From: Nitrosophilus kaiyonis | GTDB lineage: Bacteria; Campylobacterota; Campylobacteria; Campylobacterales; Nitratiruptoraceae | Assembly (NCBI RefSeq): GCF_027943725.1 | Contig: NZ_AP025696.1 | Coordinates: forward strand, 1,217,501 to 1,281,500 | DNA length: 64,000 bases | Direction: 5' to 3' | Shown: piece by piece, positions 1 through 64,000 of the stretch | How positions within the stretch are numbered: the first letter of the stretch is position 1 | Layout: each line of letters opens with the position of its first letter | Made by a program: the position numbers and the translations under genes | The notes under the pieces: model-generated | What the model was told of the DNA's origin: nothing | Databases searched by the model: none | Seen by the model: only the letters and a program-made list of their open reading frames with translations

Positions 1-1116
1 TTCTTCCTCTTTCATTCCTCTGCTAGTAAGGGCAGGGCTTCCTATTCTTATACCACTTGTTACAAAAGGGCTTCTTGTCTCTCCAGGGACTGTATTTTTA
101 TTTACTGTAATGCCAGCTCTACCAAGAGCCTCGTCTGCATCTTTACCACTAAAATCTTTATCTAAAAAGCTAACAAGAATTAGATGATTGTCTGTTCCAC
201 CACTAACTATATTATACCCTCTATCCATTAAAACTTCAGCTAAAACAGCAGCATTTTTCTTTACCTGTTTTGCATACTCTTTCCATTCTGGTTTTAAATT
301 TTCTCCAAATCCAACCGCTTTTGCAGCAATCACATGAACAAGAGGTCCCCCTTGAATTCCTGGAAATATTGCACTATTTATTTTTTTTGCAATTTCTTCA
401 TCATTTGTCATTATGATTCCGCCTCTTGGACCTCTTAATGTTTTATGTGTTGTTGATGTTACAACATCACAATAAGGAAAAGGACTCGGATGCTCACCTG
501 CTGCAACAAGGCCTGCTATATGAGCAATATCAGCAAATAAAATTGCTCCAACTTCATCAGCAATCTCTCTAAATTTTTTAAAATTTATCTCTCTTGGATA
601 AGCACTTGCACCACAAACTACGATTTTTGGCTGAACAATTTTTGCAATATCTCTAACTCTATCATAATCTATCCATCCATCTTCATTTACCCCATAAAAA
701 AAACTGTGATAAATTTTCCCACTTGCATTAACTTTTGCACCATGAGTTAAATGTCCACCATGGCTAAGGCTCATACCAAGAATTTTGTCATAAGGTTTTA
801 ATAAAGCCATATAAACTGCTTGATTTGCTTGGCTTCCTGAATGTGGCTGAACATTTACATAGTTACAGCCAAAAAGTTTTTTAGCTCTTTCAATAGCTAA
901 ATTTTCTATAGCATCTGCATTTTCACATCCACCATAATATCTTTTGCCAGGATATCCTTCAGCATATTTATTTGTAAAGACACTACCCATAGCTTCCATC
1001 ACAGCTGGGCTTGTGAAGTTTTCACTTGCTATCATTTCAAGATGGTCTGTTTGTCTTTTTAACTCATTTTCTATAATCGAATAAACTTCAGGATCAAAAT
1101 CTTTTAATATGCTCAT
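1..1116 (-). CDS. glyA: Serine hydroxymethyltransferase (partial, C-terminus off the window)
   Basis: PLP enzyme interconverting serine and glycine and producing 5,10-methylene-tetrahydrofolate, cytosolic. The visible 372 codons run without a stop to the window edge; the family is about 415 residues, so roughly the last 40 are missing. The start [20 protein letters not shown] is typical, and the PLP-lysine motif [13 protein letters not shown] places the Schiff-base lysine at about residue 225; the SENFTSP and GGCENAD motifs are intact. The ATG (1114-1116) overlaps the TGA of lysS by four bases, so the two are translationally coupled. The order cvpA-lysS-glyA is what I remember from Helicobacter pylori. 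Identification is firm. Confidence 0.97.
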
Positions 1117-2633
1117 TTTTTTTCCTTTTTTGTTTTTTCTTCAGTTTCACTTTTTTTTGGTCTCATTGCAGGAAATAAGATAACATCTCTTATTGTATGC
1201 TGATTTGTTAATAACATAATTAATCTATCTATCCCTATTCCTTCTCCAGCAGTTGGAGGCATTCCATATCCAAGTGCTCTAACAAAATCTTCATCCATAT
1301 GCATTGCTTCATCATCAACATCTTTTTGAGCAACTTGAGCTTTAAATCTTTCATATTGATCAATTGGGTCATTAAGCTCATTAAAACCATTGGCTATTTC
1401 GCGACCAGCAATAAATAATTCAAATCTCTCAGCTATTTCTGGATCTTCATCACTTCTTCTAGCAAGTGGACTTATCTCAATTGGAAAATGTGTAACAAAA
1501 GTTGGATTTATAAGTCTGTTTTCTACAAAATTATCAAAAAGTTCAGCCTGAAGTGCTCCAAGAGATAGTCTCTCATCTACTTCAATGCCGTTTTCTTTTA
1601 AAAATTTTATGATTTTATCTCTGTTTTCTACTATTTCAGGGTCTATTCCACCAACTTCAACAATTGCATCTTTATATTTTATTCTTTTAAATGGTGTTGA
1701 AAAATCTACTTCATACTCATCATATGGCAAAATTTTTGGAAGGTTTAATTTTTCAAAAATATAATCAAAAAGATCTTCAGTTAGTTTCATCAAATCTTCA
1801 TAAGTATGATATGCCCAATAAAACTCAATCATTGTAAATTCTGGATTGTGAGTAGCATCCATACCTTCGTTTCTAAAATTTCTGTTTATTTCAAAAACAG
1901 CTTCAAAACCGCCTACAACTAATCTTTTTAGATAAAGTTCTGGTGCAATTCTTAGATATCTATCAACTCCTAATGCATGATGGTGAGTTACAAAAGGTCT
2001 TGCATTAGCACCACCTGGAATAGGATGCATCATAGGTGTTTCAACTTCTAAAAAACCATGTTTTTCAAAAAATTCTCTAATTAAACTTACAACTTTACTT
2101 CTTGTTCTAAAAATCTCTCTTGTTTTTGGATTCATTATCATATCAAGATATCTTTGTCTATATCTTAGCTCTTTATCTTGTAATCCATGATATTTTTCAG
2201 GAAGTGGTACTATTGCTTTTGTAACAAGATTTAATTTTTCAACATGAAGAGTTAACTCTCCAGTTTTTGTTACAAAAGGATATCCAAAGGCTTCAATAAT
2301 ATCACCAACTTCTATAAGCTTTTTAACTTTTTTAAACCACTCTTTGCCAAGGGCATCTTGATTAAAATATATTTGAACAATTCCAGTATCATCTTCTATT
2401 TTTGCAAATGCTGCTTTTCCCATTAATCTTAGAAATTTTATTCTTCCAATAAGAGTAACTTTTTGTGAATAATCTTTTTTCTCTTCTAAATCTTTAACAT
2501 AATCAAATTTTTCTAAAAACTCTTTGTTTGTTATCTCTTTTTTGAAACCTGTACCATAAGGATTTACTCCAGATTCTCTTAGCTCTTTTGCTTTTTGAAT
2601 TCTTAGTTGTTCATACTGATTATCAAAAATCAA
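1113..2633 (-). CDS. lysS: Lysyl-tRNA synthetase, class II
   Basis: Charges tRNA-Lys with lysine. 506 residues, full length for bacterial LysS: N-terminal OB-fold anticodon-binding domain (about 55-150), then the class II catalytic core with motif 2 ([14 protein letters not shown], about residue 255) and motif 3 ([12 protein letters not shown], about 465), and a lysine-rich tail. The start is TTG at 2631-2633, preceded at proper spacing by GGATGGAG; an ATG seven bases upstream is out of frame and hits a stop after a few codons, so TTG is preferred. It lies between cvpA (17 bp upstream) and glyA (4 bp overlap) and is probably transcribed from the cvpA promoter. Confidence 0.97.
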
Positions 2634-2650
2634 TCTCCATCCTTTTTAAT

Positions 2651-3271
2651 TTATTTTGATTTATTTGATTCAAGTGAATTTGAAATTTTATTCTTTATCT
2701 CTTTTACAGCTTCACTTTGTGCTTTTTCTTTTATAATCTCTTTTAATTTTTCACTTTTTTCTTCAACCTTTTGAGTTATATCTTTTGGATTTAGCTTAAT
2801 TATGTAACTGCCAGTTTTAATCATGTAAGGATAAAGAAAAGAGTTTTTTGTATATTTATCTACAGCTTTTTTTGTTGCTTCAATATTAGAAATAGCATAG
2901 GCAATTACTGAGAATATAAGAAATATTTTTGCAGCCCCAAAAGCAAATCCTGCAAGTCTATCAATAATTCCCATTCCGCTTGCGCTACTTAATTTTGCAA
3001 ATAGTTTGCCAATAAAAACCATTGCAAGCCAAAATGCACCAAGTGTTAAAAGAAAACCTACAAAATTTAAAGCAGCAGGATTTTTTATAGAAAAGATGTT
3101 TTCACTAATAAATTTTCCAACAACATCTGAATAGTGTGAGCCAAAATATATACCCCCGATGATTCCTAAAAGGCCAAAAAACTCTTTTATAAAACCATCA
3201 ATCAAGCCTTTTAAACCAAGTAAAATGATTATAATTCCAACTATAATATCAAAATATCCAAAGTTTTCCAT
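2651..3271 (-). CDS. cvpA: CvpA family inner-membrane protein
   Basis: 206 residues with four hydrophobic segments in the first 130 residues (about 6-25, 30-50, 65-88 and 103-127), glycine-rich around GLKGLIDGFIKEFFGLLGIIGG, followed by a charged, probably cytoplasmic helical tail rich in Lys and Glu (about 150-206). This is the CvpA/DedE layout; the family name comes from colicin V production in E. coli, but the molecular role is not settled. Good AGGA Shine-Dalgarno 8 bp before ATG. First gene of a cvpA-lysS-glyA operon that matches Helicobacter gene order as I remember it. Confidence 0.85.
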   Translation of the reverse strand: MENFGYFDIIVGIIIILLGLKGLIDGFIKEFFGLLGIIGGIYFGSHYSDVVGKFISENIFSIKNPAALNFVGFLLTLGAFWLAMVFIGKLFAKLSSASGMGIIDRLAGFAFGAAKIFLIFSVIAYAISNIEATKKAVDKYTKNSFLYPYMIKTGSYIIKLNPKDITQKVEEKSEKLKEIIKEKAQSEAVKEIKNKISNSLESNKSK

Positions 3272-3300
3272 TTATAAATCCTAAATATTTTTAAAGCGCA

Positions 3301-3329
3301 ATTATACTATTTTTTATAAAAAGGTTAAA
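3301..3329 (-). promoter_or_regulatory. Sigma70-type promoter for cvpA-lysS-glyA
   Basis: On the minus strand TTTAAC (3324-3329) and TATAAT (3301-3306) are separated by 17 bp, about 30 bp before the cvpA ATG. The -10 is a perfect consensus. Read directly from the sequence; not tested. Confidence 0.55.
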
Positions 3330-3344
3330 GGGTAAAAGAAATTT

Positions 3345-3368
3345 AGGCCAAAAATAAAAATTTGGCCT
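3345..3368 (-). terminator. Rho-independent terminator after pilT
   Basis: AGGCCAAA (3345-3352) and TTTGGCCT (3361-3368) form an 8-bp perfect stem with an 8-nt AT loop, starting 8 bp past the pilT stop and followed on the minus strand by a T-rich run. It separates pilT from the cvpA promoter. Confidence 0.75.
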
Positions 3369-3375
3369 TTTAAAT

Positions 3376-4443
3376 TTATAAAGCTTGTATAAGATTTTTT
3401 AATTCTTCAGGTCTATTAGAATACCTAAGAGCATCCTCTTTTGTTATCATATGATTTTTTAGAAGTTTTAATAATATTTGAGTTTGTGTTTGCATACCTG
3501 TTTGTTGTTGATTTAACTGCATTTGAGAATATATTTGGTGAGCTTTATTTTCTCTAATAAGGTTGGCAATAGCAGGAGTATTTATAAGAATTTCAAAAGT
3601 TGCAACTCTTCCTCCACCAATTTTTGGTATCAAAGCTTGAGAAATAACAGCTACTAAGCTTGTTGATAGCATTGCTCTAACCTGAGGCTGCTCATCTCCG
3701 CCAAATACATCAATAATTCTATTGACTGTTTGAGAAGCTGAGTTTGTGTGTAAAGTTCCAAGAACTAAGTGTCCGGTTTCAGCAGCAGTAAGTGCAGCTG
3801 CAATTGTTTCTTTGTCCCTCATCTCACCAATTAGAATAACATCTGGGTCTTCCCTCATTGCATATTTTAATGCTCTAGCAAAAGTTTTCGTATCTGTACC
3901 TATTTCTCTATGTGAAAATAGTGATTTGTCATTTTCATGAACAAATTCTACCGGGTCTTCTATAGTGATTATATGTTTTCTTTCATTATGGTTAATCTCA
4001 TTTAAAAGCGCAGCTAATGTGGTAGATTTACCACTTCCTGTTGGACCAGTTACAAGAATGAGACCTTTTTCTCTTTTAATAATATTATAAAAAATTTCTG
4101 GAGCATTTATATCTTCTAAAGTTGGAATTTTTAATGGAATTATCCTAAATGCCGCTGCAATTTCTCCTAATGTATTATAATAGTTGGCCCTAAATCTTCC
4201 GACATCTGGAACCATTAATGCAAAATCAAGCTCACCTTCTTCTTCAAAAATCTTTTTTTGCTTATCTGTAATGATTCCATAACACATCTCTTCAATCTGT
4301 TTTCCATCAAGTTTTGGAAGATTTAGAGGAACAAGTTTTCCATCTATTCTTATTTGAGGTTCACTTCCACTTACAAGATGAAGATCTGATGCTTTGTATG
4401 CTACAACAGTTTTTAATAATTTTCTTATATCTAAATCTGCCAT
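3376..4443 (-). CDS. pilT: Type IV pilus retraction ATPase PilT
   Basis: Hexameric secretion-type ATPase that drives pilus depolymerisation, giving twitching motility, at the cytoplasmic face of the inner membrane. 355 residues, normal for PilT. Walker A GPTGSGKST (about 133-141), Asp box IEDPVEF (161-167), Walker B DVILIGEMRD (201-210) and His box HLVLGTLHT (225-233) are all present, and a form of the C-terminal AIRNLIRE motif is seen as AIANLIREN (about 291), which separates PilT from PilB. Start MADLDIRKLL with an AGGAAAT Shine-Dalgarno. It is followed by a strong terminator; gatC lies 13 bp upstream and may be cotranscribed. No other pilus gene is in the window. Confidence 0.95.
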   Translation of the reverse strand: MADLDIRKLLKTVVAYKASDLHLVSGSEPQIRIDGKLVPLNLPKLDGKQIEEMCYGIITDKQKKIFEEEGELDFALMVPDVGRFRANYYNTLGEIAAAFRIIPLKIPTLEDINAPEIFYNIIKREKGLILVTGPTGSGKSTTLAALLNEINHNERKHIITIEDPVEFVHENDKSLFSHREIGTDTKTFARALKYAMREDPDVILIGEMRDKETIAAALTAAETGHLVLGTLHTNSASQTVNRIIDVFGGDEQPQVRAMLSTSLVAVISQALIPKIGGGRVATFEILINTPAIANLIRENKAHQIYSQMQLNQQQTGMQTQTQILLKLLKNHMITKEDALRYSNRPEELKNLIQAL

Positions 4444-4456
4444 GAAATTTCCTTGA

Positions 4457-4747
4457 TTATTCTATTATTTTTGGAACTATGAAAAAATTATCTTCTGATT
4501 TTGGAGCATTTTTTAATATTTTTTCTCCAATTTCACTTTGGCTTTTTGGAATATCTTTTCTAAATGGAGAACCACTCTCTAATGTTGAAAAAGTTGCCTC
4601 AAGATTTTCAACATCTAATTCATTAAGTATTTCAACAAAATCTAAAAATTTGTTTAACTCTTCTAAAATTTCGCTCTCCTTGGTTTCATCGATCTTTATT
4701 TGAGAAAGAGATTCTAATCTTTTGAGAAGTTTCTTATCTATTTGCAT
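4457..4747 (-). CDS. gatC: Asp-tRNA(Asn)/Glu-tRNA(Gln) amidotransferase subunit C
   Basis: Small 96-residue subunit that stabilises GatA in the GatCAB complex, which makes Gln-tRNA(Gln) or Asn-tRNA(Asn) by transamidation. The sequence begins [20 protein letters not shown] and carries the FLDFVEILNELDVENLEAT helix and a proline-containing basic segment (SPFRKDIP), the standard GatC layout. GatA and GatB are not adjacent. It shares a divergent upstream region (4748-4871) with the plus-strand YfgM-like gene and lies 13 bp before pilT. Confidence 0.9.
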   Translation of the reverse strand: MQIDKKLLKRLESLSQIKIDETKESEILEELNKFLDFVEILNELDVENLEATFSTLESGSPFRKDIPKSQSEIGEKILKNAPKSEDNFFIVPKIIE

Positions 4748-4871
4748 TTTAGCTCCTAATAATTTTGTAAGTGATGATTATTTTTGTCATTTTACCATAA
4801 AAATAATATCCTTTTTATATTTGATTTGATAATATACAAAACAAGATTTATTTTTTTTAAAGGGGTAGATA

Positions 4872-5474
4872 TTGGGAACAAAAGAGAATATTGAATTTTT
4901 AAAAGAAGAGCTAAGTAGTGAAGAGAAGTTTTTAGAGCAGATTGTAAGAGCTGAAAAATTTTATAAAAAATATAAAAAGCAGTTAATAACTGTTTTGGTT
5001 GTTTTTATTGTAGGGATCATATCTTATGTAGGATATGATATAAAAAAAGATCACGATTTAAAAGTCTCAAATGAAGCATACATGAAACTTTTATCAAACC
5101 CTAAAGATTCTGAATCATTAAAAATATTAAAAGAGAAAAATCCTACGCTTTTTTATGTTTATCAGTTTAGAAAAGCTATAGAAAAAAATGATATAAAAAA
5201 ACTTGAAGAGATAAGTTCAAAAAATATTCCAATAATATCAAATATTGCAAAATATCAAATTAGTGCATTAAAAAAAGATGAAAAGCTTCTTAATAGCTAT
5301 ACAATGGATCAAAAATCTTTATATAAAGATCTTGCACTTTTAGATGAAGCATATTTACTCTATACAAAAAGCAGAATTAAAGAGGCAAAAACAAAATTAA
5401 AAACTATCAATAAAGACTCTTTTGTTTATCCATATGCAAATTTTTTACTTCATTATGGATTAAAGGCTGAATAA
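4872..5474 (+). CDS. YfgM-like membrane-anchored protein, upstream partner of a BamB-like lipoprotein
   Basis: 200 residues: a charged cytoplasmic N-terminus (1-37), a single membrane segment (about 38-55, rich in V, I and F), then a helical periplasmic part with TPR-like helix pairs (60-200). The start is TTG at 4872, supported by AAAGGGG 8 bp upstream; no better in-frame start exists. This topology matches YfgM, which in E. coli is encoded directly before bamB. Here the next gene is also a beta-propeller lipoprotein overlapping by one base, so I infer the same pair, with a role in outer-membrane protein assembly or periplasmic chaperoning. Sequence similarity alone is weak. Confidence 0.6.
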   Translation: MGTKENIEFLKEELSSEEKFLEQIVRAEKFYKKYKKQLITVLVVFIVGIISYVGYDIKKDHDLKVSNEAYMKLLSNPKDSESLKILKEKNPTLFYVYQFRKAIEKNDIKKLEEISSKNIPIISNIAKYQISALKKDEKLLNSYTMDQKSLYKDLALLDEAYLLYTKSRIKEAKTKLKTINKDSFVYPYANFLLHYGLKAE

Positions 5475-6475
5475 TGAAAAAAACTATTTTAATATTTTTG
5501 TTTATTTTATTTATATTTACAGGATGTAGTACAAAAAAATATTTTGAGCCTCAAGAGGTTGCTGGAAAAGTTGAGTTTGATGGAGAGCTTCCAGCAAAAA
5601 TTGTAGATGTTACAAGAAATGGTGCAACTTTAGAAAATGGTCAAGTAATTACTCAAGATGGTTTATTAGATATTAAAATTCCAAAAAATTTTGAATTTAT
5701 CGGAGAAGGGGATAATTATATAGTTGCTGCTCACAATTGCGGTGATTTAGTTGTTGTAGATAAAAAAAATAAAAAAATAGTCTATAAAAAACATTTTAAT
5801 TTCAAAAGAGCAAGTTCTGCAAAAATAAAAGAGAATCTTTTAGCTTTAGTTTTTGATAACAATGAAATTATGCTTATAGATTTTAGAAATAACAAAACAC
5901 TATTTAAATATAAATCAGACAAAATATATTCAGTAGATACAAAAATAGCCGAGCCATATTTTCTTGGAGATTTAATACTTTATCCGACTTTAGATGGAAA
6001 GATAATCATTGTAGATAAAAATGCTTATAAAGCTATCAGAACGATTATTGTAGGAACTGAGAAGTTTTTAAACAATATCATATTTTTAGATGTTATTGAA
6101 AATAGACTTGTAGCCGCCACTCCAAATAAAATTGTTTCAGTAAATCCGCAAAATATAAATTCATTAGATATTGAATTAAGTGATGTTTTATTTGTAAAAG
6201 ATGCTATATATGTTTTGGCAAAAGATGGAAGAGTAATTTTGACTGATGCTGATTTGAATATCTTAAAAACAAGAAAATATCCTTTTGCTCACTTTACAGG
6301 AGCAATATATGGAGAGTATATCTATATAGTTGAAAAAGAGGGGTATTTAATTGCAACTGATCACTCTTTGGTTGTTTCAAATATTTTTGAATTGCCAAGC
6401 AGTATAGACAAATATCTATTTACCGCAAAAGACAAAATATTTTTTGACGATAAATATTTTCAGCTAAATAGATAA
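5474..6475 (+). CDS. BamB-like beta-propeller lipoprotein
   Basis: 333 residues with a lipoprotein signal: MKKTILIFLFILFIFTGC, lipobox ending in Cys18. The rest shows repeated beta-strand patterns of the PQQ/WD-like kind (DNYIVAAHNCGDLVVVDKK; LGDLILYPTLDGKIIIVDK; KDAIYVLAKDGRVILTDAD), consistent with a seven- or eight-bladed propeller like BamB of the outer-membrane protein assembly machine. In Campylobacterota such proteins have often carried unrelated names. It overlaps the YfgM-like gene by one base (TAATG) and the next small gene in the same way. The cell location (lipid-anchored, periplasmic side) is well supported; membership of the BAM complex is inferred. Confidence 0.65.
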   Translation: MKKTILIFLFILFIFTGCSTKKYFEPQEVAGKVEFDGELPAKIVDVTRNGATLENGQVITQDGLLDIKIPKNFEFIGEGDNYIVAAHNCGDLVVVDKKNKKIVYKKHFNFKRASSAKIKENLLALVFDNNEIMLIDFRNNKTLFKYKSDKIYSVDTKIAEPYFLGDLILYPTLDGKIIIVDKNAYKAIRTIIVGTEKFLNNIIFLDVIENRLVAATPNKIVSVNPQNINSLDIELSDVLFVKDAIYVLAKDGRVILTDADLNILKTRKYPFAHFTGAIYGEYIYIVEKEGYLIATDHSLVVSNIFELPSSIDKYLFTAKDKIFFDDKYFQLNR

Positions 6476-6807
6476 TGAAAAAAATTGTTGAATTTTTTAA
6501 AACTAAAAATATACTATTTAAAAAATTGGATTTTTTTGATTTAAAAGAGATAGGAATTAAAAAAAGATATAAAATTTGTACCGGTGTTGATATAAAAAAT
6601 AGATACACTATAATTTTTTATATTGATAGAAAAAGTAGACTTTTACAAAAAGATATATTATCAATTATTGAGATATTAAATAAAACAATATTACAAAACT
6701 CTCACAATTATAAAAATAGATTTTTAATAACATCAGCACCAATATGCTCTAAAGCTTTGAAACTTCTTGAAAATGAAAATTTCAAGGTTTATAATGCTTC
6801 TTTGTGA
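6475..6807 (+). CDS. Conserved small protein of unknown function
   Basis: 110 residues, no signal peptide or membrane segment. It is Lys- and Ile-rich with an alternating alpha/beta pattern and a central strand-like region (RYTIIFYIDRKSRLLQKD). The ATG overlaps the TAA of the upstream lipoprotein gene by one base and the last 14 bp overlap the start of coaX, so it is embedded in a tightly coupled operon, which supports it being a real gene. I do not recognise the family. Confidence 0.6.
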   Translation: MKKIVEFFKTKNILFKKLDFFDLKEIGIKKRYKICTGVDIKNRYTIIFYIDRKSRLLQKDILSIIEILNKTILQNSHNYKNRFLITSAPICSKALKLLENENFKVYNASL

Positions 6808-7408
6808 TATTGGTAATAGTTATGCCCATCTATATGATTTTAAAAAGAGTTGGAGAGAAGAGATTGATTTTTTTTTAAAAAAATATAAAAACCATAAAAT
6901 TTTTTATATAAGTGTAAATAATAGAATTACTCCTTATCTAAAAAACAGAAATTGGATTAATTTAGAAAAATATATAAATTTAAATACAAATTATAAGGGA
7001 ATGGGTATAGATAGAAAAGCTGTATGCCTTGCAGTAGAGGATGGCGTTATTGTAGATGCAGGAAGTGCAATAACTGTTGATATTATGGAAAAAAAATTTC
7101 ATAAAGGTGGATTTATAATACCTGGGTTTAAAGCCATAGAAAATGCATATATGAGTATTTCAGATAGATTAAAATATACGATAGATTTTAATGTTGATAT
7201 AAATAAATTACCTTTAAAAACATCAGATGCTATTAGTTATGGAGCTATTAAACCTATTGTACTTTCAATAAAAGATGTTGCAAAAAATAAGAAGATTTTT
7301 TTTACGGGAGGAGATGGAGAGAAACTTTCAAAATATTTTGATGGGTCAATTTATGATGAAAATTTAGTTTTTAAGGGAATGAAAAAAGCTTTAAAGGAAA
7401 TAAAATGA
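6794..7408 (+). CDS. coaX: Type III pantothenate kinase
   Basis: ATP-dependent phosphorylation of pantothenate, first step of coenzyme A synthesis; ASKHA-fold, usually monovalent-cation dependent. 204 residues from MLLCDIGNSYAHLY; the N-terminal DxGN phosphate-binding motif at the very start fixes the ATG at 6794 (an in-frame ATG at 6767 would add nine residues before the motif). Other family marks: GMGIDRKAVCLAV (about 74-86), DAGSAITVDIM (about 93-103), GGFIIPG (about 111-117) and FTGGDG near the C-terminus. It overlaps the preceding gene by 14 bp and hisG by 4 bp. Confidence 0.9.
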   Translation: MLLCDIGNSYAHLYDFKKSWREEIDFFLKKYKNHKIFYISVNNRITPYLKNRNWINLEKYINLNTNYKGMGIDRKAVCLAVEDGVIVDAGSAITVDIMEKKFHKGGFIIPGFKAIENAYMSISDRLKYTIDFNVDINKLPLKTSDAISYGAIKPIVLSIKDVAKNKKIFFTGGDGEKLSKYFDGSIYDENLVFKGMKKALKEIK

Positions 7409-8025
7409 TAACTGTGGCTCTTCCTAAAGGCAGAATTGCAAAAGAGACTCTTTCAATTTTTGAAAAAATTTTTAATAAAGAGTTTAAATTTGGTGAGAGA
7501 AAGCTTATATTAGAAGATAAAGATTTTAGATTTTTACTTGTTAGAAATCAAGATGTTCCAACTTATGTATATCATCAAGCTGCAGATATTGGGGTTGTGG
7601 GTTTAGATGTTTTAGAAGAGCAAAAACTTGATTTAATAAGGCTACTTGATTTAAATATAGGAAAATGTAGTGTTTGCATTGGTATAAAAGAGGAAGAAAG
7701 TTTAGATTTTTCAAAACCAACAATCAAAGTTGCAACAAAAATGGTCAATATTGCAAGAGACTACTTTAGCAAAAATGCTATACCAGTAGAGATTATAAAA
7801 CTTTATGGCTCAATTGAGCTTGCCCCATTAATTGGGTTAGCTGATATGATTGTTGATATTGTTGAAACAGGTGAGACAATGAGACAAAATGGATTAAAGC
7901 CTGCTTTAACTATTATGGAATCAAGTGCTCATTTAATAGCTAATAAAAATAGTTTCTTTTCAAAAAAAGATGAGATTTTATCCCTTTATGAAAAAATAGA
8001 GAAAGAGATAAAAAGTGAGTCTTGA
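7405..8025 (+). CDS. hisG: ATP phosphoribosyltransferase, short form
   Basis: Catalyses the first step of histidine synthesis (ATP plus PRPP to phosphoribosyl-ATP). 206 residues with MITVALPKGRIAKETL at the start and the signature GSIELAPLIGLADMIVDIVE near residue 132; the PRPP-binding ETGETMRQNGL follows. The length shows the short form lacking the C-terminal ACT-like regulatory domain (long forms are about 290-300), which in known cases needs the HisZ regulatory subunit. No hisZ is in this window. ATGA overlap with coaX, and 11 bp overlap with the next methyltransferase gene. Confidence 0.93.
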   Translation: MITVALPKGRIAKETLSIFEKIFNKEFKFGERKLILEDKDFRFLLVRNQDVPTYVYHQAADIGVVGLDVLEEQKLDLIRLLDLNIGKCSVCIGIKEEESLDFSKPTIKVATKMVNIARDYFSKNAIPVEIIKLYGSIELAPLIGLADMIVDIVETGETMRQNGLKPALTIMESSAHLIANKNSFFSKKDEILSLYEKIEKEIKSES

Positions 8026-8701
8026 TTTATATGCAATAATAGAGCCATATTTGGGGTTTGATGAAGAAAAAGAGTTTTTACATGATATCTATTTGGAAAA
8101 ACTCAAACATTTAAATGCTAAAAAAGTTTTGGATATTGGATGTGGCAGTGGCTCTTTTTTACTAAAAGCCAAAAAAAATGGTATTGATATAGAAGGAATT
8201 GATTTAAGCAAAGAGATGGTAAAAAGAGCACTTGAAAAAGGTGTGTCTGCTAAAGCAATAGATTTATGCAAATTGGAAAAGAAATATGATGCTGCAGTAG
8301 CTATATTTGATGTTTTAAACTATTTAGACAAAAAAGAGATAAAAAGATTTTTAAAATGTGTCGATAATGTTTTAGTCGATGGTGGTTATTTTATCTGTGA
8401 TATAAATACGCTTTATGGTTTCAAAGAGGTTGCTCAAGGAGTTATAGCAATAGATAAAGAAGATAGATATATTGTATTGGATGCAGAGTTCGAAAAGAAT
8501 ATTTTATTAACTAAAATTGATTATTTTGAAAAAGTTGAAAATTGCTATAAAAAATATAGTGGATTTATAAAACAGTATTACCATGAAATTGACCAGTTAA
8601 AAGAAGTTAAAAATCTTAAAATTGTTGACATTGATTTTGTTGCTCTTTATTCAGATATATCAGATAAAGCAATTTTAATATATAAAAAGGGAAAAATTTA
8701 A
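8015..8701 (+). CDS. Class I SAM-dependent methyltransferase, substrate unknown
   Basis: 228 residues with a Rossmann methyltransferase core: motif I VLDIGCGSGSFLLKAKKNG (about 44-62), acidic motif II around IDLSKEMVKRAL, then YDAAVAIFDVLNYL (motif IV) and GGYFICDINTLYG (motif V). The start is GTG at 8015, inside hisG, so the two overlap by 11 bp. C-terminal residues 140-228 are variable and likely carry substrate recognition. Small-molecule methylation is as likely as RNA or protein. Follows coaX-hisG in one operon and shares its TAATG junction with the PilZ-HDOD-like gene. Confidence 0.75.
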   Translation: MSLDLYAIIEPYLGFDEEKEFLHDIYLEKLKHLNAKKVLDIGCGSGSFLLKAKKNGIDIEGIDLSKEMVKRALEKGVSAKAIDLCKLEKKYDAAVAIFDVLNYLDKKEIKRFLKCVDNVLVDGGYFICDINTLYGFKEVAQGVIAIDKEDRYIVLDAEFEKNILLTKIDYFEKVENCYKKYSGFIKQYYHEIDQLKEVKNLKIVDIDFVALYSDISDKAILIYKKGKI

Positions 8702-10554
8702 TGGGCCTTTTTGGTTTTGGTAAAAATGGTAAGAAAAAAGATAACAAAAAAGAAAAAAAGATAATTTTTTTAAGTAAAAGAGATGCAGATAGATATCATG
8801 TTGAAAATCTTAATGTAAAAGGGATTGGAAAAGTATTAGATATTTCAAAAAATGGTGTAGCTGTAAAAAAAGATGAGATAGAAGAGGTTAAAAAAGAGAG
8901 TTTAGATATAAAGTTAGAAGGCCAAGAAGTCAAAGCCTCTTTAAAAAGAGAGACTCTTAAAGAAGTTGGTTTTAAATTTGAAGATGAAATTGAGACAGAA
9001 GAGATTATTAAAACTCATCTTAAAAAACCAAAAAAATATAGTTTTAAAACGATTCAAAATTTATCATTAGAAGATATTGAAAATGATGAAAATATAGAGA
9101 AAATAAAAGCAGTTATTAACCTTATGCTCGAACTTGATGATCCAAATACAAATGTTGAAAAATTTAATTCTCATATAGAAGCGCTTTCTGAACTAGAAAG
9201 GAGGATTATAAAAAAGGCAAATTCAGTTGAAAGTGCATCTAAGTCTGAAATTAAAAATGTAACAACTGCAATTACTAGGTTAGGATTTGAGGAGGTTAAA
9301 AATATTGTTTATGATTATATAAATGAGAAGATTTCGCTTAAAAATATAAATTTTTCAAATTTTGAAAATTATGAATTTTATAATATATTAAAAACATCTT
9401 TTTTTAAAAAGATTGCACCTCTTTTTTCTTTCAGAGATTTAAGAAGCGAAGGTAGATCACTTTTAGCAACCGAAACCTTAGGTATAGAGTTTCTTATAGA
9501 AAAAAATGAAAATGATTTTAAAAATATATATAAATCACCAAAACATTTATATAGCATATATTCTAGAATTTATGAAAAAATACATTTTGGTATGGATTTT
9601 CTAGATATAAATAAAGACTATTTTTTAAATAGATTAGGATTATTTAAATATCTATATGATGGATATATATTAGCTCATATAAATAGACATCCATATTATG
9701 AATTATCAAATAACAACAGTATAACTTTAAGTTCTAGAAAAATGAGATTTTCTTATATAGCATATTTAACGTTTTTGGCTTTAGAATTTGTATTATCAAA
9801 AGATAAAAAAAGTGGAGCGATACTCTTAAATAGATTAAAAAGATTAGGATTTGATAACAGTAAGGCACTATCCTTTTTGAATGAAACAATATATGAAGCA
9901 AATGATTTATTGGAGCATTTTGGTATAAAAAATAGAATCAATACTGTATCATATCCAACGATAAATATTAATATGGAAAAGATGTTTGGTAAAGAGTTGC
10001 ATTTAACAACATATATGGAAAAAATGGAACTTGTATCAAAAGATGTAAATAGAGTGGCTTTGAGATATGAGGATCAATTTTATGCACTTTTTTTACTAAG
10101 CGAAACATTAAATTCTTATGAGTTTGAATTTAATGAAATGCCTTTTTGTTTTATTCCATGTGAAAATTTAAAAGATGAAGATCTTAAAATAGATATGTTT
10201 AATGGATTTGATATTTTAATATTTAAAAATATTGATAAACTTTCAAAAGATTTATATGAAGATTTTTTTAAAATTTGGAGAGATTTTGAAGGAAAAGTTT
10301 TCGTAACATATAGTGCATATAGTATGATTGACTTTAATAATAAAGTCTTACATGATAAAATAAAAATTTATGTTATTGATATTCCATCATATTATGATAA
10401 TGATTATATATATAAAATGATGTTAAAAACCACTTGTTCTGAAATTAATAAAGAGTTAGATTCTGGAATATGTAAAGTTGAAGATTATTTGAGTGAAATC
10501 ATCACTATGGATTCAGTGATAATAAAAAGCATAGAGAACTTTTGTAAAACTTAA
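8701..10554 (+). CDS. PilZ-like plus HDOD-like signalling protein
   Basis: 617 residues, no membrane segment. After a Lys/Gly-rich start (1-20) comes a PilZ-like stretch (about 22-105) with RDADRYHVENLNVKG and GKVLDISKNGVAVK, resembling the PilZ DxSxxG element; the first arginine motif is weak. Residues about 150-330 look like an HDOD domain (ALSELERRIIKKANS, then AITRLGFEEVKNIVYDY). The C-terminal half (about 380-617) is not recognised. PilZ domains bind c-di-GMP and HDOD domains act as protein scaffolds in bacterial signalling. With pilT and three GGDEF-type genes in this window a role in c-di-GMP-linked surface behaviour is plausible but inferred. Confidence 0.55.
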   Translation: MGLFGFGKNGKKKDNKKEKKIIFLSKRDADRYHVENLNVKGIGKVLDISKNGVAVKKDEIEEVKKESLDIKLEGQEVKASLKRETLKEVGFKFEDEIETEEIIKTHLKKPKKYSFKTIQNLSLEDIENDENIEKIKAVINLMLELDDPNTNVEKFNSHIEALSELERRIIKKANSVESASKSEIKNVTTAITRLGFEEVKNIVYDYINEKISLKNINFSNFENYEFYNILKTSFFKKIAPLFSFRDLRSEGRSLLATETLGIEFLIEKNENDFKNIYKSPKHLYSIYSRIYEKIHFGMDFLDINKDYFLNRLGLFKYLYDGYILAHINRHPYYELSNNNSITLSSRKMRFSYIAYLTFLALEFVLSKDKKSGAILLNRLKRLGFDNSKALSFLNETIYEANDLLEHFGIKNRINTVSYPTININMEKMFGKELHLTTYMEKMELVSKDVNRVALRYEDQFYALFLLSETLNSYEFEFNEMPFCFIPCENLKDEDLKIDMFNGFDILIFKNIDKLSKDLYEDFFKIWRDFEGKVFVTYSAYSMIDFNNKVLHDKIKIYVIDIPSYYDNDYIYKMMLKTTCSEINKELDSGICKVEDYLSEIITMDSVIIKSIENFCKT

Positions 10555-10574
10555 GGGAGGAAAAACTCTCCCTT
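10553..10574. terminator. Bidirectional terminator between convergent genes
   Basis: AAGGGAG (10553-10559) pairs with CTCCCTT (10568-10574) around an 8-nt loop, followed by T on the plus strand and a short T-rich run on the minus strand. It sits exactly between the convergent PilZ-HDOD-like gene and rpsR. Confidence 0.65.
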
Positions 10575-10579
10575 TTAAA

Positions 10580-10852
10580 TTAAAATAGAGGTTTTATCTC
10601 ATCAAATGGATTTGCAATAACTCTTTTTCTATCTACTATATATGGAACTAACGCAGCATGTCTTGCTCTTTTAATTGCCTCTTCAACCATCTCTTGATGT
10701 TTTTTACAGTTTCCTGTTAATCTTCTTGGCATAATTTTATATCTCTCACTTAGACTTGGTTTAATAAGTTCTAAATCTTTATAATCTATAAAAGTTACTT
10801 TTGCTTCGCAATATTTACAATATCTTTTTTTAAATTTTCTTTTTTCTGCCAT
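10580..10852 (-). CDS. rpsR: 30S ribosomal protein S18
   Basis: Binds 16S rRNA on the platform as a heterodimer with S6. 90 residues beginning [19 protein letters not shown], with two N-terminal cysteines (CKYC) and the conserved basic stretch [17 protein letters not shown] and [12 protein letters not shown]. Last gene of rpsF-ssb-rpsR, 13 bp after ssb, ending against a bidirectional terminator. Confidence 0.97.
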
Positions 10853-10865
10853 AATCTTCTCCTAA

Positions 10866-11321
10866 CTAAAATGGTATTTCATCATCTTCGATATCGATTT
10901 CAGGAATCTCTTCTTTTACGCTTGGTGCTTGATAATCTTGGGTTGGTTTACTATTTTGTTGATAACTGTTTTGAGGCTGATAGTTTGATGGAGTCTCTCC
11001 TCTATCAATCATCTGTAGATTATCAACTGCAATAGAGTGTTTGCTTCTCTTCTGTCCACTCTGATCTACCCATTGTTCAAAAACAAGTCTTCCCTCAATC
11101 AATATTTTTCTTCCCTTTTTTAGGTATTGATTAGCAATTTCAGCCGCTCTACCAAAAAGGGTAATATCAATAAAACAGGTTTCCTCTTTTTGTTCCCCTG
11201 TTTGAGTTTTATATCTTCTATTTGTAGCTATTGCAGATTTTGCAATCGCCATTCCGTTTTGTGTATATCTTAGCTCTATATCTCTTGTAAGATTTCCGAG
11301 CATTATAACTCTGTTATACAT
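10866..11321 (-). CDS. ssb: Single-stranded DNA-binding protein
   Basis: Homotetrameric OB-fold protein coating single-stranded DNA in replication and repair. 151 residues: OB fold 1-105 (MYNRVIMLGNLTRDIELRY, GRKILIEGRL), a Gln/Asn/Ser-rich linker 110-135 (QPQNSYQQNSKPTQ), and the acidic tip IDIEDDEIPF that recruits partner proteins. Located between rpsF and rpsR, 12 bp downstream of rpsF, the usual bacterial arrangement. Confidence 0.97.
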   Translation of the reverse strand: MYNRVIMLGNLTRDIELRYTQNGMAIAKSAIATNRRYKTQTGEQKEETCFIDITLFGRAAEIANQYLKKGRKILIEGRLVFEQWVDQSGQKRSKHSIAVDNLQMIDRGETPSNYQPQNSYQQNSKPTQDYQAPSVKEEIPEIDIEDDEIPF

Positions 11322-11333
11322 AATTTTATCCTA

Positions 11334-11699
11334 TTAACTAGCTGCCTCTTGTGTTTTTTGAGAATGTTTTTGTGCTCTTTGAACCATCTTTTCCCAAGCA
11401 GCTATATCTTTTTTTGTTTCATATTTTACAGTTAAAAATCTAATAACATCTTCTGTGATTCTATAAATTCTCTCAAGTTCTAAAACTGTAGTTGAAGGTG
11501 CTTTGAAATAGATCACATAATAGTGGCCTCTTTCATATTTTTGAATTGGATAAGCAAGTTTTCTTACTCCAAAATCCTCATAGGCAACAATTTCGCCACC
11601 ATTTTTTTCAATAACTTCTTTTATGAAGTTAAATCTTGCCTGACTCTCTTCTTCAGTTAGAGTAGGCTTTAACACAAAAAGTGTCTCGTAATGTCTCAT
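11334..11699 (-). CDS. rpsF: 30S ribosomal protein S6
   Basis: 121 residues, [18 protein letters not shown] start and the S6 core ([26 protein letters not shown] split over two strands), with a charged tail. Pairs with S18. AAAGGAGAAAAG precedes the ATG. First gene of rpsF-ssb-rpsR and preceded by a structured leader (11700-11800). In several phyla S6:S18 bind their own leader mRNA. Confidence 0.97.
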
Positions 11700-11800
11700 C
11701 TTTTCTCCTTTTGGCTATTTTAGGGCATATACCCATTTATCCGAGTTGAACCCGGAAAGGCTATCTTAGACTTCTCTAAAATAGAGGCTGATGTTATCAT
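11700..11800 (-). promoter_or_regulatory. Structured leader of rpsF-ssb-rpsR with alternative pairings
   Basis: Read on the minus strand, the segment at 11775-11784 can pair over 10 bp with 11761-11770 (loop GAAG) or over 9 bp, perfectly, with 11715-11723 just before the rpsF ribosome binding site. Between them lie a 6-bp CCGG-containing hairpin (11740-11756) and a small GGG/CCC hairpin (11723-11734). Mutually exclusive helices next to a ribosomal-protein start suggest autoregulation. I cannot confirm a match to the published S6:S18 leader motif. Confidence 0.45.
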
Positions 11801-12774
11801 ATTAAAGCTTGAATTTTTATTAAAGATGAAAATAAATAACTTTTTCTATCAATATCTGTTTTTGTTTTAAGATAAAGTTCGCTATTTTGTAACTCTTTAA
11901 AAAGGTTTAAAAAATCTCTCTCTTTTAATTTCATTGCAAGAGCAACTCTTTGTTTTTCAATTTGTGGAGGAAGTTTATATCCAAGAACCTCTTTTGAATC
12001 AAAAAAACCGTTTATCTTTATAAATGAGTGAAACATAAAAAGCTGTTGTAAGAAATTTTCAAATCCAAGCAAAATTTTTAACTCATTTATATCTTCATAT
12101 TCTAAATTTTTTAAAATTTCATTGATAGGTTTTTTTTCTAAAAGATATATATAAAATTTTTCAAGATTTAAAGGAGTAAGAGAATAAGCAAGCTCATCTA
12201 TCTCTTTATTTCCAACATTTTTTGTAAGTATAGAGATTTTTTCAAGCTCTTTTTTTGCAAGTTCTAAATTTAAATCCAAAGACAAAAGAAGATGATTTAT
12301 AGAAAACTCATCTATTTGAATACCTTTTTGTTTTGCAAAATTTGAAATTATCTCTTTTGCTTCATAAAGAGTTGGTTTAAAAAATCTAACAAAATCTGCT
12401 TGTTTATTTTTTGAAAAAGATTTTGATATTTTTTTTGCATCTCTTGAATAAAGTTCATATATAAAAAAGCTATTTTGATTTTTTATGCATAAATCTATAA
12501 GGATATCCATCTCTTTTTTTGCAATCTCTTTATCATGTTTTATAATCAAAAGGTTGATATCTCCAAAAAGAGAGGATTGTGAGAGATAATTTTTAGCCCC
12601 TTCAAAATTGTATTCATCAAAATAGTATATAAGTCTATTATCTTTTTGAGGATCAATAATATCAGCTATTTTTTTAGAATATTCATTTATATAATATGGC
12701 TCTTCTCCATATAAAAGAGTGGATTTTAAATTAAAGCCTTTATTTAAAAGCTCATCAAGGGCTTTTTTGTACAT
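11797..12774 (-). CDS. holA: DNA polymerase III delta subunit
   Basis: Clamp-loader wrench that opens the beta sliding clamp. 325 residues, the usual HolA length. MYKKALDELLNKGFNLKSTL and LLYGEEPYYINEYSKKI are typical of the N-terminal AAA-like domain; the middle contains LELAKKELEKISIL and the C-terminal helical domain ends in DRKSYLFSSLIKIQAL. It lies between rnr and rpsF in the order rnr-holA-rpsF-ssb-rpsR, which I remember from Helicobacter pylori. The gap to rnr is filled by a heptameric repeat array. Confidence 0.88.
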   Translation of the reverse strand: MYKKALDELLNKGFNLKSTLLYGEEPYYINEYSKKIADIIDPQKDNRLIYYFDEYNFEGAKNYLSQSSLFGDINLLIIKHDKEIAKKEMDILIDLCIKNQNSFFIYELYSRDAKKISKSFSKNKQADFVRFFKPTLYEAKEIISNFAKQKGIQIDEFSINHLLLSLDLNLELAKKELEKISILTKNVGNKEIDELAYSLTPLNLEKFYIYLLEKKPINEILKNLEYEDINELKILLGFENFLQQLFMFHSFIKINGFFDSKEVLGYKLPPQIEKQRVALAMKLKERDFLNLFKELQNSELYLKTKTDIDRKSYLFSSLIKIQALI

Positions 12775-12787
12775 TTTTTTCCTTTAA

Positions 12788-12904
12788 CATTGGACATTAG
12801 ACATTAAACATTTGACATTAGGGATTAGTGTTAGGTGTAAGTTTTGAGTTTATAATTATCATTAATTTATGCCAATAACTTAATATCTAATGACTAATGA
12901 CTAT

Positions 12905-12919
<15 letters not shown>
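12788..12919. repeat. Heptameric repeat array between rnr and holA
   Basis: Two blocks of degenerate 7-bp units. Block 1 (12788-12850) is nine units on the pattern CATTAGA / CATTAAA / CATTAGG drifting to GTTAGGT. Block 2 (about 12871-12919) has units such as ACTTAAT, ATCTAAT, GACTAAT, GACTATT and CACTAAA. Block 2 runs over the rnr stop codon (12905-12907) and its last codons, and is nearly the same as part of the array at 33841-33880. Confidence 0.7.
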
Positions 12920-15973
<3,054 letters not shown>

Positions 15974-15974
<1 letters not shown>

Positions 15975-15995
15975 CAAAGAGCTTTTGCTCTTTGT
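15974..15995 (+). terminator. Hairpin after ilvC, possibly an attenuator
   Basis: ACAAAGAGC (15974-15982) and GCTCTTTGT (15987-15995) form a perfect 9-bp stem with a TTTT loop, starting at the last base of the ilvC stop. There is no T run downstream, and the ribosome binding site of the next gene follows at once, so it may stabilise the ilvC mRNA or attenuate rather than fully terminate. Confidence 0.5.
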
Positions 15996-16007
15996 AAAGA
16001 GTATAAA

Positions 16008-16973
16008 TTGACAAAAAGAAAAAAAAGAACTAAGAAATCTTCGAAAAAAAGTCAAAAAAAACTGCTATTTATCTTCCTTATTGCTTTAGTTGTAATAGCA
16101 TCAGGTATTAGTGGATATGTTTTTTTCAAAAAAGGATATGAGAAAGGATATCAAAAAGCCTCTTTAATTGCTCAAAATAAAATCAAACAGATAAAAAAAG
16201 AGGAAAAAAAGGCTTTACAAAAGCATTTAAAAGAGTATATGTCTGAGATTAAAGATTATATGCACAACAAAATTAAAGAGACAAAAGAAAAGATTATTAT
16301 TCAAAAGAAAAAATACGATAAAAAACCAAAACTTGCAATAATAATTGATGATGTTGCTTTTAAATATCAAGTTGATGAATTAAAATCTTTAAATATTCCT
16401 ATAAACTTATCTTTTTTCCCGCCTAATAAAAGGCATCCAAATACTCCAATTTATGCAAAAAACTTTAAGATTTATATGATACATCTTCCTTTAGAGGCTA
16501 AAAATTTTAAGACACCAGAGCCTTTTACATTAAATATCAACTCTTCGCAAGAAGAAATAGAAAATAGAATTAGAAAAATCAGAGAGTGGTTTCCAAATGC
16601 AAAATATATAAATAATCATACTGGAAGTGCATTTACAAGTAATTATGAAGCTATGGATAGATTAATTAATGTATTAAATAGATACCAGTTTAGATTTTTA
16701 GATAGTAGAACAACTCCTGATACTAAAGTTGCAGAAGTTGAAAAAAAATATGGAATAAAATATTTAGCAAGAGATATATTTTTAGATAATGAACAAAATG
16801 TTAAATATATAAAAAATCAGCTAAAAAAAGCAGTGGCTATTGCAAAAAAAAGAGGATTTGCTATAGCTATAGGACATCCACATCCAAAAACTATAGAGGC
16901 TTTAAGAGAATCTAAAGATATTTTAAAAGATGTTAAGTTAGTATATATTAATGAGCTTGATAAGGTGAATTAG
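16008..16973 (+). CDS. Divergent polysaccharide deacetylase (YibQ/DUF610 type), membrane anchored
   Basis: 321 residues: a very basic N-terminus (1-22), one membrane segment (about 24-45, LLFIFLIALVVIASGISGY), a coiled-coil-like Lys/Glu stretch (55-105), then a catalytic-like domain from KPKLAIIIDDVAF with FFPPNKRHPNTP, MIHLPLEAKNF, INNHTGSAFTSN and AIGHPHPKTIEAL. This is the divergent polysaccharide deacetylase family, thought to act on extracytoplasmic glycans; the true substrate is unknown. Start is TTG at 16008 with AAAGAG 6 bp before it. Downstream lies an octamer/heptamer repeat element. Confidence 0.8.
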   Translation: MTKRKKRTKKSSKKSQKKLLFIFLIALVVIASGISGYVFFKKGYEKGYQKASLIAQNKIKQIKKEEKKALQKHLKEYMSEIKDYMHNKIKETKEKIIIQKKKYDKKPKLAIIIDDVAFKYQVDELKSLNIPINLSFFPPNKRHPNTPIYAKNFKIYMIHLPLEAKNFKTPEPFTLNINSSQEEIENRIRKIREWFPNAKYINNHTGSAFTSNYEAMDRLINVLNRYQFRFLDSRTTPDTKVAEVEKKYGIKYLARDIFLDNEQNVKYIKNQLKKAVAIAKKRGFAIAIGHPHPKTIEALRESKDILKDVKLVYINELDKVN

Positions 16974-16988
16974 AAAACAATTATTAAG

Positions 16989-17092
16989 TGGAAGAGGGGC
17001 ATAGCGGGATAGTAGAAAAGCGGTGAAGGAGTGAAGCGGGGAAGCTGTGAAGAGAAAAATTTACTAATTTCCAATGACTAATGTCCAATTAA
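16989..17092 (+). repeat. Octamer array followed by heptamer array (copy A)
   Basis: Nine contiguous 8-bp units from 16989 (GTGGAAGA, GGGGCATA, GCGGGATA, GTAGAAAA, GCGGTGAA, GGAGTGAA, GCGGGGAA, GCTGTGAA, then a degenerate one), followed at 17065-17092 by four 7-bp units (CTAATTT, CCAATGA, CTAATGT, CCAATTA). It fills the gap between the deacetylase and DASS transporter genes and ends 18 bp before the transporter ATG. The unit order is close to that of copy B (18509 onwards). Confidence 0.8.
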
Positions 17093-17110
17093 ATTCACAA
17101 AAGGCATAAT

Positions 17111-18448
17111 ATGCAAAAACTTTCCATTGCTGTTGGTATATCTTTGCTTTTTTTTGCATTTAGTTCTTATATTTTTGATCCAATTCAAGCAAGACTTATT
17201 GGTACAGTTGCTTTTTTAGTGGTACTTTGGACAAATGAGGGATTGCCCCTTGGTGTTGTATCTTTACTTCCAATAATTTTATTTCCAACATTAGGAATAG
17301 TTGATATAAAAACTGTTACTCCTAACTATTCAAAGTCAATAATATTTCTATTTATAGGTGGTTTTTTACTTGCTATGGCTATGCAAAAAACATTTTTACA
17401 TGAAAGATTAGCAAAAAAATTGTTATCAATTTTTCCAAATACACCTAAGGGAATAATATATTCATTGGCTATAACTTCAGCAGTTTTAAGTTCATTTTTA
17501 TCAAATACAACTGTAACCCTTATGATGATGCCGATTGCTCTTTTTTTAACACAAAATAAAAAGTTAAAAGTTAGATTTTTAATTGCTACTGCTTATGGAG
17601 CAAGTATAGGAGGTATTTTTACACCAATTGGTACACCACCAAATTTAATACTGCTTGGATTTTTAGAAGATATTAAATTAACATCTCCAACATTTTTAGA
17701 ATGGATGATGTTAACTTTTCCTGTTGTTGCTTCTATGCTTTATATAGTTCCTTATATTTTATCAAAAAGTGTAAAAGATGAATTGCTTGAAGCAAAACTT
17801 ATTGAGAAGTTTCCTCCAATGAGTAGCGATCAAAAAAAACTCTCAATAATTTTAATCTCTTTAGTTGTTTTACTTATAATAAATGCACCTATTAAACCAT
17901 TTTATAATGGTTTAGGGTTAAATGAAAAGATTATTCTTTTAGCTTTTGGACTGATACTTTTTTTACCAAATATTTCTATATTAAAATGGGAAGATTTCAA
18001 AGATATGCCCTATGAGATAATTTTTCTTTTTGGTGCAGGTTTTAGTATAGCATCAGCATTTATTAAAACTGGCCTTGCATCAGCACTAGCTGGATATTTT
18101 TCATATTTTGCTAGTTTTCCATTTATTGTGATTTTATTTTTAATTGCACTTTTTGTTTCATTTTCTACAGAGATTACAAGTAATACTGCATTAACATCAA
18201 TAGCCCTTCCTATTTTTTATGAATTTGCTAAAAATAGTGGATTTAATATTGAAATTACTCTTTTTATAGCTACAATTGCTGCAAGTTATGCTTTTATGTT
18301 GCCTATTGCAACACCTCCTAATGCAATTATAATGTCAAGTAGGGTCATAAAAATAAAAGAGATGGCAAAAATTGGATTTTTGATAAATTTTATAGGTGTT
18401 GCTATAGTATCTATTGTAGCAATTGTTTTTTGGAATAACTATTTTTGA
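17111..18448 (+). CDS. DASS (SLC13-type) anion transporter
   Basis: 445 residues, almost entirely hydrophobic with 11-12 membrane segments. Two inverted SNT-type repeats are visible: FLSNTTVTLMMMPI with GIFTPIGTPPNLI in the first half, and TEITSNTALTSIALPI with PIATPPNAIIMSS in the second. These are the substrate and sodium-site motifs of the divalent-anion:sodium symporter family, which carries dicarboxylates, sulfate or phosphate. Inner membrane. The exact substrate cannot be told. Flanked on both sides by octamer/heptamer repeat elements, AAAGG-type Shine-Dalgarno right before the ATG. Confidence 0.88.
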   Translation: MQKLSIAVGISLLFFAFSSYIFDPIQARLIGTVAFLVVLWTNEGLPLGVVSLLPIILFPTLGIVDIKTVTPNYSKSIIFLFIGGFLLAMAMQKTFLHERLAKKLLSIFPNTPKGIIYSLAITSAVLSSFLSNTTVTLMMMPIALFLTQNKKLKVRFLIATAYGASIGGIFTPIGTPPNLILLGFLEDIKLTSPTFLEWMMLTFPVVASMLYIVPYILSKSVKDELLEAKLIEKFPPMSSDQKKLSIILISLVVLLIINAPIKPFYNGLGLNEKIILLAFGLILFLPNISILKWEDFKDMPYEIIFLFGAGFSIASAFIKTGLASALAGYFSYFASFPFIVILFLIALFVSFSTEITSNTALTSIALPIFYEFAKNSGFNIEITLFIATIAASYAFMLPIATPPNAIIMSSRVIKIKEMAKIGFLINFIGVAIVSIVAIVFWNNYF

Positions 18449-18484
18449 GAAAAGGTGAGTGGTTGAGTAAGTTGAGTAGGGTGA

Positions 18485-18714
18485 GTTAGAAAGTGAGATA
18501 GTAAGAGAGTGGAATAGGGGCATAGCGGGAAAGTAGATGAGCAGTGAAAAAGTGAAGTGGGGAAGCCATGAAGTGGGATAGTGGAATAGAGTTAAGAGCT
18601 AAGATTTAAGAGTTAAGAATTAAAAATTAAATGAGTAAGTTTAGTAGTGCACTTAGTACTTAGCTCTTAATACTTAGCTCTAATTCCCAATTCCTAATGT
18701 CTAATGTCCAATGT
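18485..18714 (+). repeat. Octamer array followed by two heptamer arrays with dyad symmetry (copy B)
   Basis: About thirteen 8-bp units (18485-18588, for example GTGAGATA, GTAAGAGA, GTGGAATA, GGGGCATA, GCGGGAAA, GCAGTGAA, GTGGGGAA), then six 7-bp units of type AGAGTTA/AGAGCTA (18588-18629), a spacer, and nine 7-bp units of type CTTAGCT changing to CTAATGT and CCAATGT (18652-18714). AGAGCTAAG (18595-18603) is the exact complement of CTTAGCTCT at 18659-18667 and 18673-18681, so the element can fold back. It ends 6 bp before the dprA ribosome binding site. Confidence 0.8.
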
Positions 18715-18731
18715 CAAAACAAAGGCAACCT

Positions 18732-19496
18732 TTGAATATTATCAATAAGAATGATATAAAAGAGTTAAAAGATTTAAAATTTGAAAAGCTTTATTATATT
18801 GGAAATAAAGAGTTATTAAAAAGGCCAAAAATATCAATTGTTGGATCAAGAAAAGCATTAAACTATTCAAAAGAGTTTGCTTTTAAGATTGCAAGAGAGT
18901 TTGCAAAAAGAGGTTATGTTGTTGTAAGCGGAGCTGCTATGGGAATAGATGCAGCAGCTCATAGAGGCGCAGGCAGTGAAAATACCATCGCTGTTGTGGC
19001 AAATGGGCTTGATATAAAATATCCTGCAGTAAATAGAGAGCTTATAATAGATATTGAAAAAAATGGTCTAGTGCTTAGTCAATTTGATTATGGATTTAAG
19101 CAAACACCATGGAGTTTTGTTATTAGAAATGAGATAGTTGTAGCTTTAGGAGAGATTTTAATTGTATGTGAGGCAGAAGTGAATAGTGGTTCTATGAGAA
19201 GTGTTGAGTATGCATTAAGAATGAACAAAAATATATATGTTTTGCCTCATAGATTAAATTCAAGCAGTGGAACTAACTATCTTTTAAAAAAATCTCTTGC
19301 CAAGCCAATATATGATATTGAAGAGTTTGCAAATAGTTTTAAAAATATTGAAGAGAAAAAGGATGATTTTATTGAATATTTAAAGACCTCTCCATTATAT
19401 GAAGATGCAGTTAAAAAATATAAAGAAAAAATTTTTGAAGCAGAAATCTTGGGTGAGATAGAGATAGTAAATATGAGAATTATCTATAAAGGTTAG
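18732..19496 (+). CDS. dprA: DNA-processing protein DprA (Smf)
   Basis: Loads RecA on incoming single-stranded DNA during natural transformation. Rossmann-like core: ISIVGSRKALNYS, VVVSGAAMGIDAAAHRGA, TIAVVANGLDIKYPAVN, FVIRNEIVVALGEILIVCEA and SGSMRSVEYALRMNKNIYVLP; 254 residues, short, without the C-terminal winged helix seen in some species. I choose TTG at 18732 because AAAGG (18721-18725) stands 6 bp before it. The ATG at 18711 in the same frame lies inside a heptamer unit (CCAATGT) without a ribosome binding site. First gene of a dprA-glucosaminidase-MBL-HTH operon. Confidence 0.9.
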   Translation: MNIINKNDIKELKDLKFEKLYYIGNKELLKRPKISIVGSRKALNYSKEFAFKIAREFAKRGYVVVSGAAMGIDAAAHRGAGSENTIAVVANGLDIKYPAVNRELIIDIEKNGLVLSQFDYGFKQTPWSFVIRNEIVVALGEILIVCEAEVNSGSMRSVEYALRMNKNIYVLPHRLNSSSGTNYLLKKSLAKPIYDIEEFANSFKNIEEKKDDFIEYLKTSPLYEDAVKKYKEKIFEAEILGEIEIVNMRIIYKG

Positions 19497-19498
19497 GC

Positions 19499-20398
19499 TT
19501 GAGATTTTTATTTATAATTATTTTTCTTTTTTGGGGATGTGAGTATAAAAAAGAGTCTTTTAAGCCAGTAATAATAGAAAAAAATTTTTGTGTTAGTGAT
19601 ATAAAATCATTATCAAGAATTTATGATAAGCTTGATTATAGATTGGATAATGAAAAAATTCCTAATATTTTTATTAAAGATTTTTCAAAAATTTGGTCAA
19701 GAAAAGATGGAATCGAGTTAAAAACAAAAAAGATTATTTTCATAAAAACTATCTTACCAGCAGTTTTAAGAGCCAATGAAAAAATTAAAAAAGAGAGAGA
19801 AAAATTTCTTTCAATATATCAAAAATTTCCAAATATAAGTGATGAAGAAAAAAAATATATAGTTTTTCTTGCAGAAAAATATAGATGTAAAAATCCACAA
19901 AATATATCTTATGCAATAATGAATGAACTTAATAAAAAAATTGATACCATTCCTGTTTCCATAGCTGTAGCTCAGGCTGTAATTGAAAGTGGATGGGGTG
20001 ATTCAAGATTTATAAAAGAGGGAAATGCATTTTTTGGACAGTGGATTTTTTCAAAAAATGGGATTTTGCCAAAAAAAGTAAGATATGAGTTGGGAGAGTA
20101 TAGTATAAAAAGATTTGAAAGTATTGATGATTCGGTTGAAGCGTATATGCTTAATTTAAATAGGCTATTTTTTTATAAAGATTTTAGAGAGAAAAGATAT
20201 CAGTTAAAAAATGACAATAAAAAAATAGATGGATTAAAATTGATAGATTATTTAAAGATGTATTCTGAAAGAAGAGAGAAATATGTAAAAGATTTAAAAA
20301 AAGTGATTATTTCAAACAGTCTTTTAAATCTTGAAAATAAAAAACTTCAAGCAAAGCCATATATATTTTTAAAATATTGTGAAAATGTTACTTTATAG
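19499..20398 (+). CDS. Bax/FlgJ-type glucosaminidase, probable lipoprotein
   Basis: 299 residues. The N-terminus MRFLFIIIFLFWGC looks like a short lipoprotein signal with Cys14, though the lipobox is not ideal. Residues about 140-250 form a glucosaminidase domain: IPVSIAVAQAVIESGWGDS (catalytic glutamate in VIESGWG), NAFFGQWIF and FESIDDSVEAYMLNLN. It probably cleaves peptidoglycan in the periplasm. Start TTG at 19499 has AAAGG 6 bp upstream; the gene begins 2 bp after dprA and overlaps the next gene by about 14 bp, so all are cotranscribed. Confidence 0.8.
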   Translation: MRFLFIIIFLFWGCEYKKESFKPVIIEKNFCVSDIKSLSRIYDKLDYRLDNEKIPNIFIKDFSKIWSRKDGIELKTKKIIFIKTILPAVLRANEKIKKEREKFLSIYQKFPNISDEEKKYIVFLAEKYRCKNPQNISYAIMNELNKKIDTIPVSIAVAQAVIESGWGDSRFIKEGNAFFGQWIFSKNGILPKKVRYELGEYSIKRFESIDDSVEAYMLNLNRLFFYKDFREKRYQLKNDNKKIDGLKLIDYLKMYSERREKYVKDLKKVIISNSLLNLENKKLQAKPYIFLKYCENVTL

Positions 20399-21353
20399 TA
20401 TCAAAAAAATAGATTTTAAAAATAGTGATAAATATAAATTAATATATATAAATGGCAGATTTTTTTCAAATATGGACAGTTCCAAACATTTAACATTTTT
20501 AAATATATTAAAATGGAAAATCAAAAGTTTTGATTTATTTGATTTTTCTTCACAAAAAAGTTGTCTTGAAATAGACAAAAATTTAAAATCGTTAAATGAT
20601 GAAAAAGATAAAATAGTTTGGCTCACACATTCAACTATTTATATTAAAGTTAATAAAAAAGATATCTTAATTGATCCAGTATTTGAAGATTTTATCGGTT
20701 ATAAAAGGTATGTAAAATCTCCATATCGATATGATGATTTTAAAAATATAGATATTGTTTTAGTTTCACATTCACATTATGATCATTGTGATAAAAGATC
20801 ACTTAAAAATCTCTTTATAAAATTTAATCCTTTATTTGTATTACCAAAATTTTTAAATATATTGCCAGATAAAGTAAAAAAAGTAGATCTTTTATGGTTT
20901 GAATCTGTTAATTTTGAAAATTTTAAAATTGTTTTTCTTCCTTCTTATCACTGGCGTAGAAGAGGGCTATTTGATAAAAATCGATCACTTTGGGGAAGTT
21001 TTTTAATAGATACTGGAAAAATTACAATTTACTTTGCAGGAGATAGTGGTTACAATACCCATTTTAAAGATATTGGAGAAAATTTTAATATTGATATTGC
21101 TATTTTGCCAATTGGAGCGTATAAGCCATCTTTTATTATGAGACCTAGCCATTTAAATCCAAAAGAGGCGCTTTTGGCTTTTAAGGATTTAAATGCTAAA
21201 CTATTTATTCCTGTGCATTATGGGACTTTTAAACTATCAGATGAGCCATTATGTGAACCAATTGAAGTTTTGAAAAAAATAGCTAAAGATGAAAAAATTA
21301 AAGTATTAAATCCAGGAGAAATTTTTTATTTGGAGGAAATATGGAAAAAATAG
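20385..21353 (+). CDS. Metallo-beta-lactamase-fold hydrolase, NAPE-PLD/UlaG-like (copy 1)
   Basis: About 322 residues; MBL fold starting near residue 85 with WLTHSTIYIKV, IDPVF, the metal motif VSHSHYDHCD (HxHxDH), PSYHWRRRG, FAGDSGYN and IPVHYGTFKLSD. Conserved binuclear-metal ligands are all visible. Similar to NAPE-phospholipase D-like and UlaG-like hydrolases; the substrate is unknown and a lipid phosphodiester is only a guess. A paralogue is at 37981-38970. Start either GTG 20379 or ATG 20385, both inside the glucosaminidase gene and without a clear Shine-Dalgarno, suggesting translational coupling. Confidence 0.75.
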   Translation: MLLYSIKKIDFKNSDKYKLIYINGRFFSNMDSSKHLTFLNILKWKIKSFDLFDFSSQKSCLEIDKNLKSLNDEKDKIVWLTHSTIYIKVNKKDILIDPVFEDFIGYKRYVKSPYRYDDFKNIDIVLVSHSHYDHCDKRSLKNLFIKFNPLFVLPKFLNILPDKVKKVDLLWFESVNFENFKIVFLPSYHWRRRGLFDKNRSLWGSFLIDTGKITIYFAGDSGYNTHFKDIGENFNIDIAILPIGAYKPSFIMRPSHLNPKEALLAFKDLNAKLFIPVHYGTFKLSDEPLCEPIEVLKKIAKDEKIKVLNPGEIFYLEEIWKK

Positions 21354-21727
21354 CTCTTGGAAAATATGCAAAAATGAATAGATTAAGTAGAGCAGAGGTC
21401 ATAAAACTTATTGTTACTAAAAAATTAAAAAGTGAAGAGATAATCGAAAATGGAAGAAAAAAGATATATATATTGATAGATGATAGTGATTATAAAAAAT
21501 ATAATTCAACCAAAAAAGATATAATAAAAGAGTTTTTAAATAAAAACTTTGATTCTTTTAGTGGTGATTTAGAAGAATTGAAAAAAAGAGATTTCAAAAT
21601 ATTAAAAATATTTAAAGATAAGGATAACTATTTTGCTATTATCGATGTAAATGGGGAGTTGAATTTACTAAAAATTTATGAAAAAGAGGAAAAATTTTAT
21701 CTTAATTTTTTAAAAAGATTTAAGTAA
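21341..21727 (+). CDS. Small protein with possible N-terminal HTH
   Basis: 128 residues. The N-terminus (KYAKMNRLSRAEVIKLIVTKKLKSEEI) resembles an excisionase/MerR-like helix-turn-helix, followed by a Lys-rich alpha/beta part of unknown fold. It overlaps the end of the MBL gene by 13 bp and has GGAGG 7 bp before its ATG, so it is a real, coupled gene. I do not recognise the family; DNA binding is a guess from the helix pattern. Confidence 0.5.
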   Translation: MEKIALGKYAKMNRLSRAEVIKLIVTKKLKSEEIIENGRKKIYILIDDSDYKKYNSTKKDIIKEFLNKNFDSFSGDLEELKKRDFKILKIFKDKDNYFAIIDVNGELNLLKIYEKEEKFYLNFLKRFK

Positions 21728-21749
21728 ATGTTTCTATTTATTATCAATC

Positions 21750-21763
21750 TTGATTATAATCAA
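21750..21763 (+). promoter_or_regulatory. FNR/CRP-type palindrome TTGAT-N4-ATCAA
   Basis: A perfect 14-bp palindrome TTGATTATAATCAA matches the FNR consensus half-sites. If the TATTAT at 21786-21791 is the -10 and transcription starts near 21798, the palindrome is centred at about -41.5, the class II activator position. It lies upstream of the pentahaem cytochrome gene. Confidence 0.6.
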
Positions 21764-21785
21764 ATTTTAGTTTAATTTTTTTAGA

Positions 21786-21791
21786 TATTAT
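21786..21791 (+). promoter_or_regulatory. Likely -10 element of the multihaem cytochrome gene
   Basis: TATTAT, 24 bp before the ATG at 21815; no good -35, as expected for an activator-dependent promoter. Spacing to the FNR-type palindrome supports the assignment. Confidence 0.45.
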
Positions 21792-21814
21792 CCCTTAAAA
21801 AAATAGGCTTTAAT

Positions 21815-22927
21815 ATGAAAAAATTTTTGATTTTATTGATTGCTCTATTTTTATATTCTCAAGATTTTACACCTAGCAAAGTATGTAAAGGTTGCCATCC
21901 TGTAATTTATAAAGAGTATAAAAACTCTATGCATTTTAAATCAACAATATTTAGAGATGAAATACATAAAAAAGTTTTTATAAAACATCCTTTATATAAA
22001 AAAAACTCTTATAAATGTGCAAAATGCCATTCTCCTACCGATAAGACTCTTTTAAAAAATATTGCCTTACATAAAAAAGCTCTTCCAGATATAAAAAGTA
22101 TAGGTCAAAAAGAGGCAATTTCATGTGCCTATTGCCATAGAATAAAAAATATTGAAAAACATGCAAAAATGAATAAAAATATAATAAATGAAAAAGGTAA
22201 ATATTTTTATGCGTATGATGAAAATATTAAAGGAGTAAAAAAATATAAAATAAAAAGCGGCATTTTTAATACAATAGAAGGCTCACCTTTCCATATTATA
22301 GATGGAAAAAATGAGATTTATAAAAATGGTAAGGTTTGTATGGGTTGCCATTCACATAAACAAAATTCTCATGGTTTAGAAGTATGTAAAACTGATTATG
22401 ATAATAAAAGCAAAAAAAACTGTATAGATTGTCATATGCCAAAAATTTTAGGAAGTTTTGTAAACCATAAAGATACAAAAACTCATAGATATCATGGTTT
22501 TGCAGGAATTTTTAATAATCCAGAATATTTAAAAAAATATATAGAAGTTAAAGTAGTAAATAGGTCTCCTCTTATTATAAGAGTTAAAAATAAAACATCA
22601 CATAATCTTTTGTTGCATCCTTTGAGAGTATTGGCTTTAAAAGTTTATATATATGAAAAAGAAAAATTAGTAAAAATTTTAGAAGAAAGATTTTTTAAAC
22701 AGTTTGGAAAAGATGGTAAAAAAGCCGCAATATGGGAAGCTAACGAAGTTTTGAAAGATAATACTATTAAAGCAAATAAGACAAAAGATATAAATTTTTT
22801 AATAGATTCAAAAAACAGGAAAATAAAAATAGAGTTAGGATTTTATGTAGTCAATCCAAAAATAGCAAAAAAACTAAGACTGAATAGATTTTCAAAATTT
22901 AAGATATTAAAAATAATAGAATTATAA
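21815..22927 (+). CDS. Periplasmic pentahaem c-type cytochrome
   Basis: 370 residues with a short Sec signal peptide (MKKFLILLIALFLYSQ). Five CxxCH haem-binding motifs: CKGCH (24-28), CAKCH (68-72), CAYCH (104-108), CMGCH (175-179) and CIDCH (203-207); extra histidines nearby can serve as distal ligands. The C-terminal 150 residues are haem-free and beta-rich. The layout resembles cytochrome c554-related electron-transfer proteins, but the partner is not indicated by neighbours, because it stands alone between the dprA operon and a terminator. Upstream FNR-type site suggests control by oxygen or another respiratory signal. Confidence 0.85.
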   Translation: MKKFLILLIALFLYSQDFTPSKVCKGCHPVIYKEYKNSMHFKSTIFRDEIHKKVFIKHPLYKKNSYKCAKCHSPTDKTLLKNIALHKKALPDIKSIGQKEAISCAYCHRIKNIEKHAKMNKNIINEKGKYFYAYDENIKGVKKYKIKSGIFNTIEGSPFHIIDGKNEIYKNGKVCMGCHSHKQNSHGLEVCKTDYDNKSKKNCIDCHMPKILGSFVNHKDTKTHRYHGFAGIFNNPEYLKKYIEVKVVNRSPLIIRVKNKTSHNLLLHPLRVLALKVYIYEKEKLVKILEERFFKQFGKDGKKAAIWEANEVLKDNTIKANKTKDINFLIDSKNRKIKIELGFYVVNPKIAKKLRLNRFSKFKILKIIEL

Positions 22928-22935
22928 AAACATTA

Positions 22936-22954
22936 CAGCCCCAGTTTAGGGCTG
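22936..22954. terminator. Bidirectional terminator
   Basis: CAGCCC (22936-22941) and GGGCTG (22949-22954) form a 6-bp GC stem with a 7-nt loop, followed by CTTTT on the plus strand. It separates the cytochrome gene from a small convergent gene on the minus strand. Confidence 0.7.
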
Positions 22955-22961
22955 CTTTTAA

Positions 22962-23099
22962 TTAGCTATTTGAATCAGCTTTTATATATTCTGGTTTAAT
23001 TGTCTCTTTTTCACCATCTTCAAACCAGTATGGATTTACATATTCGCTTGCGTAACTTATTGCTGCAAATGCCAATAAAGCTAAAGTTAACTTTTTCAT
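22962..23099 (-). CDS. Small secreted protein, 45 residues, unknown function
   Basis: Too short for usual ORF cut-offs. The minus-strand frame begins ATG at 23099 with a strong AAAGGAGTAAAA Shine-Dalgarno, has a clean signal peptide (MKKLTLALLAFAAISYA, likely cut after SYA) and a 28-residue mature part rich in Glu, Tyr and Lys (SEYVNPYWFEDGEKE then TIKPEYIKADSNS). It ends next to a bidirectional terminator. Ribosome binding site, signal peptide and terminator together make it a convincing gene. No family recognised; the mature peptide is acidic and has no cysteine. Confidence 0.7.
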   Translation of the reverse strand: MKKLTLALLAFAAISYASEYVNPYWFEDGEKETIKPEYIKADSNS

Positions 23100-23221
23100 T
23101 TTTACTCCTTTTTTTTGAATATGAGAATTATACTCATTTTTACTTAAATAAGACTTATTTTATCCTATTTAAATTTTTAATCTATATTTTAGTAAAATTT
23201 AAAAAATTTTAAAGGAAGTAA

Positions 23222-24319
23222 ATGAGTTTTTACAAAAAAGTTTTTACATACACTTTGGCAATACTTTTACTTATGATTGCTTGGAGGCTAATTCCTTTTT
23301 TAGAGATAGCTATAAGTGCTCAGCCTAAACCAGTTACGCCAAGAGGTGAATTAAGCCCAATTGAAAAAACAAATATAGAGATTTTTGAAAAAAGCAAAGA
23401 TAGTGTTGTTTATATTTCTACATTAGAGCAAGTTGTAGATCTTTGGAGTTTAAGTGTTTTTAATATCCCAAAAGGAACAGGTAGCGGCTTTGTTTGGGAT
23501 AAATTTGGTCATATTGTAACAAATTTTCATGTAATTGAAGGGGCAAGTGAGGCAAGAGTTAGGCTTAGCAATGGACAAGATTACAAGGCTATTCTAATTG
23601 GAGCCGATCCATCTCATGATTTAGCTGTTTTGAAAATAAATCCTGTCCCAGGCGTTATGAAACCTATAATTATAGGTACTTCTAAAGATTTAAAAGTAGG
23701 GCAACTTGTATATGCTATTGGAAATCCTTTTGGTCTTGATTGGACAATGACAAGTGGAATCATATCTGCTCTTGATAGAGTTATTGATGAAGAAAATGGT
23801 GCAAAAATAAAGCATGCAATTCAAACAGATGCTGCCATCAATCCTGGCAATTCTGGAGGACCTCTTCTTGATAGTGCAGGAAGAGTGATTGGAGTAAATA
23901 CTGCAATTTATAGTCCAAGTGGAGCATATGCTGGCATAGGCTTTGCTATACCGATAGATTTAGTAAATAAAGTTGTATCTCAGTTAATAGCCTATGGAAG
24001 ATATAAAAGGGCAGATATTGGAATAGAGAGTGATGATAGAATCAATAGACTTTTAAAAAAGAGATTTAATATAGAAGGCGTTGCAATACTTGGTATAAAA
24101 CCAGGAAGTAGTGCTTATGAAGCAGGTTTAATCCCAGCAAAAATATATCCAGATGGTAGAATCATTTTTGGAGACATTATCATAGAAGCTGATGGTAAAA
24201 AGGTTGCCTCTTTAAAAGATTTAGATGAGATTTTAGAAGAAAAAAATATAGGAGATACAATTATCTTAACAGTAAAAAGAGGGGAAAAAGTTTTAAAAAT
24301 ATCCGTTATTTTAAAATAG
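23222..24319 (+). CDS. DegS/HtrA-like membrane-anchored serine protease
   Basis: 365 residues: one N-terminal membrane anchor (about 9-32), a trypsin-like protease domain with catalytic His103 (NFHVIEG), Asp133 (DPSHDLAVL) and Ser211 (NPGNSGGPL), and one PDZ domain (about 265-365). One PDZ plus an uncleaved anchor is the DegS layout rather than the soluble two-PDZ DegP. Role: periplasmic protein quality control or envelope-stress sensing. Good AAAGGAAG Shine-Dalgarno. Ends in a terminator shared with the convergent ferritin-like gene. Confidence 0.88.
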   Translation: MSFYKKVFTYTLAILLLMIAWRLIPFLEIAISAQPKPVTPRGELSPIEKTNIEIFEKSKDSVVYISTLEQVVDLWSLSVFNIPKGTGSGFVWDKFGHIVTNFHVIEGASEARVRLSNGQDYKAILIGADPSHDLAVLKINPVPGVMKPIIIGTSKDLKVGQLVYAIGNPFGLDWTMTSGIISALDRVIDEENGAKIKHAIQTDAAINPGNSGGPLLDSAGRVIGVNTAIYSPSGAYAGIGFAIPIDLVNKVVSQLIAYGRYKRADIGIESDDRINRLLKKRFNIEGVAILGIKPGSSAYEAGLIPAKIYPDGRIIFGDIIIEADGKKVASLKDLDEILEEKNIGDTIILTVKRGEKVLKISVILK

Positions 24320-24343
24320 AGAGATATAAAATCTCTCTATTTT
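24313..24343. terminator. Bidirectional terminator containing both stop codons
   Basis: AAAATAGAGAGAT (24313-24325) and ATCTCTCTATTTT (24331-24343) form a perfect 13-bp stem with a 5-nt loop; T runs flank both sides. The stop of the DegS-like gene (24317-24319) and the stop of the ferritin-like gene (24337-24339) are both inside the stem. Confidence 0.8.
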
Positions 24344-24846
24344 AGTTTAAATTGATCTATAAATTCTTGAATATCTTCATATAGTGCTTGAAGATCCTCT
24401 TCATGCTCCACCTCATCAGCCAAAATTTGGCTTACAATATCATATGTAACTATATCTTTTCCTTGTGTGATTTCAGCAATTTTGCTATAAACATCTATAG
24501 CACACTGTTCTCCCTTAATAGCTTGTTCTAAAACTTTTAAAACATCTGGATTTGTTGGCGCTTCATAGGCACAATTTGCATATGTAAACCAATCTTTTGG
24601 ATGAATCAGTGGCTCGCCTCCAAGCTGTAAAATACGATCAGCTACCATTGTTGCATGTCTTAGTTCATCTGCCGCATGTTGATTTAGCTCAGCTACTACG
24701 CCATCTTTCATAATTCCTTTTACAACTTTTGCTTCAATAAAATATTGATAATATGCAAGCCACTCATCAGCATACGCTTTATTTAATAAAGCTATAACCT
24801 CATCTGCCTCAATACCTTTTAATATACTTATCCCTTTTCTTGCCAT
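24337..24846 (-). CDS. Ferritin-like DPS-like (DpsL) protein
   Basis: 169 residues, a four-helix ferritin-like fold. Carboxylate/His metal ligands are visible as DEWLAYYQYF (Glu28), ADELRHATMVAD (ExxH at 61-64), EQAIKGEQCAIDVY and ADEVEHEEDLQ. The pattern is that of thermostable DPS-like proteins, which oxidise and store iron using peroxide and protect DNA. Three bp from the desulforubrerythrin gene and downstream of it, so both are likely in one peroxide-defence operon. Confidence 0.75.
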   Translation of the reverse strand: MARKGISILKGIEADEVIALLNKAYADEWLAYYQYFIEAKVVKGIMKDGVVAELNQHAADELRHATMVADRILQLGGEPLIHPKDWFTYANCAYEAPTNPDVLKVLEQAIKGEQCAIDVYSKIAEITQGKDIVTYDIVSQILADEVEHEEDLQALYEDIQEFIDQFKLK

Positions 24847-24849
24847 TTT

Positions 24850-25509
24850 TTATCCTTTCGTTACGTCTTCACATTTTTTCTTAAAATATTCACTATCAGC
24901 TTTACAAAGTGGGCAGTTTTTAGGTGGTTTTTTTCCTCTATGCACATGACCGCACACTTCGCATACCCACTCTTCTTCCTCTTCACTATTAAAAAATCCT
25001 TCAGCTTCCAAAGCTTCTATTAACTCTCTATACTCTTTTTCATGTTCAACTTCTACTTTTCCTATAGCTTTAAGCATTCTGGCAATCTCATTTAACCCTT
25101 CCTCTTTTGCTATTTTAGCAAAGTTAGGATACATAATCTCATGTTCATATTTTTCACCCTCGGCTGCATATTCAAGATTTTTTCTTGTAGTATCAAGTTC
25201 AACATTATTAACAAGTTTGTTATAGGCTTTAAATTCAGCCATTGCATGATATTTCTCATTATCCGCTGCTTCTTGAAAAAATCTTGCAATTCTGTGATAA
25301 CCCTCTTCAAATGCGATTTGAGCAAAAAACTCATATTTGTTTCTTGCCATAGATTCACCTGCAAAAGCTTTCATTAAATTTACAGCTGTAAGATTTTCTG
25401 TAATACACTCCATCTCTTCCCCACAACAAACAAGAGTTCCACCTCCAACTTTTTGCACTTCAACTTCATTTCCACATTTATTGCATCTGTATGTTTCATA
25501 CTCTCTCAT
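24850..25509 (-). CDS. Desulforubrerythrin
   Basis: 219 residues with three modules: an N-terminal desulforedoxin-like [FeCys4] domain (C9, C12, C28, C29 in YRCNKCG...LVCCGEEM), a rubrerythrin di-iron four-helix domain (about 40-175, with [23 protein letters not shown] and [12 protein letters not shown]), and a C-terminal rubredoxin domain ([21 protein letters not shown]). This three-part protein is the NADH-linked peroxide reductase type known from Campylobacter jejuni. ATG 25509 is chosen because AAAGG stands 7 bp before it; the in-frame ATG at 25524 has no such site. Divergent from a PerR/Fur-family regulator. Confidence 0.9.
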
Positions 25510-25533
25510 TTTTTTACCTTTCATAATAATATT

Positions 25534-25554
25534 AAAGGAAAAATTTTTTCCTTT
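25534..25554. promoter_or_regulatory. 21-bp palindrome before desulforubrerythrin
   Basis: AAAGGAAAAA (25534-25543) and TTTTTCCTTT (25545-25554) are perfect inverted arms around one T, about 25 bp before the desulforubrerythrin start. It could be an operator for the divergent PerR-like regulator or a leader hairpin; it does not look like the classical PerR box. Confidence 0.4.
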
Positions 25555-25645
25555 GAGAAATTATTGCATTAATATCCTTAGAAAAAAATTAAATAAAGAA
25601 AAAAATTATCAATTAAAATAAAATATGTAAGAGAATTATTATTAT

Positions 25646-25674
25646 TTGACAAAAAAATAAAATTAGTGTATAAG
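25646..25674 (+). promoter_or_regulatory. Sigma70-type promoter of the PerR/Fur-family gene
   Basis: TTGACA (25646-25651), 17-bp spacer, TATAAG (25669-25674), 33 bp before the ATG at 25708. An AATTATTATTATT stretch overlapping the -35 resembles half of a PerR/Fur-type operator and could mediate autoregulation. Confidence 0.6.
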
Positions 25675-25707
25675 CATAAATAAATATTATTTTATAGGGG
25701 GAAATCA

Positions 25708-26121
25708 ATGAAAGGGTTAAATTATCAAGAGCTTCTTAAAAAATATGATCTTAAAGCTACTCCGCAAAGGGTTATATTTTTAAATGAGTTAGAAAAAAAT
25801 GGACATTTAAGTATCGAGGAACTTGAAGAGAAAATCAAAAAAATCATTCCTTCAGTTTCAACAGCGACAATTTATAAAAATATTAATGCAATGGTTGAAA
25901 AGGGACTATTAAGTGAAGTTAAACTTCCAAACAGTAAAAATAGATATGAAATAACAAAAGATTCCCATGCTCATTTTATATGTGAAAAATGTTCAAAAGT
26001 TGAAGATTTATATATTGATGATGAATGTTTAAAAAACAATATTGATAAAAATATAGTAATAAATGATATAGATATAGTTATAAAAGGTATATGTGAGGAG
26101 TGTAGCAAGAAAGAGCTATAG
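25708..26121 (+). CDS. Fur-family regulator, probably PerR
   Basis: 137 residues: winged-helix DNA-binding domain (DLKATPQRVIFLNELEKNGH, then PSVSTATIYKNINAMVEKGLL), and a dimerisation domain with SHAHFICEKCSKVEDL (H87, H89, C92, C95) and a second CxxC near the end (GICEEC, C129/C132). Two CxxC pairs give the structural zinc of PerR-type proteins. Candidate regulatory ligands are H33, D85, H87, H89 and D104. Divergence from desulforubrerythrin and DpsL favours PerR over Fur or Zur. GGGGGAAA Shine-Dalgarno. Overlaps xth by 6 bp tail to tail. Confidence 0.8.
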   Translation: MKGLNYQELLKKYDLKATPQRVIFLNELEKNGHLSIEELEEKIKKIIPSVSTATIYKNINAMVEKGLLSEVKLPNSKNRYEITKDSHAHFICEKCSKVEDLYIDDECLKNNIDKNIVINDIDIVIKGICEECSKKEL

Positions 26122-26895
26122 ATTAAATTTTGCCACTACAGGGGCATGGTCACTTGGAGTAGGTTTTCTTCTCCTTCTTGTCCACATATCAACATCTATT
26201 GATTCACACTTTGCTGATAACTGCTTTGAGGATAAAATATAATCTATTCTCATTCCCTCATCTCTCCAAACAGCACCACTCATATAATCCCACCATGTAA
26301 ATCCATGACTTTCTGGATGAAATTTTCTATAAAGATCTATTAAACCTATAGATAAAAAATCTTCAAAAGCTTCTCTTTCATCATCCATAAAACCAATAGT
26401 TCCTCTTAATATTTCTGGCTCCCACACATCAATATCTTCCCTTGCAATATTCATATCGCCAACTACACAGAAAAGATCATTTTCAAGATCAAAACTATTT
26501 TTTATATAATCTTTTAAAAATTTGTAAAATTCAAGTTTATATGTATGTTTTGGTCCTTCAATATCTCCATGAGGTGCATACACATTCATAATATCTATAC
26601 CACTTATTTTTGCTCTTATAAATCTTTTTTCTTGGTCAAACTTTTCATTATTAAAGCCTTTTTGAATATTTTCAAAACCAAGTTTTGAACAGATTGCAAC
26701 TCCATTATATGCTTTTTGTCCATAAACTTCACATTCATATCCTATATCATTAAAATCTTTGAAAGGAAAATTTTTCTCTTCACATTTAATCTCTTGAAAA
26801 CATAAAACATCTATATCTACTTTTTCAGTTAACCATCTTATAATAAGATCTTTTCTTGCTCTAATTGAGTTGACATTAAATGTTGCTATTGTCAT
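26116..26895 (-). CDS. xth: Exodeoxyribonuclease III
   Basis: AP endonuclease / 3'-5' exonuclease of base-excision repair. 259 residues with the exonuclease-endonuclease-phosphatase motifs: FNVNSIRARKDL (8-19 region), CFQEIKCEE (metal Glu), YNGVAICSK, NVYAPHGD, VVGDMNIARED (Asp/Asn pair), GFTWWDYMSG and the catalytic SDHAPVVAKF at the end. Normal length. Its 3' end overlaps the PerR-like gene by six bp; its 5' end overlaps a small membrane-protein gene by 20 bp. Confidence 0.93.
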   Translation of the reverse strand: MTIATFNVNSIRARKDLIIRWLTEKVDIDVLCFQEIKCEEKNFPFKDFNDIGYECEVYGQKAYNGVAICSKLGFENIQKGFNNEKFDQEKRFIRAKISGIDIMNVYAPHGDIEGPKHTYKLEFYKFLKDYIKNSFDLENDLFCVVGDMNIAREDIDVWEPEILRGTIGFMDDEREAFEDFLSIGLIDLYRKFHPESHGFTWWDYMSGAVWRDEGMRIDYILSSKQLSAKCESIDVDMWTRRRRKPTPSDHAPVVAKFNL

Positions 26896-27070
26896 TTTCT
26901 TCCTTTTTTAAGCTCTCTAATATTGTTTTATTTAAATCCTCTTTTTTATAATTTTTATCCTCTTCTTTTTTTGAAGGTTTCCTAAATTCTAAATATGTTC
27001 CCATAAGTCCCACAATTAAAATAAAAACAAATATTAAAATTTTACTTAAATCACCCTCTTTTAATTCCAT
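26876..27070 (-). CDS. Small single-span membrane protein
   Basis: 64 residues: short acidic start, one membrane segment (about 10-28, ILIFVFILIVGLMGTYLEF), then a strongly charged Lys/Glu tail (FRKPSKKEEDKNYKKED). The ATG overlaps the sixA stop by one base, and the end overlaps xth by 20 bp, so it is part of a sixA-xth operon. No family recognised. Confidence 0.6.
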   Translation of the reverse strand: MELKEGDLSKILIFVFILIVGLMGTYLEFRKPSKKEEDKNYKKEDLNKTILESLKKEENDNSNI

Positions 27071-27549
27071 TATTTTAAGTCCTTTAAAAGTTTTGGGTAT
27101 ATAAAAGATTTTAAGACCATTTCATCGAGATTTTCTCCAGATAGTTCAATAACAGAAGATTTTTTTACATCAATATTTATATATTTGCAACCAAGGATAT
27201 TTGATACAATTTGTGAGATATCTGGTTCATGCCCAACAAGAGCAATATTTTCATAATCAATATATTCTTGTAACAAAATATTTATATCTATATAGGATGC
27301 TCCGGGATTTAACAGTTTTGATGTAGTAAAGATTGAGTTTGGATAATATTGACTTAAAATTTCAGCTGTTTCATAGGCTCTTTTTGCTTTTGAGGATATT
27401 ATAATATCTATATCAAAAATTTTAGGAAGTTTACTAAAAAACTCTTTGCTAACTTTTATGCCTTTTTCACTTAGAGGTCTCAATAGATCATCATCACTCC
27501 ACTCATCTCTTTTTAATGCTTTTGCATGTCTAATAAAAAGAAGTTTCAT
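27070..27549 (-). CDS. sixA: SixA-type phosphohistidine phosphatase
   Basis: 159 residues of the histidine-phosphatase (RHG) fold: MKLLFIRHAKALKR contains the catalytic RHA motif, followed by LRPLSEKGIKVS, IIISSKAKRAYETAEIL and VGHEPDIS (second catalytic histidine). Short length and lack of a cap domain point to SixA, which dephosphorylates phosphohistidine in HPt or PTS proteins. Target here unknown. The downstream 64-residue gene is coupled. Confidence 0.8.
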   Translation of the reverse strand: MKLLFIRHAKALKRDEWSDDDLLRPLSEKGIKVSKEFFSKLPKIFDIDIIISSKAKRAYETAEILSQYYPNSIFTTSKLLNPGASYIDINILLQEYIDYENIALVGHEPDISQIVSNILGCKYINIDVKKSSVIELSGENLDEMVLKSFIYPKLLKDLK

Positions 27550-27608
27550 AATATATCCTTTTGAAACTTTAATACTCTTTGCTCAATTATAATGCAACTT
27601 ATTTAAAA

Positions 27609-28646
27609 TTACAAAATAAGCATAGCATCGCCATAGCTATAAAATCTATATTTTTTATCAATAGCTATTTTATAAAGTTCTAAAGTTTTTTCAATTCCTA
27701 TAAAAGAAGCAACAAGCATTATTAGAGTTGATTTTGGAAGATGAAAATTTGTAAGTAGATGATTTACTCTGATTGGGGGATTTAAAGGATTTAAAAATAG
27801 ATCACACTCTCCAAAAGGTTTATGAGTTCTTGCATAATATTCTACTGTTCTTGCTACGGTTGTTCCAACAGCTAAAATCTTTTCATCTGAATCAATAAGT
27901 TTTTGCGTATCTTTTGGAATTTCATAATATTCGCTATGCATTTTATGCTCAGTTATATATTCACTCTCAACTGGTTTAAATGTTCCAGCTCCAACATGCA
28001 GTGTTATAAATTTAATATCATGCTCTTTTTTGATTTTTTCAAGCAACTCTTTTGTAAAATGCAAAGATGCTGTTGGAGCTGCTACAGCGCCGGGAGTTTT
28101 TGCAAAAATTGGCTGATAGTTTTTTTCATCCTCTTTCTTATCTTCTCTATTAATATAAGGCGGTAAAGGAACATGACCGATTTTTTCAAGAATATGTAAA
28201 AGCTCTTCAAAATCTATCGGTTTTTTATCTTTAAAAAACTTAACAATTCTACTGCCATCTTCACAAAGCTTTATAACTTTTGCTTCTAAATTCTCATCAA
28301 ATATTAAAATTGTTCCCTCTTTTACCTTTCCTTTTATAAAAACCAGATATCTATTTTTATCTAAAGGTTTATTTAAAAGAAGTTCAACTTTTCCGCCACT
28401 GCTTTTTTTACCAAATATTCTTGCTTTTATAACTTTTGTGTTATTGAAAATTAGATGAACATCTTTTGGTAAAAAATTTGGCAGATCTTTAAAAATTGCA
28501 TGAGTGATTTTTTTGCTTTTTCTATCATAGACTAAAAGCTTTGCTAAATCTGGAGGATTTACTGGCTCTTTTGCAATAAGTTCAGGTGGTAGATAGTAAT
28601 CATAACTATCTACCTTTAATGGATCAAGACTCTTCATCTTCTTCAT
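27609..28646 (-). CDS. queA: S-adenosylmethionine:tRNA ribosyltransferase-isomerase
   Basis: Makes epoxyqueuosine on tRNA from preQ1 by transferring the ribosyl part of SAM. 345 residues, normal length. Motifs: VDSYDYYLPPELIAKEPV, IFNNTKVIKARIFGKK, PLPPYI, FAKTPGAVAAPTASLHFT, THLHVGAGTFKPV-like ITLHVGAGTFKPV, and VGTTVARTVEYYA. The ATG at 28646 gives MKKMKSLDPL; the ATG at 28637 is equally possible. Overlaps tatC by 23 bp. The queA-tatC-tatB order matches what I remember from Campylobacter. Confidence 0.95.
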   Translation of the reverse strand: MKKMKSLDPLKVDSYDYYLPPELIAKEPVNPPDLAKLLVYDRKSKKITHAIFKDLPNFLPKDVHLIFNNTKVIKARIFGKKSSGGKVELLLNKPLDKNRYLVFIKGKVKEGTILIFDENLEAKVIKLCEDGSRIVKFFKDKKPIDFEELLHILEKIGHVPLPPYINREDKKEDEKNYQPIFAKTPGAVAAPTASLHFTKELLEKIKKEHDIKFITLHVGAGTFKPVESEYITEHKMHSEYYEIPKDTQKLIDSDEKILAVGTTVARTVEYYARTHKPFGECDLFLNPLNPPIRVNHLLTNFHLPKSTLIMLVASFIGIEKTLELYKIAIDKKYRFYSYGDAMLIL

Positions 28647-29388
28647 TTTCTTTAGATTCTTCTATCTCTTGCTCCTCTTTTTTAGCTGGATTTATTATTT
28701 TTGCAATTATGATAGATACTCCATATAAAATAACAAGAGGTCCAGCCATAAGAAGCTGACTTAAAACATCTGGAGGAGTTAAAAGTGCAGCTACTGCAAA
28801 GATTATTATGATTGCGTATTTAAAAAAACTTTTCAATGTCTCATCAGTTACAAGTCCAAGCATAGCAAGAAAAAATGTTATAACAGGAAGTTCAAAAGAG
28901 AGTCCAAATCCAAACATAAGTTTTGTAAAAAATCCAACATACTCACCAATACTAGGCAGAGCAGTGAAAAGTTGAGAGCCAAAATTTATCAAATAGCTAA
29001 ATCCAAAAGGAAAAACAATATAGTAGGCAAAAAGTGCTCCAGATACAAACATAACTGTAGCTGAGATAACAAAAGGTAAAACCATCTTTTTTTCATGCTC
29101 ATATAGGCCTGGAGCTATAAATAGCCAAAGCTGCCAAAAAATAACAGGCAGCGATAAAATTATTGAAGCAAAAAATGAAACTTTTAGCGCAGTAAAAAAT
29201 GCTTCACCAACTTTTGTAAAGATTACATTGCTTCCCTCAGGTAGAGCCTCTTTTAAAGGAAGAATCATCCAATCAAGAATATGCTCCCAAAAGCCAAAGC
29301 ATATTATAAACATAACAAAAACAGTAGCTATTGAGATTAAAAGTCTTTTTCTAAGTTCGGCTAAATGCGGTTTTAACTCTTCAAACAT
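28624..29388 (-). CDS. tatC: Sec-independent translocase TatC
   Basis: Core receptor of the twin-arginine export system. 254 residues, six membrane segments; characteristic MFEELKPHLAELRKRLL start, the periplasmic LPEGSNVIFTKVGEAFFTALK and FAYYIVFPFGFSYLINF segments, and an acidic tail (IEESKENEEDEES). Overlaps tatB by 8 bp and queA by 23 bp. TatA is not in the window. Confidence 0.95.
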   Translation of the reverse strand: MFEELKPHLAELRKRLLISIATVFVMFIICFGFWEHILDWMILPLKEALPEGSNVIFTKVGEAFFTALKVSFFASIILSLPVIFWQLWLFIAPGLYEHEKKMVLPFVISATVMFVSGALFAYYIVFPFGFSYLINFGSQLFTALPSIGEYVGFFTKLMFGFGLSFELPVITFFLAMLGLVTDETLKSFFKYAIIIIFAVAALLTPPDVLSQLLMAGPLVILYGVSIIIAKIINPAKKEEQEIEESKENEEDEES

Positions 29389-29758
29389 CTACTTTATCCT
29401 TATCTTCATCAATATTTTTTTTCTTAAATTTTACAACTTCTCTTTTTGGCTCTTTTTTAATCTCTTTTTCTATCTCTTTAACCTCTTGTATCTCATCTTC
29501 TAAATCACTTAAATGGGTAATTGATTCTACCTCTTTAGAAACTGATCCTAATTTCTTTTTATATTCTAATGCCTCTTCTTTTAATTCGCTAATCTTAATC
29601 TCTTCTTCCAAAGAGTTTTTGGCATCATTAACTGCTCTTTTTACACTTTTGAAAAATTTTGCAACATCTACTAAAAATTTTGGAAGCTTTTCTGGCCCCA
29701 AAAATATAATAGCAACAATAGCAATCATTAAAATTTCTGTAAATCCCATACCAAACAT
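29381..29758 (-). CDS. tatB: Sec-independent translocase TatB
   Basis: 125 residues: membrane helix MFGMGFTEILMIAIVAIIFL, the hinge GPEKLPKF, an amphipathic helix (VDVAKFFKSVKRAVNDAK), then a long charged helical tail. Phase and the glutamate in the membrane helix (E8) indicate TatB. The frame is open to 29833, but ATG 29758 with AAGGA 8 bp upstream gives the correct TatB start. Coupled to tatC by an 8-bp overlap. Confidence 0.92.
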   Translation of the reverse strand: MFGMGFTEILMIAIVAIIFLGPEKLPKFLVDVAKFFKSVKRAVNDAKNSLEEEIKISELKEEALEYKKKLGSVSKEVESITHLSDLEDEIQEVKEIEKEIKKEPKREVVKFKKKNIDEDKDKVDV

Positions 29759-29853
29759 AAATATTTCCTTATAAGGATTTTTGCAAATTTTACATAAAAA
29801 GAGATTACAAAAGCATAAAGTATAATATAACAAAAATTAATTAGGGATTTTTT

Positions 29854-30603
29854 ATGCGATTTTTCATAATTTTATTTCCGATTCTTATTTTTGCGCAAAA
29901 TATTGAATTGCCAAAAAAGTATAACTATTTTGAAGCTATAAAGATGTGTAAAAAACTTGGAAAAAATTATAGAATAATGGAAATATGGGAACTGTTTGAA
30001 TTAAAAGGGGATGAAAAATATGGCAAAAATAAACTTTATTGGAGTGGAAATACATTAGGTGAAGCAAGAGTAGAGAAAAATATAAGACATGAGAGTGAAA
30101 TTTTTGTTTTAAATAAAGATATTCCAGCTTATGCTTTTTATCTTCAAGATGGGGATATCACTCCAACTCCGAAAGAAACAAAAGCTTATGTCATCTGTAC
30201 CAATCAAAAAAAGATTCATCAATTAGACCAAAATTTTCAAAAAAGAGATGATGGATTTGTAATAGATAAGAAAAATATGATTTTATGGGAAAAATATGAT
30301 AAAAATAGAGATAAATTAAAATTAAATTATAAAGATGCACAAAAATATTGTGAAGATTTAAAATTGCTTGATAGAGAATGGAGACTGCCAACTATTGAAG
30401 AGCTCTATTCTATTGTGAATTATAATTATGTAAAACCTTCTGTAAATAAAAAAATATTTGGCCATATGCATCATAAATACTATTTAAGTGATGATGAATT
30501 TGGCGAAAATGAAATTTATCTTGTCGGGTTTGCTGTAGGTAGCGTAGCAACTGGCCCAAAAAATGAGCGCTACTACTTTCGCTGTGTAAGTGATATGGAA
30601 TAA
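29854..30603 (+). CDS. Exported DUF1566 (Lcl C-terminal-like) protein
   Basis: 249 residues, Sec signal peptide MRFFIILFPILIFAQN. The C-terminal half has the DUF1566 pattern: DGFVIDKKNMILWEKYDKN, YKDAQKYCEDLKL, WRLPTIEELYSIVNYN and YYFRCVSDME. The first half (Y-FEAIKMCKKLGKNYRIMEIWELFEL) looks like a diverged second copy. DUF1566 domains are found in surface or periplasmic proteins with C-type-lectin-like folds; ligand unknown. It is alone between divergent tatB and convergent hemW. Confidence 0.65.
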   Translation: MRFFIILFPILIFAQNIELPKKYNYFEAIKMCKKLGKNYRIMEIWELFELKGDEKYGKNKLYWSGNTLGEARVEKNIRHESEIFVLNKDIPAYAFYLQDGDITPTPKETKAYVICTNQKKIHQLDQNFQKRDDGFVIDKKNMILWEKYDKNRDKLKLNYKDAQKYCEDLKLLDREWRLPTIEELYSIVNYNYVKPSVNKKIFGHMHHKYYLSDDEFGENEIYLVGFAVGSVATGPKNERYYFRCVSDME

Positions 30604-30605
30604 GA

Positions 30606-31637
30606 CTATATTAAAAAAAGTGCAATTTCATCAGCTAAAAAAAAGTTTTTGTTATAAATTTTGTTATTTTTTTCATATATTTTATTTTCTTCTATTAAAA
30701 TTTTTATTTTTTTCTCATCAAGAAGCTCTTTTTCTACTCCAATGATGCTTCTTAGGCCTAAAAAAATCTTTTCTATTCTTAAATCATTTTCGTTTAGTTT
30801 CTCTTTGGTATGATAAATAGGATTTTTTATATAAGAATATAGATCTTTATTGGGATAAAATCTTTCATTTTTTAAGAATCCAACTGCCCCACAACCAATA
30901 CCTATATAATCTTTTAATTGCCAATATCCTTTATTGTGATATGACTGAAAATTTCCAAAATTTGAAACCTCATACTGAGGGAATTTTATGTTATCTTTTA
31001 TGAAATAACCAATATTTTCATCATCTTTTTTTACATCTTTATTTTCAAAAAAAGTATTTTCTTCAATTGTCAAAGAATAAGCTGAAATATGGTTAATTGG
31101 AAGTTTTTGTGCCAAATCTAAATCTTTTTTTAAAAGGGATTTGGTATCTATCTTTGTATCATAGATTATATCAATACTAATATTTTCTATTCCAATTTCA
31201 AAAGCATCTTCTACTGCTTTTATTGCTTCTTGTGAATTGTGTGCTCTTCCTAAAAATTTTAATTTATCATCATTAAAGCTTTGCACTCCAAAACTTATAC
31301 GATTTACTCCCAAATCTTTAATCCCAGCCAACCACTCTTTTTTTGCACTATTTGGATTTGCTTCGATTGTTATTTCAATATTTTTTTTCAAAAAAGGAGC
31401 TATTTTTAAAAAAAGTTTTTCATATAGTGAAGGATTTATAGTTGATGGAGTTCCTCCTCCTATAAAGACAGACTCAATACTATTTTTTTTAACATTAAAT
31501 CTTTTAAATTCAAAATCTATCTGTTTTAAAAGAGCATCCATATAATCTTTTTTTAAATGGTGATTTTTTGTAAATGAGTTAAAACTGCAATAGTGGCATT
31601 TGCTATCACAAAATGGGATATGAATATATAAGAGCAA
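30606..31637 (-). CDS. hemW: HemW-like radical SAM haem chaperone
   Basis: 343 residues. LLYIHIPFCDSKCHYCSF has the radical-SAM CxxxCxxC (C10, C14, C17); GGGTPSTIN and ITIEANPNS, GVNRISFGVQSF and YHNKGYW follow. HemW binds haem and hands it to respiratory enzymes; older annotations call it coproporphyrinogen III oxidase-like. It lacks the fourth N-terminal cysteine pattern of true HemN. Start is TTG (31635-31637) with AAGGAG 4-5 bp upstream. Divergent from rppH. Confidence 0.85.
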   Translation of the reverse strand: MLLYIHIPFCDSKCHYCSFNSFTKNHHLKKDYMDALLKQIDFEFKRFNVKKNSIESVFIGGGTPSTINPSLYEKLFLKIAPFLKKNIEITIEANPNSAKKEWLAGIKDLGVNRISFGVQSFNDDKLKFLGRAHNSQEAIKAVEDAFEIGIENISIDIIYDTKIDTKSLLKKDLDLAQKLPINHISAYSLTIEENTFFENKDVKKDDENIGYFIKDNIKFPQYEVSNFGNFQSYHNKGYWQLKDYIGIGCGAVGFLKNERFYPNKDLYSYIKNPIYHTKEKLNENDLRIEKIFLGLRSIIGVEKELLDEKKIKILIEENKIYEKNNKIYNKNFFLADEIALFLI

Positions 31638-31737
31638 TTTTCTCCTTTTTAGTGGCTAATTCTAATTAGTTTTTAATTAGTTGTAAGATAATATATCAAA
31701 GTTTTTTATATTGAGCAAGAGTTATTAAAGAGGTGAT

Positions 31738-32208
31738 ATGGAACAAAATAAACGCTATAGACCAAACGTTGCAGCAATTGTGCTCTCTTCAAAATATCCA
31801 GAAAAAGTAGAGTTTATGATAGCGCTAAGAAATGATGTTGCAAATGCATGGCAGTTTCCTCAAGGTGGAATTGATGAAGGCGAGAGTCCGAAAGAGGCTC
31901 TTTTGAGAGAGTTAAAAGAAGAAATAGGAACAGATGAGGTAGAAATTATCGCTGAATATCCAGAATGGATAAGTTATGATTTTCCAAAAGTTATTGCAAA
32001 AAAGATGTATCCATATGATGGTCAAAAACAGAAATATTTTTTAGTTCGTTTAAAACCAAAAGCAAAAATAGATCTTGATACAAAGCATCCTGAATTTAAA
32101 GAGTTTAAATTTGTTCCATATAAAGACCTTTTTAAATATATAACCTATTTTAAAAGACCAATTTATAAAAAAGTAATAGATTATTTTAAAAAAAAGGGAT
32201 ATATTTAA
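31738..32208 (+). CDS. rppH: RNA pyrophosphohydrolase
   Basis: Removes pyrophosphate from 5' ends of mRNA, opening it for decay; also called NudH or InvA. 156 residues, RYRPNVAAIVLSSKYP and the Nudix box GGIDEGESPKEALLRELKEE, with the RppH hallmark AWQFPQGG and YPYDGQKQKYF. GAGGTGAT Shine-Dalgarno. Downstream gap to lysC contains a heptameric repeat array. Confidence 0.93.
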   Translation: MEQNKRYRPNVAAIVLSSKYPEKVEFMIALRNDVANAWQFPQGGIDEGESPKEALLRELKEEIGTDEVEIIAEYPEWISYDFPKVIAKKMYPYDGQKQKYFLVRLKPKAKIDLDTKHPEFKEFKFVPYKDLFKYITYFKRPIYKKVIDYFKKKGYI

Positions 32209-32270
32209 GTTTGAAATTTTAAGTTTGAAGTTTTCAAAAACTTTAGACTTAAAACTTCAAAAATAAAGGA
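32208..32270 (+). repeat. Heptameric array with internal dyad between rppH and lysC
   Basis: Nine 7-bp units (AGTTTGA, AATTTTA, AGTTTGA, AGTTTTC, AAAAACT, TTAGACT, TAAAACT, TCAAAAA, TAAAGGA). TTGAAGTTTT (32225-32234) and AAAACTTCAA (32251-32260) are perfect inverted arms. The last unit carries the AAAGGA ribosome binding site of lysC. Confidence 0.65.
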
Positions 32271-32275
32271 TTTTG

Positions 32276-33481
32276 ATGTTGATTGTTCAAAAGTATGGTG
32301 GAACAAGTGTTGGTTCCCTTGAAAGAATAGAAAATGTTGCAAAAAGAGTTGCAAAAACAAAAGATGCTGGAAATGATGTTGTTGTGGTTGTTTCAGCTAT
32401 GAGTGGAGAGACAAATAAACTAATAGAATATGCAAAACATTTTAGTTCAACTCCAAGTAGAAAAGATATGGATCTTCTTTTAAGTTCAGGCGAGAGAGTA
32501 ACAGCTGCTCTTTTATCAATAGCTTTAAATGAGATGGGTTATCCTACTGTTGCAATGACAGGTAGGCAAGCTGGAATAGTAACTGATAGTTCTCATACTA
32601 TGGCGAGAATTGAAAAAATTGATCCAGAACCTATTAAAAATGAGCTTGAAAAAGGAAAAATTGTTGTAGTCGCAGGTTTTCAAGGAATTAGCAAAGATGG
32701 AAGAGTAACAACTCTTGGAAGAGGTGGTAGCGATTTGACTGCTGTTGCTCTTGCTGGAGCTTTAAAAGCAGATAAATGTGAAATATATTCTGATGTTGAT
32801 GGAGTATATACAACAGATCCAAGAATTGAGCCAAAAGCAAAAAAACTTGATAAAATAAGTTATGATGAGATGCTTGAGCTTGCAAGTCTTGGAGCGAAAG
32901 TTTTACAAAATAGAAGTGTTGAACTTGCAAAGAAACTAGGTGTAGTAATTGAGGCAAAAAGCAGTTTTAATGATAATCCAGGAACAATAATAACAAAGGA
33001 AGAAGATATCATGGAAAAGCCATTGGTGAGTGGAATCGCATTAGATAAAAATCAAGCAAGAGTTAGCTTAAGAGGTGTTATTGATAGACCAGGAATTGCA
33101 GCTGAAATTTTTAAAGCATTAGCTAATGAAAATATTAATGTAGATATGATTGTTCAAACAATAGGTCAAGATGGAAAGACAAATCTTGATTTTACTGTGC
33201 CTGAGAATGAGTTAGAACGTGTAAAAAAGATAATGGAAAAATTTAAAGATGAGTATGAAAAAGTTGAGTATGATCCAAATATTGCAAAAGTATCTATTGT
33301 TGGTGTTGGAATGAAATCTCATAGCGGAGTTGCAAGTAAAGCTTTTGAAACATTGGCAAAAGAGAATATTAATATTGAGATGATAAGTACAAGCGAAATC
33401 AAAATCTCAATGATAATAGATGAAAAATATAGCGAACTTGCAGTTAGAGCATTGCATGATGCTTATGAGTTGTATAGATGA
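32276..33481 (+). CDS. lysC: Aspartate kinase
   Basis: First step of the aspartate family (lysine, threonine, methionine, diaminopimelate). 401 residues: kinase domain with [31 protein letters not shown] and [27 protein letters not shown], and two C-terminal ACT domains (about 265-400: [20 protein letters not shown] and [19 protein letters not shown]). Fused ACT domains imply feedback control by lysine or threonine. ATG 32276 fits AAAGGA better than the adjacent TTG 32273. Followed by the unusual non-coding region 33482-33895. Confidence 0.96.
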
Positions 33482-33751
33482 GCGAGGGCAAAGCGAAGCT
33501 TTAAGCAAGCAAACTGCTTTGCTTACTGGCGTATGCTATGCTCACTTCGTTCGCATAAACGCATCGCCGTGCGGAGCTACAAACGGCAAGCAGTTGTCGT
33601 TTGCTTAACGCTCCTCCCGTCTCGAAGCGAAAGCTATAAGTATATGCGAAGCCGAAATTCAAGGAATTTCGTGTCTGAGCATACGAACAGCTGGTTTACC
33701 TTAAAACAAACGAAGTTGAGCAAAGCGAAACAAGTTTGCGATTAGATTTGA
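33482..33751. other. Hairpin-rich, GC-shifted island downstream of lysC
   Basis: About 270 bp of clearly higher G+C than all neighbours, starting right after the lysC stop. Visible hairpins: AAAGC-GAA-GCTTT (33490-33502); a 9-bp stem with one wobble, 33581-33589 with 33594-33602, loop GCAG; and CGAAATTC-AAG-GAATTTCG (33653-33671). Longer-range complements: 33507-33514 with 33599-33606, and 33537-33543 with 33677-33683. Open frames across it give low-complexity Arg/Ser/Leu-rich protein and no ribosome binding site, so I see no gene. It could be a decayed mobile element or a structured RNA. Confidence 0.6.
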
Positions 33752-33895
33752 GTGAATGAGGGGATAAGGGGATAAGGTGGTAAGCAGTGAAGGGGTGAAG
33801 CTGTGAAGCAGTGAAGCGGTCAATTCCCAAGTCTTAATTACCAATGACTAATGACTAATTTACTTATCACTAATCTCGAATTACGAATTAAAACT
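33752..33895 (+). repeat. Octamer array followed by heptamer array (copy C)
   Basis: Nine 8-bp units (33752-33823): GTGAATGA, GGGGATAA twice, GGTGGTAA, GCAGTGAA, GGGGTGAA, GCTGTGAA, GCAGTGAA, GCGGTCAA. Then 7-bp units from about 33824, clearest at 33841-33889 (CCAATGA, CTAATGA, CTAATTT, ACTTATC, ACTAATC, TCGAATT, ACGAATT). It ends directly before the hobA ribosome binding site. Confidence 0.8.
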
Positions 33896-33909
33896 GAATA
33901 GAGGAAAAT

Positions 33910-34455
33910 ATGGAATTTGATAGATGGACTCTAAATGCTATCAGATATGATGAAGCTATGATGAGCTGGATGGAAGAGAGGCGCTATGACTGGGTGCCTC
34001 TTGCTGCTTCTGCTCTTGAAAAGATAATAACAGGTCAAAGCATTATTGTTATTACAGATAAAGAGAGAGAATGGTTTGGTGAATATATAATATATTCATT
34101 AAATAAGCCAGATAAAAACAGGCCTCTCATTCCTACATATCTTTTAAAAAACATTACTCCTTATATTGACAATATAAAAAAAGATGAAGATATTGATCTT
34201 TTATATGATATGTTAAATCTATCATTTAAAGATGAATATTTTTTCTGGTATATTGGAAGAAGTGATACTCCAAGGAGTATGATTGCAAAAAGAAAAGATG
34301 ATAGCTTTTTGTGGATAATGGATGAACAGATGCAAAACAATTTTTATCTAAAATCATATGATGAGCTTTTGGATTTAAAGCTTTTTCAGTTATTTAGACT
34401 TTTTGATAAAAGTTTAGATGCAGCAATTTTTGGCGAAATTGAATTTAAAGTATGA
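33910..34455 (+). CDS. hobA: DnaA-interacting initiator-associating factor HobA
   Basis: 181 residues. Campylobacterota-specific tetramer that binds domain I of DnaA and stimulates orisome assembly at oriC; structural homologue of DiaA. The C-terminal part is the most recognisable against Helicobacter HobA: DSFLWIMDEQMQNNFYLKSY, LLDLKLFQLFRLFDKSLDAA. Position between lysC and holB-folP is the same as in Helicobacter and Campylobacter as I remember them. AGAGGAAAAT Shine-Dalgarno follows directly on the repeat array; overlaps holB by 4 bp. Confidence 0.88.
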   Translation: MEFDRWTLNAIRYDEAMMSWMEERRYDWVPLAASALEKIITGQSIIVITDKEREWFGEYIIYSLNKPDKNRPLIPTYLLKNITPYIDNIKKDEDIDLLYDMLNLSFKDEYFFWYIGRSDTPRSMIAKRKDDSFLWIMDEQMQNNFYLKSYDELLDLKLFQLFRLFDKSLDAAIFGEIEFKV

Positions 34456-35060
34456 TTGAGTTAAAAAGTCAAATTGTAATTAGTGATGATTTTGAAGAGA
34501 TAAAAGAGTATTTAAAAGAAAGAATTAATCCTCAATATCTGCATATTATAGAAAATGATGAGTTTAAAGTAGAAGATTCAAAAGAGGCTGTAAAAGAGGC
34601 ATATTTAGCAAGTGAAAATGAAAAATTTATTGCTTTAATAGCAAATAGATTCAATATATATTCGCAAAATGCTCTTTTAAAAATTTTAGAAGAGCCTCCT
34701 AAAAATATAAACTTTATAATTGTTACAAAATCAAAATCGGCTCTACTTCCCACTATTCGTTCAAGGCTTCCTGTTACAAATATTAAAAAAAATATATCAA
34801 AAGAGATAGATATAGATATAAAAAATATTGATTTGAAATATGTTTATGATTTTTTACAAAAAAATAGAAAGCTTGAAAAAACAGAAGCTAAAAATATCAT
34901 TGAAAATCTTCTAAAGAAAGCTATTGAGGCAGATTTGAAACTAAAAGAGAGTGAAATTGATCAGTTTTCAAACTCTATAAAACTAATTGAACTAAATAGC
35001 AATATTTCAAATGTTTTAACAACACTTTTTTTAATTATATTGGATGCAAAAAGAAGGTAA
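34452..35060 (+). CDS. holB: DNA polymerase III delta-prime subunit, short form
   Basis: 202 residues against about 330 in E. coli. The best-conserved stretch is NRFNIYSQNALLKILEEPPK with FIIVTKSKSALLPTIRSR, the sensor-1/SRC-like region of clamp-loader AAA proteins (here 'SRL' after TIR). The Walker A part and the C-terminal domain are missing or very reduced, as usual in this phylum. Coupled to hobA (4 bp) and to folP. Confidence 0.8.
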   Translation: MIELKSQIVISDDFEEIKEYLKERINPQYLHIIENDEFKVEDSKEAVKEAYLASENEKFIALIANRFNIYSQNALLKILEEPPKNINFIIVTKSKSALLPTIRSRLPVTNIKKNISKEIDIDIKNIDLKYVYDFLQKNRKLEKTEAKNIIENLLKKAIEADLKLKESEIDQFSNSIKLIELNSNISNVLTTLFLIILDAKRR

Positions 35061-35064
35061 TTTT

Positions 35065-36207
35065 ATGGAGATTAAAAGAATCTATAGCAATATTGATGTA
35101 AATAAAATAATGAAAAAGTTAAATGTTGATAAGCCTGGAATAAAGATAATGTCAAAAAAGGCAAAAATATATCTTTTTTATATAAAAAATATGCATATAG
35201 GAGCTGCAAATATTTTAAAACAGGACGCTTTAAGTATTGGAGCAGATTTAGCCTTGCCAAATGGTGTAATTACTTGTAAATTTGATAGGTGTGATGCATT
35301 GCTGATTGGAACAAAAAAGCATATAGAGATTTTAAGCCGTAAAGAGTTAGCTCAACCGTATGGTTTAAAAAATCTTGCAAAAGAGTTAAAAAGTTATTTA
35401 AATGAAAATAGATTTGATTTAAAAATCATGGGTGTTATAAATGCAAATGATGATAGTTTTTATCCAAATAGTAGATTTAAAGGCTCTCTTGCTATTAAGA
35501 TGATAGAAAAAATGATAGAAGATGGAGCAGATATTATCGATATTGGCGGAGTTTCAAGTAGACCTGGAAGCGAGCCTGTAGATACTGAAGAGGAACTAAG
35601 TAGGGTAAAACCGATTATAAAAGAGATTTACAAAAATAGACTTTTTGAAAAAGCAGAATTTAGTATCGATAGTTTTAGACCAGAGGTTATAGAATTTGCA
35701 TTAAATCATGGATTTAAAATAGCAAATGATATTACAGGATTAAGAGATGATGATGTTGCAAGAGTTGTATCAAAAATGGATGCAAAAATTGTTATAATGC
35801 ATATGAAAGGTAATCCAAAAACTATGCAGATAGATCCAGAATATGAAGATGTAACTATTGAAGTTAGCAGATTTTTTGATTTTCAGATTAAAAAAGCTAT
35901 CGATTTTGGTATAAAAAAACATAATATTATTATAGATCCTGGTATTGGATTTGGCAAAAATTTAGATCATAATATTGAGCTTTTGCAAAATTTAGAAGAG
36001 TTTAAAAAATTTGGTTGCGAAATATTGGTAGGGGCTAGTAGAAAATCGATGATAGATAAGATTTTCCCATCGTCTGTTGAAAAAAGATTGCCTGGAACTT
36101 TGGCGTTGCATTTGAAAGCTTTTGAAAATGGTGCTAATATAATAAGATGTCATGATGTTTATGAGCATAAACAGGCTTTTGAAGTTTTTAAAGAGTTGAT
36201 TGATTAA
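35065..36207 (+). CDS. folP: Dihydropteroate synthase with N-terminal extension
   Basis: Joins p-aminobenzoate to dihydropterin pyrophosphate in folate synthesis. 380 residues; the TIM-barrel DHPS occupies about 115-380 with LKIMGVINANDDSFYPNSRF, DGADIIDIGGVSSRPGSEPV, IANDITGL, IMHMKGNPKTMQ, IIIDPGIGFGKNLDHN and VGASRKSMI. The first 110 residues are an extra domain seen in Campylobacterota FolP, function unknown. ATG 35065 with AAGAAGG is preferred over an in-frame ATG at 35044 inside holB. Confidence 0.93.
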   Translation: MEIKRIYSNIDVNKIMKKLNVDKPGIKIMSKKAKIYLFYIKNMHIGAANILKQDALSIGADLALPNGVITCKFDRCDALLIGTKKHIEILSRKELAQPYGLKNLAKELKSYLNENRFDLKIMGVINANDDSFYPNSRFKGSLAIKMIEKMIEDGADIIDIGGVSSRPGSEPVDTEEELSRVKPIIKEIYKNRLFEKAEFSIDSFRPEVIEFALNHGFKIANDITGLRDDDVARVVSKMDAKIVIMHMKGNPKTMQIDPEYEDVTIEVSRFFDFQIKKAIDFGIKKHNIIIDPGIGFGKNLDHNIELLQNLEEFKKFGCEILVGASRKSMIDKIFPSSVEKRLPGTLALHLKAFENGANIIRCHDVYEHKQAFEVFKELID

Positions 36208-36217
36208 GGACTTTGAA

Positions 36218-37375
36218 ATGAAAAAAGTAGTGATAAATAAAAAGGCTTCAAATTCTTTAAAAGAGTTTTTCCCATGGGTATATAAAAGTGATATAAAAAG
36301 TTATGAAGATGTTAAAAAAGGCGAAATCGTAAGAGTAGAGGATGAAGAGGGAAGATTTTTAGCTGTAGGATATATCAATTTAGATAGCATAATATCTTTA
36401 AGAGTATTAAGTTTTAATGATGAAAAAATTGACAAAAGTTTTTTTGTAAAAAGAATAGAAAAAGCATTAGATGATAGAATAGATATAAATTCTAATGCAT
36501 TTAGGATAATCCATTCAGAAGCTGATGAGATTCCTGGATTGATAGTTGATAAATTTGATGAATATCTATCTGTTATGTTTAATAGTGCAGGTATTATAAG
36601 TTTAAAAGATGATATTTTAAGAGCAATTGAAGAGGTTTTAAATCCCAAAGGAGTTTTTGTAAGTGCAGATTTTAACTCTTTAAAAAAGGAAAAAGTTGAT
36701 TTTAAAGAGATAAAAATTGGAGAGATTCCTAAGTTTGTAGAAATTGAAGAAAATGGTGTTAAGTTTTTAATAGATATAGAAAATGGACAAAAAACAGGAT
36801 TTTATTTAGACCAAAGAAGAAATAGAAATATTTTGTCAAAATATATGAAACAAAAAGATAGAGTATTGGATCTTTTTTGTAACAGTGGTGGTTTTGGATT
36901 ATATGGTGCAAAACAAAAAAATGCTCAAGTAAAGCTTGTTGATATATCAGAGAATGCTTTAAATTTAGCAAAAGAAAATTTTAAAATAAATGGTGTAGAA
37001 GGTGATTTTATAGAGGCGAATGTTTTTGACTATCTAAGAGAATTAAGAGCTAAAAAGGAAAAATTTGATATGGTTATAATTGATCCTCCATCTTTTGCAA
37101 AAAAGAAAAATCAAAGAATTGGAGCATTAAGAGGATTTAAAGATTTAATTGTAAATGGTATGAAATTGGTTGAAGATGGCGGATATATGGCGATATTTTC
37201 ATGTTCATATTATATTGATTTAAAAGATTTAAAAGAGCTTTTGAAAAAGGCTTCAAAAGATAATAAAAAAAGAGTTAAAATTATAGAGCATCTATATCAA
37301 GATATAGACCATCCATACATTTTAAATAATCCTTTCTCTTTATATCTAAAAGGTCTTTTGGTTAAAATTGCCTAA
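36218..37375 (+). CDS. rlmI: 23S rRNA (cytosine-5)-methyltransferase RlmI-like
   Basis: 385 residues: N-terminal PUA domain (about 1-75, FFPWVYKSDIKSYEDVKKGE), an EEHEE-like domain, then a Rossmann methyltransferase with QKTGFYLDQRRNR, VLDLFCNSGGFGLYGAKQ (motif I) and FDMVIIDPPSFAKKK (motif IV DPPSF), and SCSYYID (catalytic cysteine region). RlmI modifies C1962 of 23S rRNA. ATG 36218 has AAGGA 7 bp upstream; the frame's earlier TTG is within folP. The last 30 bp overlap, tail to tail, the DUF2238 gene. Confidence 0.85.
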   Translation: MKKVVINKKASNSLKEFFPWVYKSDIKSYEDVKKGEIVRVEDEEGRFLAVGYINLDSIISLRVLSFNDEKIDKSFFVKRIEKALDDRIDINSNAFRIIHSEADEIPGLIVDKFDEYLSVMFNSAGIISLKDDILRAIEEVLNPKGVFVSADFNSLKKEKVDFKEIKIGEIPKFVEIEENGVKFLIDIENGQKTGFYLDQRRNRNILSKYMKQKDRVLDLFCNSGGFGLYGAKQKNAQVKLVDISENALNLAKENFKINGVEGDFIEANVFDYLRELRAKKEKFDMVIIDPPSFAKKKNQRIGALRGFKDLIVNGMKLVEDGGYMAIFSCSYYIDLKDLKELLKKASKDNKKRVKIIEHLYQDIDHPYILNNPFSLYLKGLLVKIA

Positions 37376-37927
37376 AAATTTATAAATCAAAAGGCTAAGA
37401 AATGCTCCAATCATAGCTGATGCCATATCTTTTTGACTATCCCAAACATCGCCTTGAGTTATGAGACAAAATCCTTTTTGGCCTGAATGGGAAATATCAA
37501 CTACTATCCATTCAGCTATCTCGTAAGCTGCAGAAATTGAAGCTATATATAAAAAGGCAATCAATAAAGATAGATTTTTACTATATTTTTGATGATAATA
37601 TATCTCAAAAAAGGATGGAAAAACCAAAAGCCCAAATAAAAAATGGACTATCCTATCATAATAGTTTCTTTTTTCACCAAAAATCTCAAATGTAAAATAG
37701 GGAACATCATTATATGTAAAATGTGCTCCTATAATATGAAATATTGCAAAAAGAAAAAGAAGGAAAAATGCTATATTTGAAAAGTTATATTTCATATCAA
37801 GATATAAAACAGTTGGAAACATAAAAAAAATTAGTAAATTTTCTGCAAACCATATTACTCTATCGTAAGGAGATATTGCAAAAAATATCCAAATTATGAT
37901 AAAAATAAGTATTAAAATTTTTTTCAT
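37346..37927 (-). CDS. DUF2238 (YjdF-like) inner-membrane protein
   Basis: 193 residues with about six hydrophobic segments. Conserved pattern YNDVPYFTFEIFGEKRNYYDRIVHF.., the DRxxHF element, AYEIAEWIVVD and GDVWDSQKDM are typical of DUF2238/YjdF proteins. Function unknown. Its 3' end lies inside rlmI (30 bp convergent overlap). Confidence 0.75.
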   Translation of the reverse strand: MKKILILIFIIIWIFFAISPYDRVIWFAENLLIFFMFPTVLYLDMKYNFSNIAFFLLFLFAIFHIIGAHFTYNDVPYFTFEIFGEKRNYYDRIVHFLFGLLVFPSFFEIYYHQKYSKNLSLLIAFLYIASISAAYEIAEWIVVDISHSGQKGFCLITQGDVWDSQKDMASAMIGAFLSLLIYKFLGNFNQKTF

Positions 37928-37980
37928 TTTTTACCTAAAGATAAAATTTTTAGATATTTTACATAAAAAAGGATAAAAAT

Positions 37981-38970
37981 TTGCATCAAAATATTAAGTT
38001 TTTAAAAAATCCAAAATTAAAGACAATAAAAAAAGATTTTGTAGGTGTTCCATATAAAAAAGGCAGATTTGTAGGAGAATTTAACTCAAGAGAAAAAAAA
38101 ATCGCATCAAAAACAAAAAATGTTATATCTTTTATCAAAAAATTTATAAAAAAAGAGATTGAAATTGAAAAAACTCCTCTGCCAATTATAAAAGATAGAA
38201 GTTTTTTAAATGAAAAAAGAGATTTTTTAATATGGTTAGGTCATGCATCATTTTTAATTCAGTGTAATGGAAAAAAATTTTTAACTGATCCCTGTTTTAG
38301 ATCTATGCCTATTAAAAAAAGAGTAACACCTGCACCTTTTCATATAAGAGAACTAGGAACAATTGATTATCTTCTTGTATCTCATGGACATCATGATCAT
38401 TTAGATCTAAAAACTATAAAATATGCAAAAAATCAGATCAAAAATGCTCTTTTGCCGCTTAAAATGGGCAGACTTATAAAAAGAGCAAATTCGCATATAA
38501 ATTATCAAGAAGCTGGTTGGTATCAAAAATATGATATCAAAGAAAAAGATATAGAGATTTTCTTTTTGCCAGCTCACCATTGGCATAGAAGAAACTTTTT
38601 TGATTATAATAGAATTCTTTGGGGTAGTTTTTTAATAAAATGTAAAAATAAAACCATATTTTTTGCAGGAGACACTGGCTATAATGTCCATTTTAAAGAG
38701 ATAAAAAAGATTTTTAAAAATATTGATATTGCGATAATTCCAATAAATCCTCCATATATTATAACTGGCTCACATATGACTCATAGTGAAACAATTACAG
38801 CTATCAAAGAACTTTCTCCAAAATATATCATACCTATGCATTATGGTGCTTTTAATCTTACAAAAGAGTCAACTTCGCAGCTTCTTTCATGGTTTAAAAA
38901 TCTTGAAAATAATGAAAGTATAAATGCAAAACTTTTGATACCACAAATTGGAGAGAAAGTTATAATATAA
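37981..38970 (+). CDS. Metallo-beta-lactamase-fold hydrolase, NAPE-PLD/UlaG-like (copy 2)
   Basis: 329 residues. WLGHASFLIQCNGKKFLTDP, the metal motif VSHGHHDHLD, PAHHWHRRNFFDYNRILWGS, FAGDTGYNVHFKE and IPMHYGAFNLT follow the same order as copy 1 at 20385-21353 (PSYHWRRRG, LWGSFLI, FAGDSGYN, IPVHYG). Binuclear-metal hydrolase, substrate unknown. Start is TTG at 37981 with AAGGA 7 bp upstream. No signal peptide. Confidence 0.75.
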   Translation: MHQNIKFLKNPKLKTIKKDFVGVPYKKGRFVGEFNSREKKIASKTKNVISFIKKFIKKEIEIEKTPLPIIKDRSFLNEKRDFLIWLGHASFLIQCNGKKFLTDPCFRSMPIKKRVTPAPFHIRELGTIDYLLVSHGHHDHLDLKTIKYAKNQIKNALLPLKMGRLIKRANSHINYQEAGWYQKYDIKEKDIEIFFLPAHHWHRRNFFDYNRILWGSFLIKCKNKTIFFAGDTGYNVHFKEIKKIFKNIDIAIIPINPPYIITGSHMTHSETITAIKELSPKYIIPMHYGAFNLTKESTSQLLSWFKNLENNESINAKLLIPQIGEKVII

Positions 38971-39056
38971 AAACTTAGTACTCTTTTAAAATTTATTAAA
39001 TATTTTTATAGTTATAATATAAAAAAATATTAAAAATTATAATAAAGAAAAATAAA

Positions 39057-39920
39057 ATGTATAAGATTTTTTTATTTTTTATCTTATTTTTTTCATCTTT
39101 ATATGCTGAATATAGTGAAACTCCTATAACACCTATAACAGAATCAAAATATAATCTTCAAAAGCAAGAACTTGGAAAAATACTTTTTTTTGATCCAAAT
39201 CTATCAAAAGATAAACTAGTCTCATGTGCAACTTGTCATAAAAAGGAGTTTGGTGGTTCAAATGGGAAAGCTAAAGGTATAGGTGTTTTTGGAAAAGTCA
39301 CAAAATATAATGTTCCTTCTATTTATAATCTTTCATATCAATATGTTTATGGTTGGGAAAATAGAAAATACTCCATCAAAAAAAAGATTGAAGAGGTTAT
39401 GAGAGATAAAAATATTATGGATGCAGATTTTGATGAAATCATAAAATATATAAAGAGTAACAGATATTTAAAGAGAAAATTTTTAACAATTTATTCTAAA
39501 ATTGATAAAAAAAATATAATAGATGCTTTATATAATTATGTTATATCACTAACAACTCCAAACTCAAAATTTGATCTTTATTTAATAGGAAAAGAAAAAC
39601 TTACTAAAAATGAGGCTGAGGGTTATGAACTTTTTAAAAGATTTGGCTGTATTGCATGTCACAATGGTAAATCTGTAGGTGGTCATATGTATTATCAATA
39701 TGGCTATTTTTTAAAAAGCAAGAATAAAAAATTTATTAAATGTCCTTCGCTTAGAAATGTTGAATTGACTTCTCCATATTTTCATGATGGCAAACTTAAA
39801 ACATTAAAAGAAGCTGTAAAATGGATGGCTAAAATACAACTTGGAAGAGAGATAACAGATAATCAAGCAAAATTAATAGTTGATTTTTTAAAAACACTTA
39901 CAGGAAAACTTAATGATTAA
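39057..39920 (+). CDS. Di-haem cytochrome c peroxidase-like protein
   Basis: 287 residues, signal peptide MYKIFLFFILFFSSLYA. Two haem motifs: CATCH (57-61) and CIACH (198-202). The first, high-potential-region context LGKILFFDPNLSKDKLVSCATCH and the C-terminal PSLRNVELTSPYFHDGKLKTLKEAV are classic for the bacterial CcpA/MauG family. Shorter than typical CCP (about 320). Reduces peroxide in the periplasm using cytochrome c. Overlaps the next GGDEF-EAL gene by 8 bp. Confidence 0.88.
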   Translation: MYKIFLFFILFFSSLYAEYSETPITPITESKYNLQKQELGKILFFDPNLSKDKLVSCATCHKKEFGGSNGKAKGIGVFGKVTKYNVPSIYNLSYQYVYGWENRKYSIKKKIEEVMRDKNIMDADFDEIIKYIKSNRYLKRKFLTIYSKIDKKNIIDALYNYVISLTTPNSKFDLYLIGKEKLTKNEAEGYELFKRFGCIACHNGKSVGGHMYYQYGYFLKSKNKKFIKCPSLRNVELTSPYFHDGKLKTLKEAVKWMAKIQLGREITDNQAKLIVDFLKTLTGKLND

Positions 39921-41949
39921 GATTATCAAGTTTTTTGTTGCTTTGATATTTTTTATCTTTTTTGCTATATATGTGGGTAAAGTATTTCAATATGAAAAAT
40001 CTTTAAAAATTTATAGTTTTGAAAATAGAATTGATAATCTTTTAATAAAAAACCATTTAATACTTGATGAGATAAAAAATATTGTAGGAAATTCATTTGT
40101 AAATTATGATAGTCTTGTTGAGAAATTAAAAAAGTTTGAAAACAATATAGATATTATAAAAAACAATAATTTAAAAGAAAAGATTTATATCGATAAATAT
40201 TTAAAAAATATAACAGCAAATTTTAAAAGTGAAAAAATAATTATTGAAAAAATTGTTCAAATTTCTGCAATTTTAAAAAGCTCATATCTTTATCTCCCTT
40301 ATCTTCAAAAAGAGATTATTTTATCTGATATAAAAAATAAAAAAATTTTAGATGCAATACAAGAAATCATTGAGATTTTAACATATAGACTTTACTTAAG
40401 AGATGAAGTATCAAAAAATAGTTTTAAAAAATATATAAATATTTTAAAAAGCAAATCAAACTATACACATATCAAGAATTTTATTGCTCATTCAGAACTT
40501 GTTTATAGTATGATAGAAAAACTCTACCCTCAATTAAATAGGTTTAAAAAAATCAATAATTTAATTAAACAAAATATTGTTTTTATTAAATCAAACATAA
40601 AAGATTATGAGAAAAAGACGAAGAAAGAAAATATTTTTATAGAAGGTTTTTTACATATTACAATGTTTGTTTTTGCTGTTTTGATTTTTTATTATATTTA
40701 TAAAGAGCAAAAGGCTGAAGATGAATTAAAAAAGATGGCAGAAATTGACTTTTTAACAAATCTTCCAAATAGATATATGCTTCTAAAAGAGATGAAAAAG
40801 AGAAAAACAGAAAATAAAAGATACTTTATTGTTAGATTTGACCTTGATAACTTTTCTTATATTAATGAAAATTTTGGAACTGCATTTGGTGATGAGATTT
40901 TAAAATATTTTGCTTCTATTTTAAATAAACATTGCAGAAATAAAGTTTTTAGAGTAACATCTGATGAGTTTGTTGCACTTTGTGATAGTTTAGATAAAAA
41001 TGATATTTTACAATTTTTTGAAAGATTAAGATTTGATGTGAAAAGCCATTCAAAATATTATATAACATTTAGTGCAGGAGCATACAAAGTTGATGAAAAT
41101 TGCGATATTAATAAGCTTGTTTTTTATCTTCAATCAGCAATTTTTAGTGCAAAAAAAAGAGGAGGGGATAATATAGTTTTTTATAATAGAAAAGATCCAT
41201 TTATTAAAGAATATGAAAAGATTTCTAAAGCTGGAACTAATATTAGAAAAGAGATAGAAGAGGCTATTAAAAATGATAAATTTATTCTTAATTTTCAGCC
41301 AATACTGAATATAAAAACTAAAAAAATTGAAAAATTTGAAGTTTTACTTAGAATGCAAAAAGATGGAAAAACTATTTTTCCAAATGATTTTATCACTATG
41401 GCAGAACAGTTTAATTTAATTGGTAAAATTACAAGGATTGTAATAGATAAAAGTTTTAGTTTATCTCATAAAAAAGAAATAAATCTTTCAATAAATCTAT
41501 CTGCATTGGATCTTTTAGATGAAAAATTAATCAACTTTATTAAAAAGAGTAAAGAAAAATTTAAAATTGATCCACAATCTATAACATTTGAAATAACAGA
41601 AACTGCAGTAATAAATGAATTTTCTAAAGGTATAAGTTTTTTAGAGGAGTTAAAAGATGAAGGATTTAAAATAGCTATTGATGATTTTGGAGTAGGATAT
41701 AGTTCATTAAGATATTTAAATGATATACCAGCTGATTATATTAAAATAGATGGTTCTTTTATTAAAAATATTCATCTTAATAAAAAAGATGCTGAATTTG
41801 TAAGAATAATAAATAAAATTATAAAAAATAGTGGTAAACTATCTATTGCAGAATACGTAGAAAATGAGAAAATTTTAAAAATCTTAGAAGATATTGATAT
41901 TGATTATGCACAAGGCTACTATATAGGTAAACCCTCTTTTATTTTGTGA
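39913..41949 (+). CDS. Membrane GGDEF-EAL protein with degenerate GGDEF
   Basis: 678 residues: membrane segment 5-22, a long helical periplasmic region (about 25-235), second membrane segment (about 237-256), then GGDEF-like and EAL domains. The GGDEF site reads VTSDEF, so the first two glycines are lost and cyclase activity is unlikely. The EAL domain keeps EVLLRM in place of EALLRW, ITFEITETAV, IDDFGVGYSSLRYL and YIKIDGSFIKNI, so it may be an active c-di-GMP phosphodiesterase or a binding module. Translation is coupled to the cytochrome peroxidase (8-bp overlap). No clear sensor fold in the periplasmic part. Confidence 0.85.
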   Translation: MIKIIKFFVALIFFIFFAIYVGKVFQYEKSLKIYSFENRIDNLLIKNHLILDEIKNIVGNSFVNYDSLVEKLKKFENNIDIIKNNNLKEKIYIDKYLKNITANFKSEKIIIEKIVQISAILKSSYLYLPYLQKEIILSDIKNKKILDAIQEIIEILTYRLYLRDEVSKNSFKKYINILKSKSNYTHIKNFIAHSELVYSMIEKLYPQLNRFKKINNLIKQNIVFIKSNIKDYEKKTKKENIFIEGFLHITMFVFAVLIFYYIYKEQKAEDELKKMAEIDFLTNLPNRYMLLKEMKKRKTENKRYFIVRFDLDNFSYINENFGTAFGDEILKYFASILNKHCRNKVFRVTSDEFVALCDSLDKNDILQFFERLRFDVKSHSKYYITFSAGAYKVDENCDINKLVFYLQSAIFSAKKRGGDNIVFYNRKDPFIKEYEKISKAGTNIRKEIEEAIKNDKFILNFQPILNIKTKKIEKFEVLLRMQKDGKTIFPNDFITMAEQFNLIGKITRIVIDKSFSLSHKKEINLSINLSALDLLDEKLINFIKKSKEKFKIDPQSITFEITETAVINEFSKGISFLEELKDEGFKIAIDDFGVGYSSLRYLNDIPADYIKIDGSFIKNIHLNKKDAEFVRIINKIIKNSGKLSIAEYVENEKILKILEDIDIDYAQGYYIGKPSFIL

Positions 41950-41969
41950 TTTTTTAAAACTTTTGCTGA

Positions 41970-41975
41970 TATAAT
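41970..41975 (+). promoter_or_regulatory. Likely -10 element of ligA
   Basis: TATAAT, 36 bp before the ligA ATG and 21 bp past the stop of the preceding gene; -35 region weak. Suggests a separate promoter for ligA and the genes downstream. Confidence 0.45.
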
Positions 41976-41977
41976 AA

Positions 41978-43984
<2,007 letters not shown>

Positions 43985-43985
43985 A

Positions 43986-46055
43986 ATGGAAAATGTGATA
44001 TGTAGAAATTTTGAATATGAAGATATATTTTTTCATGGACCAGTTATAGTATTTAAAATATATATTAAAAATTTAAATAATATAAAAATTGATTATATTT
44101 CTTCAAATGTATATGAGCAATTAGGTTATACTCAAAAAGAGATTATGTCAGATGATTTTGATTTAAAAAAAATTATTCCTTTAGATTATGAAATATTTCT
44201 TGAAAGAATAAAAAACTCCATAAAAGATAAAGATTTAAAATATATGAATTTAAATCATACGTACAAAGTGATGAAAAAAAGTGGTGAAAAATGTTATATG
44301 AAAGCATATACAAAAATAATAAGAGATGAGGATAAAAAGCCGTTATATTTTAAAGGATATTTGATAAATGTTCATGATGAAATTATAACAAGAAAAAAGT
44401 TGGAAAATGTTATAAATGGTGCAAAACTTGGATATTGGATTTGGGATTTGCGAACAAATTTTCATCAAGTAAATGACAACTGGCTTGAAATATTGGGATT
44501 AAAAAGAGAGGATTTAAAAAATAGTATTGAAGATTGGTCAAGTAGAGTACATCCAGATGATATAAATAGAGTTTTAAAAGAGGTAGAAGAACATATAAAA
44601 TATAAAAAACCATATAAAACAGAATTTAGAATGAAACATAAAAATGGTTCATGGATTTGGATAGAATCAATTGGAGGTGTTGTAGAATACTCTTTGAAAG
44701 ATCAAAAACCAGTTTTGATGTGTGGAACACATCAAGATATTACACAAAGAAAATTAAATGAAAAAGAAATTTCTTATTTAGCATTCCATGACCAATTAAC
44801 AAAACTTCCAAATAGAGCCCTTTTATATGATAGAATAAATCATGCTCTTTTGCATAGTAAAAGATTTCATAAAAAAAATGCACTTATATTTATAGATTTG
44901 GATAATTTTAAATATATAAATGACTCTTTTGGACATGAAATAGGGGATAAAGTATTGAAAAAAATATCAAGAAGATTAAAAAAATCTGTAAGAGAAATAG
45001 ATACTGTTTCTCGTTTAGGTGGAGATGAGTTTGTTATTCTTTTAGAAGATTTGGAAAATGAAAATGCTGCAGATTATGCATATCTTTTAGCAAATAAGAT
45101 TTTAGAAAAAATAAAAAAACCTATAAATATTGATAATTTTAAATATTATATTACTGCAAGCTTAGGTATAACAATTTTTCCAGAAGAAAATGAAAATTTA
45201 ACTGTTAATAAAATTGTTAAACATGCTGATAATGCAATGTATTATGCTAAAAGCTTGGGAAAAAATAGCATTAAATTTTTCAATAAAGATATAAATGAAA
45301 AAAATAGTAAAAAAATTAAAATTCAACTTCATATGAAAGATGCATTAAAAAAAGGAAAATTTGATGTATTTTATCAACCTATTATAGATTTAAAATATGA
45401 AAAAACAGTTGGATTAGAAGCTTTATTGAGATGGAAAGATGATAATATTGAATTTAAACCTTCTGAATTTATTCCTGTTGCAGAAGAAAATTCGCTAATT
45501 ATTGATATTAGTGATTATGTTATAAAATGGGTATGTAAAGATATAGAAAATAGAAAAATTTTTGAATTAATGCCTGATTTGAAATATTTTTCTATTAATT
45601 TAAGTGTTAAACTATTTAATATTAATGGTTTTGAGAAGAAGATTAAATCGATAATTGATAAATATTGTATCGATCCTTCTCTTTTAAATTTTGAATTAAC
45701 TGAAAATGTATTAATTCAAAATTTCAATGAGAGTATAGAAAAAATTAATGATTTAAAAAAGTTAGGCATACAATTTTCCATTGATGATTTTGGCACTGGT
45801 TATTCTTCATTGAAATATTTGAAAAAATTGCCTGTAGATATCATAAAAATTGATAAAAGTTTTATAAAAGATATAGATAAAAATTTTGATAATAGAAAAA
45901 TTGTAGAATCAATTATTGATATTGCTAACCATTTTGAATTGAAAACTGTTGCAGAGGGAGTTGAGAGGGAAATTGAGAAAGATATTTTAAAAGAGTTAGG
46001 TTGTGATTTTGCTCAGGGATTTTATTTTAGTAAACCAAAAAGATTGAAGTTATGA
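43986..46055 (+). CDS. PAS-PAS-GGDEF-EAL c-di-GMP signalling protein
   Basis: 689 residues, no membrane segment. Two PAS domains (about 15-130 and 140-255; the second with GYWIWDLRT and the PAC-like FRMKHKNGSWIWIESIGG), then GGDEF (RLGGDEF, 343-349) preceded by the inhibitory-site motif REID five residues upstream, and an EAL domain with VGLEALLRWKDD, FELTENVLIQ, IDDFGTGYSSLKYL and DIIKIDKSFIKDI. Both catalytic centres look intact, so it may make and break c-di-GMP in response to a PAS signal. Starts two bp after ligA and overlaps the antiporter gene by 4 bp. Confidence 0.9.
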   Translation: MENVICRNFEYEDIFFHGPVIVFKIYIKNLNNIKIDYISSNVYEQLGYTQKEIMSDDFDLKKIIPLDYEIFLERIKNSIKDKDLKYMNLNHTYKVMKKSGEKCYMKAYTKIIRDEDKKPLYFKGYLINVHDEIITRKKLENVINGAKLGYWIWDLRTNFHQVNDNWLEILGLKREDLKNSIEDWSSRVHPDDINRVLKEVEEHIKYKKPYKTEFRMKHKNGSWIWIESIGGVVEYSLKDQKPVLMCGTHQDITQRKLNEKEISYLAFHDQLTKLPNRALLYDRINHALLHSKRFHKKNALIFIDLDNFKYINDSFGHEIGDKVLKKISRRLKKSVREIDTVSRLGGDEFVILLEDLENENAADYAYLLANKILEKIKKPINIDNFKYYITASLGITIFPEENENLTVNKIVKHADNAMYYAKSLGKNSIKFFNKDINEKNSKKIKIQLHMKDALKKGKFDVFYQPIIDLKYEKTVGLEALLRWKDDNIEFKPSEFIPVAEENSLIIDISDYVIKWVCKDIENRKIFELMPDLKYFSINLSVKLFNINGFEKKIKSIIDKYCIDPSLLNFELTENVLIQNFNESIEKINDLKKLGIQFSIDDFGTGYSSLKYLKKLPVDIIKIDKSFIKDIDKNFDNRKIVESIIDIANHFELKTVAEGVEREIEKDILKELGCDFAQGFYFSKPKRLKL

Positions 46056-47299
46056 TAAATATTGAAGATATTACATTATATATAAAAGAGGGTGGAATTT
46101 TATTTGAAGTTGCTATTATTCTTTTGATTGGATATCTATTTGGAAATTTGGCAAATCTTTTAAAAATGCCAAGAGTTAGTGGCTATATAGTTACTGGAAT
46201 AATAATGAGCCCTTATGTTTTAGGACTTATTGATAAAGAATTTCTTGATAAATCAGATATTATTACTCATATGAGTCTTTCTATAATTACTTTTTTAATT
46301 GGCTCTTCTCTTGAGTGGTCAAAAATAAAAAATCTTGGAAAAACTATTTTTGCTATAACTATTGGAGAAGCTGAAATTGCATACATTTCTGTTTTTATTG
46401 CAATGACTGCATATTTTTACTATTTTAGTGATTATAATTTTGGAGTAGTTTTAGCAATTGCTTTGCTTTTTGGTGCTCTTGCTTCTCCAACAGACCCAGC
46501 TGCAACTTTAGAAGTTATTCACGAATATAAAGCAAAAGGTATATTAACAACAACTGTTTTGGGCGTAGCTGCATTAGATGATGCAACAGGTATAATGAAC
46601 TTTGTACTAGGTACCTCTATTGCTCAAACTGTTGTAACAGGAAACGAGATAGAGTGGCAGAGTGCTCTTTTAGAGATATCAAAAAATATTATTGGTGCTA
46701 TTGCGATAGGCATAGTTATGGGCTTTGTTTTAAAATTTCTTGGGGAATTTGCCAAAGAGAGAAAAGAGAAGGTTACTGTAACTTTTGGAACACTTTTTTT
46801 GACATTCTCAATTGCTCATATGGTAGGTGTTGATGAACTTTTATCTACAATGACAGTTGGGATAACATTAGTTAATAGTTATAAACGAAGCTATGAATTT
46901 GTTATGCCAATTGAAAACTATATAGAAGATGCAGTTTTTACACTATTTTTTGTTGTTGGTTCAGCTTTTTTAAATGTTTTAATTTTAGCTCAATATCTGC
47001 CATTAGTAGGAGCATATATATTAGCAAGATTTTTAGGTAAATATATAGGAACATTTATTGGAGGTAGTGTTACAAAAGCGCCTTCAGTTATAAAAAAATA
47101 TCTTGCTTTTTCTCTTTTTCCGCAAGGAGGAATTGTTATAGGTTTGGCACTGCTATCTTATCAAAATCCAGAATTTAGAGAATTTGGACAAATTCTTATA
47201 AATATAGTTATAGGCGCAACAGCAATTCATGAATTTATGGGACCGATTTTATCAAAATTAGCCCTTAAAAAGGCTGGAGAGATAAAAGTTGAGGCTTGA
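46052..47299 (+). CDS. Cation:proton antiporter (CPA family)
   Basis: 415 residues, 11-13 membrane segments, in the sodium/proton exchanger fold. Conserved NLLKMPRVSGYIVTGIIMSP, TFLIGSSLEW, ALASPTDPAATLEVI and VAALDDATGIMNFV (the paired aspartates of the ion site), and FPQGGIVIGLALL. Sodium or potassium specificity cannot be told; no RCK/TrkA domain is attached. Coupled to the PAS-GGDEF-EAL gene (ATGA) and to tlyA (11 bp overlap). Confidence 0.82.
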   Translation: MINIEDITLYIKEGGILFEVAIILLIGYLFGNLANLLKMPRVSGYIVTGIIMSPYVLGLIDKEFLDKSDIITHMSLSIITFLIGSSLEWSKIKNLGKTIFAITIGEAEIAYISVFIAMTAYFYYFSDYNFGVVLAIALLFGALASPTDPAATLEVIHEYKAKGILTTTVLGVAALDDATGIMNFVLGTSIAQTVVTGNEIEWQSALLEISKNIIGAIAIGIVMGFVLKFLGEFAKERKEKVTVTFGTLFLTFSIAHMVGVDELLSTMTVGITLVNSYKRSYEFVMPIENYIEDAVFTLFFVVGSAFLNVLILAQYLPLVGAYILARFLGKYIGTFIGGSVTKAPSVIKKYLAFSLFPQGGIVIGLALLSYQNPEFREFGQILINIVIGATAIHEFMGPILSKLALKKAGEIKVEA

Positions 47300-48008
47300 T
47301 AGATATCTTTTTGAAAAAAAATTAGCTCAAAGTAGAAATAAAGCAAAAGAGCTTATTGAAGAAGGATGTGTAAAAGTAAATAAAAAGAGTATTAAAAAAC
47401 CATCATTTGAAGTTGATGAAAATGATTTGATAGAAGTTGAAAATGAAAATTTTTATGTAAGCAGAGCCGCAAAAAAGTTAGAAAATTTTTTAAAAGAGAT
47501 AGATTTAGATATAAAAGATAAAGAGATTTTAGATATTGGTGCAAGTACAGGGGGATTTACTCAGATTTTATTAAATAAAGGTGCAAAAAAGATATACGCT
47601 TTAGATGTTGGAAAATCACAACTTCATGAAAGTTTAAGAAATAGTGAAAAAATTATAAACATTGAAAATCAAGATATTAGAGAATATTTTGTAGATAAAA
47701 AGTTTGATATTGTAACTTGTGATGTCTCTTTTATAAGTGTTATTAAGATTATAAAAGATATTGACCGCCTATCAAAAGATAATATAATAATTCTTTTTAA
47801 ACCACAATTTGAAGTAGGAAAAGATGTAAAAAGAGATAAAAAAGGGGTAGTAAAAGATAAAAAGGCTATAGAAAAAGCTATAAAAAAGTTTGAAGAAGAG
47901 ACAAAAAAATTTGGTTGGAAACTTATTAAAAAAAGTGAATCAAAAATAGCAGGAAAAGAGGGAAATCAAGAGTTTTTTTACTATTTTAAAAAGGTTAAAA
48001 ATGGATAA
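47289..48008 (+). CDS. tlyA: TlyA-family rRNA 2'-O-methyltransferase / haemolysin-like
   Basis: 239 residues: an N-terminal S4 RNA-binding domain (LRLDRYLFEKKLAQSRNKAK, ELIEEGCVKVNKK) and an FtsJ-like Rossmann domain with ILDIGASTGGFTQILL, AKKIYALDVGKSQL, FDIVTCDVSFISV and FKPQFEVGKD. TlyA methylates 16S/23S rRNA ribose and affects capreomycin sensitivity in other bacteria. Start is TTG (47289), inside the antiporter gene; no better start. Next gene ribF overlaps by 8 bp. Confidence 0.9.
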   Translation: MRLDRYLFEKKLAQSRNKAKELIEEGCVKVNKKSIKKPSFEVDENDLIEVENENFYVSRAAKKLENFLKEIDLDIKDKEILDIGASTGGFTQILLNKGAKKIYALDVGKSQLHESLRNSEKIINIENQDIREYFVDKKFDIVTCDVSFISVIKIIKDIDRLSKDNIIILFKPQFEVGKDVKRDKKGVVKDKKAIEKAIKKFEEETKKFGWKLIKKSESKIAGKEGNQEFFYYFKKVKNG

Positions 48009-48825
48009 AAAAGATATAAAATCTTTAGCTATTGGGGCTTTTGATGGCATGCATCTTGGACATCAGGCTCTTTTTAAAAAACTGGATAAAAATGGAGCAA
48101 TTTTAGTTATAGATAAAAATAGTGCAGTTATAACTCCTGGAAATTATAGATGTGAATATACAGATAAACCATGTTTTTTTTACGATTTAAATGATATAAA
48201 AGATTTAGATGATAAAGGATTTATTAAAAAATTAAAAAAAGATTTTGTAAATTTAGAAAAAATTGTAGTAGGTTATGATTTTGCTTTTGGCAAAGATAGA
48301 AAATATTCAATAAAAAATTTAAAAGAGGTTTTTGATGGGGAAGTGGAAGTTGTTGATGAAGTAAAAGTTGATGGGATATCAGTCCATTCAAGAGTTATAA
48401 AAGAATTTATAAAAGATGGAGATATTAAAAAAGCAAATAGACTTCTTGGTCATACATTTAAAATAGTAGGAGAAGTTATTAAAGGTGCTGGACTAGGGAA
48501 AAAAGAGTTAGTACCTACAATAAATCTAAAGGTTGAAAAATTTATATTGCCAAAAGATGGAGTATATGCCACTATAACTGATGTTAATGGTTTTTATGAA
48601 CCTTCAGTTACATTTATAGGCCATAAAAAAAGTGTTGATAATAGCTTTAGTATAGAGACTCATGTAATTGGAAAAGATATTCAAAAAGCAGAGGGCGAAG
48701 TTACTATACTCTTTTTTGAAAAAATTAGAGATAATAAAAAGTTTGAAAATTTAAAAGATTTAAAAGAACAGATATTAAAAGATATTGAGATTGCGAAAGA
48801 GATAGTAAAAGAGCATACGATTTAA
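48001..48825 (+). CDS. ribF: Riboflavin kinase / FAD synthetase
   Basis: 274 residues, shorter than the typical 310. N-terminal adenylyltransferase domain with SLAIGAFDGMHLGHQALF (nucleotide-binding HxGH), VVGYDFAFGKDRKYS; C-terminal kinase domain with RLLGHTFKIVGEVIKGAGLGKK, VPTINLKVEK, DGVYAT and SIETHVIGKD. Makes FMN and FAD. End of the ligA-tlyA-ribF group; followed by a heptameric repeat with inverted arms. Confidence 0.92.
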   Translation: MDKKDIKSLAIGAFDGMHLGHQALFKKLDKNGAILVIDKNSAVITPGNYRCEYTDKPCFFYDLNDIKDLDDKGFIKKLKKDFVNLEKIVVGYDFAFGKDRKYSIKNLKEVFDGEVEVVDEVKVDGISVHSRVIKEFIKDGDIKKANRLLGHTFKIVGEVIKGAGLGKKELVPTINLKVEKFILPKDGVYATITDVNGFYEPSVTFIGHKKSVDNSFSIETHVIGKDIQKAEGEVTILFFEKIRDNKKFENLKDLKEQILKDIEIAKEIVKEHTI

Positions 48826-48915
48826 ATTAGTAATTGGTAATTAGTTATTAGTTATTTGTAAAAAATAATATCTAAATATACCACTAACCAATATACTAAT
48901 AACAAATAATTAATA
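48825..48915 (+). repeat. Heptameric arrays in inverted arrangement (copy D)
   Basis: Five 7-bp units of type AATTAGT/TATTAGT (48825-48859), a 21-bp spacer, then five units CCACTAA, CCAATAT, ACTAATA, ACAAATA, ATTAATA (48881-48915). The two halves are approximate reverse complements in type, so the region can fold as a weak AT hairpin between ribF and the next gene. Confidence 0.6.
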
Positions 48916-48929
48916 ACATGGAGTATTTT

Positions 48930-50999
48930 ATGAAAAAACTGTTTTTACTTTTTTTTGTATTAGGTGCATTTCTCTTTGCTGAGCACAAATATACAAATGA
49001 GCTTATTTATGAAGAATCACCATATCTGCTTCAGCATGCTCACAATCCTGTAAATTGGCTGCCATGGGGAGAGAAAGCATTTCAAAAGGCAAAAAAAGAG
49101 CATAAGCCTATTTTTTTATCAATAGGGTATAGTACGTGTCATTGGTGCCATGTTATGGAAAAAGAGTCTTTTGAAAATGAAGAAATTGCAAAAATTATCA
49201 ATGAAAACTTTGTTCCTATAAAGGTTGATAAAGAGGAAAGACCAGATATTGATAAGTTTTATCAAAAAGTATATCAGATTATGCATAATCGAAGTGGCGG
49301 ATGGCCTTTAACAATAATACTTACAGAAGATTTAAAGCCATTTTTCTCTGCAACATATCTACCGCCTGAAGATGGATATGGTGTAAAGGGATTAAAAACA
49401 GTTTTGCCAATTTTAGCAAAGGCATATAAAAATGAGAGAGATTATATAGAAAAAAGAGCAGATGCAATCCTAACTCTTATGAAAAAGATAGAAAATCAAG
49501 AGTATGTACCAGTTCAGCTTGATTTTACAATAGCTAAAAAATTTGTAATGCAAGCAAAAGAGCAATATGACAAAACATATAAAGGATTTTCAAAAAGAAT
49601 AAAATTTCCAGAATCAAGTAAAATAAGAGCTTTAATAGATATATATCTCATAACAAAAGATAACGATGCTTTTAATATGGCAAATGATACATTAATCACT
49701 ATGGCAAAAAGTGGACTTTACGATCAGATAAATGGAGGTTTTTTTAGATATACAACAGATAGAAAATGGCAAATACCTCATTTTGAAAAGATGTTATATA
49801 CTAATGCTGAGTTGATTGATGTATATTCAAGAATGTATAAAATTACTAAAAACCCTCTTTTTAAAAAAGTTGTAATTGAAACAATTAATGAGATAGATAA
49901 TAGATTTAAAAATAAAAACTCATTATATTCTAGTGCAAGTGATGCTGATACTAATGGAATAGAGGGGGGATTTTTTATTTTTAATTATGAAAAGTGTTTG
50001 GATTATTTTTTAAAAAATGGTTTTAAAAAAGATGAGACAATAAAGGTTTTAAAATATTTTGGAATTACAGAGGATGGAAATATTGATGGAGAGTATTCTA
50101 ATCCTTATATAAATGAAGAGATAAAAATTTCAAAAGATAAAATAAAAAAAGCTAAAAATCTTTTAAAAAAGATAAGAGAAACAAAAGAGTACCCTTTTAT
50201 TGATAAAAAGATTATCACATCTTGGAATGCTATGATGATTGATGCAAAATTGAAAAGTTTTTTCATAGATGAGAGATTTAAAAAAAGTGCTCTTGTCTCT
50301 TTGGATAATCTAATAAAAACTATGTATATTAACAAAAATTTATATCACCAAATAAAAGATAAGAATATTCCTACTAAAAAAGCCCTTTTAGAAGATTATG
50401 CATATTTAATAAAAGCTTTAATAACTGCATATGAAGTAACATTGGAAAAAAGATATTTGATTTTAGCAGAGGAGTTACAAAAAAAAGCAAAAGAGCTATT
50501 TTTTAAAAATGGAAAATGGTATTTGAGTGTTTCAAAGTTTAAAAGTGTTGCAGATTTAAATGATAGTTACTATACTTCGCCTTTAGCTATTATGATACAT
50601 AATCTTTTAAAGCTGTCTGCATTAAAAGAGGATTTAAAGCTTTTAAATGATGCAAAATATATAATAGATAAAAACTCTGCTCTAATTTTTCACAATCCAA
50701 TATATTATCCAGAAGCAACAAGGGCTGTGTTTAGAGAAAAATTAGGAGATATAGTCATTAAAAATAGTAAAAATGTTTTGAAAAAATATCTATTAGATAT
50801 TGCTATGCTTGATTATCCATACATATTAGTAAAGTCAGGAGATTATAAAGAGTTTTTGGCTTGTAAAATTGATACCTGTTTTGCAAACAATAAAGAGTTT
50901 AATAAGATAAAAGAAAAAATTGAGTCTATATTAAATCCAAAAACTTCGAAGTCGGACTTCGAACAAAAATGGGGTAAAAGAGTTATTAATGAAAGATAG
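48930..50999 (+). CDS. Exported YyaL/DUF255 thioredoxin-fold protein (copy 1)
   Basis: 689 residues. Signal peptide [17 protein letters not shown], then the DUF255 (spermatogenesis-associated protein 20-like) layout: [21 protein letters not shown], thioredoxin-like [16 protein letters not shown] with [46 protein letters not shown], and a six-hairpin glycosidase-like C-terminal domain with [10 protein letters not shown] and [14 protein letters not shown]. Cytoplasmic paralogue at 60689-62614. Function is unsettled; a periplasmic thiol or sugar-related role is possible. ATG 48930 has GGAG 6 bp upstream. A perfect palindrome lies near its 3' end. Confidence 0.85.
50945..50963. repeat. Perfect palindrome inside the end of the DUF255 gene
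   Basis: TTCGAAGT (50945-50952), loop CGG, ACTTCGAA (50956-50963). It encodes part of the last residues (KTSKSDFEQ) and is GC-richer than its surroundings. The design (8-bp arms, 3-nt loop) is the same as the hairpin at 33653-33671. Confidence 0.6.
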
Positions 51000-51696
51000 A
51001 GTATTTAGCAAACCAATAAAAAAACAGTTTGAGTTTGATGAAGAGGTTGCATCTGTATTTGATGATATGATAGCAAGATCTGTTCCATTTTATAAAGAGG
51101 TTTTAGATCTTGTTTCTACTTTGGTAGTAAAAAATTCTAAAGAGGGATCAATAGTCTATGATCTTGGATGTTCAACTGGATCAACTTTAATAGAAATTTT
51201 TTCAAAAAGTGATAAAGAGTTGAATTTGATAGGACTTGATAACTCTTCTCATATGATAGAAAGAGCAAAGAAAAAAGCAAAAGCTTATGGTGCAAAGATA
51301 GATTTTATAAAGAATGATATTTTAGATTTTAATTATAAAAAAGCTGACTGTTTTATTTCAAATTACACTTTTCAATTTATTAGACCATTGAAAAGAGATA
51401 AGCTTGTAAAAAAGATTTATGATTCTTTAAATGATGGTGGAATTTTGATTTTTAGTGAAAAGGTAATTAGTGAAGATAAGATTTTAAATAAGCAGCTTAT
51501 AGATATATATTTTGATTTTAAGAAAAAACAAGGGTATAGCGAATTTGAGATAATGCAAAAAAGAGAAGCTTTAGAAAATGTTTTAGTTCCATATAGTGTA
51601 AAAGAGAATGAAGAGATGATAAAAAATGCAGGCTTTAAATATTTTGAAACAGTCTTTAGATGGGCAAATTTTGCAACATTTTTTGCTAGGAAATAG
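50989..51696 (+). CDS. cmoA: Carboxy-SAM synthase CmoA
   Basis: 235 residues. Converts SAM and prephenate to carboxy-SAM used by CmoB to make cmo5U in tRNA wobble positions. [33 protein letters not shown] is the CmoA N-terminus (here in parts), then [42 protein letters not shown] and SEKVISEDK. Overlaps the DUF255 gene by 11 bp. In Campylobacter it follows ribF as I remember, so the DUF255 gene looks like an insertion. Confidence 0.9.
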
Positions 51697-51757
51697 ATGT
51701 TAAAGTTATATTAAAGTTATTTTTTTAAAATAAAAAAAATATAAAAAAGTAATTATT

Positions 51758-53593
51758 ATGAACCTAAAAAAAAGATTAAATATATTTCTTGCCCTCTTTG
51801 TTACTGCTATAGTGCTGCCTACTGTTATTATTTTAATAATAAGTTTTAGGGAATATTCCATAAAAAATGCAACCGATAAAGCAAATATAGTTGCTAATAT
51901 GGTAAAAGATGGTTTAACTTCTCATATGGAAAATGGGATAATGGATAAAAGAGATATATTTTTATCCAAAATAAAAAGAATAAAAAGTGTAAAAGAATTA
52001 AAAATACTTAGATCAAAATCTCTTGAAAAACAGTTTGGAAAAGGTATAGAAAGTTTCCAAAAAATAGATGAAATAGAAAAAGAGGTTTTAAATAGCGGTA
52101 AAAAAAGAGATAATATCATTGAAACAAAAGATTCTGTTTTTTTAAAAGTTGTTATTCCTTACATTGCTTCAGCATATGATATCCCTAACTGTTTAAAATG
52201 TCATCAGGCTAAAGAGGGAGAAGTTTTAGGTGCAATTAGTATGAAGTTTGATATTACAGATATAAGAAAAAACTCTATTGTCACAATAACAAAAGTTATA
52301 TTTTTAATATTTATTGTTTCTTTATTAGGATTATTGGTTGTTAATTTTTATACAAAAAAATATGTGGAATTTTTTGAAAATTTAAAAAATATTTTACAAA
52401 AAGCATATAAAGGAGATTATACTGGAAGGTTAGAGATTTTTAAAGATGGAGAGATCTTAGAGGTAAGTAAATGGGTAAATGCTTTGCTTGAAAAAATTGA
52501 AAATAGCTTAAATTGTATAAAGAGAAGTGTGAATTATTTTATCAATATAAAAACAAAAGGTGTTGACCCTCTTTTTTCCATACAAGAGCTTGTCAACGAG
52601 TTAGCTGCAGTCTATAAATTTAAAAATATTATAGAAAAAGATAAAGATAGATTCCAGATTTATGATAGAGTAATAGAATTATTACAAAATAAGTTTGATT
52701 TACATAACTTTATATTTTATGAAATAGATAAGCAGGCAAATATTAGAAAAATCTATTATAAAAATATTGAAGATGAGATTTGTAGCAATGCAAATGAAGA
52801 TATAAATTTATGCAGAGCATATAGAACTGGAGATATTATTGCATCAGATAAATATTTGCATATTTGTGAAGCTGCAAAGAATAGTGATAAATTTTATCTT
52901 TGTATTCCATTAAATATAACAGATGATTTTTCTATTGTTATATCATTTGTAACTTCAGCTAAAGATGAATATAAAAGAATAAAAAATGCAATAAATAACT
53001 TTAAAAATTATCTAGAAGTATCTAAAAATGTAATAGAAACTAAAATTTTATTGGAAGAGTTAAAAGATATGAGTTTAAAAGATAGAATGACTGGTGCTTA
53101 TAATAGAAGATATTTAGATATTTTTGTGAAAAAAAATATTCCACAGGCTTTAAGAACAAAAATTCCATATTCAGTTATGATGTTAGATATTGACTATTTT
53201 AAAATGGTTAATGACAAATATGGACATGATATTGGAGACAAAGTTATAAAGGAGTTAGTAAATAGTATAGCAAATAATATTAGAGAATCTGATATTGTAA
53301 TTAGATTTGGCGGTGAAGAGTTTTTGGTGTTACTGCATAATTGTAATAAAGATAACGCTAAAAAAGTTGCTGAAAAGATTAGTAAAGATTTTAAATCTAA
53401 AACTATAGAAGTTGGAGGTGAAAAATTTAATAAAACAGTAAGTATTGGGATATCAGAATTTCCAAAAGATACAAAACAGTTTTGGCAAGCTATAAAATTT
53501 GCAGATATGGCTTTATATAAGGCTAAAGAGAGTGGAAGAGATAGAATTTTTATGTATGATGAGAATTTATTTGAGAAAAAAGATAATTATTGA
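51758..53593 (+). CDS. Membrane diguanylate cyclase with DUF3365-type haem sensor
   Basis: 611 residues: membrane segment 9-30, a periplasmic DUF3365 (Tll0287-like) domain with one c-type haem motif CLKCH (145-149) in DIPNCLKCHQAKEGEVLGAI, second membrane segment 173-196, a HAMP-like/helical linker and GAF-like region (about 290-420), and a GGDEF domain at the end. GGEEF (518-522) with the inhibitory RESD five residues before it indicates an active, product-inhibited cyclase. It probably couples redox or gas sensing in the periplasm to c-di-GMP. Own upstream AT-rich region with the direct repeat TTAAAGTTAT. Confidence 0.88.
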   Translation: MNLKKRLNIFLALFVTAIVLPTVIILIISFREYSIKNATDKANIVANMVKDGLTSHMENGIMDKRDIFLSKIKRIKSVKELKILRSKSLEKQFGKGIESFQKIDEIEKEVLNSGKKRDNIIETKDSVFLKVVIPYIASAYDIPNCLKCHQAKEGEVLGAISMKFDITDIRKNSIVTITKVIFLIFIVSLLGLLVVNFYTKKYVEFFENLKNILQKAYKGDYTGRLEIFKDGEILEVSKWVNALLEKIENSLNCIKRSVNYFINIKTKGVDPLFSIQELVNELAAVYKFKNIIEKDKDRFQIYDRVIELLQNKFDLHNFIFYEIDKQANIRKIYYKNIEDEICSNANEDINLCRAYRTGDIIASDKYLHICEAAKNSDKFYLCIPLNITDDFSIVISFVTSAKDEYKRIKNAINNFKNYLEVSKNVIETKILLEELKDMSLKDRMTGAYNRRYLDIFVKKNIPQALRTKIPYSVMMLDIDYFKMVNDKYGHDIGDKVIKELVNSIANNIRESDIVIRFGGEEFLVLLHNCNKDNAKKVAEKISKDFKSKTIEVGGEKFNKTVSIGISEFPKDTKQFWQAIKFADMALYKAKESGRDRIFMYDENLFEKKDNY

Positions 53594-53603
53594 TAAATTA
53601 TCT
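53581..53603. terminator. Possible weak bidirectional terminator
   Basis: AGATAATT (53581-53588) and AATTATCT (53596-53603) form an 8-bp AT-rich stem across the 4-bp gap between two convergent genes; it contains both stop regions. Low stability, so uncertain. Confidence 0.35.
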
Positions 53604-53852
53604 AAATAAATCTGGTCTTGTTTTTTTCATATGTTCAATTACTTTTATTATCTCTTCATATCCCATTTCTCCTTCTTCATCCTCAAAAACCTCATCCATG
53701 GCCTCAAGATAAGCATCTATTGCTTGCGGCATCTTTTCTTCTGGAACGCCTGCATAATGTAAAGCAACTCCTAACATATCAGCAAGCTGCATTGCTAGCT
53801 CTTCAATTTCAAATTCTGCCTCTTCAAGTTTGCTTTTAAACATTTTTTTCAT
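53598..53852 (-). CDS. Small acidic helical protein, unknown
   Basis: 84 residues, strongly acidic, all-helical by pattern (KLEEAEFEIEELAMQLADML, EAMDEVFEDEEGEMGYEEI), no membrane segment. Its ATG overlaps the stop of the DHH phosphoesterase gene by 4 bp, so the pair is translationally coupled, which supports it as real. Family not recognised; a small regulatory or adaptor protein is one option. Confidence 0.6.
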   Translation of the reverse strand: MKKMFKSKLEEAEFEIEELAMQLADMLGVALHYAGVPEEKMPQAIDAYLEAMDEVFEDEEGEMGYEEIIKVIEHMKKTRPDLFR

Positions 53853-54877
53853 TGTTCTTCCTTTGATTTTAACAGTTCTTCTATAAATGATTTTAGCTCA
53901 CTATATATAAATTGTTCTTTAAAATTTTTTATTTTTCCACCACTAGCATTAGGATGTCCTCCACCACCTGCTATTTCGTAAGCCATTTTTGAAACATCCA
54001 TCTGGTTATTTGCTCTTAGGCTAAAAGTTCCTCTGCTATTTATATTCATAAAAAAGTGAAAATCAGGATTTTTTCTTAAAAATCCATTTCCAACTATAGA
54101 GCTATTTTGAATACCAAATGTTAAAATCCCTTTATGACCTTTATAATAGATACTCATATTATCTTTTCTTTGTGTAAGAATTTCGACAATATATTCTGTT
54201 ACAAGATTGTCTAAAGTATCTTTTTTATCTTTTTGGAAAAAACTCTTTTTTAATTTATAAATATTGTCATCTAAAATTATATGACCATCTTTTTTATCTA
54301 AATATTCTATTGAATTTAAAAGAACATAATGTTTATAGGATATATTGATATTAGGAAACATATATCTATTTATCTCTTTTGCTTCATCAATAAGCCTCAT
54401 TAATACTTTTCCATACTCAAATAGCTCATCATTTTCAAGCCAAATATCTAAACTATTTATTGCATCTATTAATTTAGAAATATTTTTGAGATCAAATCCT
54501 TTTTTATTAAAAAAATCATAAGTTATTTTAGAAGCAGACCTTGTAATATCTAAAAAATACCAGTTAAATTTCTCGGCACTTTCAAGTCCAGATCCATGGT
54601 GATCTAATAGTTGTAACTCTATGTTATAACCATCATTTTTATATTCAGCTACTTTTTCATCTAAATATTTTGATTCTTCTAATGTTAAATTTAAATCAGT
54701 TATCAAGATAAAATTTTTTTCCTCTTTTTTTAAACTGTTTAAGATTTGATTGATTCTAACTAATACCTCATCACCATAATTTGCATTAAAAAATTCTATT
54801 TTTTCAAAAATTTGATTAGTAATAAGTTGGCATCCATATCCATCAAGGTCTGTATGCGATAAGTGGTATAGTTTCAA
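53849..54877 (-). CDS. DHH-family phosphoesterase (NrnA-like)
   Basis: 342 residues. SHTDLDGYGCQLITNQ (metal aspartates near 10-12), LITDLNLT, LLDHHGSG (D92-H93-H94, DHH motif) and the C-terminal DHHA1 motif GGGGHPNASGGKI. Such enzymes cleave nanoRNA, pAp or cyclic dinucleotides such as pGpG and c-di-AMP; which one cannot be told. Being in a window rich in c-di-GMP enzymes, pGpG is an attractive substrate, but that is inference. Second gene after Rrf2-family regulator, 9 bp apart. Confidence 0.8.
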   Translation of the reverse strand: MKLYHLSHTDLDGYGCQLITNQIFEKIEFFNANYGDEVLVRINQILNSLKKEEKNFILITDLNLTLEESKYLDEKVAEYKNDGYNIELQLLDHHGSGLESAEKFNWYFLDITRSASKITYDFFNKKGFDLKNISKLIDAINSLDIWLENDELFEYGKVLMRLIDEAKEINRYMFPNINISYKHYVLLNSIEYLDKKDGHIILDDNIYKLKKSFFQKDKKDTLDNLVTEYIVEILTQRKDNMSIYYKGHKGILTFGIQNSSIVGNGFLRKNPDFHFFMNINSRGTFSLRANNQMDVSKMAYEIAGGGGHPNASGGKIKNFKEQFIYSELKSFIEELLKSKEEQ

Positions 54878-54886
54878 TTTTTTCCT

Positions 54887-55288
54887 TTATTCTAAAAGAT
54901 CTTGTAGGGTTAATTCTTCTAAATATTTATCGATTTTATTTTGAAGCTTATTTAAAAATGGCCATAATGTACAAAAACTGCCTTTATTACTTGGACAGCA
55001 TTCTTGTGCAGGTGAACAGTCAAATACACTGATATTTTTCCCTTCAGCTGCTTGTGCTATCTCTTTAATAGATAATTTATTTGGAGGTCTAGAAAGAATA
55101 AAACCACCAGTTGCACCTTTGAAGGATTTTAAAATTCCTCTTTTTGCAAGATTTTGTAAAATTTTTGCCAGAAAGCTTTTTGGAATGTCTAACTGTTTTG
55201 ATAGTGTATCTGCGCCAACTGGTTCATTTCGTCTTGCAATTAATATTAATGACAAAAGTGCATATTCAGTAGCTCTTGTAAATAGCAT
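54887..55288 (-). CDS. Rrf2-family transcription regulator with cysteine cluster
   Basis: 133 residues: winged-helix MLFTRATEYALLSLILIARR, TLSKQLDIPKSFLAKILQNL, GATGGFILSRPPNKLSI, and four cysteines in the position used for Fe-S binding by IscR/NsrR/RsrR types (C91, C97, C98, C106 in DCSPAQECCPSNKGSFC). Probably senses Fe-S status, NO or redox. Heads an operon with the DHH phosphoesterase and the small acidic gene. Divergent from rpsO. Confidence 0.85.
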   Translation of the reverse strand: MLFTRATEYALLSLILIARRNEPVGADTLSKQLDIPKSFLAKILQNLAKRGILKSFKGATGGFILSRPPNKLSIKEIAQAAEGKNISVFDCSPAQECCPSNKGSFCTLWPFLNKLQNKIDKYLEELTLQDLLE

Positions 55289-55396
55289 TTTCTATCCTGG
55301 TTTTTTGATTTAAATTATACTAAATTTATCCTATTTAAAAATTGTTATAATAATTAGATAAAATATTTGTTTTTTATTTAAGGGCTTTATTTAGTA

Positions 55397-55425
55397 TTGC
55401 AAAAAAAAATTTATACAGGTATAAT
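55397..55425 (+). promoter_or_regulatory. Promoter of rpsO
   Basis: TTGCAA (55397-55402), 17-bp spacer, TATAAT (55420-55425) with a G just before the -10; 38 bp before the rpsO ATG, leaving a short leader with AGGAGG at 55454-55459. Confidence 0.65.
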
Positions 55426-55463
55426 GTCAACTCAAAATCACATAGACCAATCAGGAGGCTAAA

Positions 55464-55733
55464 ATGGCTTTGGATTCGGCGAAGAAACAAGAAATCATCG
55501 CTAAATTTGCATCAAGTGAGAATGATACAGGCTCACCTGCAGTACAAATTGCTCTTTTAACTGAAAGAATTAAATATCTTACAGAACATTTAAAAGAGCA
55601 TAAAAAAGACCATTCATCAAGATTAGGATTACTTAAACTTGTTGGTCAAAGAAAAAGACTTCTTAGATATTTAAAAAGAAAAGATTATGATAAGTATCAA
55701 GAAGTTATAACTGCTCTAAATATTAGAGGTTAA
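55464..55733 (+). CDS. rpsO: 30S ribosomal protein S15
   Basis: 89 residues, the full family length: [15 protein letters not shown] start, the 16S-binding [45 protein letters not shown] and the C-terminal [14 protein letters not shown]. Strong AGGAGG Shine-Dalgarno. Own promoter and own terminator; single-gene unit next to the divergent Rrf2 gene. Confidence 0.98.
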
Positions 55734-55736
55734 AAT

Positions 55737-55767
55737 AGCAAAAAGATGGATAATCCATCTTTTGCTT
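55737..55767 (+). terminator. Terminator of rpsO
   Basis: AGCAAAA-GATGGA pairs with TCCATC-TTTTGCT (stem about 13 bp with one bulged A, loop TAA), 3 bp after the rpsO stop, followed by a T-rich stretch. Confidence 0.65.
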
Positions 55768-55846
55768 CTTAAAATTTTTCCACTACTAAACTTACTTATA
55801 ACGTACCTACAATCTTTTTTTTTAAAAGAAAAATAGAAGCAAAATT

Positions 55847-55895
55847 CCAAATTACTAATTCACAATTCCTAATTACTATTTACTATTTACAAATT
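55847..55895 (+). repeat. Heptameric array upstream of hrcA (copy E)
   Basis: Seven perfectly phased 7-bp units: CCAAATT, ACTAATT, CACAATT, CCTAATT, ACTATTT, ACTATTT, ACAAATT. It lies between the rpsO terminator and the hrcA promoter. Remaining bases 55768-55846 and 55896-55924 show nothing I can name. Confidence 0.65.
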
Positions 55896-55924
55896 ATCAT
55901 CTTATATTTTTTCTATAATAAAAC

Positions 55925-55954
55925 TTGACAATAATACACTCAATTTTATATAAT
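55925..55954 (+). promoter_or_regulatory. Sigma70-type promoter of hrcA-grpE-dnaK
   Basis: TTGACA (55925-55930) and TATAAT (55949-55954), both full consensus, with an 18-bp spacer. Start of transcription would be near 55961, inside the CIRCE-like operator. Confidence 0.7.
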
Positions 55955-55958
55955 ACAT

Positions 55959-55985
55959 TCAGCAAATAAAATATATGAGTGCTAA
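55959..55985 (+). promoter_or_regulatory. CIRCE-like HrcA operator with one degenerate arm
   Basis: Right arm GAGTGCTAA (55977-55985) is a perfect CIRCE half-site. Exactly nine bases upstream lies TCAGCAAAT (55959-55967), matching the left arm TTAGCACTC at five of nine positions. It covers the predicted transcription start. HrcA binding here would repress the operon. Confidence 0.6.
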
Positions 55986-55996
55986 AAGAGAATAAA

Positions 55997-56794
55997 ATGA
56001 TTGATAAAAAAGTTCTAATTTTAGAAACTATTATAAAAGAGTATATAAAAAATCCAACGCCTGTTAGTTCAAAACATTTACAATCTAAATTAAATATAAA
56101 AATATCTTCAGCAACTATAAGAAACTATTTTAAAAAAATGGTAGAAGAGGGTGAATTAGAACAGCTGCATATAAGTAGCGGCCGAATTCCTGCAATTAAA
56201 ACTTTAAAAAATTACTGGAAAAATGTTTTAAAAGATAAAAAAGATTTAAAAATAGAAAATTCTTCTAATATTAAAGAGTCAACTAAAAAATTTAATATTT
56301 TTTGTGAGTATAAGTTTTATGAGCCAAATAGATTAAAAAGTGTTATTAATTTTAAAGATAGATTTATTATATTGGAATTTGAAAATAGTGAATTTATTAT
56401 AGAGTATAATGAGCCAATATATAGATTTTTTAAAGAGTTTTTGGGAAATGAGGTATCTGATCTTGTAAAGATATGTAGACAAATTGGATTAACTACTCTA
56501 TCTAAAAAGTTAAATGCAGTATCAAACGAAGACATAATATCTGAAGGGATAGAAGAACTTTTGGATATTGTGGCAAAAAATAGAGAATGGGGCAATAAAA
56601 ATATAAAAGCTATTTTAGATGGAATAATACTTGATGATTTAAAGCCTGGAATATATTTTGAAGAGGTCGTTCCAACTGGTTATCTTGCATATAATACAAA
56701 CGCCCAAATAGAGAAAAAAGATGCAAAAATGCTTTGTATAGGTCATTTATCAAGAGATTATGAAAAATTTTTTAATAATTTAACAAAGGAGTAG
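55997..56794 (+). CDS. hrcA: Heat-inducible transcription repressor HrcA
   Basis: 265 residues, shorter than the Gram-positive form (about 340), as in other Campylobacterota. Winged-helix start MIDKKVLILETIIKEYIKNPTPVSSKHLQSKL, SSATIRNYFKKMVEEGELEQLH and SGRIPAIKTLKNYW; the GAF-like and dimerisation parts are reduced. Represses hrcA-grpE-dnaK by binding CIRCE. ATG 55997 with AAGAGAATAA is preferred over the in-frame GTG at 55979, which lies in the operator. Stop is 3 bp before grpE. Confidence 0.9.
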   Translation: MIDKKVLILETIIKEYIKNPTPVSSKHLQSKLNIKISSATIRNYFKKMVEEGELEQLHISSGRIPAIKTLKNYWKNVLKDKKDLKIENSSNIKESTKKFNIFCEYKFYEPNRLKSVINFKDRFIILEFENSEFIIEYNEPIYRFFKEFLGNEVSDLVKICRQIGLTTLSKKLNAVSNEDIISEGIEELLDIVAKNREWGNKNIKAILDGIILDDLKPGIYFEEVVPTGYLAYNTNAQIEKKDAKMLCIGHLSRDYEKFFNNLTKE

Positions 56795-56797
56795 AAA

Positions 56798-57343
56798 ATG
56801 GCAGAAGAGAAAAAAAATATACAAGAGGAAAACGTAGAAAAAGCTAAAGAAGTTGAAGTAGAAAATAAAGAGAAACCCTCTAAATTAGAAGAGTTAAAAG
56901 AAAAATTAAAAGAGTGTGAAGATAGATATGTTAGAGTTCATGCAGATTTTGAAAATAGTAAAAAAAGGCTTGAGAAGGAAAAGATTCAAGCAATTGAATA
57001 TGCTTTAGAGAAATTTGCTCAAGACCTTTTGCCAGCACTTGATAGTCTTGATATGGCATTAGCTGCTGTAAATCAAGAGAATTTAAAAGCTGAGGAGGCT
57101 GTTGAAAAACTAAAAGAGGGTATAAAACTTACAATTGAGCAATTCATTAAAGCTTTTAATAAACATGGAATTGAGGTTATAGAAATAGAAGAGGGAAGCG
57201 AATTCAACCCTCATCTTCATGAAGCCCTCTTACAAGTAGATGATGCTGGGAAGAAAGCTGGAGAAATAGTTCAAGTTATTCAAAAAGGTTATAAATATAA
57301 AGAGAGAGTACTTAGGCCAGCTAAAGTAAGTGTGGCTAAATAG
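56798..57343 (+). CDS. grpE: Nucleotide exchange factor GrpE
   Basis: 181 residues. Charged coiled-coil N-terminus (EEKKNIQEENVEKAKEVEVE), then YVRVHADFENSKKRLEKEK, LLPALDSLDMALAAV and the beta-domain signature GIEVIEIEEGSEFNPHLHEA, KGYKYKERVLRPAKVSV. Dimeric ADP-release factor for DnaK. AAAGGAGTAGAAA Shine-Dalgarno shortly after the hrcA end. Middle gene of hrcA-grpE-dnaK. Confidence 0.96.
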   Translation: MAEEKKNIQEENVEKAKEVEVENKEKPSKLEELKEKLKECEDRYVRVHADFENSKKRLEKEKIQAIEYALEKFAQDLLPALDSLDMALAAVNQENLKAEEAVEKLKEGIKLTIEQFIKAFNKHGIEVIEIEEGSEFNPHLHEALLQVDDAGKKAGEIVQVIQKGYKYKERVLRPAKVSVAK

Positions 57344-57347
57344 TTTT

Positions 57348-57361
57348 GCTACTAAAGTAGC
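57348..57361 (+). other. Hairpin between grpE and dnaK
   Basis: GCTACT (57348-57353) and AGTAGC (57356-57361) with flanking TTTT/AAAA give an extended stem 4 bp after the grpE stop. No T run follows, so it is more likely an mRNA processing or stabilising element than a terminator. Confidence 0.4.
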
Positions 57362-57418
57362 AGAAAAGTTTAGTCAATTTAGTTAAAATTTTAAAAAATA
57401 TAAATAAGGAGAAAAAAA

Positions 57419-59317
57419 ATGGGAAAAGTTTTAGGTATAGATTTAGGTACAACAAACTCATGTATGGCAATTTATGAAGGAAAAGAAGCAAAAGTTATTC
57501 CAAATAAAGAGGGTAAAAATACAACTCCATCTGTTGTTGCTTTTACAGATAAAGGAGAAGTTTTAGTTGGTGATCCAGCTAAAAGACAGATGGTAACAAA
57601 CCCAACAAGAACTATATATTCAGTTAAAAGAATTATGGGTTTAATGTGTAATGAAGAAAAGGCTAAAGAAGCAGAAAAAAGACTTCCATATAAAATTGTT
57701 GATAGAAATGGAGCATGTGCAGTTGAAGTAGAAGGAAAAGTTTATACTCCACAAGAGATTAGCTCTAAAATTTTGATGAAATTAAAAGCTGATGCAGAAA
57801 GTTATCTAGGTGAAGAGATAACTGAAGCTGTTATTACTGTTCCTGCTTACTTTAATGATGCTCAAAGAAAAGCTACTAAAGAGGCTGGAATCATTGCTGG
57901 ACTTAATGTTTTAAGAATTATAAATGAGCCAACAAGTGCAGCTTTAGCATATGGACTTGATAAAAAAGAGGCAGAAAAAATAGTAGTATATGACCTTGGC
58001 GGTGGTACATTTGATGTTACTATTCTTGAAACTGGTGATAATGTTGTTGAAGTTTTAGCAACTGGTGGTGATGCATTTTTAGGTGGAGATGATTTTGATA
58101 ATAGAATAATTGATTGGTTAGTTGAAGAGTTCAAAGCTGAAACTGGAATCGATTTAAAACAAGATGTTATGGCTCTTCAAAGATTGAAAGAGGCAGCAGA
58201 AAATGCAAAAAAAGAGCTTTCAAGTGCAACAGAAACTGAAATAAATTTACCATTTATTACAGCAGATCAAACTGGGCCAAAACACCTTGTTAAAAAATTA
58301 ACAAGAGCTAAATTTGAAGGAATGATAGAGGATTTAGTAAATAAAACCATTACAAAATGTGAAGAGGTTCTTAAAGATTCTGGACTATCAAAAAATGAAG
58401 TTAATGAAGTTGTTATGGTTGGAGGATCAACAAGAATTCCTCTTGTTCAACAAAAAGTTAAAGAATTTTTTGGCAAAGAGTTAAATAAATCTGTAAACCC
58501 AGATGAGGTTGTTGCTGTTGGTGCAGCAATTCAAGGAGCTGTACTTAAAGGTGAAGTAAAAGATGTATTGCTTCTTGATGTTGTTCCACTTAGCCTTGGA
58601 ATTGAAACACTTGGCGGAGTAATGACAAAACTTATTGAAAAAGGTACAACTATACCAACTAAGAAAACACAAATATTTAGTACAGCTGAAGATAATCAGC
58701 CAGCAGTTACTATACATGTATTGCAAGGTGAAAGAGAACTTGCAAAAGATAATAAATCTCTTGGTACATTTACACTTGAAGGTATTCCACCAGCCCCAAG
58801 AGGAGTACCACAAATTGAAGTAACTTTTGATATTGATGCAAATGGTATCTTAACTGTTACAGCTAAAGATAAAGCGACAGGTAAAGAGCAACAAATCAAA
58901 ATCACTGGAACAAGTGGTTTAAGTGAAGAAGAGATTGAAAGAATGGTAAAAGAGGCTGAAGCTCATAAAGAAGAAGATAGAAAAAGAAGAGAGTTGATTG
59001 AAGCAAAAAATCAAGCTGATGCACTAGCTTATCAAACAGAAAAAAGCTTAAAAGAGGCTGGTGATGCAATTAGTGCAGATGAGAAAGCTCAAATAGAAAA
59101 AGCACTAAATGAGCTTAAAGAAGCGTTAAAAGATGAAAATGTAACAAAAGAGCAAATTGAAGCAAAAGTACAAGCTTTAACTCAAGTTAGTCATAAACTT
59201 GCAGAAGCTATGTATAAAAAAGAGCAAAGTCAAGCTCAAGGCGGAGCACAAGCAGGAGCAGGCGAAAGTAAAAAAGGTGGCGGCGAAGAAGACGTAATTG
59301 ACGCTGAAGTTGAATAA
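57419..59317 (+). CDS. dnaK: Chaperone DnaK (Hsp70)
   Basis: 632 residues. ATPase domain with [43 protein letters not shown] and [15 protein letters not shown]; linker [13 protein letters not shown]; substrate-binding domain; disordered Gly/Ala/Gln tail ending [10 protein letters not shown], the usual cochaperone-contact tip. Third gene of the HrcA-controlled operon; dnaJ is not adjacent. Followed by a GC hairpin. Confidence 0.98.
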
Positions 59318-59320
59318 AAA

Positions 59321-59340
59321 TTGCGGGTTTTTACCCGCAA
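59321..59340 (+). terminator. GC hairpin after dnaK
   Basis: TTGCGGG (59321-59327) and CCCGCAA (59334-59340) form a perfect 7-bp stem with loop TTTTTA, 3 bp after the dnaK stop. No T tail on the plus strand, so termination may be incomplete. Confidence 0.5.
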
Positions 59341-59356
59341 TACAAAGTAATAAAAT

Positions 59357-59854
59357 ATGCCAAAATTATCACATCCTTTTAAACCAATAATTGATAAAAA
59401 CTCTAAAATTTTAATACTTGGCTCTTTTCCAAGCCAAGACTCATTTAAAAACTCTTTCTATTATGGTCATAAATTTAATCAATTTTGGAAACTAATATCT
59501 GCAATTTTTGAAGAGAATGAGCCAAAAACAGTAGAGGAGAAGATATCCTTTTTAAAAAATCATCATATTGCTCTTTGGGATATGGCAAAAGAGTGTAGAA
59601 GAGTAAACTCTTCTGATAGTAATCTAAAAGAGATAAAAGTAAATGATATAGAGTCTTTAGTAAAAGAGTATCCAAATATAAAGGCAATATTTTTTACTGG
59701 AAGATTAGCTCAAAAACTATATGAAAAACACTTTTCTCACCTAAATATTCCTACATATTATCTTCCTTCACCATCTCCAGCATATAGAAAGATGAGTTTT
59801 GAAGAGAAACTTAAAAAATGGGAAATTATTAAAGATATATTAAATAAAAGATAG
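59357..59854 (+). CDS. DNA-deoxyinosine (hypoxanthine) glycosylase, UDG family 6-like
   Basis: 165 residues of the uracil-DNA glycosylase superfamily. ILILGSFPSQDSFKNSFYYG (motif 1 region), KFNQFWKLIS, LWDMAKECRRVNSSD and the C-terminal YYLPSPSPAYRKMSF. The GSFPS..S..YYG..NQFW pattern fits the hypoxanthine-DNA glycosylase group rather than the mismatch-uracil group. Removes deaminated adenine. It starts 16 bp after the dnaK hairpin. Confidence 0.8.
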   Translation: MPKLSHPFKPIIDKNSKILILGSFPSQDSFKNSFYYGHKFNQFWKLISAIFEENEPKTVEEKISFLKNHHIALWDMAKECRRVNSSDSNLKEIKVNDIESLVKEYPNIKAIFFTGRLAQKLYEKHFSHLNIPTYYLPSPSPAYRKMSFEEKLKKWEIIKDILNKR

Positions 59855-60172
59855 TTAATAGTGACTTGCAATAAAACCTAAAATAAAAAAAGCTAAAATT
59901 GTAATAATTGGTAAAAAAACATAAAATATTTTATCTACCTTTTTAAAAAGATATAGATAATAATATATCCAGCTAAAAAGAAGTAAAATTATATGAGTTA
60001 AAAAGAGTGGAAAGTATATCCACTCATATTTGCTAAAAATTGTTGCAAAAACTAAAAAAATTAACATAAAAATATCTAAAAAAAATTTCTTTTTATCACC
60101 TTCAAAATCTTTATAGATTTTATAAAATGTTATTAAAAATACTAACGCCAAAAAAATTGCAAATTTAACCAT
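59855..60172 (-). CDS. Small multi-span membrane protein
   Basis: 105 residues with four hydrophobic segments (about 1-17, 32-50, 52-73 and 83-103), loops rich in Lys and Tyr. No recognised family. Its start overlaps the msrA stop by 8 bp, and its stop codon abuts the end of the convergent glycosylase gene. Confidence 0.6.
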   Translation of the reverse strand: MVKFAIFLALVFLITFYKIYKDFEGDKKKFFLDIFMLIFLVFATIFSKYEWIYFPLFLTHIILLLFSWIYYYLYLFKKVDKIFYVFLPIITILAFFILGFIASHY

Positions 60173-60692
60173 TTAAGTACTCTTTAAAATCTTTTTTAAA
60201 TTTTTCTATTTTTGGTGAAATTACAACCTGGCAATAGCCTTGATATGGATGATTATCATAGTAGTTTTGATGATAATCTTCTGCTTTATAAAAAGCTTTA
60301 AGTGGCTCAATTCTTGTTACTATTTTATTATTGAATATTGGATTTAATTTTTTGATCATCTCTTTTGCAATCTCTTCTTGCTTTTCATTAAGTGGAAAAA
60401 TAACGCTTCTATATTGTGTTCCAATATCTGCGCCTTGACGATTTAGCTGAGTTGGGTCATGTATAGAAAAGAAAATTTCTAAAATATCTTTATAGCTTAT
60501 TTTCTCATTATCAAATCTGATTTTAACTACTTCTACGTGGCCAGTTGCTCCGCTGCAAACCTGCTCATATGTCGGATTTTCTCTTTTGCCACCGCAGTAA
60601 CCGCTTTCTACTTCAATTACTCCTTTAACTCTTTTAAATATAGCTTCTAAACACCAAAAGCATCCTCCGCCAACTATCGCTTCTTCAATCAT
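60165..60692 (-). CDS. msrA: Peptide methionine-S-sulfoxide reductase MsrA
   Basis: 175 residues. [19 protein letters not shown] puts the catalytic cysteine at C11 of [36 protein letters not shown] and [18 protein letters not shown] (recycling region) are all standard. Repairs oxidised methionine in the cytosol. ATGA overlap with the upstream YyaL-like gene links the two. Confidence 0.96.
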
Positions 60693-62614
60693 TTTAACTC
60701 CTGAAATTTTTCAAGTATTTTTTCACAATCTTCACTTTCAAAAAAACAGCTCAAAGAGTTACAAAGCATATATTTTTTATTGACATCTTCTTTTAAATTT
60801 ATAAAAGGGTAGAAAAAATCTATCTTTTTAGAGCATTTTATAAGATTTTCTTTATTGGATTTTATTAAAAAATCATCTTTTAAAAATCTTATTATATCCT
60901 CTACAAATAAAGAGCAGTATGGAAGATATTTGTATATCTTTTCACTATAATATTCCAATGTCAAAAATGAAAATTTTTTATATTTTTCATCAAATATATT
61001 TCCAAGAGTAAGCATCGCTGATACTATAGTTGCTGCACTACTTGGATAAGTTGCATCAGTATAATCAGCTTCATTTTTAAATTCTCCTTTACTAAAATAC
61101 CATTTTCCCTCTTCCCAAAAATCTATCAATGCATAGTTTATAAGTTTCACACTTAAAGCCAAATACTCTTCATTTAAAGTTGTTTTATATCCTTGTAACA
61201 ATGCTATTGCTAAATATGCATAATCTTCTAAAAAAGCTTCAATTTTTGGCTCTTTGTCTATCAATGTTACATGATAAAGCTTATCATTAATATAGAGTCT
61301 ATTTAAAAGATTTTTTATACCTTCTTGAGCAAATTCAAAATATCTATTATCAATCCTTGAAGCAATAAAAAGAGTTTCAATCATCATAGCATTCCAAGAA
61401 GTGATAATCTTTTTATCAATAAATGGGTAGACTCTATCTTTTCTTATATCTTTTAATATTTTAAAAACTCTTGATTTTTCTTTAAAATCGCATAAATCTT
61501 CAACTCTTACAATATTTTTACCTTCAAAATTTCCTTTTTTTGTTATTGATAATTTGTTTAAAATCTCTTTTATCTCCTTGTCGTTAAATCCGTCCTCTTT
61601 TAATTTTTCATAAATCTCATCATAGCTATATATAAAATATTTTCCCTCTTCTCCTTCACTATCTGCATCACTTGCAGAGTAAAAAAGATAGTTTTGGCTC
61701 ATAAAATCGCACATAAAATCGAGTATCTCAAAAGCAATATTTTTATAAAATTCATCTTTACTTGCAAAATAGGCATTAAGATAACTTCTTGCAATTAGTG
61801 CATTGTCATATGCCATCTTTTCAAAATGTGGGACCAACCACTTCTCATCAACGCTATATCTATAAAATCCTCCATCTATTAAATCTCTAATGCCACCTTT
61901 TGCCATATTTTTTAGTGTATTTGATGCCATATCCCATGCAACACTATTATAAGTTAATTGATATATCTTAATTAATGTATTTATGATTGATGTTTGAGGA
62001 AATTTTGGTTTTGAGCTAAATCCTCCATGAACAGGATCATATATTGCTTTTATATTTTTTATATATTTTTCTATGATATTCATATCAAACTTAACTGCTT
62101 TTTTAGGTTCATTTGGACTTTTCATATATTTATCAATCTCTTTTGCCTGATTTAAAATATCTTCTGGTTTTTTCTTCCATAATTCAGCTATCTTTTGTAT
62201 TAACTGCATAAATCCTAACATGTTATATTTAGGCTCAGGAGGTATATAAGTTCCTGCAAAAAACGGCTTTTTATCAGGAGTCATAAATATTGAAAGTGGC
62301 CATCCTCCTGGTCTTTGGTTTAAAAGTTGATATACCTCTTGATAATATTTATCAATATCTGGTCTTTCTTCTTTATCAACTTTTATAGAGATAAAATGCT
62401 CATTTAAAAATTTTGCTATTTTTTCATTTTCAAAAACCTCTTTTTCCATTACATGGCACCAGTGACAACTACTATATCCAATAGATAAAAAAATAAGCTT
62501 TTTTTCCTTTTTTGCTCTCTCAAAAGCTTTATCACACCAAGGATACCAATCAACAGGATTGTTTGCATGCTGTTTTAGATATGGTGAATCTTCATTAATA
62601 AGTCTATTTGGCAT
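60689..62614 (-). CDS. Cytosolic YyaL/DUF255 thioredoxin-fold protein (copy 2)
   Basis: 641 residues, no signal peptide. [97 protein letters not shown] and [12 protein letters not shown] parallel the exported copy at 48930-50999. The CHWC pair is kept in both. Coupled by four bp to msrA, which suggests a role in thiol or oxidative damage repair in the cytosol. Confidence 0.88.
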
Positions 62615-62756
62615 AGATTTCCTTTTGTTTTTAATACATAGCCTAAAGTAATTTTAGTTAAAATATAATTAATAAAGAGATATAGTAATTTTTTCCATAT
62701 AATAAATAAAGAAATAGATAGTAATATAAAAAAAAATTATATAAGGAGTTTATTTA

Positions 62757-64000
62757 ATGAAAAAATATCTCATAATTTTTACTATTTTTATCTCCTATCT
62801 TTTTGCTTTTGGTTCTTTTGAAATGAATCAAAAAATTTTAGAGCCAAATGAAGCTTTTAAGCCAAGTATGAAAATAAAAAAGGATGGATTAGAATTTAAA
62901 ATTGATTTAGCAGAAGGAATTGATGTATATAAGGATAAAATAAAGTTAAAATTGATTTCTCCTCAAAAAAAAGATATTCCTTTATCACTTCCTCCGGCAA
63001 AAGAAGAAAATGGTGAAAAACTATATTATAAAAATGTTACATTTTTTGTTCCCTTTAAAGATTTGCCAATAGGAGAGATAAAACTTGAACTTCATTATCA
63101 AGGATGTTCAAAAGCAGGGCTTTGTTATCCTCCTTTAAAAAAAGAGTTTATTGTAAATGTTCCAAAGATAAAAAAAGAGAAAAAAGTTACAAAAAAATTT
63201 ACAAGTGAAGAAGAGAGTATTGCTTCAACTTTAAAGCATAAAAATATTTTTATAATACTTTTAACATTTTTTGGATTTGGCCTTTTACTTGCGTTGACTC
63301 CTTGTGTTTTTCCAATGATTCCAATTCTTTCATCTATTATTGTAGGGACAAAAAATATTACAGCTAAAAAAGCTTTTTTACTATCATTGGTATATGTTCT
63401 TTCTATGTCTGTAACATATACAATTGCTGGAGTTTTAGCTGGACTTTTTGGATCAAACCTTCAAGCAGCTTTTCAAAATCCTTGGATTATCTCAATTTTT
63501 GCTCTTATTTTTGTTGCATTGGCTTTGAGTATGTTTGGATTTTATGAGATAGGTCTTCCAGCTTCACTTCAAACAAAGCTGTCTAAAAAGAGTGATGAAG
63601 CATCACATAAAGGTGGTATTATTGGTACAGCAATTATGGGATTTTTATCTGCTTTGATAGTTGGACCTTGTGTTGCTCCTCCACTTGCTGGTGCTTTAAT
63701 TTATATTGGTCAAACAGGTGATGCCTTGCTTGGAGGAGCAGCTCTTTTTGCTTTAAGTCTTGGTATGGGAGCTCCTCTCTTATTGATTGGAACCGGAGCT
63801 GGTAAATTTATGCCAAAACCTGGAGCCTGGATGAGTGCTGTTTCAAAGGTTTTTGGCGTTATAATGCTTGGAGTTGCTATTTGGATGCTTGAAAGAGTTT
63901 TCCCTCCAATGATAACCATGATTTTATGGGCATCACTTTTTATAGGAAGTGCTGTTTATTTAAGAACATTTGAAAAAATTGAAGAAAATGCTCACTGGTT
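62757..64000 (+). CDS. dsbD: Thiol:disulfide interchange protein DsbD (partial, C-terminus off the window)
   Basis: Transfers electrons across the inner membrane from cytosolic thioredoxin to periplasmic thiol proteins. Visible 414 codons: signal peptide MKKYLIIFTIFISYLFA, alpha domain with the redox pair in YQGCSKAGLCYPP, then the eight-span beta domain with TPCVFPMIPIL and VGPCVAPPLAG as the two conserved membrane cysteines. The C-terminal thioredoxin-like gamma domain would lie past the edge. Divergent from the DUF255/msrA group, AAGGAG Shine-Dalgarno. Confidence 0.93.
   Translation, partial: MKKYLIIFTIFISYLFAFGSFEMNQKILEPNEAFKPSMKIKKDGLEFKIDLAEGIDVYKDKIKLKLISPQKKDIPLSLPPAKEENGEKLYYKNVTFFVPFKDLPIGEIKLELHYQGCSKAGLCYPPLKKEFIVNVPKIKKEKKVTKKFTSEEESIASTLKHKNIFIILLTFFGFGLLLALTPCVFPMIPILSSIIVGTKNITAKKAFLLSLVYVLSMSVTYTIAGVLAGLFGSNLQAAFQNPWIISIFALIFVALALSMFGFYEIGLPASLQTKLSKKSDEASHKGGIIGTAIMGFLSALIVGPCVAPPLAGALIYIGQTGDALLGGAALFALSLGMGAPLLLIGTGAGKFMPKPGAWMSAVSKVFGVIMLGVAIWMLERVFPPMITMILWASLFIGSAVYLRTFEKIEENAHW

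Follow-up and report, generated by a model that had tools for sequence, protein, structure and literature searches.

The window analysed here is a stretch of 64,000 nucleotides covering positions 1217501–1281500 of the 1,769,550-base single-contig genome of Nitrosophilus kaiyonis. Within it, the palindrome TTGATTATAATCAA lies between a 128-aa ORF (21341–21727), for which no Pfam or NCBIfam family match was found, and an ORF of 370 aa that contains five CXXCH motifs, and it is the only zero-mismatch occurrence of TTGATN4ATCAA in the window. The sequence-only reading had described a perfect FNR-type palindrome followed by a TATTAT hexamer and a five-haem gene; both elements lay exactly where it had placed them, and the five haem-binding motifs were recovered in the downstream ORF. 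The class II spacing that it proposed also held up, as the -10 hexamer at 22 nt puts the centre of the predicted site at -41.5 from an inferred start, and the same spacing was repeated elsewhere in the genome and in relatives. The class II reading of this promoter is well supported at the level of sequence. Pattern scanning of positions 21600–23300 returned 12 sigma-70 matches, no excess over shuffled sequences, and revealed no sigma-70 -35/-10 pair at the cytochrome promoter. An additional half-site, ATCAA (21743–21747), just upstream of the palindrome was not conserved in three orthologues. The terminator-like hairpin 3' of the cytochrome gene suggests that the gene forms a one-gene transcription unit. 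A tRNA scan of the 64-kb window detected no tRNA genes. Ferritin-like, rubrerythrin, and Fur-family genes (24337–26121) were located near the cytochrome gene and an htrA-like gene; in two other genomes of the genus (G018 and G020), the cytochrome gene lies directly 3' of the htrA-like gene and adjoins the ferritin-like gene.

Table 1. Features of the cytochrome locus (window coordinates) and the other intergenic palindromes with a TANNAT hexamer at 22 nt (genome coordinates).
Feature	Position	Strand	Remarks
Nss/Dnr (FNR-type) palindrome TTGATTATAATCAA	21750–21763	+	Centre 21756.5; exact sequence match
-10 hexamer TATTAT	21786–21791	+	22 nt after the palindrome; spacing shared by other sites in this genome and by relatives
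Inferred transcription start	21798	+	7 nt past the hexamer; palindrome centre at -41.5
Pentahaem cytochrome c, clade A of the T. tepidum c552-like family	21815–22927	+	370 aa, five CXXCH
Terminator-like hairpin	22936–22954	+	3' of the cytochrome gene; from a pattern scan alone
Palindrome + 22-nt TANNAT	1341 kb		Before a small gene
Palindrome + 22-nt TANNAT	1347387		Before napA
Palindrome + 22-nt TANNAT	1355675		Before the nor cluster
Palindrome + 22-nt TANNAT	1368120		Before nos-accessory genes
Palindrome + TA...T exactly 22 nt on both sides	1376614–1376627 (L090:18615–18628)		Divergent sirohaem/haem-d1 gene pair

Further sites of this kind, which the sequence-only reading had suggested looking for, were found: genome-wide, there were 21 TTGAYN4RTCAA palindromes, nine of them intergenic and 12 coding according to an ORF scan. 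A TANNAT hexamer followed exactly 22 nt downstream in six of the nine intergenic palindromes versus one of the 12 coding ones, and a chance origin was therefore excluded. The intergenic palindromes at 512720, 932671, and 1566394 had no TANNAT at this distance. The six that did represent seven promoters, since one palindrome faces both directions; this single palindrome, at 1376614, could act at two class II promoters of opposite orientation. A two-sided 22-nt arrangement was also observed in a genome of the same GTDB family (G017:C1:776861–776930). One-mismatch sites with the 22-nt spacing preceded a tetrapyrrole methylase gene (1364263) and a minus-strand gene (1344428–1345027), and at the second pentahaem gene of the genome (1330588), the site has one mismatch and TA...T falls at 20 and 23 nt. 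The names NosZ, NosD, cd1, molybdopterin oxidoreductase, NirDL-like, and tetrapyrrole methylase were taken from Pfam/NCBIfam, and napA, norC, and norB were named from our own reading of the genes.

Three Crp-Fnr proteins are encoded in the genome. Two of them carry P-E-T-L-S-R in the recognition helix, an FNR/Dnr-type helix of the kind that the sequence-only reading had suggested looking for, one encoded just before nap (1345106) and the other divergently from nor (1354878–1355516); the helix of the third (709–710 kb) reads R-H-V-V-N-R. We refer to the first two as NssA-like and NssB-like because their arrangement beside nap and nor equals that in N. labii; these names are positional. The best PDB match of the NssB-like regulator was Pseudomonas aeruginosa DNR (E 1e-11), and that of the NssA-like regulator was CRP (E 4e-11), with DNR at 8e-8. 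The earliest cysteine in any of the three proteins is residue 96; cysteines occur at 96, 102, 106, 120, and 143 in the NssA-like protein and at 119 and 98, respectively, in one each of the other two. A regulator resembling the NssB-like one was detected (E ≤ 1e-12) in 258 of the 298 sampled genomes of the order, so its presence has no discriminating power.

These features correspond closely to the Nss regulon of W. succinogenes and N. labii, which shares the motif TTGA-N6-TCAA, regulators encoded beside nap and nor, and nap, nor, and nos as targets (PMC6682613, PMC11539149). In N. labii, two Crp-Fnr genes are located upstream of nap and nor, their products sharing 44.8% and 50.0% identity with NssA and NssB of W. 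succinogenes, and a search with the Nss consensus TTGA-N6-TCAA identified exact motifs upstream of the starts of napA (49 nt), norE (48 nt), and nosB (48 nt) (PMC11539149). The first base of the palindrome described here lies 48 nt from the inferred start, as compared with 48–49 nt in the Nss systems (PMC6682613, PMC11539149). In our genome, the palindrome TTGA-N6-TCAA is present before the cytochrome gene, the sites are common to the nap, nor, and nos genes, and the regulators beside nap and nor combine a Dnr/FNR-type helix with an absence of Fe-S cysteines. The difference is that the targets here include a pentahaem cytochrome outside the denitrification island, which is not named in the available part of the N. 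labii paper (PMC11539149). The DNR regulon of Pseudomonas and beta-proteobacteria is similar in having TTGATnnnnATCAA sites before nir, nor, and nos (PMC1274295) and a regulator without the FNR cysteine motif that is the best PDB match of our NssB-like protein, but the sequence relationship is distant (E 1e-11) and targets other than the denitrification core occur here.

Campylobacter jejuni NssR is likewise a Crp-Fnr member from the same phylum and serves in nitrosative stress; however, it recognises TTAACnnnnGTTAA with A180/Q181, as opposed to TTGAY and P-E in the helix here (PMC1274295). The NssR motif TTAAC-N4-GTTAA was absent at our site. The proposal that the regulator differs in type from C. 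jejuni NssR was thereby borne out (PMC1274295), and a second regulator type does exist, although it was already known in the phylum, where TTGA-N6-TCAA serves as the Nss consensus (PMC11539149).

Taken together, the palindrome is probably an Nss/Dnr-type class II activator site through which a single pentahaem cytochrome gene would be switched on with the denitrification genes. In the mechanism that we propose, a nitrate, NO, or N2O signal would lead the NssA-like and/or the NssB-like regulator to bind the palindrome at -41.5 and to make contact with the sigma-70 RNA polymerase that occupies the -10 hexamer TATTAT. Transcription of one gene, encoding a secreted pentahaem cytochrome c, would then be induced along with that of nap, nor-nir, and the nos-accessory and haem d1 genes. 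The cytochrome would most likely serve as a periplasmic electron carrier for NO-forming denitrification, for example to cd1 nitrite reductase, or in NO handling. The site itself is of a known kind, the Nss/Dnr regulon, and the conserved pentahaem cytochrome is apparently a new and unreported member; a literature search covering mostly freely available papers, and their main texts rather than supplements, returned no mention of it as a target of Nss-type regulation.

A class II position with a -10 element at a fixed distance is the arrangement of an activator, and it stands against the alternative that the regulator acts as a repressor, as was inferred for N. labii nosZ, or that there is competition between the two Nss proteins at the site. 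Activation is nevertheless not certain, because both regulator genes correlated negatively with nosZ in N. labii time courses (PMC11539149); on balance, we regard repression or competition as unlikely. Use of the site by an oxygen-sensing [4Fe-4S] FNR, with the gene merely induced anaerobically, appears improbable: the sequence matches the FNR box perfectly and its geometry fits class II, but the N-terminal cysteine cluster of FNR is absent from all three Crp-Fnr proteins. The sequence-only reading had allowed for oxygen- or nitrosative-stress-dependent expression; oxygen sensing by an FNR is therefore unsupported, and NO, nitrate, or N2O is more likely than oxygen to be the inducing signal of the predicted Nss/Dnr-type activation.

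Orthologues of the cytochrome with 56–59% identity were found in G018, G020, and G017, the first two being among the four sampled genomes of the same genus (G018–G021) and the third belonging to the same GTDB family. Their upstream regions contained the sites TTAATATTTATCAA (G018), TTGATTTTTATCAA (G020), and TTGACAATTATCAT (G017) 68–71 nt before the start codon, so that the palindrome was intact or had one mismatch in all four close orthologues, our own copy included; one half-site in G018 reads TTAAT. Shuffled upstream sequences matched the observed quality in the same offset window with P values of 0.0038 (G018), 5e-5 (G020), and 0.0054 (G017), and none of 20,000 shuffles did so for our own site. 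The -10 element was at 22 nt in our genome, G020, and G017, and G018 had TANNAT at 19 and 21 nt. Across the orthologue sites, the central four bases varied while the half-sites remained constant. This pattern runs counter to use of the site by a Fur/PerR-type regulator, for which a Fur-family gene (25708–26121) and rubrerythrin/ferritin genes nearby and a palindrome centre reading TTATAAT might speak: the central four bases are free and TTGAY/RTCAA is constant, which makes this alternative highly unlikely.

To the order as a whole, we extended the comparison with cytochrome homologues (E ≤ 1e-40), which were present in 84 of the 298 sampled genomes. A total of 116 loci were fetched and 113 were usable for promoter counts, L033 being excluded for too little upstream sequence and L043 and L254 as odd; the fetched set stood apart from three partial homologue matches (two in G218 and one in G176) and several weak ones in the orthologue search. 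Sites with up to one mismatch occurred in 50 of the 113 upstream regions versus 4.30 in shuffles, and perfect sites in 30 versus 0.17. When a site was combined with TA...T at 21–23 nt, this composite was found in 48 upstream regions versus 0.50 in shuffles. The TA...T lay at 21 nt in 10, 22 nt in 33, and 23 nt in five of the 50 sites, and any other 3-nt offset window tested gave TA...T in no more than 15. Start codons of family members were chosen by script, and 42 of the 48 composite sites began 58–80 nt before them. The conservation of the motif columns is a product of site selection, whereas spacing and position are independent of that selection. One-mismatch matches to TTGATN4ATCAA are common in the AT-rich window (19 observed vs 12.5 expected), so the bare motif count carries little weight, but the retention across several families of both half-sites, a free centre, one position, and a fixed -10 spacing, together with the excess of composites over shuffles, leaves very little room for a chance AT-rich inverted repeat or a mere -35-like TTGATT. 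Because the -10 element lies at 21–23 nt in 48 of the 50 sites, the promoter is usable as a template to predict the Nss regulon order-wide.

A quick phylogenetic tree of 113 rows, drawn without L038, L043, and L254, resolved distinct clades. The composite site was present in 45 and absent in 15 of the 60 rows of clade A (support 90), and it occurred in none of the 35 members with usable upstream sequence in clade C (36 rows, support 95). Clade B (12 rows) contained three composite sites, all from the genus of our genome, and the five remaining rows outside clades A–C contained none. After thinning at 60% identity, the counts were 17 of 27 in clade A versus 0 of 10 in clade C. Sites in clade A were found in the families f1, f4, f6, f7, f9, and f17. 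The clade A and C counts thus indicate that one paralogue kept the promoter order-wide and its sister paralogue is without it, in several cases within the same genome.

The N-terminus of the cytochrome looks like a signal peptide, and no Pfam or NCBIfam family was found that gives the protein a specific function. A profile built from 20 members matched the T. tepidum pentahaem cytochrome c552 (PDB 5ze8) with an E value of 5e-25; the match covers two segments, with the C-terminal part included, and the next one was a multihaem selenoprotein at 0.003. The T. tepidum protein is related to the ExtKL/sPHC family (PMC11976967). Our protein resembles this group in the profile match and its five CXXCH motifs and differs from it in regulation and genomic setting. 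All 60 clade A members carry five CXXCH motifs. Histidines 40, 160, 224, 227, and 263 are invariant in the clade, histidine 181 is conserved in 58 and histidine 58 in 53 of the 60 members, so that seven conserved non-CXXCH histidines are available for five haems. The hallmark of the NrfA pentahaem nitrite reductase is CXXCK; this active-site haem motif was absent, all five motifs being CXXCH in every one of the 60 clade A members. The histidines would suffice for five bis-His haems, which makes an NrfA-like enzyme less likely than an electron carrier. Structure prediction of the cytochrome from two sequences gave a mean pLDDT of 41, too poor for fold comparison.

The conserved position of the site before the pentahaem protein suggests that the protein belongs to nitrogen-oxide respiration. 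Neighbourhoods were covered for 20 of the 26 top distant cytochrome loci, and in four of these 20 (G054, G151, G210, and G132), the cytochrome was located in the same stretch as haem d1, nor, or nap genes. In G054, the cytochrome gene follows a NirDL-like gene that carries a perfect site in its promoter. The other 16 of the 20 were without denitrification genes nearby, apart from weak ferredoxin-type matches in three of them. A cd1-domain protein (E ≤ 1e-20) was encoded in 56 of the 58 clade A genomes versus 53 of the 240 others (Fisher 2e-27, phylogeny ignored), and in 79 of the 84 genomes with any family member versus 30 of the 214 without (phylogeny likewise ignored). At the threshold used, 30 of the 109 cd1 genomes had no such cytochrome. 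The domain model PF02239 also picks up cd1 relatives, with three matches in our own genome. A broader and tentative proposal, to which we would give slightly less than an even chance, makes clade A a so far overlooked core part of NO-forming denitrification in the whole of Campylobacterales. In this view, Nss/Dnr class II control of the clade would predate the divergence of the families, and the cytochrome would be dedicated to cd1 nitrite reduction, either supplying it with electrons or protecting it. On the evidence as a whole, the anonymous pentahaem family, previously without a known function, gains a testable place in the nitrogen-oxide respiration of vent and sediment Campylobacterota, organisms of importance for N2O turnover.

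Additional candidate sites were observed among the related genomes. In G017 (L139:1561), G018 (L135:1491), and G020 (G020:C22:4012), the interval between two genes contains a perfect site with TAAAAT at 22 nt, and one of the flanking genes starts MLNEQ..KEVL.TVTYPGFTKDIV and is Mrp-like by sequence reading; our own copy of this site (51291–51332, minus strand) has one mismatch. The Mrp-like gene is a possible Fe-S assembly member of the regulon. Also in G017, a 472-aa ORF containing 11 CXXCH motifs is preceded by a perfect TTGAYN4RTCAA site (L142:1427–1440) that has TATCAT at 22 nt, and another perfect site with TATAAT at 22 nt (L143:1505–1518) lies before two ORFs whose products resemble, by our reading, a haem-copper or NO reductase pair.

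Follow-up and report, generated by a model that had tools for sequence, protein, structure and literature searches.

BOX elements of Streptococcus pneumoniae are modular intergenic repeats with an optional middle module and stable stem-loops, and HEARO elements are inserted at RTGA. REP/BIME repeats, which are accompanied by RAYT transposases, have been described in gammaproteobacteria (PMC2817692), and stem-loop sequence families, that is, repeated intergenic sequences that can be folded, have been catalogued in bacterial genomes (PMC2267715). Here, we analyzed an intergenic island between lysC and hobA in a stretch of 64,000 nucleotides from Nitrosophilus kaiyonis (the window). With moderate confidence, we interpret this island as a composite copy of a dispersed, mobile and structured repeat, some copies of which would act as intercistronic or 3'-end elements of mRNAs.

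Anatomy of the island between lysC and hobA

The G+C content of positions 33482-33751 was 0.463, compared with a window mean of 0.277 (SD 0.049, 270-nt windows); values this high were found in 0.14% of 270-nt windows, and all windows within two points of it belonged to this locus. These values (46% versus 28% window-wide) bear out the initial annotation, which had described an island of about 270 bp with raised G+C between lysC and an array of octamers. The upstream ORF is lysC (32276-33481, + strand), the stop codon of which is the start of the repeat unit and the protein product of which was used to find the relatives; the downstream ORF is hobA-like (33910-34455, + strand) and follows lysC in relatives too. 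No convincing ORF was present in 33482-33751, as had been claimed, and a coding gene was rejected, the only ORFs being unsupported ones of 53-70 amino acids. A tRNA search of the island found none. Against Rfam 15, including HEARO, nothing reached the gathering threshold, and what matched at E values up to 5 was due to chance. The RNA folding z-scores of the island relative to dinucleotide shuffles were –3.6 (+ strand) and –2.9 (– strand).

A covariance model of the repeat (R1) matched positions 33477-33755 on the + strand (151.7 bits, E 2.1e-34), overlapping the TGA of lysC; the repeat proper runs from this codon (33479-33481), and the part of it that carries the fold extends to about 33744. 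The 5' part of the unit (33482-33525, + strand) was delimited from the sequence, the motif positions and the structure counted on 23 paralogues, and consists of the 5' strand of P1 (GCGAGGGC, 33482-33489), the P2 hairpin AAAGC-GAA-GCTTT (33490-33502) and the P3 hairpin with a CTGC loop (about 33505-33526). The 3' part (33619-33744, + strand), based on the paralogue alignment and pair counts, contains the 3' strand of P1 followed by P5, P6, P7 and P8; P7 is the hairpin CGAAATTC-AAG-GAATTTCG (33653-33671, + strand), as placed by the paralogue alignment. The family ends in CGGTTA, and the window copy ends in CGATTA. Between the two parts lies a reversed short member of the family (form B, model R2; 33526-33620, – strand; 101.5 bits, E 2.4e-20), to which R1 alone responds weakly (– strand, E 0.005). 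The R2 match includes a P1 arm with a CTGC-loop hairpin (– strand; 33580-33603 in the + strand view) and a TATGC..GCATA arm (33537-33557, – strand). Bases 33526-33620 are missing from most paralogues; three composite copies of this genome have them, in an identical position after P3 and ahead of the 3' strand of P1. The window copy is thus a composite, in which a full unit on the + strand (the A form) encloses a short relative on the – strand.

The hairpins reported earlier were recovered within this arrangement. P2 is present, P7 lies exactly where it had been placed, and a claimed 9-bp hairpin at 33581-33602 corresponds to CAAACGGCAAGCAGTTGTCGTTTG at 33580-33603, with one G.T pair. The loop of the insert is GCAG in + strand orientation and complementary to the CTGC loop of the outer P3, which explains the longer-range pairings that had also been noted.

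The unit is followed by purine-rich degenerate octamers of the AAGCGGTG type (33745-33823, + strand; tandem repeat detection) and by degenerate heptamers of the CCAATGACTAATG type (33824-33890, + strand), which precede the ribosome binding region of hobA. Such octamers and heptamers flank most copies in this genome, where their order is repeated, and they also occur without the unit. This order is nearly constant in many intergenic regions (GGTGGTAAG, then CAGTGAAGC, CCAATTCC and TAATGACTAATG), and the series was seen with or without the folded unit at 33752-33890 and 17018-17089 of the window and in the flanks of loci L129-L158. This series resembles the STRR repeats of cyanobacteria and the TAACTGA repeats of Beggiatoaceae (PMC4679880). 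Between a NUDIX gene and lysC, at 32207-32270, heptamers of the AAGTTTG type were also observed, with inverted versions of them behind. No T-run (U-run) follows the window unit, and an intrinsic terminator at this position was rejected accordingly; elsewhere, T-run/A-run stems do contain some short-form copies.

It had been expected that relatives would show almost no gap between lysC and hobA. In relatives, hobA follows lysC almost directly or with an unrelated short sequence between them, and among the lysC-hobA regions of near relatives none was a precise empty counterpart of the window copy. In Hydrogenimonas MAGs (L059, L069), this gap contains heptamer arrays of its own (GTGAACA, CATTCAC) around a different hairpin.

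A dispersed family in the genome and in Campylobacterales

A sequence search of the genome (1.77 Mb, one contig) with positions 33482-33900 as the query, a check that had been suggested for 33482-33751, returned 62 matching pieces. The corresponding covariance search, with R1 built from 23 copies, identified 31 strong copies (E < 1e-25) and a few fragments, and many relatives of the same bacterial family also carry R1 copies; the island is not unique, so that uniqueness, named at the outset among the refuting conditions, does not hold. The family consensus, of about 180 nt, reads RTGA|GCGAGGGCAAAGCGAAGCTTTAAGACAACAACTGCTTGTTGTCTGTGCCCGAGCGAAAGCTG...GGTTTACCTTGAAG...CGGTTA, and RTGA precedes 26 of the 31 copies. 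Copies within this genome are 80-90% alike. Even L148, the only one whose site is also occupied in relatives, has its nearest neighbors among the other copies of this genome. This likeness and clustering indicate a recent multiplication in this genome.

We examined the wider distribution with R2, the short-form model derived from 20 sequences. At E ≤ 1e-3, matches were obtained in 95 of 249 genomes and 37 of 73 genera of the order, many with E values between 1e-8 and 1e-20, and in a sample of the phylum, all of the 54 genomes (out of 298) that matched at 1e-4 belonged to Campylobacterales. Specificity was examined over 585 kb, made up of the window plus 80 further loci, of which 27 came from outside Campylobacterota; no match was observed beyond the window. 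Viral contigs totaling 160 kb gave no model match, so that 18 stretches in them that fit the sequence pattern are apparently due to chance, and blastn against plasmid and phage collections gave no match. The family is previously uncatalogued: no Rfam family matches it, and no description was found in the open literature, the coverage of which was incomplete. These results reveal a large structured repeat family across an order of deep-sea chemolithotrophs, host-associated bacteria and pathogens.

Conserved fold

Because the default RNAalifold consensus mispaired several arms, we counted pairs on a structure deduced by hand, which comprises P1 with a tandem GA/GA mismatch, the GCGAAGC hairpin P2, P3 with its CTGC loop, P5, P6, P7 with its AAG loop, and P8. 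On a plain MAFFT alignment of the 23 A-form paralogues, 92.0% of cells were paired, compared with 31-45% when the partners were slid by one to three columns, a control that somewhat favors the structure as it was derived from the sequences counted. Changes on both sides were observed in 21 of 44 pairs. The covariation was 0.285, compared with 0.127 ± 0.009 in shuffled alignments, none of 500 of which reached this value, although this count is not a probability as the paralogues are akin; the slid control and the changes in place at frr-pyrE (see below) are the stronger evidence. For the short form, 94.8% of cells were paired, and 21 of 27 pairs exhibited double changes. P1, P5 and P6, which join distant strands across junctions, covary too, and unpaired positions are likewise conserved in the paralogue alignment. 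These counts show that the predicted fold is maintained by paired substitutions.

The mismatched cells were G.T in 42 and A.C in 25 cases in one count, and 11 and 8 in the other. An RNA helix should clearly favor G.U; this weak excess of G.T therefore leaves room for a folded DNA strand. Of the initial proposal of a structured RNA, the structure thus stands, with strong covariation, and it may be that of an RNA or of a folded single strand of DNA.

Mobility and insertion into CRISPR repeats

In a relative (G003), two copies of a long form (L215, L216) are 97% identical over 306 bp and have abrupt ends in unrelated flanks. Inverted repeats (TAATTGA...TCAATTA) form their termini, and each copy folds into a single long, branched hairpin that carries the R2 core at the tip (DNA folding z-score –7.4). 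At both loci and at L311 of G002, a foldback of about 300 bp was noted that combines this position of the R2 core with a terminator-like T-run/A-run stem and terminal inverted repeats that are long but imperfect, and G053, from another family, has a comparable foldback arrangement with other arms. No terminal inverted repeats were seen at the window copy.

Further copies interrupt CRISPR repeats, between arms CCCGATTT and GGGGATTGAG, in G002 (three loci), G003, G006, G008 (two loci) and G012 (L217, L218, L219, L203, L227, L230, L231 and L237). The interrupted repeat is the last of its array in the repeat-spacer direction, except for one G002 locus with a solitary repeat. The three G002 copies are not independent insertions because their right flank is common to all three. 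Several CRISPR-borne copies have a closing helix AGTGAGC/GCTCACT, target duplication was seen at these copies only as a degenerate TTTGA-like sequence, and in G036 a different type of CRISPR repeat is interrupted by the short form. The persistence of insertions at the old end of the array may reflect survivorship. The recurrence of the element in terminal CRISPR repeats is unusual, and the uninterrupted repeats that accompany it in the array offer a natural comparison of the site before and after insertion.

Taken together, the foldback copies, the nesting, the CRISPR insertions and the presence or absence of copies among relatives show that members of the family move; for the A form seen in the window, we infer movement from the copy number and not from an empty site. 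In the initial suggestion of a decayed mobile element, the decay finds no support, since the fold is intact and holds a second member. The search for an enzyme that could mobilize these elements covered three domains. Y1 transposase (PF01797) was absent here and in G002, G003 and G006-G008, each of which has many copies, and was detected in all five control genomes; TnpB (PF07282) was absent here and in G002 and G006-G008; and the RRXRR (IscB-type) domain had no match in 22 genomes, with controls that were equally silent.

Placement behind genes and conservation in place

Between genes arranged in tandem, the unit has the sense orientation in 18 of 21 cases in this genome (P = 0.0015) and in 23 of 26 cases in relatives (P = 9e-5, with orthologous sites that are not independent). 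Many copies start at the stop codon of the upstream gene (lysC, frr, tsf, grpE), and the upstream genes in this genome are varied, functionally unrelated housekeeping genes (identified by eye). The unit follows tsf in G006, G007 (in tandem), G008, G013 and G016, is truncated there in G009, G012 and G021, and is absent in others. It lies between frr and pyrE in G003, G006, G008, G009, G017 and G021, is decayed or reduced in G018 and G007, and is absent in this genome and others; between grpE and dnaK, it was found in G002, G003 and G004. The short form occupies the 16S-23S spacer of the examined rRNA operons of G006 and G008, and the stop codons of fabG and groEL in another family (genes identified by eye).

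Several of these sites have individual features. A fabG-like stop codon is the start of a member in three families, namely at L195 in this genome (between fabG-like and acpP-like genes), L354 (G152) and L328 (G119), as judged by eye. At the 3' end of tsf in G007 (L197), about three units are arrayed in tandem with a period of about 172 nt, and the later ones have no 5' strand of P1. At frr-pyrE (L260/L261, from G007/G009), G009 has the unit plus a second P2-P3 piece and G007 has one such piece, as if the unit had been lost by recombination between the two pieces.

The frr and grpE copies, and most tsf copies, have their nearest relatives at the corresponding site of other genomes and are therefore orthologous. 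The identity of the frr-pyrE unit between genomes is 0.76-0.92, while fourfold-degenerate sites of frr have identities of 0.19-0.45 for 14 of 15 genome pairs, the remaining, closely related pair (G017-G021) being at 0.72; the unit is far more alike than these sites and is therefore under selection there. Several pairs at frr-pyrE have changed on both sides, for example in alignment columns 15-56 and 16-55 (P1), 71-122 (P5), and 85-110 and 89-105 (P7). At tsf, P1 includes the stop codon, and where G016 has TAA instead of TGA, the opposite strand of the helix carries the matching change (GTGAGGCA/TGCCTCAC to GTAAGGCA/TGCTTTAC). These sequence comparisons show that some copies, at frr-pyrE and tsf, have passed vertically from species to species; for frr-pyrE, strong conservation was measured. 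Any host function cannot be essential, because many genomes have no copy where others keep one.

Interpretation

The family is mobile, and it is constrained at frr-pyrE. We propose that the repeat spreads as a non-autonomous foldback or structured element, mobilized by an enzyme, and that, after landing in a transcript, it would be tolerated or retained through an action of the folded transcript in cis. Such an action might be that of a REP-like intercistronic or 3'-end structure, which would shield the upstream message from 3' decay or uncouple the expression of the genes on its two sides. As a member of the young, lineage-specific set, the lysC-hobA copy need not itself have a function. A broader formulation, which we put forward only tentatively, is that an order-wide family of mobile folded elements, moved by some enzyme, has been recruited to form intercistronic and 3'-terminal RNA structures in housekeeping operons (frr-pyrE, grpE-dnaK, tsf, fabG, groEL), rRNA spacers and CRISPR array ends of Campylobacterales. 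The family links two questions, namely how non-coding foldback repeats spread without a recognizable transposase and whether they are taken over as 3'-end or intercistronic structures of mRNAs.

An explanation that we regard as rather unlikely, yet deserving of weight, is a purely selfish foldback, whose fold would serve only as single-stranded DNA in transposition or recombination; the position behind genes would then result from target choice (RTGA stops, and palindromes such as CRISPR repeats or terminators) and from the purging of harmful insertions. The copies with terminal inverted repeats, the near symmetry of G.T and A.C mismatches and the frequent RTGA are consistent with this explanation, and GCGAAGC mini-hairpins are very stable in DNA. 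Nesting and sense bias need no host role either. However, the conservation at frr-pyrE does, as the orthologues there are long-lived, lie far above the neutral level and have acquired compensatory changes.

That same conservation, together with the sense bias and the position between co-transcribed genes, would also fit an ordinary, non-mobile cis-regulatory RNA (an attenuator, a terminator or a riboswitch-like element) spread by duplication and inheritance. We consider this improbable, since the upstream genes are functionally unrelated, about 30 young copies occur in one genome, members are nested or inserted into CRISPR repeats and rRNA spacers, boundaries in unrelated flanks are abrupt, and the window unit has no trailing U-run. 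Still less probable is that the covariation is a by-product of quasi-palindrome correction, in which template switching during replication restores pairing without selection. Such correction would yield perfect local hairpins and symmetric G.T and A.C mismatches, but not the covariation of P1, P5 and P6 across junctions, the conservation of unpaired positions or the conserved sequence at frr-pyrE.

Comparison with known systems

It is hardly credible that the island is left over from an element of a known kind (HEARO/OMEGA RNA, an IS200/IS605 end, an integron attC site or a tRNA-related fragment): the RTGA insertion point recalls HEARO, and several copies end at the 3' side in GTTAGAT/GTTAAAT, which resembles the core site of attC, but Rfam and tRNA searches gave no match, the genome has neither Y1 nor TnpB nor RRXRR (with silent controls for the last), the copies are scattered and not arrayed, and the inverse core RYYYAAC was not seen by eye at the 5' end. 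The corresponding class assignments were each rejected, HEARO/OMEGA, which the RTGA flank had prompted, for want of an Rfam match, of TnpB in this genome and of RRXRR (controls silent), IS200/IS605 or another TnpB-linked element for want of TnpB, and attC as its core motif was found by eye on one side only.

The preferred reading, a mobile structured repeat with some copies acting in mRNAs, places the family beside several described systems. Like HEARO/OMEGA elements, it is structured and mobile with RTGA at the insertion point, but it differs in having no Rfam match even at E 5 and no RRXRR match, for which the controls were silent. Like MITEs and other foldback elements, it is non-coding and of high copy number, and the form of about 300 bp in G003, with two copies in unrelated flanks, has terminal inverted repeats; in contrast, none were seen in the window form, and no matching transposase was found.

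The resemblance to REP/BIME repeats is that the copies are dispersed, folded and intergenic, lie mostly behind genes in transcripts and, if mobile, are mobilized in trans. However, the family is longer, at about 180 nt, and multi-branched, and the genome lacks a Y1 transposase. The initial description as a REP-like block thus holds for a dispersed folded repeat with 31 strong copies, but not for REP in the strict sense; high-copy dispersed imperfect palindromes were found without the RAYT-type Y1 transposase, and REP/RAYT membership was rejected. The modular and intergenic organization, the optional middle module and the stable stem-loops recall BOX elements, whereas the middle module here comes from the family itself, in reverse orientation. 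The family works like REP, BOX and foldback repeats, outside Rfam and without a RAYT. In general class, it belongs with the stem-loop families catalogued in bacterial genomes, and the evidence presented here includes covariation and orthologous conservation.
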